The translations under genes were made by a program, and so were the position numbers. The notes under the pieces were generated by a model. That model made no database searches and was not told the DNA's origin. It saw nothing but the letters and a program-made list of their open reading frames with translations. Below, in pieces: positions 1 to 64,000 of a stretch of DNA of 64,000 bases (its first letter is position 1; each line of letters starts with the position of its first letter). The stretch spans positions 294,501-358,500 of the forward strand of contig JAIGNY010004484.1 of assembly GCA_020152595.1 (NCBI GenBank). The letters are read 5' to 3'. The stretch comes from Chiridota heheva. Taxonomy: Eukaryota; Echinodermata; Holothuroidea; Apodida; Chiridotidae.

Positions 1-133
1 ATTTTGCAATGATACAGAATACCCCCTCCCCCCTCACATTTAAAAAAAAAGCCATTTTAAACAAAATAAAAAATTTGACATTTGGGACATTGGGGGGAAC
101 GTGCCCCCATTCCCCCTCGTGACGGCGCCACTG
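1..133. repeat. End of a CAGTGGCG-type interspersed repeat
   Basis: C-rich tracts surround an AAATTTGACATTTGGG-like stretch and the segment ends in GGCGCCACTG, the reverse complement of CAGTGGCGCC. This matches the end type of the elements at 16370-16703 and 35339-35748. The other end lies outside the window. It abuts the next repeat after four bases. Confidence 0.4.
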
Positions 134-137
134 GGAC

Positions 138-1193
138 CAGGGCGGAGCCAGGATAAATAATCAGGGGGGCTAAAGCAAAGAAAGTGTTTTATGAGCAGTT
201 TTGTCATGATTAATGGAACATATATATTGGGACAAAGGTGCAGTTTTATAAGCGGGCAGCAGAGGAAACGTACTCCCTAAAAGGATTTCACCTTCCCTAT
301 TGCATGTTTTCTTTCGATTGGAAAATAGTAACAAAAACATTTGGCAAAATCATTGAAAATGTTAGTAAAATTTTGCATCATTTGCCCCCAAAATGAAGGA
401 AATTGCACAGGAATCAAAGAACTTTCCTAAATATTGATAGAAATATCCCAAACATTAAAGGAAATTTCCCACAAATTTATGAAAATTTACCGAATATTGA
501 CGAATAACTGCCCCAGAATGAAAGAAATATCTCAAATATTGAAAGTGATTTCCCAAACATTGGATGAAATTTTCCAAAAATAGGAAGAAATTGCCCCAAA
601 ATGAGGGAAATTTTCCGAAAATTACATTAGAATTAAGGAAATTTCCCAAACGTTGATCACAAAAATTGAATGGAATTTCCCAAAAATTTAAATAAGTGGC
701 CGAAAATCGAGGAAAATTGCCCCAAAATGAGGGAAATTTTCCGAAAATTACATTAAAATTAAGGAAATTTCCCAAACATTGATCACAAAAATTGAATGGA
801 ATTTCCCAAAAATTTAAATAAGTAACCGAAAATCGAAGAAAATTGCCCCAAATGATAGAAATTTCTCAACATTGAAAGAAATCCCTAAAAATGTAAGAAA
901 AATGATCCAAAAAAAAAAAAAAAAATTCCCAAACATTAAAAGGAAATTTCCAGAAAATTTCCAGAAAATTAAGGGAAAATCGAATAGAAAATGCCTCAGA
1001 ATAGAGGAAATTCTCCGAAAATTGCACGAGAATTAAGGTAATTTTCTACTGCCAAAGATTAAGAGATTTCCATAAAATTTCCCAAACATTTATGAGGGGT
1101 TCTAGTTATTATTGGAGTAATGAAAAATGTTGGAATTTTTTGGAGAAGAAGGGGGCGGTTTCCCCTCCTCCCTTCCCCCTTGATCCGCCCCTG
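138..1193. mobile_element. MITE-like element filled with AAATTTCC-type degenerate tandem repeat
   Basis: The left end reads CAGGGCGGAGCCAGGA and the reverse complement of the right end reads CAGGGGCGGATCAAGG, so the termini are short inverted repeats of about 10-12 matching bases. The interior is a degenerate array built on GGAAATTTCC and AAAATTG words. Within it, 560-690 and 715-840 are near copies about 145 bp apart. There is no coding potential beyond chance reading frames across the repeat. No clear target-site duplication is visible. It is probably a non-autonomous DNA transposon, though the superfamily is not shown. Confidence 0.5.
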
Positions 1194-4100
1194 TAAAAAA
1201 ATTAAGACAGGACTTGGGAAGAATCTTCCATATTGTTACATTTTTTATTTGATTTTATGAAAGGGCACAGCACGGCCTGCACTTTTCAACACACTGTGAA
1301 AATCTATTTCGTAAACATAATAAAATGGTCTTTTGCCCATTTGCTTTTTTTAGTTGTCCTCTTTCATTGGAATATTTATTAACTGTTATCAAGTTATTAT
1401 TGTAATTCACACAAACTTTTTTTTTCATGATTTTATCTGTAATAACAAGAGCAGATTCACAGGTTTGGTCAAATCTTTCATGGGGCAGCTAACAAAAAAA
1501 TTTCATGTAAACTTAATATTTTTTGCAGCTCAAACAGAAAAGAAAATTATACAACATGTAACCAAACTGTATTCTGGAACTACAAAAGTTGTATTTTGAT
1601 AAAAAAAACTGTACCTTTCAAACAAAATGTACAAAACAAAGGTTTATTGTGGCTGAAAAAATTACCACTGTATTTCATCATTGCAAAGTCAACAAAACAT
1701 TTTCGTTTCAAACAAAAAAAAAACAGTATTTTCCGGTATTAAATACGGCAAAATCGTACAAAGTTCCACACTCTTTAAATGGATATATTTTGTAATGTGA
1801 TTTTATTGTGTTTAAAGTTGATGATTCCCCCTCCCCCTTCCTCCACAACTTCACACATGTCACTTTCTTGAAATATAAATACAAAGAAATCAAAACGCGG
1901 AAGTCTTCAGGAAATACTCTTGAAACCAAATAATTTTTATTGCAGGAATTTAAAATAGAATATCACAATCAAAAAATGAAACATAAAATTGCATAGACAT
2001 AAACATAAAATTGACAATCACTTTAAGACCACTCAATTTGGAAGAAATGCTACATATAAAATTTAGACATAATCTACAATCGTCATGATATGATATAGGA
2101 CAACCATTTAAGACCACTCAATTTGAAAAAAAGAAATAAAATTGCATAGACATAATCCTACAATATAAAATTGCACTTTTAGACAATTTGGAAGAAATTT
2201 AAAATGACATAATTTCAAATGATTAATAAGCACAATAATTCTCAAACTCCTCAACTTGGAAGAAATAATATATCATTAATTTACCCAACATGTATATGGC
2301 ATCCCTCTAAAATTTAAAGTCCATGATATTGCAGTACATTTCAAAGCCGTCATACTTATATAACTTTAAAGGTCATATAACGTGATTAAAATGTGGCGAG
2401 TACATTTTATTCCAAAACAATACTGATTGGCCTATCAATGCCAGGTGTACATTGCACCATTTTGTTTCGAACAATAAAACACAGGAAATGAATTTTATTT
2501 ACTTCATACGTTAGAGATGACAACTGGCCTTTAATCTGCTAATTTTGCAAAACCATCATGTATGGAATGCTTCTTTTACATGATTAAGCATCTGCGGAGA
2601 CAGGTACAACTACATGCAAATCACCATACTGTAGTTATAGTGCATTAACAAAACAAAAAAATCAAGTTTAGCTTCATTGGAAGAAAATATGCAATAAACA
2701 TGAAAATAGAGAAAGTTTCCTCAAAGTCAATTAAATATTCACAATAATTTTACAGCATTTTGAAATTTAAATCCTTATTATAATAAATTAGGAAAATCTG
2801 TAGGTGAATTTGTGACATCACAAAGAGATTGATTTTCATTAAAGATGTTGAGCTGTCTTCTCTTTCATGCATACTCTCTTTCATGCATATACTTTCTTTA
2901 TGCATATACAATGAAAAGACTTCAAAATTTGATACGCCATAATTTGGAAGCTACAGGTGATTGTATTTTAAACACTATTCTGTTTAATTTAAGGTTCTTT
3001 CTGTTAAATGGAAAGACATTTGTATCCATCATATACCTTTAAGGAATATGTGAAATTGCTATGCATTTTCATTTTGTATCATAAAATGGCGAAGAAAGAT
3101 TCAAAGTTGTCATTGAATTACTGAATGTATATAAGATAAAAGCTCTTAACAATTTTGTTCCAAAGTGGTTGGTATAAATGCTCAATAGTCACATCCCACA
3201 CTGATATTCCTCTTTGTTTACCATTTTTTTAAAAATCTGATCAAACTTAATCTTTTGTTTCTTTCATAATGAAAACCCTATTTTGACATTCTGCTTGAAA
3301 ATTTGATTTTTATTACCTTACTAGCATCAATCTTTACAACTATTCATCAATTAAAACAATCAGAATCTCATATACTCTTAAAGGTACATTTCCTAAAAAT
3401 TAATAAATAAAAATGATATTTTTCTCCTTAAAACTAATGAATAATTATAAAAAATAATTATCCTTAAAATGTATCTGATTTTAGTATATCATTAAATAAT
3501 GTGCAATGTACATCTGTAAATAATATTTACACTAAGACTTAAGATAGACAATCTTTTGAAGCACCATAACAATCAACAAATGTATAAGTATTCTACATGA
3601 CCCTATATTCTATAATAGGTCTTCATTTCTAATAGCAAGATGATTCAATGCATTACAAAGGGGTTGCATACTAATGCAATCATACTGCAACAGCACAAAC
3701 AAATTATTGATTATGTTTTTCAGTTCAAATTGATAGGCATAATTAAAATGTAATACTGTATACACTTACAAGTATTTTACTTTATTGAACTTTCATATTA
3801 TAACAGGAGTCAAAATCTTTGGCATCAAGTTTAAATAACATTAAGAACTTCTGCCTGGATCGCTTTGGAAATATTTGAAAATCATATGCAGAGCCAATTT
3901 AGGTTCAGAATGCTACCTCAAGTGGTAATTTATTAATTCTAATCATTCCTGACCCCTGACCCCACTCTAGGTCTGCCCATTCTAGACTTCCTCAAAGTCA
4001 TTCAATTTACACATAAAAATAATGAATAACATGCTAATGCTAAACTGTGCAATAATATGCTCAATGCAATCACCTAGTGAGGGATGTTTAAGGCATGATA

Positions 4101-4358
4101 TCCATGATCATAAATTGTGGCAAAATATTCTCTCCTTGTAACATGAAAACTAAACATGGATGACAAAACTTCCATGAAACTACTCAATTTTTTAACATCC
4201 CCAAATCAAAATCGCATCTAAATTTAGGGAGCACCAATACTGTTTAATTTCATTTTCTCATGGGGAAGGGGGATGGGGTTAATGCCTACTGTACTGTCCT
4301 CGTCCCTTTAGATACTGTGCATCATTCAATAGAGATCTGACCAATGAGATAGATGAAC
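1194..4358. other. Gene-free stretch, 3' flank or 3' UTR of the minus-strand gene
   Basis: No convincing coding region is visible on either strand. On the minus strand this follows the stop codon at 4359, so part of it may be 3' UTR; an AATAAA lies on the minus strand near 1940. Between about 1975 and 2190 a block containing TTTAAGACCACTCAATTTG and AAAATTGCATAGACATAA occurs twice about 100-160 bp apart, a local duplication. The rest is unremarkable AT-rich DNA. Confidence 0.4.
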
Positions 4359-7300
4359 TCAGCTGTACTGCTCTAGAGGCCTCAGGCCGGGATCCACTTT
4401 GTTGAACGGGTTACAAGGAGGAACCAAGGTGACCATTTTTGACATGCGAGATGATCTCTTGTGAGGGGAGTCATTACCATAGTTCCTGATGAATCTGATG
4501 AGGAAAGAATATAAAAAGAATCATCAATCAATGATATTTATTCAGATGATTTTTAATAATGCAAACACAAACAAAATAAGTCACTGATTCTGGATCTTTT
4601 TAATTCAAATGTTGATTAACTTTTCTAAAGCCTGTAATCAGCATACAGCAATTAGGGGTAGTTCTGTGTTCCCATGTTAAGGTCAGTGCCCCCTTACATT
4701 AAAACAAATAAATATAAAAAAATGCAGAGAAGTACCTGTAGTATGAAAGTATTTAATTTTGAAATACATTTTGATAAATATTTTTTTAAAGCATGAAATT
4801 AACAGTTGAACAAGGTGTTTTGGGGACCTGCACTACAAAAATTATTTAATAAAAGACACCTGCTCAGGTGGCACATAGATATATACCTCAAATAAGAAAG
4901 TGTTTCGCCCACCCACCCCCTGGAATAAATATGCTTACCTGTGTACTCTGGCTGTAGTTTGGGGTGGTGGCATAGGAACATTGCTGTTTGCTGGATAGTA
5001 ACTGTTCCAGTTAGTGCAACCAGTGTAACCTGGGATGTTTGGCCGACTGAAAAATGAATGATAGATACAAGAAACAGAAAAATAAAAACAAAATATGAAA
5101 CCAGCAGATGAATGATAGATACAAGAAACAGGAAAATAGAAATAAAATATGAAACCGGCAGTATGGAATGAAAAATCACCTTAAATTCAGAATGTAAGGT
5201 AACACTCCAATTCAACTTTTTTTTCCAATTTGACAAGTTGTTTTATTTGTGTTAGTTAGTATAGATCTTTTCAAAACATAAGATACTGTAGTGTGAGCCA
5301 AATGGGTTCAAATGGGTTTGTAAATGAACCGCTGAACAAGTCAACTTCAGGTACTTCTTTCTCTCTATTTCTACTCTATACACAACTATGTACAGGCGTG
5401 ATAGTTTACTGCTAGACAACTACATATGACATGAAGCGACTAGCAACTGATGAGAACTGACCAGTACTAAGCTGAAAACTGACAATCTTGAACTGACCCA
5501 GTGTATAAAATACCTTCTTTTTATTTAAATAGGGTAAAACTTAACTTATTTCCTTATACTCAGCTTTGTTTTCTTAACTGTTACCCATTTTAATTATATT
5601 CCTTGTTTCTCATTTCTTATCTTTCCTCTTGTCCCTCATTTCTTATCTTTCCTCTTGACCCTCATTTCTAATGTTTCCTCTTGTCCCTCATTTCTAATGT
5701 TTCCCCTTGTCCCTCATTTCTTATCTTTCCTCTTGTCCTTCATTTCTCATGTTTCCCCTTGTCCCTCATTTCTAATGTTTCCTCTTGTCCCTCATTTCCA
5801 ATGTTTCCCCTTGTCCCATTTCATTTCTTGTCCCTCATTTCTTCCCCTGTCCTGTCTTATCTTTCCTCTTGTCCCCCATTTCTAATGTTTCCCCTTGTCC
5901 CTCATTTCTTATCTTTCCTCTTGTCCCTCATTTCTAATGTTTCCCCTTGTCATTCACATATTTGTTGCTCATTTCTTCTGTAACTTCTTGTGCCTCATAG
6001 CCTGGCTTAAGATGTATGACATCCCCCTGCCATCACAAAGGTCACAAGCAAGAGAGAATACATTAATTTCACTTGTTACAAGATATACAACATCCATAAA
6101 ACAGATGACCATCAAGTACCAAGTTTAGACTGAAGGAAAATGGTTCAAAGTTGGAAAAATAAGTGTGTATAAATCTAAATCAGCTTTATGTATGAATTTG
6201 GGAATCAATTAAAATATACATTTTGTTAATTAAAATTTCACATAGAAAAATAGCAGTTTTCCTCCAATACAATATGACAAACAGAGGAAGTTCATGGAAA
6301 AATTGTTTTCAAATTTTAGATTAAATTCAACAAATGAAGTAGAAGTAAACACTAAACAAAATGAAAGGTAAATACTTTGAATGGCAATTTATAGGTGACA
6401 GTAAAACGGTGTAATGGGCACAAAACGGCTTGTAATTTGTCTTTGATTTTCAATGATAAAATCACACTGTGCACTGTAAGGTCATTTTTAAACACACTAG
6501 TAAGATCTTTAAAATAAGATGAGTAAGCTATCCACATGGCTTTTTTCACCCATATGGTAATTTAATAGTCTGTATGTACACAATGAATGTATATAATTAG
6601 TGTAAATTAAGTCCTATTATCTTGATGTTAAGAGGTAGTGTAAATTAAGTCCTATTATCTTGATGTTAAGAGGTAGTACTCTACTCATTAAGCCATAAAG
6701 GGTGTTTCTTTTATAGAGCACTTCCTTTCACAACTCTGTATTTTTGCTATATGTATGTACTTATCACTTTGGATGTTGACATAGTATTTTATTACAAAAA
6801 TGAAATTTCACAGAAATATTGCTTTAAAAAATGTTACACTTACTTTGCGGTATCTGTCAACCTCGGAACGGTTCTCCTTAGGACAGCAAGAGGAGTAAAG
6901 ACCTGGTGTGGATGATCTCGCTCACCAATGCCCCCAACATGGCCATCATAGCATGGAATTTGGTCACTTTTCCTTGGTACACTGCAGCTATAAAAATAAT
7001 AAAAAAGTTCAAAAGTCATTTAAGGGACAGACTGAAAATATCGGCAGTTCTACACACATCATACACACTCTAAGTGAAAAATAATAGACTTTGTAAATCC
7101 TTTTAACGTTTTTCTTTCTGATAAAATTTGCATTTATTGTTAACCTACAAAAACAGTCCATCGAGGACAGTTTTAAGAAAAAAGCAATATAAAGACTTAC
7201 AACTCCACTGGTCCTCGTATGTGATAACCGTCTCTCATCTGGAAAGAATCAAATGATCTCCCAAGCCCCTGAAAAATCAAGAAAAAAGTAAGAATTACAA

Positions 7301-10065
7301 TTAAACAGTACAGCATAGTATTACACACTTTATTGATTAAATAACTTTAAAGAAAAGTAATTAGGTATAGAGTGATAGTTAGAGTACCAAGAGCAGGGCC
7401 GGATTAAGCAGGTGCAGGGCCTGTACCATTTAAAAATGTGGGACCATCTGATCTAGATTTTAGAGTCATAGTATTCTTATATGTTTTTATATACAAGTAC
7501 TACACAAATATATGGAGTGACACAGGAATTAGGCCTACACTACAGTACTTAAGCAACATAATTAGACATAGGACAGCAGGCCCAAAAAAGTGTGTAGCAT
7601 ATGCTACTTTTGCTACCATGTTATTCCGGCACTGACCAAAGGACATAAATACAAAATTTAAAACATTCATGAATTCCTTTCTAACTCATCTCCTACAAAG
7701 AAACAGAAGTACCAAGATGTACCTGATAAAAATGTGCTGTAGGTTCATATCTCTTATTAACATTGAATCTGTGAGAAACCTGGTCTGGTGCTCTCTCTAA
7801 GGTTGTAGCTGGTGGCAAGACCCTGAATGGAACCTTAGAGTCCCAGTTGATCTCCTCATATGTTCTGTAGAGAAAACAAGGATAGTGAAAACTCATATGT
7901 ATAAATTGTTGGATTTTTTGTCTCATTCATAGTAGATGAGCAATGTTTTAAGATTTTGAAGAAGAAGAAAAAAAATATCCCTGCAAAGATTAATTAATAA
8001 TAAATTGTCATTAAATTGATGAGAGAAAGAAATATAACATACTGTACTTTGTATAACCCCAGGGAACATTTACGTTGAGTGGCAACAAATTTCACTGACT
8101 ACTACAAGATACATGGTGACAACGGCTTTGCCAATGTGCCTGATTCTGGTCAAAATATATCAAATTACGAAAATAATCTTTTAACATTTTTGCTGTAATT
8201 GTAGTAATTCTTATGTGGAAATACTGTCCTGAACTTCCTTTTTCCAGTTATCTTACAAAAAGTAAAGAATGATCAAATGAATGCTGAATTAAAACTCTGT
8301 CAAGATATTCAAAGTTGTCTAAAGAATTGTACATTACCATCCCTTACAAAGGCTGAACATTTTCCTGTAAGAGCAAAGGATGAGCAAATACTATTATTAT
8401 TCAAAAGTAGAAATATATGAAAATACCATCTTAAATGTACCTTTGTGTCGCAGATGTGTAGATATACCTAAGTGCTGCAGCATCCTTCCAATCCACTGTT
8501 TTGTCAATTGACTGTAGGACAAGCAAGAATACATGAAGCATTAAGTACTGAAGCAACTTACCTGTAAATCAAACTGAATCATCAGTAGAATGTTGAAATA
8601 TGAATAAACTTGAATGAAGTGGTGGGTATATAATCCTCATGTACTAACAATGAAAACTTATAAAAATGCCAAAGACACAACAGGTGTCATAGACATTATG
8701 TGCCCCCCCTCCCCCCTCCACAAACCTCACACACACCTCCACTGAAGCTGGTTTAAATACAATATTGATTTATGCTCTGATATACTAATGCCAGCTGTAC
8801 ATAACTCGGCTCTTTAAACTTAATGAATCATACATACACCAGTAATACATATTTCTCTTCTATTACATGATTTGTTGAAAGTTTTAGTTACAGAAATATA
8901 ATTGCAAAATGAAAATGTATATGCATTGCAATTGATCTTAAGAAAATAACAAAATAAAATAAAATTCTGAAAGTTTGCATTACTTACATCTGCCTGTCCT
9001 TTGATTTGCCGTTTCTTTAAATGTTCATATATTTTTTTCTGTTCATGTGATAAATCTCTAGGATCAATAGTGCTTGTCCAACCTGTGACAAAAAAAAAAA
9101 AAAAAAAACAATTATTCAGTAAAGATCAAAAAAGAATCCCCACTTCTTCAAAAAAATGTAATCTTTGTAATATTCTAAATTCTCAGTAATGCTTCTTGAT
9201 AAGTTTGATCACTTTTCGTTATTTGCAAAACCAGCTTTAATGTTCAAAAGTATTCTTTTTCATGTTATTGATTAAAATAATTGTGTATTAGACATACTCA
9301 AACTGAAGTACATTACTTTCTCATTTGAGGCAGGCCAAGCACCTATGCAGCTAAAGACTAAATCTGCCATAACAGGAAATACTTTGAATTTGTATCTGTA
9401 TTCAGGTTTAAATGATTTGCCATGTAGAATGTTTCCACATTGCTTCTCTGCAAATTTAGGTAAAAAGGGGTGCAAAACATAGCTGTGCCAAGATTTTTTT
9501 CTCCACCATTGGCTAATTTTATGCACTAATCTTAAGAACTGGTCACTAAGAACTAAACATTTCTAATATAATCGTTTGCCTTTATAAAGCACTCACCTCC
9601 CATCCTCGCCCTGATCAATGCATCACTGATGACCCGCCCATTCCAAACTCCTGGATCATTGGTCATTTTTGTTTTCACCAACTGTGGATCTAAAGCACCT
9701 TCAAAGCTTACTGGCAAGGATGATGACACCGCTTTCATTTTGTTTCCGACTGGTATGTGTCTATCTGATTGAACTGATCGATTTCTCTCCTTTTCCCGAT
9801 GAAGGATGGTAGTAGTTGGACGTGGTTCAAATGGAGTAACAGTGTTTGGTGTGTTATCAGACTGTTGCAAAGTAGGAATGTTAGTTATACCTGTATTCCT
9901 ATCAATATCTGCACCAGCTGATATGAATCCTGATGTTGGATCAATTATAGGTTGGTTGTCTCTACCAGGGGCAAGGGTATCATCATTATACTTGATGAAG
10001 TTTACACTGCTGTGGTCTTGGAAACTGTCTACATCAAAACGACCTCTGCTCTTTGGAAGTTTCAT
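4359..10065 (-). CDS. Eight-exon gene, conserved metazoan protein, possibly SPMIP7/SPATA48-like sperm microtubule protein
   Basis: Coding exons on the minus strand: 10065-9597, 9082-8988, 8511-8441, 7864-7723, 7268-7201, 6987-6844, 5046-4939 and 4494-4359 (stop TGA). Donors are mostly GTAAGT or GTGAGT and acceptors are pyrimidine-tract CAG/TAG. Phases agree at all seven junctions, giving 1233 nt and a 410-residue protein. Exon 1 encodes an N-terminal region with NDPGVWNGRVISDALIRARM; exon 2 continues GGWTSTIDPRDLS and a lysine-rich helix; exon 7 has GYTGCTNWNSYYPANS; the C-terminus is basic and ends LRPLEQYS. No signal peptide, membrane segment or catalytic motif is seen. The short W/P/Y-rich motifs and the length fit microtubule-inner or ciliary proteins. 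The SPMIP7/SPATA48 suggestion is from memory and unverified. The start at 10065 is the first ATG in this frame after a stop; see the 10066-10196 entry. Confidence 0.85.
5601..5955. repeat. 26-bp pyrimidine-rich minisatellite in an intron
   Basis: About 13 tandem copies of a 26-bp unit made of CTCATTTCTAATGTTTCC followed by TCTTGTCC or CCTTGTCC. Two main variants alternate (TCTAATGTTT and TCTTATCTTT). It lies in the intron between coding exons 6 and 7 of the minus-strand gene, so the transcript carries the purine-rich complement. Forward reading frames across it are repeat artefacts. Confidence 0.9.
6589..6680. repeat. Tandem duplication, about 41 bp, two copies
   Basis: A block containing TAGTGTAAATTAAGTCCTAT and TATCTTGATGTTAAGAGG occurs twice in direct tandem with essentially no divergence, so the duplication is recent. 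It is intronic in the minus-strand gene. Confidence 0.85.
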
Positions 10066-10196
10066 TTGTCTGTTTTTTTGCTCAGCTTGAGTCCTTGGAC
10101 ACTGTTGAAACCAGCATTGGTGTCAGTCTGTAAATGAAGTTTCAAGTCCCCACTAGGACGAGGACGTATTCTAGCTGTTTCTGTAAGACTTGCCAT
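10066..10196 (-). other. Possible frameshifted N-terminus (44 codons) upstream of the eight-exon gene
   Basis: An ATG at 10196 opens a 44-codon frame beginning MASLTETARIRPRPSG. It runs through a 7-A run (minus strand, complement of 10073-10079) and stops at the TGA that overlaps the ATG at 10065. The encoded segment looks compositionally like protein and abuts the main reading frame. A one-base length change in the A7 run would join the two. Alternatives are an upstream ORF, or an acceptor at the CAG near 10103 joining a further 5' exon. The sequence alone does not decide. Confidence 0.45.
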
Positions 10197-11236
10197 TTTT
10201 ACCTTTGTGACCTTAAAACATGGGAAAGAATAAAAACGAGGGAAAGAATAAAAGAAAAAGCTTTAAAATTTGTGTATGCTGTTAGTAATGTTGGTAAATT
10301 TGAAAGTTAGTACATGTAGAATGATTAATGTGACTGAACCAATTAGATCAGCTTATACTGAATGGATTTCTGGTGACATTTGATGCTTTATTGTACTGTA
10401 GTCTGGCTGCACTGATACGTTCAATAACAATCATCACGATATCTTATGTTAACAAACAGTTTGAAATCTTCTGTAAAACACTTTTTATTCTCAAGTGCTT
10501 GATTATCAAAAAAAAATTATCTTAGGACTGGATATTTCAAATTACGGTGATGAAAAGTAATTTGCTTGATGCAATACATGTATGAAACCTTTAATAATCA
10601 TTTAAAAACTTAAGTCTTAATGCAAGAAGCATTTGAACACAAAACTTTAATGTTGATATCACAATGAATGTTGATAAGACAAGACAGAACAAATTTCCAA
10701 GATAGGGTATCTATTATGCAAATACTGACAAACTTATGAATATTCAAATTTGAATCTTTATCTTGCGGATGGAATACAGCTCAATATCCCAGGTGGGGTA
10801 AGATGAGTCAGGTATGTGTGTGCACTGCACAATTCTTGCAGTCTTATTGAAAATGACTTTGAACTTTGTTTAAAAGCTTTGGGATCTTCTGTGTTGATAT
10901 TATAGCATAAAATATATTACTAATGTTACAAGAAACTAGTAAATATGTTATACAAATTAACATTATAAAAATTGAAGCGATGATAATAGGTCCTATATAT
11001 AGTAGTGGGCCTTGAAGCTTTAGTTTGAGAGTGTAAACCACAGTTTGGGAGTAAATACTGAATCCATGGCAAAAATGTCCATTTGGTGCCAGAAAATATT
11101 GAAAACCAACATTAACATCATATTCCTGCACTGAGCAAAACCCTACATCAAAAATGTTCCTGTATTTTCTAGTTCTTTTCAACAAAAACTAAATTCTTAC
11201 ATAGAAGAAAAGTGTTATGCTTAAACTTATGCACCT
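10197..11236. other. 5' flank of the minus-strand gene, no other feature seen
   Basis: AT-rich sequence without recognisable coding. It should contain the promoter or 5' non-coding exons of the minus-strand gene, but no TATA box or CpG-rich patch stands out. Confidence 0.3.
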
Positions 11237-12153
11237 ACTGTATCAATTAAATGTCCCACTCCCTATACCCTGGAAAAGGTTTGTCATTGCACAAACTGCA
11301 TCATGCAAGTGGTGTATTTTGACACACCCCTCAGTCACATAATTAACTGAAATCTTGTCTCAAAAATGATTGTACCTGCATCACAAAAGTGACACACTTT
11401 TCAGTGTAATTGATGCACGCCACAGTCACAAAAGTGACGGACATCACATTAACATTGACGCACATATTGACGCACCAAAAAGAAAGAATACAATTTTGGA
11501 TTTATGGAAGGAACAAACAACAGCAGCTCAGTATTCTAGAATCTCCTTCCCTGAGCCAGCTCAACAAATACACCAGAAATAAAGCTTATCTCATTAGTAT
11601 ACTGGTCATTTATTGATAGCGCCTAAAGGATCAATTAAAATTACTAGTTTCAATTTATTTAGTTGTGATATAAACAATATTAGAAAATTTGAACCATCTA
11701 TGAGTCTGTTAATAATCAAAACCACTCATAGTTTTGGTTTTGCATTACAGGTTTTTTTATTTAGGCAGCAACTCTGCTGAATAAAAAAATGATTTGCAAA
11801 GACTTGCAAAATTTACCAGGCACATGCATGAATTCTGCAGAGTAAAAAGTAAAATTAGTTTGGGTAGAAATACATTTTGTGTCAAAATCCTAAAAAAAGC
11901 AACAGAATCTTTAAGGGTATTATCACTGGCCTCCAAAAATTGTACATTTTTCACATGCAATAGATTTAGCAAGTGACCCACCCTTGTCATTGAAATGACA
12001 GACAACTTTAGTAAAATGACTCACCCCAGTCACATTTATGACTGACATGCTAAGTGAAATGACGCACATGTGGGTCACATTTTATTCTGCAATGACCCAT
12101 CTTTGACTCACCTTTCCAGAGGTATAGAGGGTGGGACATTCAATTAATACAGT
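11237..12153. mobile_element. 917-bp non-autonomous element with 43-bp terminal inverted repeats
   Basis: The left end (11237-11279) starts ACTGTATCAATTAAATGTCC; the reverse complement of the right end (12153-12111) starts ACTGTATTAATTGAATGTCC. They match at most positions over 43 bp, including TGTCCCAC, CTATACC and CTGGAAA. Subterminal regions on both sides are packed with TGAC/GTCA words (GTGACACAC, GTGACGGAC, ATGACGCAC), also in inverted arrangement. The middle has no transposase. No target-site duplication is evident. It resembles a MITE or foldback element whose autonomous partner is not in this window. Confidence 0.7.
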
Positions 12154-12943
12154 CAAAATGTACCAAAAAAAGGTTTTCGCGAAACAGGTGATAACATTAC
12201 GGGCTTAGAAACTACACTGATTTCTCCTGGGTTTACGATGCATGAACGTTACAAATACAAAAACAGACAAAAGTAATGATATTTACATTTGATGGTAATA
12301 AATCCTTTAAAGAAAATCTTCTTTTCTTTTTGAAAATGTCTGGAAAATTAAAATTTAACCAAGTTACAGACCAAGAGGCAACGCCACAACAATAATTTCC
12401 ACGCACATTGTGTGTGTACAATTCTACTGTAATTAATTGTGTACGTTGACAACAATCGTTGCTATGAAACAGGTGGTGTACTGAAATAACTTGACAGTTG
12501 ATGAGTTGATTCTGTGTCGATCAAATGGATAAGGAGTAGCTATCCAGGATAACAAACTTTAGTTCAGTGGTCAATTTAACAATTTACGAATAATATTTTA
12601 AGTAAAACTCAACACTTTTTATTCTTATTTGGTTGTCTAAAGAGTCCACGGTCCATTACACACGAGCCATGCACTGAGCATTATATAAAGTAAATTGTCT
12701 AGGTCTTTTTTTTTTTAAACATTCATGTGAAAAATAGGCCTACTTTCTGCAGCCGCAGTTTGTCCACATATTTGAAGAAGAAAATGAACTGACCTCTTTT
12801 AATTTCTACTGTAAGTGTAATGTGTTTGAATCATTTCAGACTTAATTGTTGCAGCCCCCTCAAAAAAAAAAAAAAAATAGGCCTCCACCCTATGAATTTG
12901 TTCATCTTTATCATTTTCTTAACAATCATGAAAGGATCTCTGA

Positions 12944-14340
12944 TCAAACATACACCTCAATAGCAGGAGTCAAATCATTCCACTGCCTCTCACCGTCAGC
13001 TTGTTTGGCGAATTCCATACAATTTGGTACAAGGTAGTTAAGTTTCATAATCTGTTGTTGATGTGGTCCAAATCTGTGCTTGAGGTCTCTAATAATGGAG
13101 TCTATGGCTGGATAAAAAAAGTTGACTCTGTAATAGCCTTCGGTGGTGTTGTCCGATGTTTGAGCATTTGGTAGGTATGAGCTTCTAGCTGCAATGCGTG
13201 GTTTTTGCAGTTCCACCTCCATCACATCTTGTGCAACTGATTCTGCCTTTTGATACAGGTCATGGAACTCCCCTTCACTTCGCAATTCTTTGAGAACAGA
13301 CTGGAGACGGTTTACTGAGGCTAACGCTTGGGATAAATCTCCCCCCGCCACTGTTTGTAAGACTCAGGAAACTGGTAGCTTCAATCCTGACAGTTTCTCC
13401 AAAATGACTGAAGCAACTGCAATTTCTGAATTGCACACCGATTTTTCAAGGCTTTCTGCTTTGTTTCTGTCGCAAGGTGATGCCCAGCATTTGATTTCCG
13501 ATAAGGCATCTAGCGTATATTTCAAAAGTTGCATAAATGTTACAACTGCTGTGTGTCGTTCCACCAAACGTGTTTTGCACAACGTAATCAGGTGCTTCTT
13601 GGTCATGGGAATACCAGAGTCACTTTCTATGAGGCTCTTCAACAGATCCGTTTTTTTTGCACTTGCTCGAAAAAGTCGATGAAATTTCTCGCACAACATT
13701 TTCTGCATTTCGAGTAGGGGGTACCTTGATTGCAGTGGAAGCACTCAAATTTAGGCAGTGCATGGCGCAATAAAAATAAAAGGCCAATGGAGCTGCCTTT
13801 TTTATTGTTGCTGAAGCACCAACCCGTTCACTGGCCATGGCTCCTGCCCCATCATAGCCTTGTCCCACACAAAGAGACAGATTCAAACCGAGCTCACAAA
13901 TCTTTCTTAGCAACGTTTCTCCAATAGCTTTGCCACTCAACTTGGTTTCATTATGCTCATTTTCACCAGTATTATTAGATTTGATGTCAGAAATCAAGTC
14001 TAATACCATTACCGCGTCCCTCATGCAATCTCCAAACTCCAGAATCGCTAGGTGAAACATATCTTTTAAGCAATTGCCAGGTGAAACATTGCCAGTTGTT
14101 CCCTTTTTTGGCGATCCATCGTTTCATCAGCTATGATAGACCAGAACTGTGCTTTTTTGATGTTAGCAACACCACTTTCCCTAATCATGTCACCAGCAAC
14201 GCAAATAAGTTCATTTTGAATCTAGGATGATAGGTAGGTTGCATTAGCATGGGAAGTTTTGATATGGTCCTTCAAAAGTAAATCCCCACTACGAAGTCGA
14301 AAACGAAGTAACCCTGAAATTTCTGTCATTTTCTGTTCCC
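12944..14340 (-). pseudogene. Degenerate DUF4371 / hAT-type transposase (52 kDa repressor-like, ZMYM1-like)
   Basis: Read on the minus strand from 14340 down. The order is a segment with RSGDLLLKDH and IQNELICVAGDMIRE, then ADETMD (family ADETTD acidic motif), GQGYDGAGAM, a HCLNL motif, TRLVERH, and a helical C-terminal part ending near 12944. This order is characteristic of the DUF4371 region of hAT-derived transposases. Breaks are visible: in-frame stops near 14224 and 14070, and a frame change near 13355-13364. The dimerisation region expected at the C-terminus is missing. It is therefore a dead or partial copy, with no nearby terminal inverted repeats identified. Confidence 0.85.
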
Positions 14341-15633
14341 GCCATCCTATTTTTCTGGACTGTGAACATATTTAAAGAATGTGTGTTTGCTTCACCCACA
14401 CCGACGATGACAAATAGTTTTATAAAACTTGTGGAACTAAGCCTTATTAAAGATAGTATACATATCAAAAATATATTTAGTAGGCTATCATTTTCCTTGA
14501 AAACTGAAAAGTGACATTTTTAGTCGAACTTAATTACTTTAGAGATCAGACAAATTGATTTCTATTTGGAACAGGGCTTTAGTACTTTGTTATCGCAAAG
14601 CAGTAGCAGAATGGCGCCAGTTGTCTTGAACTTTCTGTATTTAAAAATTTGAATTATTTTTTGTTTTGTTTTACTGGGATACAACGAATTTACATTCAGG
14701 AGATTCGCATTTTGGCGATGTAGGTGTAATTTAATTTTTTTTGAAGTCTCCCAAGTAAGTTGTCTTGAACTTTCTACGGTCTTTCAGTCACGGTAAGGCA
14801 CGGTTTAATTCTCCGAGTGAACCATTAAACTATGTCGTCAGGTTTGTTTGTCTTGGACGTCCACGTTTTCTCTTTCCCTGAGAATTCCATGGAAGGGCTT
14901 GTCTTGTTATGAAGGAGGGGTCTTTTCATATACTATGGTCGGAAAATGTTAATGTGACTGAGATAAAGATACCATTATACACATTTTTATTTTGCTATTA
15001 GATTTGTTTGAAACATGTGCATAAACTCGTCATGTTGCAATATTCATGAAACGTTGTTGACAATTATTTGGCCCATGCATGAAGCTATGTAAATTATTCC
15101 TAAAAAAATTACTTTCAGTCCCCACTTCTTTCACTGGAGCCTAAAGTCGGACCCTTTCCCGCCCTTTCTATAAGCATGAATTTCAAGGCTAACCATGAAA
15201 TATTGTGATATATTAAGTCCACCGATTTTGTTTTTAAGTTTTTGAATAAGCTGTTTACAAATATTAAATTGGGGCTTACTAAAAACGCCCTGGTAAATTT
15301 CTTGGGTCCGCACTGAAAACATGAATGCATCATCATGCGTATTTACCGTTCTCGGCTGACCAACAAGAATTTAACAAACTTACTTTTTTTGACAGTTTGT
15401 AAATCATACCATGGAGCAGAAGCGGCACGAAAGGGAGAGGGGAATGAGGGAAACGTTCTCCTATGCATGTTCCAACAATGACTTACATTAATCAACCACC
15501 AGCTCCTTTTTGCAGTTTGAATACAACAAATTCGAGCATTTTAGGTTTTTAAGTTCCTATCTGGTAGTAATGCTTTGACTTCCTGTTATTTATTGCATGT
15601 TTCCGCTAATCCTCACGTGACGCGGGGTAACAG
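14341..15633. other. Gene-free stretch
   Basis: No coding, RNA gene or clear repeat was recognised. The sequence is AT-rich with scattered short reading frames. Confidence 0.3.
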
Positions 15634-15801
15634 TTTAAAATTGACCAAAGAGTTCTCACGGATAGATATTCGGCGTTTAGCTTTTTGCAAAGAGTTGTTA
15701 ATGAGTGGAATGGTTTGCCGGAGTGGGTAGTTAGCTCCAATTCTGTTCACAATTTCACGGTCAACATTGATAAGTTCTTTACTAATTCTGGGCGTCTTTG
15801 A
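15634..15801 (+). mobile_element. 3' end fragment of a non-LTR retrotransposon ORF2
   Basis: An open 55-codon stretch ending in TGA reads FLQRVVNEWNGLPEWVVSSN followed by a VHNF-INIDKFF-like tail. This is the familiar C-terminal signature of LINE ORF2 proteins (aromatic-x-RVVNxWNxLP). The rest of the element is absent, as expected for a strongly 5'-truncated copy. GGTGGTGGTG lies just downstream. Confidence 0.7.
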
Positions 15802-16369
15802 TTTTTTGTTTTGTTTGGTGGTGGTGGTGTTAATTAGGGGATTTTTATGGGGTGACTAACCCTTCTCAGCAAGTAAGCTTGTTATGGTATGTTATAAATG
15901 AGTTTATTTTTGGACGGGTGCGCATTCTGCAGAAATATTTAAAATGCACCACATTTGTTTATTAATTGTGCCGAAGTCGCTTTTTGCTACTTTAGCATAT
16001 TGATTAATGTTTATAAAGTGACAAAAATATCAAGCGCCCTGATTTTTCTCCCTGTAGCCTAAAACTCTAACTTCGCCACTGTTTGCAACATATTTGTGTG
16101 CCCCCATACTTTTGAAAGAAATCGTATATCCTTAACATGTTCTTCTTTTAGGATGGGGGACAAAGATATGCTATAACACTAGTTCAATGGTAACAAATTG
16201 ACTAAGTTGGGGGGCATCATGTAGGTCACTGCAACATTAAGGGGCACGTGCCCTTATTCCTCCGCCTATGATCCATATAAGTCGTTCACCTCGCTGAATA
16301 ATTGGTTTCTTGTCTTAAATATTTTCTTCTATCCATATCCTGAAACTTTCAGCATTGTAGGACCCACCC

Positions 16370-16703
16370 CAGTGGCGTAGCTAAAGGGTGAAAGAGGGGC
16401 GATCTCCCCTCCCCCTCCCTGGCCGGAAATTTTCAAAAAGTCCGAATATTATAGAAATTCAGTATGTTGGATTGTTTTGGTAATCCTGAAGAAAGCGATT
16501 AAAATTTCCGAAAACCAAATATATATATAGATCTATTTAGCTGTTTAGAGTTAACAAATTTCCGTTTTTTTTCTCAAAATTCGTAAAGTTTTTAATCAAA
16601 ATATTCGAATTTTCTTGAATTTTTTAATCTTAAACGGGGGAAGAGGTCGAGAGGGGGTAGCTTGGATTCGGAACACCTGCAAAAAAGTCTAGCGATGCTA
16701 CTG
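16370..16703. mobile_element. Short CAGTGGCG-ended MITE-like repeat
   Basis: The left end is CAGTGGCGTAGCTAAAGG and the reverse complement of the right end is CAGTAGCATCGCTAGACT. The interior is AT-rich with AAATTTCCG words and no coding. It is the same end type as elements at 35339-35748 and 56371-56877. Confidence 0.5.
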
Positions 16704-16754
16704 CCTTACCCCCACTTTAAGAAGGAAAAAATGTGGCTCCACCACCCCTTTCTT

Positions 16755-16795
16755 ACACACACACACACACACACGCACACACACACAAACATACA
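16755..16795. repeat. (CA)n microsatellite
   Basis: Nearly perfect CA dinucleotide run with a single CG and a few A-rich interruptions at its end. Confidence 0.9.
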
Positions 16796-16799
16796 TACA

Positions 16800-18244
16800 C
16801 TTTTTTTTAAAGATCCCTATTATTAATTAAAAACGAGTCATCAGCTAATTTTATATCATGTTTTGTTTACAATATATCGAATTTCAAGAAAACCACAGTG
16901 TTTAAAGTGACCAATGTAGTTAAAGTCAAAGTAGTTAAAGTTAAATTTATTCAATAGTGTAACGTCATGTAAGTACTTCCATGACATTTGGAAAATAGGC
17001 TGGCGACTGGCATTGATAGTTAAATGCACATGCTGACATGCATGACCATGCATGAGAATATTATTTCATTACAACATAAAAAGAGACTGCACTAAGAAGT
17101 CCACACGAAGTTTTCCAAAACTGGAAAACTATTAAACTAAGATCCAGTGCTATATTACAGTCCCAGCTTTCGCGTGTTGTCTTTTCACGTCCCTAACTAC
17201 ATAACAGCCTAAGGCTATATAGCCTAAGGTATATGTTGGTAGTTGTCGCCAACATTTCTTTCATGAAGCTTACCAAAATTGAAAAAAAGAAGCTGGGGCC
17301 AGTGATATTATAGTCCCAGCTCTCGACGCCCCCAAAATATGTAATGCATAACTGGTAGTATACAGTCTGTACGAGAAAATCATGCTGTCTAAGGTTTAAC
17401 GGGAGAGCCCTATGCTTCCTTGGGAGGAGGGGGCGAACCCAGACAAAATCAAGTAGCCATATAGGCTTTAGGCCTATATACCTATATAAGGCTTCATTTT
17501 TTTTTTATAGGGGGCCCCAACAAAGATTGGTGGAACATGTCCCCCGTCAACGCGCCCCTGCGCGTAAGATATATGCTAACGACTCATTGGCGGACTTCCA
17601 GCATGTTCAGAGGAGGAATATTACATGCTTCGAACAGTCGAAGTTCTAGCAGTCTATACTGCTATATGGAAGATGATTGAGAAGTTTATTTTTAAAAAGG
17701 TTAATCATTCATGTCTGAATAAAATGCCAATAAAATGATATACTTATGTGACTCCATAAGTTGAAGGCTTCCATAAGAGCTATAATAATTATCATTATAT
17801 GTTTTATGGTCATACGACTTAAATTTTATGATTATGTTTTTCAACGTAAGCCTTCCAGAACGTTTTATAGACGTTTTATATACGGTATTCCTTGCAAAGG
17901 CCTTGCAAAATGGCTGGAATTGTCTGAAAATGCAGCTGTTTTATTACACAGTTATAGATGTCCAATGAAGGTCGACTTCATGAATCATGACTTTTGTCAG
18001 TTTGTATATAGAAACGTTTTAAAGATTATTTTCCAAAAGACCTTCACTACTGCAGTTATAAAACTCCTACCGCTTTGATTTGCGTTGATTCTTAAAACCA
18101 GAAACATATCAAAGATCCTCTTTGCTAAGTAAAATCAGACTAGTTGTGACGTCACATCCTAAATTCTCATTCCCTATGTAAATCTAGTATTATTAAAGGC
18201 AAGGATGTACGAATACCCTTGGTAAGGGTAATGGTATTCAGGTA
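16800..18244. other. Gene-free stretch with a diverged local duplication
   Basis: No host gene was recognised. CCAGTGCTATATTACAGTCC (about 17140) and CCAGTGATATTATAGTCC (about 17300), each followed by CAGCT and a CTCG/TTCG patch, suggest two diverged copies of one unit. Short reading frames such as one at 17761-18078 show no recognisable protein. Confidence 0.3.
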
Positions 18245-18560
18245 TTTTACCAACTGAAGAAAGTTTGAGGGAAAATAATTTAAATATATGTAAACAAATT
18301 AAATAAATTTTCCTTAAAGTACATTAACAATTGTTAAGAAATTGGATACGAGGAAGATGATGGCGCCAGCCTTCTATAACAGACTTACTTTACCTGTCAT
18401 TTCTACATAGATAAGAAGACTTCCAAACTTGAATATCTTCTTAATGGAATAAGATATGGGGGTACTTTCTTCCCATTGTATATGGTCCTACTTTCATATA
18501 GATAAACTTCCTTGACTACTGAATTCATCGCTATACCTTGGGAGATGTCTTTTCAAATCG
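18245..18560. repeat. Dispersed repeat family R1, copy 1
   Basis: Aligns by eye with 60601-60925. Shared words in the same order are CTGAAGAAAGTTTGA, ACATTAACAATTGTT, a CTTCTATAA/CTTCTACAA block, ATTTCTACA, TTGAATATCT, CTTTCATATA and TACCTTG followed by AGAT. Non-coding. Class unknown. Confidence 0.55.
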
Positions 18561-18774
18561 GTTGAACGAAGCCTCTTATTTCAAGAAAAATTCTCTTTAC
18601 ACGAAAATACCCAGTAAATTTGACATATAATATGTACCATCTTTCTGGATATACTTACGTCACTTTCGTGGTAGTTATTAGACTTATAATAATAATTGTG
18701 TAAATATTTTGACCAATCAGAAACGTTGAATCATGTCCATTTTTTTCAACTCCATTGGGGGTGCTACGGGTGCG

Positions 18775-18850
18775 TTCACCCCCTCCCCCTCCTCTAACGT
18801 GCACAAATATCATATATACCTCCCTATAAATCATGTGCAATTGAACAATT
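18775..18850. repeat. Dispersed repeat end, shared with 32335-32412
   Basis: A C-rich tract is followed by AACGTGCACAAATATCATAT and ACCTCCCTATAA. The copy at 32335-32412 has AACGTACACAAATCTCATAT and ACCTCCCTATAA. It probably belongs to a small mobile repeat; ends are not resolved. Confidence 0.45.
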
Positions 18851-19701
18851 GTACTGTTATCTGGAAGTAGATAGATTGAAGAATCTTAAAATGATCAGTT
18901 TTGTCCCCATGAAATTGGTCTACCCAATGAACAGCTAAAACGAAAAGAGGATTGGGCAAGACATAGATGAGTGAGGGGCAAGTGATGTGTGGGCGCATTT
19001 CACAGAATGCAGTCCGATACGGATAGAACTGATAATGCATGTTAACTGGTTAAGAACTTATGTTATTGCGAATCAATTACTTTCAATATTCTTAAATCTG
19101 GCCAATTATGGGCCGCGTCGGTTGAAATTTCCAGAATTTACATTTTGTTTGTATTTCGGAACTTTAGAAGAACTAGGCGCACCCGTATATGAAAAATGTG
19201 AAGAACGAAGACTTGATGTAAACCTTATATTTCAACACCTCAAAGAAGCAAAAGAGAGAGGCATACAAATTTTGATTTTTGTTAGATTTACGCATATGGT
19301 TTTTTAACAGTTTTATAAGAAAAAAGACATAAGTTACCGTTACAACGGTCGTAACTTGAAACGATGCACACAAGCAAATAAGCTTTTCCACTCCAGACCT
19401 GAAGATGATGATGCTTCATCGCTCATCAGCTGTAAATCAGACGAAGAATCGCTCTAGTCTGTCTATGCCAACTCACTGGACATATGGAACCTATTCCACT
19501 GGCAGGACTTTCATTCACATTGCATTCCAAGTCTGGAAGTCTCCCAGCTGCCCAAACTGGGTTGTTGGAAAGATTAAACGACAAAGAAACTAAGTCTTTC
19601 AAGACTCGCGGGTGCATCATCATCTTCTCGCAGCACCTTGATGGAACAAAAGATTATTTTTCATCCACCTTTGATTCATAAACTATTGATTGGCTCACGA
19701 G

Positions 19702-20480
19702 CAGAAGCGTAGCAACTACACGGGGGTGAGCAGGTTGTAGAGGGCCCCCTCAAAGATTCATCTTCCCAGCTGTATGCTTTCTGTCCGGCTGGGGGTGAAT
19801 TGGTCAATTATTAAAATTAAATTGAAAAACTTAGTAAAATTTAAGGAAAATAAAATTATTGGGAATTTTGTTAAGATTTAGCAACATTTCCTAAAAAGTG
19901 TAAAGACAAGTTTTCTAAAATTGGCCACATTGTTCACCTTCGACATTTTTTTTTTTTAATGCTATATGTGTCCCCAATGTTATTATAGTACCCAAAGCTA
20001 AAGACGAAATACAACTTGATGAATTTTCCTGTAATTTTGAAGGATTTATATCGTAATTATGTACGGTACATGGTGCAAAATAAGGGAATAAAAAGTTGGT
20101 TCACATCAATGTGGGGCAATTACCTTATCATGACAATTATGAGTAATATAGACGCATTCTAATAATAACATTATAATAAAAGAGATGGTTTAGGTCCTAT
20201 CATTTTTTCGACGCAAAACAGATATTTGTTGGGGGTGCCTGAAAGAGGTGTATAAGGTTCAACTACCAAGAGACAGGGACCCCCTATAAATTCTCGGTTA
20301 GAAACGGAAAAATTGCACTAATAACTTAACTTTCCATCATACATTTCTGCTAATTGGGAAATCTCCTTCAATTTCCTGAAATTTTTTGCTAATTTTAACA
20401 GAACTTCCATCAATTTTACCACATTTCCCTCAGATCAAACTTTGTGTTCTGTATTTTCTTAGGGATCGGGGAGGGGGAAG
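19702..20480. repeat. CAGAAGCGTAGC-started repeat with AAATTTCC/AAATTG interior
   Basis: Starts CAGAAGCGTAGCAACTAC, then contains degenerate AAATTTAAGGAAAATAAA and GGAAATCTCC words like those of the elements at 138-1193 and 35339-35748. A second C-rich patch around 20275 suggests two elements or a composite. The right end is not clear. Confidence 0.35.
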
Positions 20481-20864
20481 GGGGTGCATGACTGTACGGA
20501 GCCGTGTGTGACAGTTTCTTTAGCGACTCATCGAAAAATTCCAAAAATTACTCATGAACATTTTTTTCCTCCTTTAAAAAAATTCGCATCCAGGAGAGAG
20601 AATGGTCTCTACCAGAGAGAGGGGTTAAACGCCCTTACACCTCAGCTGTCTTTCCCCTTTTTCTTTCTCCTGCCTTTCTAGTTCCTCTCTCGATGAACTC
20701 CGTTCTAGCCTGGGTTATTCCTGCTTTCATTGCGCGTAGGTTAGAGGCCCTTACACCCGGAAAAGGTCGAGACTGATGGCTGCAGAGTACAAACACACAA
20801 ATCTTCTGCTGTCGGGTAAGGTGTATCCCTACATTTCGGTGTAGGTGCTGATTGGGAGCTCTGA

Positions 20865-21660
20865 CTTCTTTTATATATTTCATACGGGGCAGAAATCTGG
20901 GGTTCTGATCACACTATAGTGTTGTGGTGTCTATAATAATTGTCTTAAATACATACTGGGGTTTTCTCTGAAATCAATTAATATTGTGCCCCTTGGTGAA
21001 CTTGATCGTCCATCCTTAAAATATTGTACTATTGTCAAGCAAATCGCCTTTTGGTTAAAATTACGGAAGTACGATGAGGCTTGGTATTCTAGAAAGAGCT
21101 TTTGTGATCAGGTTATTCTTACTGATGAGGCTACAGGTAATGAAAATGGTATAGATCATGGATTGGCTTCGTACTTATAGTTATTCAAAGAGCTTTTTGT
21201 ATTTTGATAATTTCGATAAAATAAAATTGATTGGCTACATTCTTGCGGAAAAATATGACAACTGATATATTGACTATGCAGATAGGGTTTGTATATATTG
21301 TAATATGAATGTCGTAGATAATGAATATCATTTTCTTCTTGTCTGCCCATTCTTCTCGATTATTGGTAAGAGGTTTTACCGCAGTGCTACATAACGCACC
21401 TAGATAGATTGAAGTTGAAAATATTTTGAATACAGATTCTTTTTATCAAATATGCCATGAAAGCCCGTGAAAATCATGTTGCCGATTAAGATCATGACAC
21501 CATTTATCAGTCTAATGTTTTTCACATTTTGATTTTGTTATATGGATTGCGTTTCCTCAAATGTTACTGTATATCAATTGTTTGTTGTATTACGTTTTGT
21601 ATATGTGTCAAGGGCCGATGGCCCAGTTTACCAATAAATTGAATTGAATTGAATTTTCTC
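20865..21660 (+). mobile_element. 3' part of a non-LTR retrotransposon with TTGAA-type tail
   Basis: Begins with SYGAEIWGSDHT-like coding, then an open stretch (20986-21180) with a PSLKYCTIVKQIAFWLKLRK motif, then YCNMNVVDNEYHFLLVCPFF, a Cys/His-type C-terminal motif seen at the end of many CR1/L2-like ORF2 proteins. Stops and frame changes occur between these blocks, so it is inactive. The 3' end contains GGGCCGATGGCCC, an AATAAA and then ATTGAATTGAATTGAATT, a short-repeat tail typical of CR1/L2-type LINEs. The reverse transcriptase core is missing by 5' truncation. Confidence 0.75.
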
Positions 21661-21825
21661 GACCCTCTATTGGTCTCTTGTAAATCAGGTTACGGCTTGC
21701 ACCTAGTTTTAGGTACTCTTCATTACCTTGGGGATGAGAAATACATTTTGTTTCGAACGGCAAAGGGCGCGGAGAAATCCCACCAGTCACTGGGCACTCT
21801 TACAGTCTTATTTGCTGCTTAAAAC

Positions 21826-24800
21826 ATGACAGCGCTAGTTTCTTGGGATTATATTACCGGTATTTTATCAGCATTCATGCTTTCAGGACGGGGACGAAGT
21901 ACAACTTATTATGTAGATATCGGCTGCTGTTACCTCCAGAATCAATCTCATCAGGGCTTATCACCCTCACAGCTTGCCAGACCGGATCGAAACAATTCTG
22001 GCACTCTTTTGAATATGAAAACTACAAGAAAGAAAACATGTACTAAATTGAAGGCAGATGGGCGTCCATCAGCTGATGACTTTATGACGGGCCAGCGGGA
22101 AATCGGCACAACATCACAAACCATTGATCTTCAAAAGTGCCGTCTGCCTTCCTTCAGACCTCTTATTGTATATATCTGTAATGTACGCACATTGCACCAA
22201 GATGGAAAAGGCTCACCAGTAATTCACAGGCTGTGCCGACGTAGGAACTGACATTATTGGCATTCAAGAACATTGCCTAATTACAACTTATCTCACTGAA
22301 GAGTTGTGATCAGATGATAAGAACTGGATGTTAGTTTACAGCTCAGCCACAGACCAAAGACAAGGTGGTGTAGGTCTACTGATGTCAAAACACATTTACA
22401 AGTGTGTAAAAGTGTGAGCTCCATTTCCAACAGGATCATCACTGCAACTTTCCATGGTAACCCCAAGCTTAATGTGACAGCCATATAGGCTCCCACAGAG
22501 TGTACGTCCCCTGGAGAGGAGAATGAGTTCTACAACATCCTCGAGAAACACTTAGAACAGGACAAAACTCACAACATCCACCTGGTCCTAGCGACTTCAA
22601 TGCTAGGGTTGGAATCGACAATCATCGAACACACCATAGAGTTATTGGACGCCACTGTTTCTATGATACCACAAACAACAATGGTGAGAGACTTGTGAAC
22701 GTGTGTGAGGAATACAAACTTCGTCCAGTGCAAATGAGTTTTCCTCAAACTTAAAACCGGCAATGGACATAGATGTATCCAGCAGGGTCGATACATCAGC
22801 TGGACCACATCTGAATAAACAGCAAATGGTATAACTCCCTAAGAAACTGTAGAGCCAACAATTCAGTGGAATTAGACTCTGGTCACCGGATTGCCAGCAT
22901 CTTGCTCGTTTGCAGCCGAAGAACCACCAAAGGGAAACCCTGCAACAGACCAACATTTGACAGGAAGAAACTTCAAGATGCTTTTAAAAGAGACAGTTTC
23001 AGCCGAATTTTCTAACAGATTCGAAGCCCTTCAGTGTAACGATACATATACTCCAATAAGAAATACGATCAGTTCGCAAATACAGAAGTAGCAGAGAAAG
23101 TAGTTGGTATAACGCATATCATGCGGCATGCCAAGCTGGGTGACTGACACAAGCAGGCAGCTAAAGACGGAGAGGGACGAGGCCAAAAGAAGATATCTGA
23201 TCTCCAAGTCAAAACAGAGAAGAGAAAAATGGAAATGGCTTAATAGCAACTTAAATGATTCATATAAAACAGATGAATCTGCTATGCTATACAAATATAT
23301 GAAAGATCTCAGACTGGCCGACTTGACTGGAGACCACACCACAACATGGAAAATCATCCATGGCCTCTCTGACAAAGACAAGAAACCCAGTGTCAAGGTG
23401 AAGAAAATAGATGGTACTTTACCAACAAGTGACAAAGACCTCCTTGCAGAATGGATGAATACTTCAGCTCTCTGCTCAACAGCAACATGGGACATCCACC
23501 TTCTGAACTGCCTCCATCTGTTGCTCAGGACTTACTAATCGAGGTCAATCTCCCAACACGTGAAGAGACACTAAAAGCCATTCACCAATGAAGTACAGCA
23601 AGGCTGCAGGTCTTGACTGCGCAATCACATCTGAAGCACTCTAGAATGGCGGGGATGCAATGGCGGACGTAGTCCATGGTTTTTGCACAGACGTGTATTG
23701 TACTCTAACACCACCTAGCAAATGGACCACTAGCGTTATTGTCCCTTTACCCAAGAAGGGAGACCGTAGTCTCATCACAAATTATCGGGGAATATCTCTT
23801 CTGTCAATTACAGACAGAGTTTACAACAACAAGAAGAAGATCCTGCTTAATAGAATCCGAGATCACGTAGACCCGATCCTAAGGAACAACCAGGCTGGAT
23901 TTCGTCAAGGGAGAAGTTGCGCCAAACAGATCCACATTCTTTTAAGGATCATGGATGGATTTCAAGATTACCAGCTTCCTCTTACAGACATATTCATAGA
24001 TTCAAGAAGGCCTTTGATTCCATCAACAGAGCATTTGATTCCATCAACAGAAAGGTTATATTCCATGTGCTACGACATTATGGAATACCAAAAGCTGTGG
24101 TCAACGCCATAAGCGCACTCTACAACAATTCAAAAAAAGCAGTAATGGTAGATGGCAACATATCTAATTCTTTTGATGTATCCACCGGAGTACTACATGG
24201 TGATGTTCTGGCTCAATTCCTATTCATAGTGTTAGTAAACTTTCTACTAAAGAAGGCCACCTCTGATCTTGACTCTGGAGTTGTAACACATCCTCGTCGC
24301 TCCAGTCGTTATCTGGTTAAAACTTTAACGACTTGGATTTTGTTGATGACATTGCTCTGTTAGAGTCCACTATTCACTAAGCACATGCCAAGCTTACAAG
24401 TACTGCAGCCGCAGCAAAAGATCTTGGCCTCATAATAAGTGTATGCAAGACTGAGTATATGACTGTTAACTGCGATCCCCATCCGAAACTTAAAGTATAC
24501 GGTGAACCCATCAACCATGTTTTAGATTTCAAATATCTTGATTTCAAAATGGCATCTGCTGCAAGCGACCTAAAAGTACGAAAGGCATTAGCATGGTGCG
24601 CTTTTTGGAAACTGGAACATCTGTTGAGAAGTTCCCAACTATCCATCTCTGCGAAAGTGAAATTATTCTACACTACCTGCGTGACTATCCTCCTCCATGG
24701 CTGTGAATCATGGGTGTTGTCCCATGACATGGAGTGCAAACTCAAAGCATTTGCTACCTCCTGCTTTAGGATTATATCAACAATCAATCGGAGAGATCGT

Positions 24801-24910
24801 GTCTCAAGTGCCAGCATATATGACATGATCAACACTGAGTCTCTTATCGACTGTGTAAGGAATCGCCAACTGAGATTCTTTAAATACATCATTTGTCTCC
24901 CACATAGTTA
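21826..24910 (+). mobile_element. Non-LTR retrotransposon, endonuclease plus reverse transcriptase, degenerate
   Basis: Plus strand. An N-terminal open frame (21826-22251) ends in VYICNVRTLHQDGKG, the start of an EEP endonuclease. After a frame change, IIGIQEHCLI and VYSSATDQRQGGVGLLMS follow. Reverse transcriptase lies at about 23660-24370, with TNYRGISLL, NNQAGFRQGRSCAKQIHIL, a motif A region FKKAFDSIN, and LDFVDDIALLE as the FxDD motif C. The C-terminal part (24459-24911) reads HGCESWVLSHDMECK and ends FFKYIICLP. Several frameshifts and stops break the ORF. A 21-bp tandem duplication sits in motif A (24008-24052). The family is one often annotated in marine invertebrates from its RT and endonuclease; the clade (RTE- or CR1-like) is not resolved here. 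Confidence 0.85.
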
Positions 24911-25709
24911 GAAAGCAATATATAAACGACTGCCCCCTCCCCTATAGCTTCGCCCCACCCTCCTTCGTTTTCCCCAGTAAATACAAACGTTTTTATAACA
25001 TTTTTGTGTTTTAATAATATCAAAATGTGATGTCATATAAACGTTATTATAACATTTTTCAAATGATATTATGCAAAAAATATTTTCATTATATCACTTT
25101 AATTCTTTTTAAACTAATTATGTTGTAAAACATTTTTATGACACCACAAAATGATATTATAAAAAATTTTTAAAATTTAAAAAAAAAATTGTTTTCATGA
25201 TGTTTTAAAAATATTATTGTGTTTGCCCTTATCTGTGGGCCATTATCTCTAAGACAATGGGGAAAGTCTTCCCCGTGGCTCCAACACCACTGCCTTTAAG
25301 TTCCTCATGCTTCCTACACCGCTGTCAAGAACATTATTTCAAAAATAACCCCCCCCCCTTCCCCTCTTCCCATGCCCCGTCCTTCTTCCAATATTCAGCA
25401 TTTGCCCACAGAAAGTCGAAGTTGTTGAAGCTGATGCATTGCCACTATTTTGTAAATAAACGAATCACAACCTACTGACTTACCATGGTTACTAACTCTT
25501 TTGAGAATATGGAAAAAATGCCCTCCAACTCTCCCATGTTCCTCCCCCTCACATTTTATTCAAACCAAGTGAGGGCACTTTTTTGACAGTAATTGAGAAA
25601 CACTTTTCATTTTTAAAAGGGACGTTTTGTCAGTTTTCGACAAAAAAGTTACTAGGCGCGCAGGCTAGGCCTAGGCTAGTCCTATTAACATTTTTGCGGG
25701 AGATCCAAA
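24911..25709. other. Gene-free stretch; 3' part is the likely DPY19L promoter and 5' UTR
   Basis: Starts C-rich, then a very AT-rich stretch (25000-25210) with repeated ATAACATTTTT and ATGATATTAT words partly in inverted order, perhaps a small palindromic repeat. The last 70 bases before the ATG at 25710 are locally GC-richer (GCGCGCAGGCTAGGCC), fitting a promoter or 5' UTR, but no core promoter element is certain. Confidence 0.3.
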
Positions 25710-28700
25710 ATGGCTTCGAAAGGGCGATCAGGAGTGAGCAGTGGTTCGAAGAAAAAAATGTCATCAATTTCGAGCAAAAATCTTGGAAAGAATAGCCATA
25801 AAAGATCACAAGATCAAGACAGAGATAAATCAATCAATAAGCCTCAATTTAGAGCGTGGAAAATATGTGTTTTGGTTTTTGGTGAGGTCTAGTTCAGAAA
25901 AATATTCGCGCAACCCATCTAGCTATTTAGCCTACCGTACATTTAATTAGGGCCTACTCAACATAGGCCTAGGCTAGTTATACCGCGATAAACTTTTCGA
26001 CATACTGGTGGCGTGTACACTTTCCACTTTTTATTACACTTTCCACTTTTTATTACACTTTCCACACATAAATGTGAAGGTGCGATAACTGTTAGGCTAC
26101 AAATCTTAGGTCAATGGTGTGAAATTTGCTGTCTGCAAATTGTCTTGATGACAAACCGAAGTCGCCCAAAACTTTGCAAACGGTCATGCAATTTTTCATT
26201 CTGCACAGCTGCAAACCACTGATTTGGACGATTTGCAGCTGTTGAGACTATAAAATTGTGTGACCTTTTGCAAAATTTGGGAGAAGTTCCGGTTTGTAGA
26301 ACAATTTTCAGACGGTGAAAATAGACCGAACAGTAACATTAGGCACTATTTTCTCACCTTACCATTTCTTACAAAGGTTGAGGTCAGTAAGATATGTAGA
26401 CTTGTTACCTTCCTTCTACAGATCATGGCTTGATTTTTCAAACACTTCAAACATGCAGTGGGCAAGAGCTAGCAGTTACAGGCAGTCAGGGTTGAACTTG
26501 TAACTTGAGTGATCATTCCAAAACACATTTAGCCTTGACTTAAAAGTTTTAATTGATTGGGCACTAATAACATGATCATTCAAACTGTTCCAAGTGTTGA
26601 TGATGCGAAAAGCAAAAGTAGATAGGTGTTGTGTTGTCCTGCATCTAGCTTTTTTAATTTTCAAGTGTGACCCTTTTTTTGTCCTGGAATCTTTATCTTG
26701 CTGCAAAAATGTCTCAAAATTAACGTTTTCCAAACCATGTAAAATTTTATACACTTGTATCATATCATTTCTGACCTGTCTATACTGAAATGAAGGTATG
26801 CCAATAATTCTTAAATGGTCAATACGGAAGATATTGAATAGAAAGAATCAATTTGGTTGTTCTTTTTCAATTTTCCTGGCATCTTGCTTGGTATATGGAT
26901 TCAAAACAGGTGTACAAAATTCTAAAACTGGTCTCACTAAAGCTTTTTAATAAGTCGGAGCATATCCACATCAATACACTGAAGATTTCTTAATAAGGCC
27001 AAGGATCCTATTTGCTTTGCTGAAATATTGGCAATATGCTTCAAAAAAGGAAGATTATCTTGAAATGTCATGATGATCACACTCCTCAGAAACAACCATT
27101 AAGTTGGAATAAACTCCATCATTACACATGTGATACTTCATACAGGGATTGTTCCTTCAAAGATGCATCACTTTCCTTTTTGTAGAATTAAACTGCAGTT
27201 GCTATTTACTGGACCAGCAACCAAGCTGTCAATGTCAGTTTGAAACATTAAATAGTCCTTGAAGCAAGAAATACTTAAAAAACATTTGGTATCATCAGCA
27301 AGTAATCTGGTATGTCAGTTCACATAATCAGGCATGTCATAAATAAATACAAGAAAAAGAATTGTATCTAGTACACTACCCTGGTTATGCCACTAATAAC
27401 ACAATTCCAATCTGATTGTGCGCTGTTAATGGACACTGTTTTCTGTTTATCAAAAAGTTTTCAATCCATGCAAGTATCTTACCCCTGACTCCAATAGAGA
27501 TAAGCTTGAGAAGTAATTGCTTGTGAGGTACACTATCAAAAGCTTTTTAAAGTCCAAATATAAAATCTCACAACAACCTCCTTCATCAAGAATAGAAGAA
27601 ATAACATGAATAGTGTCAAGTAATTGCAGGTTCAGGAACGACTGGCTCTAAAGCCAAATTGCTTATTACTCAGAATGTTATATGATGTAAGAAAAGTGTT
27701 TAATGCATCACAAATTACACTTTTAAATAGCTTGCAAACACATGGATGTCAAACTAGGTCGATAGTTTCCTGGATCACTTTTACAACCTTTTTTGAAGAT
27801 TGGGCAATTATTGGCATTTTTCCAGTCTTGCGGCAAAACACCCTCATCCAAAGACTTTCTTAAAATGATAGCCTGGGGCTTAGCAATACTACTCGCAAGT
27901 GCTTTAAGGAGTGATGGATAAATGCTATCAGGACCACAGGCTTTCCCTTCTTGCAGTTTACTTAAGTTATCTGCAACCATGTCTTCAGTTACTTCCAAAT
28001 TGAGAAAAGTATGATTAGAGTTACATGTATCAACAAGTACTGGTAAAAAATCAAGATTTTTCTTGGTGAAAACATCAGCAAAATACTTGTTAAGAACTGA
28101 CACTTTATCACTGTTAGACATACACAATTTATCTCCATCTTTCAGATCTGTAAGAGTATCTTTCCTGTAACTTGAGTTACCTTTTTTGCTTTAATTCTCA
28201 TACGTAGTTCTTTGAAGTTGTTTTTGTGCTCAAAAAGACAAAATTTGAAGACACTTTATGCTTGTTTTGGCGAGAAAAAATTTCCCAGTCAGACCTCCAA
28301 AGTTTCTGTCACTCATGAGTCATATTACTTATGTTGAAGTCATGGTATATAACCATAGGATACCTTAGGATGATACTGGATACAGGTTGCAAAATCTCAA
28401 AGTTCCAGCTCTGTGTCGGCGTTGAACTAATTAATATAGGACAGCTTTGTGGTCAAACCTTAAAGGCTCGGAGCTCCAGAAATTGTCCAGCTGGTTTTTA
28501 AAGCTATTTATGCCTGGTGCTGTAATGACAGTGTTGCTTTATAAGGAGTTCCAATGGCTAACTACCCAATGGCTAAAGAAGTTATGATGCAATTCTGTGT
28601 TGGCTCTAGGTAGAAAAAGTTTGAGTTGATGGCCACATGTAGCAGTGACAAGTGTGGAGATTGGGAATGGAGGACACTCTAGGATCATAGTAACCATTTA

Positions 28701-31700
28701 GTATCTTAAAGACTTCACCCATGTCACCTCTAGGCCTTCTGAAGGAAAGAGTACAATAGGTAGCTTGAGTCTTTGCAAACGATCTTGGTAGGAGAGATTC
28801 TTTACTACAGAATTAACTTTGTACGTTGCTGAACATTCTCTATTGCAACTACTGTAATTGCTTCTTTTTGAAAGGATGCCAGATAGTATTATCAAACTCA
28901 AGGTGTGGTCTTACGCAGTGATTTGGATGATCAGATTATCTTCATCAATATAAGTGAATGTCCGTCGAAATAGGCTAAAAATATAACTTCTATGGTTGTC
29001 TTACAACTGATAGGCTAACAACTCATGTACATTTAAATAGATTAAATAAACATTTATGAAACTTTGACCGCATGAATAATCAACAATTAGTTCTGCGCTT
29101 AAAGTAATGGCTGAAGAGTCATAGAAAATAGATAAATCCTACTCATTTCCAAGTAAGTCTAAACGGCAAGATTTTGTGGGTAAACAGTACATCTGTTGTT
29201 AACCTGGTGATGAAAGACTTTTAATATCTTAGTGAAGAATATTTTCATGGAAGCTGTGTAAATTTGAATAAAGTTCCGCCCCAAAACTTTGGCATAGATC
29301 TCTAATGGCATACATAGGAAAAACCATAACCTTCGTGCAGCCGCAGATCAGTAAACAACTGCAATAACACAACATCTTGCATACAGAAACGGGTCAAGGC
29401 GAAAGAAATTAGGGCCAAATGATGGTAAATGGTTTCATAAGTTCGCCTAGGCTAGGCTACAAATTCAAACTTTGGCCAAATTGACTTAGCTTCCTTGTTT
29501 GTTTGTACAAACACGCTGCAAGCTTTTACAGATTAATATAATGTTGGAGGGGTAGAGTTCAGGGGTGGTTAAATTTTGACCAATGACAGAACTTCTTAGT
29601 TATAGAATAAACCTCAAATTTTGATTCTTAGGCTATTTAAAAACTCTTGCATCCCTTGTCATGAAACTTAAAAATTGCAAGACAGATTTCTTATCAATCG
29701 ATTTCATGCAAAAAACTATTTGAAAACTTTTCTCCTTAAGCGCAAAATTGGGGAAAATTTGAAGCTACTCTGAAACTTTGAAAGCCATGTTAGACTTAAA
29801 ACCGCCATTTGTTTGCAGCCTCTATGAAATTAATTGATATAATCAATTAGTAAATGACTAGGCCTAAATAAGAGTCAACATATTTATATAAGCGTATTTT
29901 TACACCAAATATCAGATTTGTTCATGATCAAAATGTAATTAGTTTGATTTAAAACTTGATTTTGCTAATAAAAACAAGTGGAATTTCATTTTTGAGGCAC
30001 ATGTGAGTCCTTAAAATGTGTCTCAAATTTCCCCCGATTTTGCACCTAAGGAGGAATTTTCTTTAATATATTTTCAGCCCTTTACAGGGAATGGATTGTA
30101 AAGGAATTTATCTTGCAAATTTTAAGAGTTTCATGATCAGCGATGTGAAAGATTTTATATCAAAATAAAAAATCAACAAAATTTGAGATAATTCATATGC
30201 AGCCTTACACTAATAACCCCTATGGTTGCCAGTAATTTGCCTTTCATTATGCAATTTTGTTAACAAATATATGTGCTGTGTCATGTAACTTTATGCAAAA
30301 AGTTAAAAAATTCCCTATATTGACAGTTTCAAATGCATATTTGCAACAAATAGGGAGAAAAAAAATGTTGGGAAATATATATGAACTTCAACAAGGTGAC
30401 ATGTTACAGAATTCAAAAATCAAAATTTTTTGAAAGAAAAAGAAATATCCCACAAGGTCATTCTCAAGGTCAAAGGAAAGGTAGAAAGGTCATTGATTTT
30501 TTAAAAACCTGCTGTGTTAAAACTAATTGCAACTTCTGATTGGTTGTTGAAATCCTTTTAAAATGACACCTATTTTATCAAAATTGGACTTATATTTTTT
30601 GAATTATGGCTTTTTAAATTCATTGACCACGCTCATTTTTAGGACTTTTGACCATATTTTTCATTTCCCAAGCTAGCTATCAAGCACAAATTTCATCAAA
30701 ATCTGAGCTGGAGGTGTGTTATACATTAGGTGAATTGACACAGAATGACCCTATAGCAGAATTACCGACGGGGTCAGACAATTTCTTAAGACAAGATTTC
30801 CTATGTAACAATAAGTTAAAACATGTTAAAGCTGAACGTTAATTTATAATTGGCCTACCGCAAATTAAATTTTAGACTGAAAGTGCATTTTTTGCAAAAC
30901 AAGGCAAAATGTTATCAGATTTTTTCCTTGTACTGTACTCACTATACTGTGTTAATACCCCTGGGATTTTTCTTTAAAACTTGGCACTAACATTATGACT
31001 TGATAATTTGCTAATATGGTTTGCCAAAACTCATTTATCAACTCTTCAATACAAAATAGATAAGATTTCTGAAAGGTAAATTGGTACAATTGCAGAATCC
31101 AATGCAAATCTCTTAAGTTTTCCTATGATGACTCTAAAGTATTGAAATTATGTTGTTAACTTGTCGCTGTGTCTCCAAACTTTGAAAATTATTAATATTT
31201 AAACAGCATATTGCTGATATCATCAGTGATGTGTCTTTCTTTAAATTTAGTTTATATACAAAATTATTATTTTCATATTCATAAGCCTGTTTCATTAAAA
31301 GTAGCAAGCAATCTCATTAGAACCAGGACTCTAGAGAGTGATATAAAGAAAAATGCTTTGATTACCTGGCACAAAGTCAGTAGGACTTTTAGTGTAGCCT
31401 GTTAATAGTCTTATTCTTCATCAATGACCAAGTATCTCTTCTACAATCAGTATTAAGCTCTTTGCATATGTCCATACAGCTCCAAGCTCAAATACCAATT
31501 GTAAAATGCAAATTGCATTAATTTTAGGTGGGGTAATTAAGGGTCATATAGTATATGTTCAGGAACTTATTCCTATTTTACATTGTTTGAAAATAAGTAC
31601 TGGTATTATTGTCTCCACCTTTCACTACAGTTGTATTTGAGATAGAATAATGAATTTTGTGGAGTTTTTAATCCTTTTGCTTTCTTATATACTTTTTTGG

Positions 31701-34700
31701 GAGAAGGGGGTGGGGAGAAGGATTTTCTCAGTGTTGATATTTAAAAAATATATATATCTGATGTCAAAAACTGTTAATTTAACTTTGATTTATATTCTAT
31801 CTTTACAGCAATTTTATTCGGACTTCTTCATGGGTACGTGTTTATTTTTATTGCAGTTTAAAACTTTAAATGTTTAGTTTCCTTTAATGAAATAATATTG
31901 TTCTAAAATATTTACGTGATGTGAATTGTACATTTATTAAAATGCCCCATTAACTCAGATAGCTAAGTAATGGAACAATTAGATTTTAAAACACTAGTTT
32001 TAAAAGTTTTAAACTTTACAGCAATCCTTTTTTGAAATGAACACTTTACCAAAAATTGAGAATGTATTATTCTTGAGACCCTATAATAATCAAATACTAC
32101 TTGCATACAATGGGACAGAATATCTTCCAATACCACCAAATCCAGACTCAAAATTTTGAGATATTTTCACTTAGACTTGTAACTTTGATTTAGATTTACT
32201 TGATAGTTGAACACAGCTGTAAATGAACCTCAGTATGAAGGGGAATGGAGATGAGACAAAACATTAACATGCCTGCTGGGCAGGGCATGCCTGAAAGTAA
32301 ACAGGCCCATAGGGAGGGGTGTGTTCACACCTCTCCAGGACCCCCACTGACCCCCAACGTACACAAATCTCATATACCTCCCTATAATTTATGTAAAATT
32401 AGAAAATTCAAATGTGAAACCCCCCCCCCCCCCCTCCCTTCCCCACCCCATGGAAAATCCTGGCTACATGTCTTGTAAATAAGGTTGCCTGTGGAATTTA
32501 TTTATATACATGCAATGCAATTTTTGTCAATACTAATTTATTTGTCTGTGCAGGTAAAGTAAATACCATGGCTGTATAAGATTTTTGGTTTTCTCAGGCA
32601 GCCTCATGTATGATTTGTCAAACACTCTCTTGGCCAGTTTGCTCCTTGAAATTTTTGATGTTTTTTGAAAGGAAACTGATAATATTAATTAGATAGGTAA
32701 TAGTTTAGCCTAGGTATCAAGCACTTGATGAAAGCGATTAATACCAGAAATCTTCTTCAATTGCCAAACCTAATTGAAACGGGTAACAGACCTTTTTAAA
32801 TCTGAATCTGGAAAACTATTTTAAATAATATAACTTGTACATAATGGACCAATCATATACTGGTGGAATCTTATCAACCAAACAAGTATGGGACCAAGCA
32901 TATGAAAAAAAAAATTGCTTTCATGAAGATAGTACACACACATTGGTGCTTATATTTTTTGACCCAGCAACCGCAGTTGATTGGTCGAAGTACTGACGAA
33001 TAACGTTTGGTTAAAATCGGTTTTAAAAGTTCTATTACATGCATACAACAGCTAATATTTTTTGATCAGATTATCTTCCATGTTCTCTTTCAATTTGATT
33101 TGCAGCTGGCACATATCATCAATGTTTGAAAATGACAGGTTCTTTTCTCATTTATCGGACATGGAAAGGGAAATGACATTTCGAACAGAGATGGTGAGAA
33201 ATAAATGTTCTCAATCATATACCCATAGTGTTTTAAAGGTTTATGCCAGTGTGCTGGTTTGGGGATATGTTTCGATAGCAAATGATGGAGAATCATATTG
33301 AAATTGACATTGATAGAATCTGATCACTAATAGTAATTTTTCTATAAAATTGGAGAAATTATATTTTAGGGAAGCATTAGTATCTTATCCTGATTGGTTG
33401 ACTTATTTGTTGTACACAGGTGTCTGCAAGTTTGGAAATCACATTACGATGGTTCAGAGTAAACAAAAATCTGGGACATTGTAAAAATAAACCTCACTGA
33501 GTTAGACGATTGACAGCTTTTTTAACCAATCACCTCATGAATTTGCTTAGCAACAAAATCTGTGTTACTAAGGGGAAAAATCCTACGCGTTACTAGTACA
33601 GTACATCTAGCTAGCAGTGCACGCTCTACAGTCAATGCAATATACTGTACAAAACAAATGTCTGCACACACAAACTGAGTGACCACAAAATGGTGAACAA
33701 AAATTGCCCTTACGGGCCCACTACGGGCTTTGTGAATCCGATTTGCGTTACCCAGAAGGGCTAGCAAACAGAATTTTGTTTATTCCTTTTTGCTAAAAAA
33801 CTTGAAAGATCAGAAGAAGTACCATAAATGGATCAAAACTTGTAGCAGGCCACATGAACATCCAAATGCCAATGCATTGGTAATGCATGATTTCTGATTT
33901 GAGGTTTCCCCCCTCCCTCTCCCTCCCCATCCTTTAGTTCCCACGTTGCTATGGTGGGTGTGGCTTATTTCCTTATTCGGAAAGGTTAATTGAAATGGGT
34001 TGGTGTTGTACCTATAAATATTGTAACTTATCTTGCAAAATCAGTGTATTTTTCATGTATCATTCAGGAACCACTACAATGAAAGTGAGGCTTTAAAATA
34101 AGTTTCATATAAATAAACAAATGAACTATATTTGAACTTTTTTGTATCTTTCACTCTGTTGCAGGGGTTGTATTTCTCCTACTATAAGATCATGGTGGAG
34201 TCACCAACATTTTTTGATGGTCTGTACGAGATCACTCATGACAACATGACAGAGTATCCAAGCCAGATCAACACCCTTAAGAGGTTTAATCTCTATCCAG
34301 AGGTAAAGTGGCTGTATTTTTCATCTAAAGTAGTAGTTTTTTCATAGCTTTATTACAATGGTAATCACTCACTGATTCAAAATATTTTCAACAATCCTTT
34401 CATGGATTTGCATATTCCAGTCATGTGCACACTTCCTATTGATTTATAGCAAGAACATTAATGAATATTATGAAGTCATCCACATGTGATCTTGTTTGAA
34501 TGAAAATTAGCAAAGTTTCCTTAAAAGTGACTACATCTCATTCTTGATTGTCATTAGTATCATGGAGGCATTATCACTTGTAGAAAATGTTTAAGTACTG
34601 CCATCATGGATTCGTGATCAATTCATACTCGGGCCTTGATGAAGCATCAGTTTGGTGCTTACTGTATCTCCAGTACCATTGGTTTATAAAGTGGATGAGA

Positions 34701-37700
34701 GCTCCTCCTGGATAGGAAACCAGTCCATGTCAGGTTAACTTTCCAGTGCTGGTATCCATTTACAGTTGGGTGGATTGCAGCATAGCATTAAACTTTTAAA
34801 GCATTGCCAAAGGTTCTTCTTAAGTCTGATTTTCTGGAGAAAGAAATCCACCTTTGTTGTGGCCCTCAAGACGCGACAGGACTAAGTATTGCAAACTCCA
34901 TGCTCAAAATTCTGCCATCTTTTAATGGAAAACTATATTTTAAATTTCATTAAATGAAGAGAATATGGACTTCAAATTAAGTGCTTTTTATTGAAGGTTG
35001 TATTTTAATGGTTACTATGCTACAATCAATTTCAGCAATGCTAATTATAGAAATTTATGACATTGTTTTATTCACTAAAGTAAATTGGCAATATTGAGGA
35101 ATGTAGGCGAAAACTTCCAGCGCCAATCCAATATTTTAATAGCCAGTTTTAAAAGGTGATATAAAGAATGGTATTATTTAGACATTTTTACTGTTTCAGA
35201 AACATAATAGAAAATATTCTTTCTTTAAGGGTCATTTCTAGCTTTTCATTTTTGAGGAGGCTTAACCCCCCTTCAAAAAAAAAACACTGAATGCTATTTT
35301 CAGATTAGGGACGAATGCTGTTTTCAGATTAGGGAGGACAGAGGCGTAGGAGTTAGGGATCCCCGGAAAGGGGTCCTATTTCCAAGTTGCATGCATGCTT
35401 TATTTTGATGAAAGTGTTAAAATATCAACATAAAATTGAAGGAAAAAGCATAAAATTGTGGAAATTTTGTTCGATTTTGGCAAACTTCTGAGAATAACTT
35501 AAATTTACATTTTCCTGAAAATTAAAGAAAAGTTTCCCATAAATTGAAGAAGATTTGACCAAAAAGCTTCAAGCTCTTTGATTTTATGAAAATGAAGGAA
35601 ATTTTCCAAAAAATGAAGCAGATTTCCTCAAAATTGACAAATATTTTATAAAATTCATGAAAATTTTGCAGGAGTTAAAAATTTTTTTGAGAGAGGAAAC
35701 TATGATTTTTTAGGAGGCAAAGCCTCGCCCCCTTAAAACACGCCACTGCTTTCTTTATTACTATCCATACCAAAAAATTAAATGCCGTGACAGCCATTTT
35801 TTAAAGGGTGTTCTTGTTGCATTATTGTTTTAATTGTATCTAAGCATTGTTGTTAGAATTCATGAGCAAAAATTGTTGGTTTAATTAGGCAATGGATAAA
35901 TCTTTATCAAATGCAGGATGAACACACTGCACAGCAATATTTATACAGTCATTGCATAAATAGAAGAGGACCAGGTATGCAATCTATTTGTTTGCACAAG
36001 CATGTTAATGGGCTTGATTTCTCCTTCTGTGCAGGTTGTACTGGCATTTATGCAGAGGTCATATGAAGCAGTTATGTTTGTGTTCAAACTTCCAACAAAA
36101 GTTTGCTACACTGTCCACAGAGGAAGAGGCCTGGATGATGTCAACAACTGTGAAGGTATTGTTCATTTCTACAAAATGTTTTTTTAATTAAAGTGTAGCA
36201 CATAACTTCTACAAAATTCTACCAAGAACTTGTAAGTGGTGAATGCGTAAGAAAGTTTAGTTATTTGCACGTCTATAGATTTAAACCAACAATCCTTTGT
36301 GGTTTTTGTTGGCTCAACCATATTGGGTGGCATGGCTGACTGAACTACCAAATCTGAATTCAAAATTTTCAAGTGCCTTTTTCCAACTTTAAACTGGATC
36401 TCCTCAAAGTGGGGGTGAAATCATAGAATCACTCTAAGATGCAAAAATCATCTAAGTATTCCTCTCCACCATCATCCTAAGGATGACTCTGGGGTTTTCT
36501 TTAGACCATTGGTCTTCATGTAATCACATAGAATGGTCCATGACTTACATAGACAAACTGAAAGACACCTAACTGAGCTTACAAATTAGTGACATCTTCT
36601 TTTAGTAATTATAATGAAATTTTCTCTTTCAAGTTGTGTGTCTTCTTTGATGCATTTCAGATCACTTTTATTGTTTATTTTCCCACATTTAGTTATAATA
36701 TACATATTTTGTGACTAAAGGACTAAATTTTGATTAAAACTGATTTTGAATTCTTTGCTTAATGGACACAAAACACCTAGTAGATATATTAACTCAGACA
36801 GCTAGTCTGCCCTCTCCTCCCCCCTCCTCAAAGAAATCACCCGTTGTATTTGTTGAGTGCTATGGTTTGAAAACATTTACAAAGTTGCACTTATAATAAT
36901 AAGTTGAACAGACTGATAAAGTCTGAGAAACCTATTTGGTATTGCTACCTCTGTAAATCCTTGATCTGGAATTAAGGTTTTGACATAGCATAGCATTCAA
37001 GGTTTAACGTCCGAAAGCATCCAGTGCTGGGCATTATATCAAAACAGCCACTGCCTTTGATAACCAGTTGTGAACTCACTGGCTGCAGACCAATCGGGAT
37101 TCAAACCTGGGACGTGCGGGGGAGAGGACAAAGCAGTACACCATGGAGGTCTGTTTTCTTTCTTTGATAACATGTGAATGTTTAAGTCATGTTTCTGAGT
37201 AGCGTAAGATTCAGAGTACTTATGTACAGTGTTGTGCATTGTGCATGCCTATTGTTTTTATTAGCCGTAAAGTATGAAATTCTTGATTAATTTTTTAGAA
37301 GAACTTTTTCATTTACCAGTTTCAGTTGTATTTCACTTTCACCACTGCCAACGCAATATGAATCAGTTATATATTGTTCTTTTTAAGACATTGGATACGA
37401 ATTATTTTTGACAATTTTGATTGATTGATTCAGGTATGGGTGATATAGCGTATTTCTACGTGAACATGATTTTCGCTGAGAATGCCTTTTTGATGTCAGT
37501 CACCTTTCTCTTTGCTGTGTACTTGAGTGGAAGTATCTTTGGTGGGCTCTTAACTGTGGCAGCATTCTTTTATAACCACGGAGAGGTAAGCCTTTGATAT
37601 CTGGGTATAGTGCAAGATATGAGGAACTTCATGGCAAACCTGACCATTTAGTTTTAAATCATATTTATAATAAAGAATGAGAAAGTGATGGGTGGCTGGT

Positions 37701-40700
37701 TATTGCAATTGATGAAAGTAGCTTCAACAAACTTCAAGGTTGTATAAAAAAAAAAATCCTGATATGTTTCTGGAGACAAAGAAAGTGATTCTGTATAGGG
37801 TTATTTAGAAATTCATTTTGACTTTTAAGATAACTAGAACGAGATAGAAATAACTTTTGAGGTGTTGGTTAGCATTGGTGAGCCCTGAAAGAGTACAGGC
37901 TGTTACTAATCAGTACTATTAATTTCATTGACACTTTCATTCATGCATTATAACAAAATTGTATCAATTTAATAATATACTACCAAGTTTATTGCATCTT
38001 TCATGTCAAGTAGAGTATTTCTGGATGTGGTTCAAAATGATAAGAATTACTGTAAAATTTTAAAGTCCAAATGTCAAAGTCAAAAAGCTAGGGTAAATAG
38101 TGCACTTTTTGTGTGTTGGTGTTGTAATACATGCTTGTGTGTATCTGAACAAGGGTGTGCTATTAAATTCCATATTTGCATATGGCATTGCTAAAGGTTT
38201 TCTGCATTTTGTAAAAAGATTATCTCTCAGAACTTTGTAACCATTATTATGCATTTCCATTTGTATTCTCTTTCTGTACGTATAGTGCACTAGGGTTCAG
38301 TGGACTCCACCATTGAGGGAAAGCTTTGGGAATCCCATTTTAGTCCTACAGATGTTTATAGTTACTCATACCTTAAGGTGAGATTGCAAATTCATCTTTA
38401 TATTGAAGGTCAATTATTGTGTTAATGTGGACAGGAATATACAATAAAAATGAAAGTTTTTGATTGGTCTAAATATTTGCACATATACTGACAAAGTAAA
38501 TCCATAACCGCTGCCAAAGTGACATTACTAGGATGTATCAGAAAAACCGACACTGTCAAGCAATATTCTTGAGATGAGATTCCATCTTTAATGAGTGGAA
38601 AGAAAGATGGATTTGTCAAGAAAAGTCACAGAGCAACGGTTCCCAATTTTATGGTAGACATCAGAGATTCCTACCGTAGACATCAGAGATTTCTACCGTA
38701 GACGTCTGAGATTTCTACCGTAGACGTCAGAGATTTCTACCGTAGACGTCAGAGATTTCTACCGTAGACGTCAGAGATTTCTACCGTAGACGTCAGAGAT
38801 TTCTACCGTAGACGTCAGAGATTTCTACCGAGAGGCGTCAGAGATTTCTACCGAGACGCCAGAGATTTCTACCGTAGCGTCAGAGATTTCTACCGTAGAG
38901 CGTCAGAGATTTCTACCGTGAGGCGCCAGAGATTTCTACCGTGAGGCGCCAGAGATTTCTACCAGAGCGCCAGAGATTTCTACCGAGAGGCGTCAGAGAT
39001 TTCTACCGTGAGCGCCAGAGATTTCTACCGTGAGACGCCAGAGATTTCTACCGTGAGCGCCAGAGATTTCTACCGTGAGACGCCAGAGATTTCTACCGAG
39101 ACGCCAGAGATTTCTACCGACGCGTCAGAGATTTCTACCGAGAGGCGCCAGAGATTTCTACCGAGCGCCAGAGATTTCTACCGAGACGCCAGAGATTTCT
39201 ACCGAGACGTCAGAGATTTCTACAGTAGACGTCAGAGATTTCTACCGTAGACGTCAGAGATTTCTACCGTAGACGTCAGAGATTCCTACCGTAGACGTCA
39301 GAGATTCCTACCGTAGACGTCAGAGATTCCTACCGTGACGTCAGAGATTCCTACCGTAGACGTCAGAGATTTCTACCGCAGACGTCAGAGATTCCTACCG
39401 CAGACGTCAGAGATTCCTACCGCAGACGTCAGAGATTTCTACCGCAGACGTCAGAGATTTCTACCGCAGACGTCAGAGATTTCTACCGCAGACGTCAGAG
39501 ATTTCTACCGTAGACGTCAGAGATTTCTACCGTAGACGTCAGAGATTTCTACCGTGAGCGCCAGAGATTTCTACCGTGAGACGCCAGAGATTTCTACCGT
39601 GAGACGCCAGAGATTTCTACCGTAGACGTCAGAGATTTCTACCGTAGACGTCAGAGATTTCTACCGTAGACGTCAGAGATTTCTACCGTAGACGTCAGAG
39701 ATTTCTACCGTAGACGTCAGAGATTTCTACAGTAGACGTCAGAGATTTCTACCGTAGACGTCAGAGATTTCTACCGTAGACGTCAGAGATTTCTACCGTA
39801 GACGTCAGAGATTCCTACCGTAGACGTCAGAGATTCCTACCGTAGACGTCAGAGATTCCTACCGTGACGTCAGAGATTTCTACCGTAGACGTCAGAGATT
39901 TCTACCGCAGACGTCAGAGATTTCTACCGCAGACGTCAGAGATTCCTACCGCAGACGTCAGAGATTTCTACCGTAGACGTCAGAGATTTCTACCGTAGAC
40001 GTCAGAGATTTCTACCGTAGACAGATTTCTGCCATAAACATCAGAGATTTCTACCGTAGACAGATTTCTACCATAGACATTAGAGATTTCTACCGTAGAC
40101 ATCAGAGATTTCTACCATAGACATCAGAGATTTCTAGAGAGTGGTTGAAGCAGAGGTTAAATTTTTTTTTGCAAAAATTTTTATCTAGAAAATGGAGATG
40201 AATTTAATGTGTGGAGAGATGGCATGTAAGAGTTCTTTTTTGATAGGTGAGATCATACGAACATAGGAACCTGGCAGGGAATGCATTTGTAATGGTAATC
40301 AGATGACAACAGTTAAATTCTTATACCTTGTACATCTGATATTGTAATTATGTAATGGTACTGAGAAGTGAAAGGGATTGCTCGAGTGTACTTGAAAAAC
40401 ATTTAAGACAAAGACAATTTTGTAAATTCTCTCATATTTAATGAAATGTGTGCCTGACTAATGATTATAGATGGTAACATCATCTTAGTTTCATAACAGT
40501 AGTGAGTTTTACATATGCACTTCTATATGCATTTTTCAAACAGTGACTTTGTAAAATAATGCAGATTATGATATTTGTATCATTTCCAGATGTTTTCTTT
40601 CTAGGCCTACTTCTTTAACATTATTTCTTTTTCCAATTTTAAATTGATTTTCAGGGTATGCACGCCAGGATGGAAACACAGTATTGCCATTATGTTCCCA

Positions 40701-43700
40701 ACTGTGGGGTTCATGCTAGCATGGCAATTTGCACAGTTTACCCTACTGACCCAGGTAATAACCCACATATTTGCAATATCTAGGATGCTTTTCACCCAAA
40801 TATTGAAGTAGATCTTCTATTTAAAATAATATCTTGTATAAACAGTTTTATTTTGTTGATGTTTAAATGTTCTCAATTATAACTTCAAGAAAAGACTTAT
40901 TTTTGTTGTAAATGCATCACAACTTTGAACAGAAATGGATTTCTTAAGAAAATTTATCTTGTGAAGGACACGATTCACAGACATATACTGTAGATTTGAA
41001 ATGCCTTTTAGGAAGAGTTTTCAATTTTACCAGAAAGGTCTTTGAATTTCGAGAGAAAATCTCTTTAGCCTCCAGGTAATATCCAATAAAATACTTATTG
41101 AGAAAAAAAGAAAATGTGTATAAGATTCCAAAGACTTTAAACTGAAACATCCAGATATTATTGAATCCAATATTGATACTTATGCATAATCCTTTGATGT
41201 TCTTATTTACAGTCAAACAAATGTATATTTACTCAATTTGACTCAATGTCAGAAAGCAGATGATAGTCTCACAAGTTTGTGCTTCTTTGTTTTATGTAAA
41301 GCTTGTGACAGATTTGATCAATTGCTAACACATGTGTGCACAGTCAATTTAATCTCCAAACAGCTTTGGTTTTGACATCAGCTGTCACCAGCTGTATTTA
41401 CACATTTTAATGGACAATAACTTGGTCTTTTGGATTGGGGGCATGGCCTCATGAAACAGACATGTGTGAAAGCCTTGCTTATTGTTTAGTTTCACCAAGG
41501 ATGTGTTCATACATCCTTGGTTTCACATCATATGATTGGTGCATTTTCAGACAAACTAATTGAAAGAAAGGATGAACAATGTTAGAGTATAATTAATAGG
41601 AATGCTGCAAAGAATAAATTGCTTCTTATAAAATACTATTAAACGACGGTAGACCATAAATATATTTTGTATGCGAAACTTGACTTGAAAATGGCAACTC
41701 CTTATTCCATCTTCATATGATATCAGCTTTACTAAGTTGAGCTTCAACATCATTGATGTTCTGGTATAGATTTCTTGCAACTTGAGATTAAAAACTGTAT
41801 GTTCTTGTGTACAAAGATATACAACCTATGATTTTCATAATTATTTCCATGCTTTAATCTCTTATCCTTCCAGGCCCTCACCATTTTTGCTACTTATGCA
41901 TTAGGCTTCATAGACTCACATCATTTCAGGTGTATACTTCAGGGTCAGACTGTAAGTATATGCAAACATTCATTTTACACTAAGTATCGTTTTTATGCTT
42001 TATTGTACCACAACCTTTGACTTTTGCAATTTATACCATGAGTGACATCTATCTATTGCTGCTATTTTCAACCCCTCCTTATGGCTAATTGTTACAGTAC
42101 ACTTCACTTATCTAGCTAGAATATTTATTTATTTATTTATTTCATTTTTTCACATATTTATACAGGGTGACCTGTTCAGCAACAGTGTTGGTCTTCCACA
42201 AGGTCCTCTTGTATACATAAAAGCTTATAGTACAGAAAATATAAAACATTGAATTTAAACATGTTAAAAACGAGCGAGCATAATACTTGGTATGAATAAA
42301 ATAATGATAGTGACATTCAAAGCAAATGAAAAAGAAATAAGTAAAAATTATTAACAAAATTGCTAAAATAAATCAATTACTTGAAGCATATCAAACAAAT
42401 GAAAAAGTTATACAAATGGCATAAAAAAAAAAAAACATAACAAATTAGAAACTAGTAAAATTGTAACCATAAGGTAAAAAAGTGAAAAATATGTAAAAAT
42501 CTTAGCATTGAAAGAAGTAAGAGGATAAGACTTTAAGGATAAATCTTTAATTGGGTGGTAAGTGTCAGTTGTTTGATTTGGCTCTTAAAAATGGCTCAGG
42601 AATGACAACATTTCAAATCCTATTGTTTCATAATTAACTTCCTCTAAATAAAAATCTTAAGCTATTGGCCCTCGATTTGCCATGTCGATCAAACTGCTGA
42701 ATCAAAATGTTTAAAATGTTTACAAAGATAGTTTGGTGCTAGTTCATTTATACATTTATATATCATTATACAATTATTATGAAAAAACTTCTGAGGTAAA
42801 GGCAACCAATTTAGCGTTAAGAAAAGATTATCAGAATGCTTGTCCCATTTAGCATTACATATCATTCGTAACCCTTGTTTTTTGTTATTCATAAAGGTTA
42901 TTACTGCTCGTAAGTGAGGCACCTGACCAAACAGGTTAACAAACATGAAATGAGGATTAACAATGGCATTGAATAAAAAAGATTATTCATTCGAGGTACA
43001 CATGATTTTATACGCTGCAGAAAGCCAATTTCACTTGAGACCTTTTTTGAAATATTATCAACATGGTTGTAGAAATTCAAATTTGAATCAATCTCACCAC
43101 CTAATATCTTGGCGAATTCTACCATTTTGAGTCTATTGCCATTTACAAAAACATTTACAGGTTCATTCTGAACACTACATAACTTGTTTGTGGAACCAAT
43201 AAGCGCAATCTTAGTTTTATCGACATTTAATACTAGTTTATTATTTAAGCATGCAGCTAGGTCATTCATAGCAATTGTAGCGAAGATGGTATATCTTGAT
43301 GGTTGTTGCAAGCTACATGAAATGTCGTACCATCTGCATACATATCTACTTTAACATTATGAATTGACTTTGGTGGGTCACTAATATACATAGAAGATAA
43401 AAAGCACATTACGAATTGACTTTGGTGGGTCACTAATATACATAGAAGAAAAAAAGCACATTATGAATTGACTTTGGTGGGTCACTAATATACATAGAAG
43501 AAAAAAAAGTGGGCCTATTATACTGCCTTGTGTGATACCTATATCAATAGTCTTGATGACAAAATACTATTCTTGTATGACACTTTTTGTTGTCGATTAG
43601 CAAGGTATGATTTAAACCAGCAAAATTAAATGATTGGTAGTATCAAAAACTTTACATAAATCAATTAAAACAATAGCATTAGGTTTTCTGTTTTCTAAAT

Positions 43701-46700
43701 TTTTTAAACAATCATCAACGAGTTTTAGCAGTGCCGTACAGAGAGAATGCTTGGGGTGGAAACCAGATTGATTTTCATAGATAATATTAAATCTGGTCAG
43801 ATATGAATAAAAGTAATTAAAAACCTACTTTTCTAAAATCTTAGAGAGTACTGGTAAAATAGGGATTGGTTGATATTTTGTAACATCATTTAAAGACTTA
43901 AAAATGGGTATTACATTTGCTTCTTTCCATACACTAGGCATGCTATTTGTACTTACAGATAAGGTAATAATCTTAGTAATAGATGGTACAATAATATGCT
44001 TTGCGACTTTTAATATTTCGCAGCTTATAGCATTAAGACCAGTAGCTTTTTTGTATGACCTTTTGTCTGTTTTCTTGGCAACGAAAAGCTCAGTGATGTA
44101 GAGAATTTTAAATGACGGATTATTACCATCCCTAACATTTTCAGTAGTTGCATCATTATGATTATCAATACCAGTGATAACAGTGTCATTTTTTGGTGCA
44201 ATAGACTTGACAATAGAGGTAAAGAAAATATTAAATATTAAATTCATTAGCTATGTCTGTTGTTCCTTATTTCTTCACCTTCTTTAAGGATAGTAGCTGG
44301 CAGTGTACTCTTTTTATTAGGGATGATCGTTTTGAAAGTTTTCCAGACATTGTGTGGGTTTTCAGCTAGGCTTTCAGCAAGGCTTTTAGCAATATAGTTT
44401 GCTTTAGCCAGCCTGAGAGCACCAGTAACCTCATTACGCAAGGTTCTGTACCTTTGCCACTCTTTGGGATTGCTCATCTATCTAGCTGTTTGCAAGAGTT
44501 AATCTTGATTATTCATAAGGTTAACAATGTCACTGTTTATCCAGGGACATGCATTTTTTCTTACTCATATTTTTTCCTTAGGCATTGGTGCATGTTTGTC
44601 AAAGACACGCATAATTAATGAATACCATTTTGTTAATACTTTATCAACATTGTCATTCTCAAATATTGTGCACCAGTTGATGCTCAAGAGGTCTTGCAAA
44701 CTCATATCCTCATTAAAATCTTCAAAATGTCTATAAATTAATTAATTGCACTCTTTACTGGTGGATGTTATAACAATTACTGTAAATACAAGATAATGGT
44801 CACTAACCGATGTTGGAAAATCAACAAACAGCCATGGACAGCCATGAAGAGAACATGGATTGTTCGATTCCATTCTTGTAAGACACGATATCCCACACAA
44901 TCCTATTCATGTGAACACTGACCTTAATGCCATCTGTATCTCTATCTCCCTCCACAAAACCTTCACTCCTTGCATTATCTATCTTTCCCCGATGCCAACG
45001 TTCAGCCAACTAGCTTTAACAACATCATCTCTCAGCTCCTCTCCCCTTTTATCCTTCTTGGTGACTTCAAGACTCACAACCTCTTGTGGGGCTCCAATAC
45101 TACCATATCCAGAGGCAAGCTTGTCGGAAACACCTACCTTCACCCTGCCACAGGCTCCCTCATCTGTATTGACCTGTCTATCTGTTCCCCCAACCTCCTT
45201 AATTTTAGCTGGAAGGTCAATGCTGACCTCTGTGGTAGTGACCGTTACCCTCTCCTAATTCACTCCAACATTCAAGCCCCCACTGACCACACCCCCAACT
45301 GGAATTTTAAGAAAGCCAAGTGGCCCCTTTTCGAAACCCTCTGCAACTCTCACCTCTCCCTCCATCTCCTCGAGGGTGAGGAACCCATGTCAAACTTCAG
45401 TAACCTCCTTATCAAGATCGCCACCTGCTTCAATCCCAAAACTTCCAAACTTGCTAACTACCCTCCAACCCCTGGTTCAACGATGATTGTAAAACTGCCA
45501 TCAAAAACAGGAAAAAAGCCCTCAGGAACTCAAAACGAACCCGACCACTCACAACCTCAACCTCTTTCTCATCAGCCATACCAAAGCCAGGCGCACTATC
45601 AAGGACAGTAAAACCAAAACTTGGAACAACTTCATCTCTTCTCTTACCACCAACACCCTCTCCAAGAAAATTTGGAGTATGGTAAACAGCTTCCATGGCA
45701 GAATGGGCAAGTCTTCGATCTCCCATCTCTCCTGGAATGGTAATCTTTTCACCGGGAAAAGGGATATTGCTAACCCCCTTTCCACCTCTTTCAGCAACAT
45801 CTCGTCCTCTGCCAACTACTCCCAATGCTTTCAAAGCCAAAAAAGCTTGTGAATTATTACCCGGAGTATTACCTTTCCCTCCGACAACACCGAGAGCCAT
45901 AACACCCCTCTCACCCTATCTGAATTAAAGCAAGCCTTCCACAATGTTGGCTGCACCCCAATTGCCCAGATACGTTCCCTTCCAGTTTCTGAAACACCTC
46001 TCCAACAAGGCCACCGCTACCCTTCCCACCATCCTCAACTACATTTGGTCCTCCCACTCCTTTCCCCTTATCTGGAGGACAGCTATAATCACCCCTTCCC
46101 CAAACTAGGGAAGAACAGCACTGACCCATCCAGCTACCACGCTTCCTCTAACTCCTATCCCCATGAAGAGGGCCTCTCCCAAGGCAGCATCCTCTCCACT
46201 ATTCTCTTCAACCAGAGCATTAACAACATCACGAACAACCTTGGCCCCAACATCAAATGTGCCTTCTACGTGGATGACTTCACCATCTCCTATTCCTCCC
46301 CTAGCTTTTCGCTTGTCAGAAATATGCTCCAACTTAGCCTCAACTGGCTGCAAGACTGGTGCAACAATAACGGTTTTAGATTCTCCAAGGACAAGACAGT
46401 CTGCATGCACTTCTGTCATTTCAACAACTTTCACCCCAACCCGAACCTCGTACTTTATGGCAATCGCATCCCTAAAGTTGACCACACTAAATTCCTGGGT
46501 CTAACCCTAGACCCCAAGCTCTCCTATAAGCAAAACATCACCAACATGAAACAGAAATGCAACAGCTCCCTCAACATTCTCCGCCTCCTCTCCAACACCA
46601 CTTGGGGTGCAGACCCCCATGCTCTCTTCAAAATCTTCAATCTCACCATTCGTGCCAAGCTCGACTGTGGCAATACAACTCTTACCTCAACCACATTAAC

Positions 46701-49700
46701 ACCATCCAAAATGAAGCCCTCAGGCTTTGCCTACATGACCTCCTCCATCACCGGCCTTCACATGGAAGCCAATGAATCCCCCTTTCTGCTAAGGTGTAGA
46801 AAGCTTAGCCTTTTCTACGTTTTTTTCCTTCAATCACTCCCGATACATGCTAAGAACTCATTGTATTTACTTCAAGTTATACCTTACCTTCCATGCTATA
46901 ATAATGCAATCTGGTCACACGACCTGATTCTAACGCACTTCTAACCGACCCTAAAAGACGCAGTAGCCAGCCAAGCCCTGACCTCCACTCTTTTTCAGCG
47001 CGTTGTTGCCACTAACATCGCTGAAAACTGGTCATTTTTATTTTATTTTTAATTAACCTTTCTAACTCTTTTCTCTTTGGCAGCTTCTACCTGGAGGGTT
47101 TTTTACGCTGCCCGTTCTCATCTGGTTCGCCTTTTCAAGTCTTCCGAGATAAGGGTGAGGTAGCCATGGGTCCGAGATTTCTTCGGCCGACCTACACGAC
47201 TTTACCCGTGTAGCCTACACTAGGATAGCGGGTTTTTGTCTCCATTCGTACAAAGCGAGTGGCTAGTTCGAGAGCGTCCTACTCTCGTGGTGGGTGTTTT
47301 AAGTCCTAGAGCACAAGTTGTGCCTGTCTAGGGGACCTCTCGCCCCGGGAATTAGTCTATTTCTCCCTTAGCCCCACCCGCCTCGAGGTGACCCTAGCGT
47401 TATACTATGTATAGTGTTTAGCACGTTAGGATATTTTAGTACACCTTCTCGTATGCATTAGGCCAATTTCGATTTTGGCGCATGCGCATTGGGTCGTAGT
47501 CACCGCTGGGTAAACGTGGGGTCGCCCTGTAACAACTCTAGGGAGCTACAGTTGTTACAAGCAAGCTTATTTTCGTTTTCACGTTAACAGCATATGAATA
47601 TTTTTATTTTTCTTACACAGATTTGAGATAAAATATTTAATTTTCAGGATTGAAATTGGGGTGTTGGAGAGACCGTGGGTGGGTCTCTCCGACGACCTAA
47701 TTACAGGGAAAATAATTTTTCCTTTTTATCTTTACAGACCTCAAGTACACGGTGGTTGGTGTTTCCCACGCTACCCGGCGCTTGTAAAGTCATTACGTTG
47801 GATCGTTTTTCGGGTTTCTAAAGTTTTTCAGATAGAAAATTTTTTCGTTTAAATTTTTTCTCTTAAAGCAAGTGTTGTTGTTCTGTTTAGAATGCTATGC
47901 CTCGTCTCTCTTTAGCGTGTCCGTAAGATCATAGTTACTTTGCCGTATTTAGGTTTGTACGCATGGACATACGTTCTTCTCTTAAGAAATTTATTTTTCA
48001 GTGAAAATTTTTTCTGTTTAAGAAAGTTTTGATGTTCTGTTTAGACTGCTATGCCTCGTCTCTCTTTAGCGTGTCCGTAAGATCATACTTACTTTGCCGT
48101 ATTTGTGTATGTACGCATGGATATATGTTCTTCTCTTTTCAGATATAAAAGAAATTTACTGAGAAGGTTACGCTCTTAGAGGTGTTGCGCCTAGAGCGGT
48201 AACGGTAAGAGAGAGAGAGAGAGAGAGAGATAACCTCTTAGGGGCGTTAACGCGTCGCCTAAGTTGTAGTAAGATCCTATTGATGGGTCGATAAGGTTCA
48301 GTTGGACGGTCCCAGACGGTTCCGCAGCTCTATTTGCGGACATAGTGCGGTTCCGGGGGCCGGTTCCATAAACACGGTTCCATAAACACGGTTCCATACG
48401 GTTCCGTTGGACAGTCCCTGACGGTTCCGCAGCTCTATTTGCGGGCATTGTGCGGTTCCGGGGACGGTTCCATACGGTTCCGGGAGTCCATACGGTTCCG
48501 CAGCCCGTTGTTACGGGGCGGACGGTTCCATTGGACGGTTCCGTGATCCATACGGTTCCGCGGCCCGTTGTTACGGGGCGGACGGTTCCATTGGACGGTT
48601 CCATACGGTTCCGGCCCGTTGTTACGGGCGGACGGTTCCATACGGTTCCGCGGCCTGTGTTTACACGGTCCGTATTTAACAGATTAACGCATAGTATGCG
48701 GTTTAATCGTTATACCCACTAGCTACAAGCTACGTGGTCAGGTGACAGGTGACATTCTTAAAAAGAAGTATAGCATTGGCAGCTATTTTCTTCTTGGTCC
48801 CATAGCCATTAGCTACGCAGTTCCACGGCTCGTGTGAACGCATTTAAGACTGTCACGTTGAAGCGTTATAAGTTCCGTATTTATTTTCACCAGTATCATG
48901 GACATGGAGGACAGGTCCCCGAGTGTCGATGTTTTACACACCCAGGATGTCCCGCGATGCGTAGCGTGCAAACGCTTCTTTAAATTACGCTCCGGTGACA
49001 TCCATCTCACGTGTTATGCGTGCAGATTATGCTGCGAGTCAAATCCCTGTACTCTTTGCAGCGATTGGGATCTAGCGGCGTGGTCGGAGCACAGACTCCA
49101 CCGCGACCGGTACTTTCAAAGAGCGGCGGAGAAAGTGGAGAAGCGACGGTCCGATAGGCCCTCTTCGTCTTCCCCCCCGCCGCCGCCACCCAGGCTTAAA
49201 GTGCACCCACCTCCCGTTCCGGGAGGCGCGGCCGCCGCCCGCTCTCAGCGGGGCACCTCTTGAAGGGCCCCCTCAACTGAGCAAGCGTACGCTAACACGT
49301 ACTCTAGTGGTGCCTAACACTGTGTCGGAGCCCTCCCCTCCCGTCTCCCCGTTAGGGTCTCCCGAAGAGCGAGGCAGACCCCGGAGGAGGGACAGGGATC
49401 GGGACAGTGCACACAAGGAGAGGCAGAGTCAACGTCACAGGTCCTCTTCCTCATCCTCTTCCTCATCCTCCCCTGAGCATAGGAGGAGACATAGGAAGCG
49501 GCAGGAAAGTCAGGGCCACCCCTTCGAGGATCCCGCTTTTCAGGACACACTCAAGAAAACACTTGAGACTTTGGTGTCGCAGGCTCTGGAGCGGAGACTA
49601 TCGTCTCCTGCTTTTCACCCCCCCGGCAGCTGCCACTGCCGCGGCTTGACACCCCCCTGACCCTGAGTTCTTGGAGGAGGATGCCCTCGACATCTACCCC

Positions 49701-52700
49701 TCGGGAGAGGAAGTCGATTTTCTGGACGGCGCGGGAGAATCCCCGATGCACGGGACTCCTCCCGCCGCCCCGGTTCCAGTCGTCCCCAGTGCCGATCTTA
49801 CGATGCCGTTTGCACCGGATATGGCCTCCGTATCCTACCAAATATCGGACGAGTCTCAACGTAGACTGCTAAGCTCAGCCCCAAGGGATGCTACGCCACC
49901 GGCTAAGAATTTCCCCATTGATGCCTCCCTGATCTACAGGATTAGACATTAGGCTAGGGTCCCGGATAGGGACTGGGCGGCCTTCAACCGGGACGTTGAT
50001 CGGGCCACACAGGTCCGGCCTACGGATTTTCGGGAGGTCATACGGCCTCCCGGAGGCAGTGTGGCAACTCCTCCGCCAACCGGCGAGCGGCACCGCAGCT
50101 GTGTCTGGCTTGGACAAGGCTCCAAAATTTCTGGATCCTGCGGTCCAGCGGAGGGAAGCTTCCCTATTAGCTGTCGACCGGGCCGTCCGACGGGGTTATA
50201 AGTACCAGGCCCTTGCCGTATGGGTAACAGAAGGCTTAGACTCGGTCTTGCACAGGCATCTTCCGGCCGACGTCCTTACACATACCCTGCCTCTGTTAAC
50301 TGGACTCTCGGATTTGCTCGACGCGACAGTTGACCAACTTGCCCGAGCCTCCACTAAGACGGTCCGGGAGAGACGCGAGAATATTCTCCCTCTCCTTGGA
50401 CTCTCGGCCGTCACTCAGGCGGACGTTCGGCGGTTGCCAACTGAGGGTCGGGACCTATTTGCTGGTCACTTCCGAGATGTTCTGTCGCGCCAAGCTGGCC
50501 GCCAGGACGATCTTCGGAAGACTCAGAAGCTGTTAGCGAAGCAAAGCCTTTCTCTTCTCTTCCCACTCATCGCCACCCTTCAACCCCCGTTTAGCGGGGC
50601 CGGGGTGCGGCTAGCCGGCGACGCTTCCGACGTCGCAGTGCCACTGTCACGGCGCCCTCTTCAGCTCCTCCCTCTCGTCAGGAGTCCACTTTGTGGACCA
50701 GCAGAGGGGCAGGTGCGGGGACCAGTCGACGCTCCTTCCCCGCTGCACGCAGAGCGGGTACCTCTTCCCGAGGGAAGGGGAAGGCCAGGGGCCGGCGTTT
50801 TTGACCCACCCCCGACTGCCCCCGTTGAATGGGGCTTCAGTCGGGGGGCGTCTACAGGAATTTTCAGAGGCTTGGGAGAGTATCACCACCGACAAGTGGG
50901 TGCTCCGAACCATTCGGCAGGGTTACCGTCTAGAGTTCACGTCTCCCCCGCCTCAGGGAGGGGTCTTTCGACCCACTCCCACGCCTCGTCTGGGCGACCA
51001 CACCGAGTTGTTGAGGTCAGAAATCGGGGAGTTGCTGGCGAAGAACGCCATCACCTTCATCCCGAACCCTCCCAGGAACCTCGTAATGTCCACGTTTTTT
51101 CTCGCCCCCAAGAAGGGGAACAAGTGGCGCCCGATAATCAATCTCAGGCCACTCAACAGGTTCATCCGACCATTGAAGTTCAAGATGGAGACTCTTCGCT
51201 CCATCCTCCCTCAGTTGACGAGGGGCCTGTGGGCCACCTCCGTCGACCTCGCGGACGCATATCTCCATGTGCCGATGTTCGAGGAACACAGGCGTTTTCT
51301 GGCGTTCCAATTTGAGGGAATGACGTACACGTTCAGGGCGTTGCCCTTCGGCTTTCGACTGCCCCAGGGTCTTCACCGGATTACGAGGGTTCTAGCGGCC
51401 TTCTTACGAAGGCAAGGCATCCGAATCTTTATGTACCTCGACGACTGGCTGATCGTTGCGATAGACGCAGCCACCGTCGCGAGACACACGAATGTGGTCA
51501 TACGGGTGGCACAGGACTTAGGGTGGGTGATCAACCTCGCCAAATCCAACCTTGTTCCGTCTCAGACTCCCACTTTTCTGGGGCGGTCCTGGATTTTCCT
51601 CGCGGTCGTATTCGGCCGACGGCGGAACGGATCCTTGCCGTGAGGGCGGGAGCCGGCGTCCTTCTCTCGTTACCCGGCCTCGCCGGCGAGAGCCTGGCTG
51701 GTATTCTTGGGGTACCTAGCCAGCCTCGTAGATGTGGTCCCCATGTGCAGGTTTTACATGCGGGATCTACAATTTCATCTACTGAGTCATTTCGTACCAT
51801 CCAGGAGAGACCTCAGCGTCCTCGTTCCCGACGCTGGCGGTGGTCCCCACATTTAGTGGTGGTGCGTCCACTCTCACCTGTCACAGGGAGCGATTTTCCG
51901 CCCGTCAGACCCTCGATGTCGGTGGTGACCGATGCGTCTTTGACGGGGTGGGGAGCGCATTTAGCGTGGTCCCAGGTCGCGGGATTTTGGACGGGCGCTT
52001 GTTGCGATCGGCACATCAATCTGTTGGAACTAGAGGCGGTAAGCCGGGCTCTTGTTCGCTTCCTACCTCAGGTCCGGAACAAGACTGTTCTCATACGCAC
52101 GGACAACACCACGGTAGTGGCGTTTATCAACAGACAGGGAGGCACGAGATCCAGGAGCCTTTGGATCTTAGCCAAGTCCCTTCTGTCTTGGTGCATGTAG
52201 AACAAGGTCACGCTCCAGGCGGTCCACCTACCAGGCACGGAGAACACGATTGCAGATCTGTTGTCCCGCCTCCGGGGAGCCCCCACAGAGTGGGCTCTTC
52301 TCCCGCGGGTGGCCGAAGTGATCTGCTTAAGCTTCGGTCTCCCGGACGTGGATCTGTTCGCGTCCGTGGACAACCACAAGCTACCAATTGTTTGCGCTCT
52401 CACACCCGACTTGAGAGTCTGGGCGGTAGACGCGTTCATGATCAGGTGGACCCACTTCGTGGGCTACGCCTTCCCGCCGTTTGCTCTCGTGCCGAGAGTA
52501 CTGAACAAGGTGGTGTCCGATCAGTGTTCCATGTTTCTTCTGGTGGCTCCCAATTGGCCCGGCCAACTGTGGTTCCCTCAGCTGCTCCATCTTGTCGCAG
52601 GTTTCCCGTAACGAACTTCCGGTCACGGACGAGTTAGTCTCCATACCGGGTTCGGCGAGCTGCACCACAATCCAAGAGCGCTCCATTTGACTGTGTGGCC

Positions 52701-55700
52701 TCTATCCGCGAACCCTTGTGTCGCAAGGTCTTTCGAGGCGGCTGCCCAAGTGGCGGCCTGTAGCCGGAGATCTTCCACTTTGGGCATGTATGCTTCCAGA
52801 CTCGGAATGTTCAGAGGCTGGTGCCGGATAGATCGGTTTCTCCGCATACGGCGCCTCTTGGTGACGAGCGGACTTTTTGTTGGTCCAGTTTAATCTGAAT
52901 AAGTCCATCAATACGGTCAAGGGGTTCAGAACGGCCATAGCGGCTATCCACCGGGGCTTCCTAGACGGCTCGACTGTCACTGACGCGCAGCCTCTGGAAC
53001 GTTGATTAAGGGTATGTTCTTGCAACGGCCTTCAGTTCGGAACCTAGCTCCCCCTTGGGATATGCAGGTGGTCCTCGAGACTTTGGCACGGGCTCCGTTT
53101 GAGCCTCTGCCGGATTGTCCTCTCAAGGAACTGACGATCAAAACTGTGTTTTACTCTCCGCAGCCTCGGCTAGGCGGAGGGGCTCTTCACGCCGCTTTCC
53201 CTCAAAGAGGGTCATATTCGCTTTGAATCGGGGGGCGTTCGTCTCGTGCCCGACCCGGCCTTCTTAGCAAAGAATCAGACGGTCAATTTTTACCAGAACC
53301 TATTTTCCTTCCGCCGCTCGCTACGTTTTCTGACACGACAGAGGACAAGGTCTGGTGTCCTGTTCGGTGTCTCAAACACTATATCAAGCGTACACAACCT
53401 TTTCGGAAGGACGTTACCGCTCTTTTTGTGTCCTTCCAACAGCCGCATCGCGCTGTCTCGCGTGATACGATTTCACGCTGGATTGTTCAGGCGATCACGT
53501 ATAATAGGTCCGCGTTGTTCGCAGAACGTTCGGTTCACGCGCACCAGGTACGAGGCATAGCTGCGTCAATTGCGCTTTTTGGTGGGATTCCCCTTCACAA
53601 GATCCTTCGTGCTGCCGTGTGGAAAACGCCAGCCACGTTCGTCTCAGCTTATCTGGTGGATATTCCGGACTTTCAGGGCGGAGTTGCACGGGCCGTACTT
53701 TCTGGAAGACGACCACCCTCTTCTTAAGGTGGGTGTTCTTTTCTTATTCCCGTTCTTTTGAAGTTGTTTACGTTATTTGTCTTAACGCGTTTTCGTTCCT
53801 TCATTTTCACTAACGTATAATTTCGCCATTGTTCGGGCTCTGGTTATTTCGTTTGTTTACTCTAACGAAACTTTGCCGTTGTTTTGGCGATTCTTCTTTC
53901 GTTCTTTTCCGACGGAATTTTTGCCGCTTTTTGGCGATTTCGTTCGTTACGCTTTACTGACGCGGTTCTGTTGTTTTCTGCTTAGTTTACCTTTACAGAC
54001 GGTTTGTTCACTTCATGCTTTCTGACCCGCTCCGGCCCTCTGCCGAACTTGGTGAGTTTTCATCATGCCGTTTTGAGCGGAGTTTACAGTTTGTTTCTGT
54101 TCACTGTTGGGTTGCGTTTGCGTGTTTTTCACGTATGTGTCACCATTGTTCTGTTGACGTTTTACCTCAGTTATTTTCCGCAGGGTGTTCTATGTTTCCT
54201 TGCCATAACTTGTAGTGGGTTGCTATTTCTAATAGTTCCTATTCAGAGGTCTTTCGTCCTTACGGGGAGAAGGAATTTAGTCCCTTACGGGGGTCTTCGA
54301 CTAAGTGCGAGTGCAGTACCAGCCTTAAAAAAAAAAAAAAAAAATGTGTGCTTCGGTCTGAACTCCCTTCCTTCCTTTCCTCGGTTGCAATCTGATTGCA
54401 TTATTATAGCATGGAAGGTAAGGTATAACTTGAAGTAAATTTACCCCGCTAAGCGTAGCGGGGATATTTACGAGAGTTATGCTTACCTTCCATGCTATAA
54501 TTATGCAATCTGGTCACACGACCTGATTCTAACGCACTTCTAACCGACCCTAAAAGACGCAGTAGCCAGCCAAGCCCTGACCTCCATAATACCTCTGTAC
54601 CACCTCACTCAACATTCCACCGAGGCCTGAACGAGAGGGGAGGCGGGCGGGATGCATGGAAGGTAAGTATAACTCTCGTAAATATCCCCGCTACGCTTAG
54701 CGGGGTAAATTTACTTTAAGTATGATATCATCAGTAAATGAGACTGCAGAAATTGAGCTAAGATTGTATATTACACTGCATATCATTGTGTTCATATTCT
54801 ATTTTGAAAATATATGAACAATTAAATTAGATCCCAAAACAACTTCAACTGTTTCTTTCACACTGTTTGATTGCTGTTGAAGATTTGTTAAAGTTTACTG
54901 TTAGTAGATATGAATGGTTCTGCTAAGGAGAACAGGTAGCTCAGTTGGCAGAGCACACGACTGAGGCTCGGTCAAGTCTAACTCGATATTTCCACATCCA
55001 TGTAGACAGATATGCCAAACGTTAAAGCGGAAGTATTTTGTCTGCAGCTCCTCATTCAGCTGTTTAGAGAGGTGGCAATGGTTGAATGGTGCACACTGTC
55101 CTTTGGAGTAGATGTTAAGCTGTTGGCCCTGACGACAGGACAGTTACCCCCATGTAAACTTTATGTTAATTCACTTTCTTTTCTGATCTGGGCTGCGCTG
55201 ATTCGTCGGCAGCCTGAGAACTTGACTAGCAGCGCTGTGGTCAACATGGAATGGCGTGGCATAAAAGCCTGTTGTATGTATGTATATGTTAAACTGCAAG
55301 ACATTGCTTGCAAAGTAAGACAGCTTAATAGTTCTTAGCTAATTGTATTATTCATTTGTCACAAATATTCAGTTGATCTTCTTCTTCTTCTCAATAGCTG
55401 GGCTTGGTTTGCAGTTACATCCTCCTGTTTGGTAATGAGATGCTGTTGACATCATTCTTTGCTTCCTGCCTTATCACTCTGTGGGTATGTTTGTATGCTT
55501 TCATATCAGCAGACCTAATGTACTTACTGTTTATAGACCTTTTCAAATCTAAATAGACAATTTCCATAAAACAAAATAATGTCATGTGGCCGAAATTGAT
55601 GTCCATAACAGACCATTTATATGAGGGGGGTGGGGATGGGAGGGGGGAATCTTATGTATCAATCAAATACTAGAGGATTCTTGGCTGTCTGCACAAGTGA

Positions 55701-58448
55701 CGCACGGTATGGGACCGAGCATATGAAAAAAATACTTTCAACCACTCACCACACACGTGTGTTATACATGAATGTAATACACGCACACATAGTTGCTTAC
55801 AATTTTTCCTGTAGCAACTATAGCTGATTGGTTGGGTAACAAAGGGAAAATTTCCCTTGCAGTTGATTGGTCAAAATTTTTGATTTATCACATTCTGCTA
55901 AAATTGGTTTGAAAAGGTGCATTTTATTTTGCTTTGAGGTTTGTTTGATTACTTGATAAAAAGAAAACACAAAAATGTTTTTAGATTTTGTGTCAAACTT
56001 CTTTAATTTTGAAGTATGACAATCGATGGTGGAATGTCTTATAACATGTACCTATGTCTTTTGGAGGAGTAAGACATACGTTGCTCATAATGTTCAAATC
56101 AAAATAAGTGCCCTCCCAGAGTTTTGTTATTTTTTGGAATTTTAAGTGAAAATAGTAATCATTGAATTGCTTTTAGATTTATTTGTAAGAAAGTGAGGAC
56201 AGATTTGAAAAAAAATTGCAATAGTAGCAAAGTAATTGATTTAGCAGGTATTTAACTTGGTAATATTGATTGCTTAATAAATAAAATTGTATCAATGTGG
56301 TTTAATTTACATGCTTTCAAGCCATGTGTGTGATGACACTTTCCTGCTTCCACTTTTATGCACTGTGCTGCAGGCACATAGCCAGACCTGATGATTGGGG
56401 GGCAAGTTTAAATGGCAGTTCTGATAAAATAAAGCCCTTGTTTTGGACGTTACCAATAGTACCATTAACCACACGATTTTTGGATAAAAGCAGGGGAGGG
56501 GGCAGTTTGCCTCCTGAGAAGTTTTCACTTTCCCAGCTGTATACTTTCCTTTGGTTAAATTATATATCAATTTAGCAACATTTCTTAGAAACTGAAGGAA
56601 ATATCGAAATTTGAAGAAAATTGTCAGAAAATTGAAAAAGATTATCTGAAAATCCAATTAGAATTTATGAAAATGAAGGAAATTTCCCTGAAAACAAGAA
56701 AAATTCCCGAAAATTGTCCGAAAATGAAGTAAATTGCTCAAAATTGAAGCAGATTTTACAAAATCATCTGATATCTATACTTCCCATGTATCACCTTTAA
56801 TTTAACTTGCTTTTTATCTTCTTTTTTTTTGACAAAATCTTTTTTGGAGGCACATGCACCCCCTGGCTATGTCATTGCTGTGCTGTATGTTTAGATTGTA
56901 TCTCAGGCTAAACTGGAGCTTAAGGAAAAACTGACATTGGGAATAGAATGAGAGGAGGGGATTCCACTTAAACCTTACGCTTCTTCCCTTTTTCTTGATT
57001 TATATATGAATTCTGTTTGAATGAAATAAGAAGAGCACAGGACATCATTTTACACTTTTGCCAAAATTATTTTTTAATAGGACTTTGTTCATGTGATTAG
57101 TAATTATATGATATTGATGGACTTAATTGTCCCTGTTTCATAGCAAAAATGTTCAAGGTGCTCCCTCGGAACATTTTACATTCAGTTCATATTACAGTAA
57201 ATGAATTATTACAATTGTTACATAGCTTGAAATTATTATAGAAAACTCAAGTTTCAAGTTACATATGTGTGAAAGAAAGTGCATGACTAATTGCTTGACT
57301 AATTGCATGACTAATTGCTTGACTAATTGCTTGACTAATTGCTCCACTAACTATGTTAGATAGTTGACATTTCAGCATACCTTAATTGATTGATTGTGCT
57401 TTTTCCCTTTCATGAAGGTCATCATATTTCTGGAACCTGTTGTATATAAAGCTTCGAATACATTCCTTATTTGGGTAAGTTGTTTCTTGCTCGGTTGGAA
57501 AGGGGTTTGAATGGCATTTTTTCATTGACAATGGCAAGTCAGGGCCTCTCCTATCTTTGTTAGTAAATTGATAGAACTAAAAGAGGTGTTGTAGTTATAA
57601 AGACTGCTAGGTTTTTTATGTTTCCTGAGTTACTGGGTGAGGTAACCTTGATCTTTTTTGTCTTAAAATATCTGGGAAAACTCAAAAATATTTTGAAGCT
57701 TCTAGTGCAAATGAAAATGTAAGTGCATCTTTTAAAGCTCAAGTAATTTGAAATCATCTGTCCCTGCTACCCTATTTCTGTATATACTTCCCTCTACAAG
57801 CCCATTCTCTATACTAGCTTTGAATAGTCGAGCATACTGTCCTTCCAGCAATTCTAGTTCTTGTTCTACTTGTGCCGTTTTTAATTCATAAATATTTCAT
57901 GATTTATGCAATGACATGACATACAAATTTTGCAAATCAATCAGCTTATGAAAGAAAAAAAACAGCATTGGAAGGAACCACAAAACCTTTTGGTTCTGGT
58001 TACAGTTTGGAGCTTTCCTAAAGCTTTTGCTCTACTGTTTTTCTTTTGCTCTTCTTTCCAAATGTTTTATAATTAGTTGTAAGCTTAAAAGGAACATAAA
58101 TATGGAAGGATGTGTACAAACTTTTATTCTAGATTCAACAATTTAGATTTTGCTGAACTTTGAGGGACAAATTAAATTAAAGAAAAAACACCCTTGATAT
58201 AAGATTAAGGCTGATATAAGGTCTAATTCATTGAAAGAAATATGTTCTCCCTTAAGTTTAAAAAACTAGGTCTTTGTGCTTGTTTTATTTAAAGCAAGAA
58301 AAACATTCCAATTTGTATTTTGAAATGTACATTCAGTGATATTTTATTCAATTGCTATTCTCCACAGATAATTCAAGGAGTAGTTCTGGCAGTGGGATTG
58401 CTAGGCTTCAAATTCCTCATCTCCACCCTTCTCCACATTCAGGACGAT
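25710..58448 (+). CDS. DPY19L1: DPY19-family protein C-mannosyltransferase (DPY19L1-like), 12 exons, 3' end beyond window
   Basis: Coding exons: 25710-25881, 31809-31833, 33106-33193, 34165-34302, 36035-36155, 37434-37585, 38286-38377, 40655-40754, 41874-41951, 55398-55484, 57418-57474, 58368-58448. All junctions are GT-AG and phase-consistent, giving 397 codons. The N-terminus is a basic serine/lysine-rich cytosolic tail followed by a first membrane helix (KICVLVF joined to AILFGLL). The first luminal loop has [20 protein letters not shown], the family hallmark and site of catalytic acidic residues. Later signatures are [33 protein letters not shown] and LAWQFAQF, then hydrophobic helices. 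Family knowledge: ER multipass GT-C enzymes transfer mannose from dolichol-phosphate-mannose to tryptophan of WxxW/thrombospondin repeats. The C-terminal luminal domain is not in the window. Kozak context AAAATGG supports the start. The pattern fits L1/L2 rather than L3/L4; the exact paralogue is inference. Confidence 0.93.
26012..26062. repeat. Short tandem repeat, about 19 bp by 2.5
   Basis: TACACTTTCCACTTTTTAT is repeated directly, with a final partial copy. It lies just inside intron 1 of the DPY19L gene. Confidence 0.85.
26470..28260 (-). mobile_element. Non-LTR retrotransposon RT fragment in DPY19L intron 1
   Basis: Minus strand. 28127-27723 carries [30 protein letters not shown] and [16 protein letters not shown], standard N-terminal RT motifs. 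The middle contains [20 protein letters not shown]-like text broken by stops. The 3' block (26763-26476) reads [20 protein letters not shown], the LINE C-terminal signature. Multiple stops and shifts make it a pseudogene. No endonuclease is seen, so it is 5'-truncated. Confidence 0.8.
28380..28930 (-). mobile_element. Second non-LTR 3' fragment in DPY19L intron 1
   Basis: Minus strand. [20 protein letters not shown] is followed after a one-base shift by [19 protein letters not shown], the RT C-terminal region of CR1/L2-like elements. Its position upstream of the previous fragment on the same strand, with out-of-order content, shows it is a separate insertion. Confidence 0.7.
28931..31808. other. 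Remainder of DPY19L intron 1
   Basis: AT-rich intronic sequence without recognised coding or RNA genes. It ends in the pyrimidine tract and CAG acceptor of the 25-nt exon 2. Confidence 0.4.
32335..32412. repeat. Dispersed repeat end, second copy of the 18775-18850 repeat
   Basis: Contains AACGTACACAAATCTCATAT and ACCTCCCTATAA in the same order as 18775-18850, followed by a C16 run and CCCTCCCTTCCCC. It sits in DPY19L intron 2. Confidence 0.45.
32886..33045. repeat. Dispersed repeat family R2, copy 1
   Basis: Shares with 55708-55925 the words TATGGGACC, AGCATATGAAAAAAA, TAGTACACACACA/TAATACACGCACACA, TTGATTGGTC and AAAATYGGTTT in the same order. Non-coding, located just upstream of DPY19L exon 3. 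Confidence 0.55.
34610..34800. repeat. Possible SINE-related repeat
   Basis: CCAGTGCTGGTATCCATTTA and CAGTTGGGTGGATTGCAGCA resemble the body of tRNA-derived SINEs common in marine invertebrates (familiar pattern only, not searched). No box A/B pair is clear. Intron 4 of DPY19L. Confidence 0.3.
35339..35748. mobile_element. CAGTGGCG-ended MITE-like repeat with AAATTTCC interior
   Basis: Left end CAGAGGCGTAGGAGTTAGGG; the reverse complement of the right end is CAGTGGCGTGTTTTAAGGGG. The interior repeats GGAAATTTTCC and AAAATTG words like 138-1193. Intronic in DPY19L (intron 4), non-coding. Confidence 0.55.
36981..37145 (-). mobile_element. tRNA-derived SINE fragment
   Basis: On the minus strand GTCCCAGGTTTGAATCCCG looks like a pol III B box (consensus GGTTCGAATCC). 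It is followed by TGGCTGTTTTGATATAATGC and TTTCGGACGTTAAACC, a body plausible for a SINE. Box A is weak. Intron 5 of DPY19L. Confidence 0.45.
38653..40136. repeat. 22-bp minisatellite with higher-order structure, about 65-70 copies
   Basis: Tandem units consist of CAGAGATTTCTACC plus a variable GTAGACGT spacer (22 bp), with 18-24-bp variants (GAGCGC, GAGACGC, GCAGACGT, GTGACGT). Two short inverted repeats recur in the standard unit: TCTAC-C-GTAGA across the unit junction and the palindrome GACGTC. Variant order repeats: the rare CTACAG unit at 39221 recurs at 39728, and the rare TGACGTCA unit at 39336 recurs at 39865. This shows a roughly 0.5-kb block was duplicated with one unit added. Edge units (38653-38690 and 40020-40136) are more diverged, as expected for an array that turns over in its centre. 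It lies in DPY19L intron 7. Confidence 0.95.
42120..44820 (-). mobile_element. Near full-length RT region of a non-LTR retrotransposon, degenerate, (AAAT)n tail
   Basis: Minus strand. It starts with [10 protein letters not shown], the SDH end of an EEP endonuclease. A linker with [11 protein letters not shown] and [20 protein letters not shown] (44477-44247) follows. RT blocks are [16 protein letters not shown] and [20 protein letters not shown] (44247-43825), a [17 protein letters not shown] segment, then [20 protein letters not shown] (43311-42901) and [20 protein letters not shown]. Motif C reads YADG rather than YADD, so catalysis would be lost. A 52-bp segment is triplicated at 43360-43510. 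The 3' UTR has AACAGGTCACCCTGTATAAA and ends in AAATAAATAAATAAATA at 42122-42142. Several frameshifts are present. Confidence 0.85.
43360..43510. repeat. 52-bp triplication inside the LINE RT
   Basis: Three near-identical direct copies containing GAATTGACTTTGGTGGGTCA and ATATACATAGAAGA. The duplication falls immediately N-terminal to the YADx catalytic box, disrupting the RT. Confidence 0.9.
44825..46860 (+). mobile_element. I-clade-like non-LTR retrotransposon, 5'-truncated, interrupted by the DIRS element
   Basis: Plus strand. The endonuclease C-terminal half reads [55 protein letters not shown] and [26 protein letters not shown] linker follows. RT downstream has [31 protein letters not shown] (catalytic YVDD intact), [10 protein letters not shown] and IRAKLDCGN. 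Frameshifts occur around 45450-46100. Coding similarity stops near 46855, where the DIRS left end begins. C-richness and codon use differ from the AT-rich host intron. The RNase H and 3' end are missing here; a separate copy of that kind of 3' end is at 58515-59236. Confidence 0.8.
46865..46987 (+). repeat. DIRS left terminal repeat
   Basis: 46865-46910 is matched exactly (46 of 46) in inverted orientation at 54395-54440. 46884-46987 is also matched in direct orientation at 54483-54586 with a single mismatch. The left terminus therefore has both an inverted and a direct partner near the right end. Confidence 0.9.
47880..48136 (+). repeat. Two-copy 154-bp-spaced repeat in the DIRS leader
   Basis: GTTCTGTTTAGAATGCTATG at 47880 and GTTCTGTTTAGACTGCTATG at 48034 each continue for about 100 bp through CTCTCTTTAGCGTGTCCGTA and TTTGCCGTATTT. 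Both copies are in non-coding leader ahead of gag. Confidence 0.9.
48200..48230. repeat. (GA)n microsatellite in the DIRS leader
   Basis: About 11 GA repeats. Confidence 0.9.
48295..48660 (+). repeat. ACGGTTCC-rich degenerate tandem array upstream of DIRS gag
   Basis: The octamer ACGGTTCC, often as CATACGGTTCCG, occurs many times, interspersed with GGCCCGTTGTTACGGG, which is itself a near-hairpin (CCCGT and ACGGG). The array is G/C-rich and structured and ends about 240 bp before the gag ATG. Confidence 0.85.
48898..50640 (+). pseudogene. DIRS gag-like ORF, split by frameshifts
   Basis: The first segment (48898-49263) has eight cysteines at residues 21, 24, 39, 42, 45, 46, 51 and 54 (CxxC-x14-CxxCxxCC-x4-CxxC), a zinc-knuckle-like N-terminal module, followed by a polyproline stretch. 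Later segments in other frames contain an Arg/Ser-rich linker (49307-49660), an acidic stretch [19 protein letters not shown] (49671-49952), and a helical C-terminal block with [12 protein letters not shown] (49996-50640). Sequence continuity across three frames indicates at least three indels, so the ORF is broken. The start ATG at 48898 is followed in frame by MDMEDRSPS; upstream there is only leader. Gag assignment rests on position and composition. Confidence 0.7.
50693..52611 (+). pseudogene. DIRS reverse transcriptase plus RNase H, broken
   Basis: 50693-51643 carries the [18 protein letters not shown] (residues 143-158), [12 protein letters not shown] (motif A, 183-194), LPFGF, and [10 protein letters not shown] (motif C YLDD, 248-251). 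After a frame change near 51600 the RNase H follows: [29 protein letters not shown] and [16 protein letters not shown], with the expected D-E-D residues visible. An in-frame TAG at 52198-52200 interrupts it; the same frame continues [20 protein letters not shown] and [17 protein letters not shown] to 52611, the conserved DIRS C-terminal region. Catalytic motifs are intact but the frame is broken at least twice. Confidence 0.88.
52687..53727 (+). pseudogene. DIRS tyrosine recombinase, broken
   Basis: The core-binding part (52687-52893) reads [16 protein letters not shown] and [12 protein letters not shown]. It continues in another frame with [20 protein letters not shown] and then [18 protein letters not shown], the latter including the first catalytic arginine. 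The catalytic end (53428-53727) has [11 protein letters not shown] (H-x-x-R), [18 protein letters not shown] with the candidate nucleophilic tyrosine, and stops at 53725. Frame changes occur near 52890, 53150 and 53400. The order of catalytic blocks fits DIRS YRs. Confidence 0.85.
53728..54394 (+). other. DIRS 3' non-coding region
   Basis: T-rich stretch with repeated TTTCGTT and TTTTGGCGATT words and an A18 run at about 54327-54344. No coding was recognised. It separates the recombinase from the internal complementary region. Confidence 0.6.
54395..54495 (+). repeat. DIRS internal complementary region
   Basis: 54395-54440 is the exact reverse complement of the left end (46865-46910). 54433-54495 is the reverse complement of the right end (54654-54716) with one mismatch in 63. 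The two halves overlap in AAGTAAAT, the complement of the 8-base sequence found at both termini. In DIRS1-type models this region templates joining of the ends into a circle. Confidence 0.92.
54496..54716 (+). repeat. DIRS right terminal region
   Basis: Begins with a direct copy of left-end sequence (continuing to 54586), then about 67 unique bases, then 54654-54716, which contains GCATGGAAGGTAAGTATAAC (inverted match to the left end), a hairpin around CCCCGCTACGCTTAGCGGGG, and the terminal ATTTACTT. The right terminus extends beyond the left-matching core, as known for DIRS1. Confidence 0.85.
54927..54990 (+). mobile_element. tRNA-derived SINE head or tRNA relic
   Basis: GGTAGCTCAGTTGGCAGAGC is an excellent pol III box A / D-arm. 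The expected box B is degraded to GGTCAAGTCTAAC. No full cloverleaf or 3' tail is clear, so a functional tRNA is unlikely. DPY19L intron 9, just after the DIRS element. Confidence 0.5.
55708..55925. repeat. Dispersed repeat family R2, copy 2
   Basis: Partner of 32886-33045. This copy is longer and contains two TTGATTGGT words (55830 and 55862 regions) and TAAAATTGGTTTGAAAAGGT. Confidence 0.55.
56371..56877. mobile_element. CAGGCACATAGCCAG-ended MITE-like repeat
   Basis: Left end CAGGCACATAGCCAGACC; the reverse complement of the right end is CAATGACATAGCCAGGG. The interior repeats GGAAATTTCC, AAAATTG and CGAAAATTG. It is the clearest terminal inverted repeat of this family in the window. DPY19L intron 10. 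Confidence 0.6.
57283..57352. repeat. 13-bp tandem repeat, about five copies
   Basis: GACTAATTGCTT and GACTAATTGCAT units in direct tandem, ending in a diverged CCACTAACT copy. DPY19L intron 10. Confidence 0.9.
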
Positions 58449-58514
58449 GTAAGTTTTTTACAGAAGTTTTGAAAAACCTAGCACAGGATATCCTCTTGAT
58501 TTTCACCATATATC

Positions 58515-59236
58515 CCTTCTATTGAATCCTTTGACTGTGGACACTATAAAGACCATGACAGGGCTGATGCAGCCGCTAAGCTTGCCCTCAACCTCCTCTT
58601 TACCCCTTTTCCCAAAACCCTCTCTGACATCAAACCGCTTATCGCTTCCCTTGTTCGTGACTGCTGGCAAACCTCATGGAACTCCCAAATTGATAACAAA
58701 CTCTATGTCATCCAGCCCACAATCCCGATCAAATCCACCATCAACAACCTCTCTCGTATCGACAATGTTCATATTATCCGTCTTAGAATTGGTCACACCC
58801 ACCTTACTCACTCCCACCTCCTTATTGGTTCCCCCCCCCAACCCCTCTGTAACAATTGCCACTGCATCCTCACTATCCATCACCTTCTCCTTGCTTGCCC
58901 CCTGTACAACCTTCCCAGAGCTTCCCTCGCTCCCCACAACTCAATTGCTGAGTTCTTTCAAAAAATTCCTCCGGATAAAATTATCTCCTTCCTTCATCAT
59001 GCTTCCCTTTACAACCATATTTAATTCTCCTCTTCTACTTCCTCCCTACTTTGTTTTGTTTCACCCATGCACCTCCTCTCTCGATCACAGCTTTTTGACT
59101 TTTGTTCTTGAATTTCTCTCATTCTCTCCCTGTTTTCTTTTCTTCCTACCTTTAAAATGATCTGACCTCTCAGGCACAATTTGACCCTCGTTGTCATGGT
59201 TCCGTTAAGACCTCATCAAACAAACAAACAAACTAT
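58515..59236 (+). mobile_element. I-like LINE 3' end with RNase H tail and (CAAA)n
   Basis: Reads DHDRADAAAKLALNLLF, the C-terminal motif of the RNase H found in I-clade elements, then TWQTSWNSQIDNKLY-like text, HIIRLRIGHTHLTHSHLL and CNNCHCILTIHHLLLACPLY, a CCHC-type end. The 3' tail is CAAACAAACAAACAAAC at 59218-59236. It begins about 65 bp after DPY19L exon 12. It may be the same family as 44825-46860 but is a separate insertion. Confidence 0.75.
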
Positions 59237-60600
59237 AAAGACCACTCCTTCCCAAATGACTTGCTAAATAACTACATTGTATGCTGTAAATAGTGCTATA
59301 GTACTTGAATGACTTACTACAAATATTGAAGATACCCTTGCTTTAACCCTTTTAATTCCCACACGGTCGTGGCATGACTGATTGGACATGAACTTTTCAA
59401 AAACTTTTTGTACTTTGTCAAGTAGACCCACAGCAGTGATTTTGGTATTATTTGAAAGAGCTCGAATAGTTCTTTCAGAACATGTAACTTTTTGATGAGG
59501 ATTACGTGGAAGATTTTTGAAAACATGGGTTGAAATAAAGAACATTTTGAAAATGCACAAAATTTAAGGGAAAACATTTTTTTCTTCTTCAAAGACTTGC
59601 TTACCATACTTCCAAACCTTGCTTTTGCCTGAAAACTTGTGAGGAACTTACAAAGACATCAATGCATTCAATTCCGGTCGAATTTTGACTGCCTCTATCA
59701 TCAATATCTTTTTTTGACAAAATTGTGAAAATATCATGAATTGAAGCCTTTTTGGGAAAAATTAAAGCTTCTGATTGCGATACAACTGACCTATGCAAAA
59801 AAAACCCATATGAAATGCCAATTCATATGCTTTCAAATGAAATCAAAAAGAACAACTACCCTCTTTATTCATGCCGATATTCAAGTGTGAAAACAAATCC
59901 ACACACTAGGACATACGCAATGTAGTCTAGCGGTACTTGTGAGATTACAGTATCGGCGCCTTGGGTTTGATTACCGCACCAGATGCGCGGCATTGTTTTT
60001 TGGGAGTAATTACAGCGGTGAATATTTTTTTGTTTATTTTCATTGTTTTTGCAGGTTTTTCTTTGAGAGAAAAAAATCACAGACTGGTATCATTGGAGAA
60101 AAAAATTGGCCTAATTTTGCCTAAAATTTGCATATTTATGTAGATATTTTCTTTATTTTTTTTTTTTTTATTGAAAAGTTTATTGTCTTATCATTCGTAT
60201 CAACCAAATTTGTAGTGATACAAAATGAAAGGAAAGTTATGAAAATCATTTTTTTTTTTTAATCTGAAAACTTTTAGTCATGTTTTGGACCCTCTAGGAC
60301 TCTAAGGGTTAAACTAAATTTAGTCACTATAAATCAGATCTATTGAAATAAGTACTTTCATGACTTCCTGACAATTTAGTGGTCAAGCAAGTCTCATATG
60401 AAGAAGGACGTTAACAGAAACAAATTGGTGAATAAAGGATTCAAAATGTTATTCTGTTCTGGTCTCATTTGTTAGAAATGACCAAAACCAGACAAGTGAT
60501 GTCCTCAAAGTCCTTGTTTTCTGTTGTATTTTTTTGTTGAGATTTTGTGGCTTACAAACCATTGGATATATTAGTAAAGTAGTAAAACAGAATCAGTAAG
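59237..60600. other. Intronic stretch with a tRNA-like segment
   Basis: No coding was recognised. At 59921-59990 TGTAGTCTAGCGGTACTTG and GGGTTTGATTACCGC resemble D- and T-arms of a tRNA in the right order and spacing, so a tRNA-derived SINE is possible. T-rich tracts follow. Confidence 0.35.
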
Positions 60601-60925
60601 GTACCACCTGAAGAAAGTTTGAAGAAACAATTCAATTAGTTTAAAAAACAGATTGTGAAATTTTCTTTAAACTTCATTAACAATTGTTTGACCTGCCAAC
60701 CTTCTACAATAGCTTTTCCACAGCAGTTATTTCTACACATTTGAGACATAACTTTGAAATTGAATATCTCCTTTACAGATATTTATTATTTTTAATGTAT
60801 TGAAGAGGCTTCTTCACCATTTTGTTTCTTTTAAAATCCTCTTTCATATAAGATGAACATATTTGACCGCTAAAGTAATTCCTTAAACAACTACCTTGCA
60901 AGATATGGAAGACATTTTCACTTCT
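60601..60925. repeat. Dispersed repeat family R1, copy 2
   Basis: Partner of 18245-18560 (see that entry for shared words). Divergence is high, so the family is old. Confidence 0.55.
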
Positions 60926-61018
60926 AAACTTACATTGTTACTACTGCAAAATAGAACCAGTACAAAAAAGTAATGCAAGTAAAATATTATAATATTGTTG
61001 TGTTTTACTTCAGATTTT

Positions 61019-62032
61019 CTAATTGCAATTTTGATCAAAATTATGCCTCTTGTTGGCTAGCTGTATTTCCTTTTTGCCGTCTCTGGTGTCGTGACAGAGT
61101 AAATCGGTACGCCCGTCGCCATTGAAATCTCCCATAATGAGCTCACGATTAGGCTCCCGACACCAGCCGTTTTGAGTTGTCCACTCTGCTGCTTCACTAA
61201 AGTTGCCCGCAGAGTTAGCATAGGTGATCTTTAGTGACCCACTTCCTGTTGTATGGCAGAGAAGGTCACTCTTACCATCATGATTGAAATCTCCTATGTG
61301 GGTTGTCTGTCCGTGCAAGTGACACCAACTTATGGGAGCATGCCAGCCTGTTCCATTGAATTGACCATTTACACTGTATGAAATATATATGTGTCCATTT
61401 GAGTTTTGGCACAACATGTCCATACGACCATCCCCATTGAAGTCACCAAGAAAAGGCACATTACCTAAACACCATTCAAGATTCCTTTGCCAGCTTGTAC
61501 CATGATCAAAGTGACCAGCATCATTGGCATAAGAAATCCATTTGTAGCCATTAGAGGGATTGTGGCACAGCATGTCATCTCTACCATCCCCATTGAAATC
61601 ACCCACTAAGAGCTTTGATGGTTCAGCACACCAACCCTCCTTATGCCAACCTGTCCAATCAGAAAAGTCACCACCAGCAGAGGCATATGCTATCCAATTC
61701 TCTCCTGAACTTTTGCTATGACACATTAAATCCTTCTTTTGATCCCCATTAAAGTCTCCAAGATGAAGTTCTCCAGTGTCACACCAAGTAGTTGCTTCAT
61801 GCCAATCAGTTTCCACAAATTTGCCACAATGTTTGGCGTAAGAGAGCATTTTATTACCACGTTTATTGCAGTACATGTCATCCATGTCATCCCCATTGAA
61901 ATCTCCCACGTAAACCACCCTTTCTTGACCTACACACCATCTCATGTCAAGATCCCAATTAAGGCAGCAAACATTGTGAGGTGATGTTACGTAGAAATAC
62001 AGCAAACTTGTCAGGATGAATCTACCCGCCAT
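61019..62032 (-). CDS. Secreted FG-GAP/VCBS six-repeat beta-propeller protein, intronless
   Basis: A single uninterrupted 337-codon frame on the minus strand. The start at 62032 is preferred over ATGs at 62098 and 62068 because its context (GCAATGG) is good and it directly precedes a signal peptide (MAGRFILTSLLYFYVTS). Six GDFNGD-type motifs lie at residues 43, 92, 144, 196, 247 and 301, 49-54 residues apart. Each continues as D-x-x-D-L/M-x-C-H and is followed by an I-x-Y-A strand, a G-x-F turn and a WC pair. The DFNGDGxxD loops are calcium-binding in FG-GAP/VCBS propellers, and the regular Cys suggest inter-strand disulfides. No transmembrane helix follows, so it is likely extracellular, perhaps a lectin-like propeller; that role is inference. 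It lies antisense after DPY19L exon 12 and is probably nested within that gene. Lack of introns is unusual beside its neighbours. Confidence 0.9.
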   Translation of the reverse strand: MAGRFILTSLLYFYVTSPHNVCCLNWDLDMRWCVGQERVVYVGDFNGDDMDDMYCNKRGNKMLSYAKHCGKFVETDWHEATTWCDTGELHLGDFNGDQKKDLMCHSKSSGENWIAYASAGGDFSDWTGWHKEGWCAEPSKLLVGDFNGDGRDDMLCHNPSNGYKWISYANDAGHFDHGTSWQRNLEWCLGNVPFLGDFNGDGRMDMLCQNSNGHIYISYSVNGQFNGTGWHAPISWCHLHGQTTHIGDFNHDGKSDLLCHTTGSGSLKITYANSAGNFSEAAEWTTQNGWCREPNRELIMGDFNGDGRTDLLCHDTRDGKKEIQLANKRHNFDQNCN

Positions 62033-62789
62033 TGCTGTGTACATAAAGAGGGAAGTAAGTAAGGACATGATCTTGCTGTGAAATGGTACAAAATACATGT
62101 GAAAGATTCACTAGTCAATAATGGAAATGAATTTGAATTTGAATAGTGGAAATGTATTTCTCTAGTGTCCAGGTAGCAACAATTTAAATTTAATTGGAAG
62201 AATGGAAGATTTTTTTATAAACCATGAAAATATCAAAAAATTGTTTAGATATTGTGGCATTACAAGAAGAAAAAATGCAGTATCCTCAAAGATCTATGGA
62301 CAGGTAGCAACAGGTCTAACTTATTGGGAGAACATATAAAATGAACCATGAAAATAGCCAAAAGTTATATCAAAACTGTTAAAAATTGATTGTTTTACAG
62401 CATTTTGAATTTTAAAGCCTTATTATCTCCTTTCCAACAAAGTTGGTTAAAAGTGGATTTAGCATCTTTACCATACATTCGTTCTCTGCCCATCTGTACA
62501 CATGCATTGTTACTTATTTGGAACAAAATATTTTGCCCTTGGAAAGGTGTTCCAACTATTTTTGTGTTTCGCTTGAAAGAAAATTTCAATAATGGAGACT
62601 TGTCTTAAAAGAACTTACAACAATATATTCTTGACATGAATCGCAATTAAAATGGTTGTGTCTGGCTTGAAAGAAAAGTCAAAACAATAGAACCTCTTGC
62701 CTCAAAAGAAGTTAAAATTAAAAGTCTTGGGCATGAAAAGAAATATAAACAATAAGTGCTGGCTTGAATCGAGAGGAAACATAAAAGAC

Positions 62790-63350
62790 TTTATAGGTGA
62801 GTGGAGGGTGGTGGGATGTGAGTGTAGGGTGGTGTGTAGATGAGTGGAGCGTGGTGGGATGTAAGTGTAAGATGGTGTGTAGATGAGTGGAGGGTGGGTA
62901 TGTGAGTTGAGGTTGGCTATGTGAGTTGAGGGTGGTGGGTAGATTAGAATAGTATAGTGGATATGTGAGTAGAAGATGGGTATATGAGTAAAATGTGTGT
63001 GTCATAATCGAGAAAAGGGTAGATGGTTATGATGGAAAGTAAAGGTGGGTAGAGAGGATGCAGAAGATTGAGAGTGGGAAGGGTTGGTTGATGGGTGTGG
63101 AGTAAAAGTGCTTGGGGTGGGTAGGTGAGTGTGGAAGCCTATAGTATTGGGAAGGTTGGATGCATTGGTGGATATATGTACACATGGGGTGTATGAGAGT
63201 AGGGTGTATTGGTAGGTGTATTGGGGATGGAAAGTGAAGGGGTTGATGGTTGAATGTACCTGTCAACATGGGATGGTAGGTAGAGTTGAGTATGGTACAG
63301 TAGGTTGATGGAAAACAAAGAATATTGGGTAGGAGATGATGGTAGAAAGT
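62790..63350. repeat. GT/GA-rich degenerate minisatellite
   Basis: Strongly strand-asymmetric array of GAGTGGAGGGTGGTGGGATG, GTGTGTAGATGAGTGG and GGGTGGGTATGTGAG units, roughly 50 bp in the first part and decaying after 62990. Minus-strand reading frames through it (Thr/His/Pro-rich) are artefacts. Confidence 0.85.
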
Positions 63351-64000
63351 GGATGCTACAGAGCAAGTTATCTTCATTTGATCATACATGACAGTGAGGA
63401 ATACTTTAAGAAGTACTACAAAATATTTTTTAACTTTCTTTTAGCGTAGCATATATCCAGAATTTTCATAATCTTTTCACATAAGGATTGTAGTGTACTG
63501 TCACATAATTATTACAGGCTTTTTAAAGTACACAGTACAGTGGTTTCAACTTTATTTGATAGAAAAGTATAAATCTTACAAAGTCACATTATTGAACAAA
63601 TTGCAACAATTTTTTTTTTTCCGGGGGGTGGGATTTTAAGCTTGGCCTCATTCTACAATACATTATGGTTACTTAAAAGATCAGTTATCGTCTCTAACGT
63701 TGAGGTAAATATAATTCAGTTCATGTGTTTTGATTTGTTAGAACACAATGGTCCAGTTTGTACTATCAATGGCCAATCAGCAATCATTTTGGAATAAAAT
63801 ATATGCCTCCACATTTTAATTGCGATGGATGGCCTTTTAATAATCAGTGTAGAACCTGAGACTTTATTTTAGATTATACTAGAAATTGCTAATTACTATA
63901 ATTAGAAAATGCTGGAAAAAAAAAAAATGCATTTACTGTACCTTGAAAGATGTTGGAAAATGTGTCGTTGCAATTTTCCTGCCCGTTTTGCTGTTGTGTT
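63351..64000. other. Gene-free tail of the window
   Basis: AT-rich sequence; no further DPY19L exon or other gene was recognised before the window ends. Confidence 0.3.

Follow-up and report, generated by a model that had tools for sequence, protein, structure and literature searches.

The window, a 64,000-nucleotide stretch of a Chiridota heheva contig, carries a DIRS element in which a block of the left end recurs in direct orientation beside the right end, where an inverted copy is the usual arrangement. This raises the question of whether the direct block is an additional repeat, in the manner of PAT and Ngaro elements, or the ordinary right inverted terminal repeat (ITR) in reversed orientation.

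Terminal structure of the window copy

Reverse transcriptase (RT), RNase H and tyrosine recombinase (YR) regions are recognizable when the element is compared with L001, a DIRS element whose contig is catalogued as belonging to a Bathymodiolus brooksi symbiont but is probably host DNA (tblastn, 7e-116 with L001 pol and 6e-33 with L001 YR). The layout is as follows.

46865..46911, + strand: outer left end, which complements the left-hand half of the internal complementary region (ICR; 47/47)
46875..46987, + strand: left ITR as kept in the window copy; about 24 nt longer at its inner edge elsewhere
46988..48897, + strand: long non-coding leader, containing a tandem pair of 154 bp (47839-48137) and, at about 48285-48664, a CGGTTCC minisatellite
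48898..49263, + strand: first open frame past the leader, in a GAG-like placement
50900..51862, + strand: reverse transcriptase region, broken frame (RVT_1, 8.8e-17; 39% to L001 pol)
51928..52734, + strand: RNase H and methyltransferase-like region, internal stops (45% to L001 pol)
52868..53727, + strand: tyrosine recombinase region, broken frame (36% to L001 YR)
54394..54495, + strand: ICR, the reverse complement of the right end joined to the left end (101/102)
54482..54586, + strand: A2, the direct repeat, read as the flipped right ITR (104/105)
54496..54653, - strand: segment S, the right ITR block plus a 67-nt spacer, inverted in the window copy according to the in-silico flip and unflipped in L001 and the majority of classified copies
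54587..54653, - strand: spacer, adjoining the ICR in unflipped copies and the right end in the window copy
54654..54711, + strand: right end with right extension, up to the ATT core

The GAG-like frame has no match in Pfam or to the L001 GAG. Pfam matches to RNase H fall under Pfam's cut-offs in the window element and L001 alike, as do those to Phage_integrase (0.043 in the window piece, 5.4e-05 in L001). The part after RNase H, a putative methyltransferase, has no Pfam match in either the window piece or L001 pol. Rfam and tRNA scans over the window returned no hits.

The first-pass annotation had correctly identified a DIRS element with an ICR, and the repeats it described are confirmed. The left end (46865-46911) and the reverse complement of 54394-54440 are identical (47/47), the right end (54654-54716) matches the reverse complement of 54433-54495 at 62/63 positions (66/68 when extended to 54721), and the 104-bp left-end block recurs directly beside the right end (103/104, or 104/105 counted from 46883). 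Taken as a whole, the ICR matches the reverse complement of the joined ends at 101/102 positions, as in DIRS1-like elements, and the 328 nt at the right-hand side fold beyond chance (z = -15, 100 shuffles). The proposed extent of 46865..54716 holds at the left end; right ends of other copies agree only up to GGGGTAA, continuing mostly with ATT or ATA, so that the last approximately 5 bases (54712-54716) are more likely target sequence than element. For the same reason the 8-base motif common to both termini, although present in the window copy, reduces to a core of about 2 to 3 bp in the family. The family ITR exceeds 104 bp, since other left ends have approximately 24 extra nucleotides that recur at the start of the spacer; about 21 nt are missing from the window copy at the inner edge of its left ITR, where other copies are longer. 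Inspection by eye of 25-nt flanks in 10 of the 11 flipped copies described below (L083, whose right flank is another element, being excluded) revealed no target-site duplication past the short core, and empty sites were not found.

Flipping S in silico extends the inverted match of the right ITR from 22 nt to 113 nt and raises its score from 18 to 107. Judged from these alignments, the direct block is the normal right ITR; it and its 67-nt spacer have been turned around as a single unit, S, which lies between one half of the ICR (B') and the right end (B). The ICR repeats the circle junction in inverted orientation, so that B' and B form a pair of inverted repeats flanking S. The suggestion of an extra direct A1/A2 repeat recalling PAT and Ngaro is therefore wrong in kind. 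A split direct repeat, in which B1 would repeat B2 directly and B1-A2 would correspond to the circle junction, predicts a direct copy of the junction ahead of A2, and the column-by-column comparison gives 87/105 columns for the direct reading versus 101/102 for the inverted one. Two other origins of the block, a long target-site duplication and part of the neighboring LINE, were rejected, as the ICR matches the left end exactly from 46865 and other examined copies have the block.

L001 shows the unflipped arrangement, with the ICR followed by a C-rich block and then an inverted ITR end. Its C-rich block fits the window spacer at 15/16 positions only with S flipped, a fit equalled by 0 of 2000 shuffles and 6 of 3979 random windows. 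The two elements share the order of their parts, the same C-rich block after the ICR and an RT that is 44% identical over 218 amino acids; they differ in the orientation of S, and the L001 contig (5.4 kb) ends inside the right ITR. Searches for relatives among viral contigs, plasmids and phages returned none.

Orientation of S across the genome

An orientation-blind census with the UTR in the same genome (40 hits) showed inverted terminal repeats, and thus an unflipped S, in 32 of 34 classified copies, whereas the window copy has only 22 nt inverted; in the first search, all 15 other right ends with an ICR were likewise unflipped. Nevertheless, we observe the flip in 10 further full-length copies, each with a normal left end (10/10), bringing the total to 11 places in one genome, with flanks that are unlike each other (the L083 right flank again left out). 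Copies lacking the direct block had been expected to mark it as a local rearrangement; such copies are the majority, but the 10 others that have it rule out a plain local accident of the window copy. Counts omit L010, L011 and L025, which have partial or diverged ends. A probable further flip in C1767 was noted from its match pattern alone.

Some flipped copies have RT/YR, and others have no match to these regions. In the RT/YR-bearing subfamily the rate is low, with 1 flip in 33 classified copies besides the window copy, while the second, non-autonomous subfamily contributes 8 flipped and 7 unflipped tree rows that come from a query favoring flips and end-to-end joins. The left-end sequence of another element is joined to the right end at 9 of 30 loci (8 unflipped, 1 flipped); 5 of the 9 also show the leader. 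This pattern suggests that element ends are used as recombination sites. At one locus, C559, a reversed 3' region adjoins left-end sequence, an arrangement open to interpretation as an inverted body.

On a tree of 36 ends, built from sequence 5' of S with C559 (L070) dropped, flipped and unflipped copies interleave, with 10 orientation changes (8 to 10 across bootstraps) against a mean of 9.7 for shuffled labels. A single flipped clade is rejected in three tests (p-AU = 2e-83 overall, 1.5e-5 and 2.2e-5 within subfamilies). Since flipped copies do not form one clade, these results indicate that the S inversion recurs, with several apparently separate flips in one genome.

Candidate routes to the inversion

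We favor, with moderate confidence, a DIRS1-type element whose S would be flipped by its own tyrosine recombinase acting between the circle junction and the ICR. In the double-stranded circle, the junction (right end, core and left end) and the ICR would be copies of the recombinase's own site in opposite orientations; recombination between them would invert one arc relative to the other, and after integration at the junction S would read as flipped, with B' and B unchanged. This reaction would give a single product type. In keeping with this, the leader did not adjoin a full ICR, which would signal inversion of the coding body, at any of the 40 places where the first search detected the ITR block. 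The integrated copy could be an alternative substrate, with the ICR reacting with the right end. The occurrence of flips irrespective of an RT/YR match is compatible with a trans-acting enzyme. Counting against the recombinase are the broken YR frame of the window copy, the low flip rate in the RT/YR-bearing subfamily, the possible inverted body at C559, the absence of a consistent difference between B and B' by which the crossover could be assigned to the core rather than elsewhere in the arms, and the fact that the same product would be expected from host recombination or from template switching at short inverted repeats.

A host-driven inversion is the most serious alternative, unlikely as we consider it: the host would invert S after insertion through homologous recombination, cruciform processing or replication template switching between the 60-68-nt arms B' and B, which are near-identical, 158 nt apart and in a strongly folding region. 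Flips that gather with age are expected to show greater divergence of the ITR pair, and left and right ITRs indeed differ by 16 substitutions in 10 flipped copies versus 2 in 9 unflipped ones (P = 0.026), which weakens the recombinase reading and strengthens the host-driven one. However, in these small tests on copies picked by similarity, summed within-copy repeat divergence is no higher in flipped copies (medians 0.010, n = 10, versus 0.0096, n = 9; P = 0.44 including L083, where a second, joined element throws the row out of alignment, and P = 0.66-0.71 without it), and flipped C2229 sits on a terminal branch of only 0.0018. B and B' differ less in flipped copies (3 substitutions versus 12; P = 0.065), so that single repeat pairs disagree on age. 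Unflipped copies were chosen by the likeness of both ITRs to those of the window and flipped ones by ICR likeness, and the ITR-pair difference may be a selection effect of that choice; flipped copies may also be older, or no longer evening out their ITRs.

Exchange between copies is known in retroelements, and RT template switching or conversion could spread a right end that had flipped once among the copies, making a single event mimic many on a tree built from sequence 5' of S. We regard this as improbable, because in well-aligned flipped copies the right ITR is near the copy's own left ITR (0-5 substitutions), although later homogenization could mask transfer, and the C1610 right ITR matches its own left ITR at 106/106 positions while being only about 91% like that of the window. 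A flipped master lineage, replicating after one or two flips, is very improbable and largely refuted: flipped L053 and L058 are sisters (support 99/95) and may share a flip, but one clade is rejected overall and per subfamily, and the flip label is scattered like shuffled labels. Assembly artefact is less probable still; short-read assembly can go wrong at inverted repeats of 48-68 nt and leave S mis-oriented, but an assembly of 1.1 Gb in 3744 contigs, some several Mb long, suggests long reads, and the flip occurs at 11 separate places. The intermediate or unusual lineage proposed in the first-pass annotation is scarcely credible. Direct A1/A2 blocks and an ICR are both present, and the quasi-palindromic junction has an 83% B-like match in direct orientation, but the spacer moves as a unit with the ITR, the majority of classified relatives have a plain DIRS1-type layout and flipped copies are not one lineage.

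Relation to known recombinase systems

Bacteria have invertible promoter or phase-variation segments worked by site-specific recombinases. The window element resembles these in that a short segment is flipped between inverted sites, and differs in that its enzyme is a candidate and any switch function would be hypothetical. We found no earlier description of the S flip in open-licence papers.

With respect to DIRS1-like elements, as tabled by Piednoel et al. (2011, PMC3266345; 28 elements, 3793-6283 bp, ICR halves of 24-110 and 36-89), the window copy shares an ICR complementary to both ends, a right extension, ATT ends and a short motif common to both ITRs and both ICR halves, and its ICR sizes (47 and 68) lie within the tabled ranges; it differs in its direct right ITR and its length of about 7.8 kb. 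The ICR has been described as a template for completing element ends, and the flip suggests that it may double as a site of recombination. PMC4482531 describes the right ITR of Dictyostelium DIRS-1 as a strong promoter and opposing ITRs as yielding siRNAs, so that the orientation of S could alter silencing. In the laboratory DIRS-1 system of Dictyostelium, Ax2 and its agnA deletion strain, a circular DIRS-1 copy is reported. It is a long shot, on our estimate, that the DIRS right ITR is a recombinase-driven invertible promoter, usually antisense into the element and feeding silencing but outward when flipped, sparing the element antisense RNA and possibly driving neighbors, and that this reaction supplies, in a single step, the missing link joining inverted and direct terminal repeats in tyrosine-recombinase retrotransposon evolution.

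PAT, Ngaro and VIPER elements have split direct repeats (A1-B1-A2-B2; PMC4157794 and PMC6681497). Direct A1/A2 repeats also occur in the window copy, whereas the B that precedes A2 repeats the right end in inverted orientation and an ICR is present. Szitenberg et al. (2014) report that intermediates between the two end designs were not observed. Here one 158-nt inversion turns inverted terminal repeats into direct ones with the ICR kept, in 11 full-length copies of one genome, and the flip is thus a putative simple one-step route between two terminal-repeat designs without previously seen intermediates.

Terminal repeats of the window element

The window contains a single DIRS1-type element, whose insertion lies immediately downstream of the reverse transcriptase of a decayed LINE. 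The coordinates of its parts and of neighboring features are as follows.

38654-40136, 22-bp satellite, repeated about 68 times
44928-46864, decayed LINE, interrupted by the DIRS left end
46865 to about 54711, DIRS1-type element, 7.8 kb
54394-54495, internal complementary region (ICR)
54428-54495, B', within the ICR
54496-54653, S, 158 nt, right inverted terminal repeat (ITR) block plus spacer
54654-54721, B, the right end
58453-59160, open frame that by eye resembles the 3' portion of a LINE of this kind
61019-62107, minus strand, 362-aa open frame with four FG-GAP repeats (Pfam, 3.8e-33)

The first-pass annotation had matched the ICR to both termini and reported a direct 104-bp repeat of the left end (A1) next to the right end (A2), and these observations hold, with the ICR left half matching the left end at 47/47 positions, its right half matching the right end at 62/63, and the direct block agreeing at 103/104. 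Joined and reverse-complemented, the two ends agree with the ICR at 101/102 positions. Because the ICR holds the complement of the right end, B' and B are inverted repeats, and they enclose S. In the sequence as it stands, the inverted match between the right and left ends covers only 22 nt (score 18), and turning S round in silico extends it to 113 nt (score 107). In this turned state the right ITR of the window element is that of an ordinary DIRS1 element; we call the orientation found in the window flipped.

The relative L001 sits on a contig recorded as that of a Bathymodiolus brooksi gill symbiont and probably belongs to the DNA of the host mussel. It is a near-complete mussel-like DIRS with long open frames inside a bacterial symbiont assembly, a probable case of host contamination. 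Its order is ICR, C-rich block, and inverted end of the left ITR (17/17 up to the contig stop). The window spacer matches the C-rich block at 15/16 positions, only with S turned, a score reached by 0 of 2000 shuffles and by 6 of 3979 random 158-nt window pieces (either strand, any position).

The open frames of the window copy are broken. Pfam matches its RT region clearly (8.8e-17) and its recombinase piece only weakly (0.043); in tblastn, the L001 frames align to it for pol (7e-116) and YR (6e-33), and the stretch between RT and recombinase aligns as well. The element is longer than the 28 tabled DIRS1-like elements. Its leader (46988-48897) is unusually long, with a 154-bp tandem pair and a CGGTTCC minisatellite, and about 21 nt present in most other left ends are missing at 46987/46988, the inner edge of the left ITR.

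Flipped and unflipped copies in the assembly

Querying the 1.1-Gb assembly with the 104-bp block gave 1649 first-look candidates; 40 of these were scored, and the surroundings of each of the 40 were extracted. Besides the window copy, right ends with an ICR were unflipped in 15/15 cases (ICR, reversed spacer, reversed ITR, right end), a count that omits C1630, whose right end lacks an ICR, and a small number of ends that are partial or diverged. By itself, this result would reduce the window copy to a local accident, a reading contradicted by the 10 further flipped copies that a query of ICR plus direct block recovered (1809 candidates, 40 scored, 30 loci cut out). These 30 loci comprise 11 flipped copies (the window copy and 10 others), 9 plain unflipped copies, 8 unflipped copies with joined left-end sequence of another element, 1 locus without an ICR, and 1 (C559) with two facing ICRs. 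The left end and leader are correctly oriented in all 10 other flipped copies, and the 200-nt flanks of flipped copies are mutually unlike, the best local score being 24 for left flanks, where AT repeats match each other, and 20 for right flanks, excluding that of C2443.

A census with the 3' region, blind to S orientation, yielded 40 hits, 34 of them classified: 2 flipped (window and C2229) and 32 unflipped, among them C1987, classed from match coordinates; a second place in C3356 was unclassifiable, and the classification leaves out 5 further hits. The frequency without the window copy, 1/33, applies to the subfamily that has RT and YR. A second subfamily accounts for eight of the flipped copies (L077-L084) and has in common with the window element its leader and final ~470 nt; the leader minisatellite looks expanded in some of these copies. 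No blastn match to the window element's RT or YR was found among the matches listed for these copies (five of eight), and the second subfamily is probably non-autonomous.

Recurrence and age of the flip

For 36 right ends, a tree was built from the first 40 nt of the ICR and as much as 1200 nt of upstream sequence, with S and C559 excluded; it needs 10 orientation changes (bootstraps, 8 to 10; shuffled-label mean, 9.7), a number that would be inflated by any exchange between copies. The tree has many short or weak branches, and one flipped pair are sisters; the strongly supported branches force at least 4 changes. Without one long-branch row, 10 changes are needed and at least 5 forced. A single flipped clade is rejected both over all 35 rows together (p-AU = 2e-83) and in either subfamily by itself (20 rows, p-AU = 1.5e-5; 15 rows, p-AU = 2.2e-5; second-subfamily rows drawn from the query that favors flips and joins). 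Judged from these trees, the flip is recurrent and not inherited.

The median within-copy divergence, summed over the three repeat pairs, is 0.010 in flipped (n = 10) and 0.0096 in unflipped copies (n = 9; Mann-Whitney, P = 0.44 including the misaligned row L083, 0.66 without it, and 0.71 with the window copy added). Single pairs show opposite contrasts, with 16 left-right ITR substitutions in the 10 flipped versus 2 in the 9 unflipped copies (P = 0.026), and 3 versus 12 substitutions between B and B' (P = 0.065). Unflipped copies were selected by ITR likeness and flipped ones by ICR likeness, which may explain both contrasts; alternatively, flipped copies may be older, or their ITRs no longer evened out. 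Some flips, at least, are recent, since three flipped copies have zero ITR substitutions in 104 to 106 positions.

A proposed recombination route and comparison with known systems

In published accounts (PMC3266345, PMC5633606), the ends of a circular intermediate are completed on the ICR as template, and integration of the circle is the work of the recombinase. If these roles hold, the circle would carry two oppositely oriented recombinase sites, the junction and the ICR, and recombination between them would produce exactly the flipped form and, on the circle, no other. Ends serving as recombination sites agree with the joined elements: at 9/30 loci (C2443, C124, C437, C2326, C1019, C1844, C867, C3182, and C1700; L054-L057, L059-L062, and L067), from a query that favors such joins, the right end is joined directly to left-end sequence from another element, as in a circle junction. 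The leader is also present in 5 of the 9; C2443 is flipped, and C1700 is unflipped with about 11 nt absent at the join. The reported preference of DIRS-1 for its own copies agrees as well. In C559 (L070, about 1335-1728 of the locus), two ICRs, each with its 3' region, point toward each other on either side of one S, a layout that resembles the outcome of one element recombining with another's ICR or inserting into it. Among the copies compared, we found no consistent differences between the B and B' arms, and the crossover therefore cannot be mapped.

The first-pass annotation had also likened the repeats to the split direct repeats of PAT/Ngaro elements. By its repeats the element is not of that kind, since the sequence preceding A2 copies the junction in inverted form (101/102) and matches a direct copy at only 87/105 columns; the latter likeness (83%) comes from the near-palindromic nature of the junction. 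According to Szitenberg et al. 2014, intermediates between the two repeat plans have not been observed. The flipped form, with A1 and A2 in direct order, lies one step from the split-direct-repeat plan. In Dictyostelium DIRS-1, the right ITR is described as a strong promoter for antisense RNA, and siRNAs as arising from the opposing ITRs (PMC4482531); if the right ITR of the window element were a promoter too, a possible consequence of the flip would be a change in silencing.
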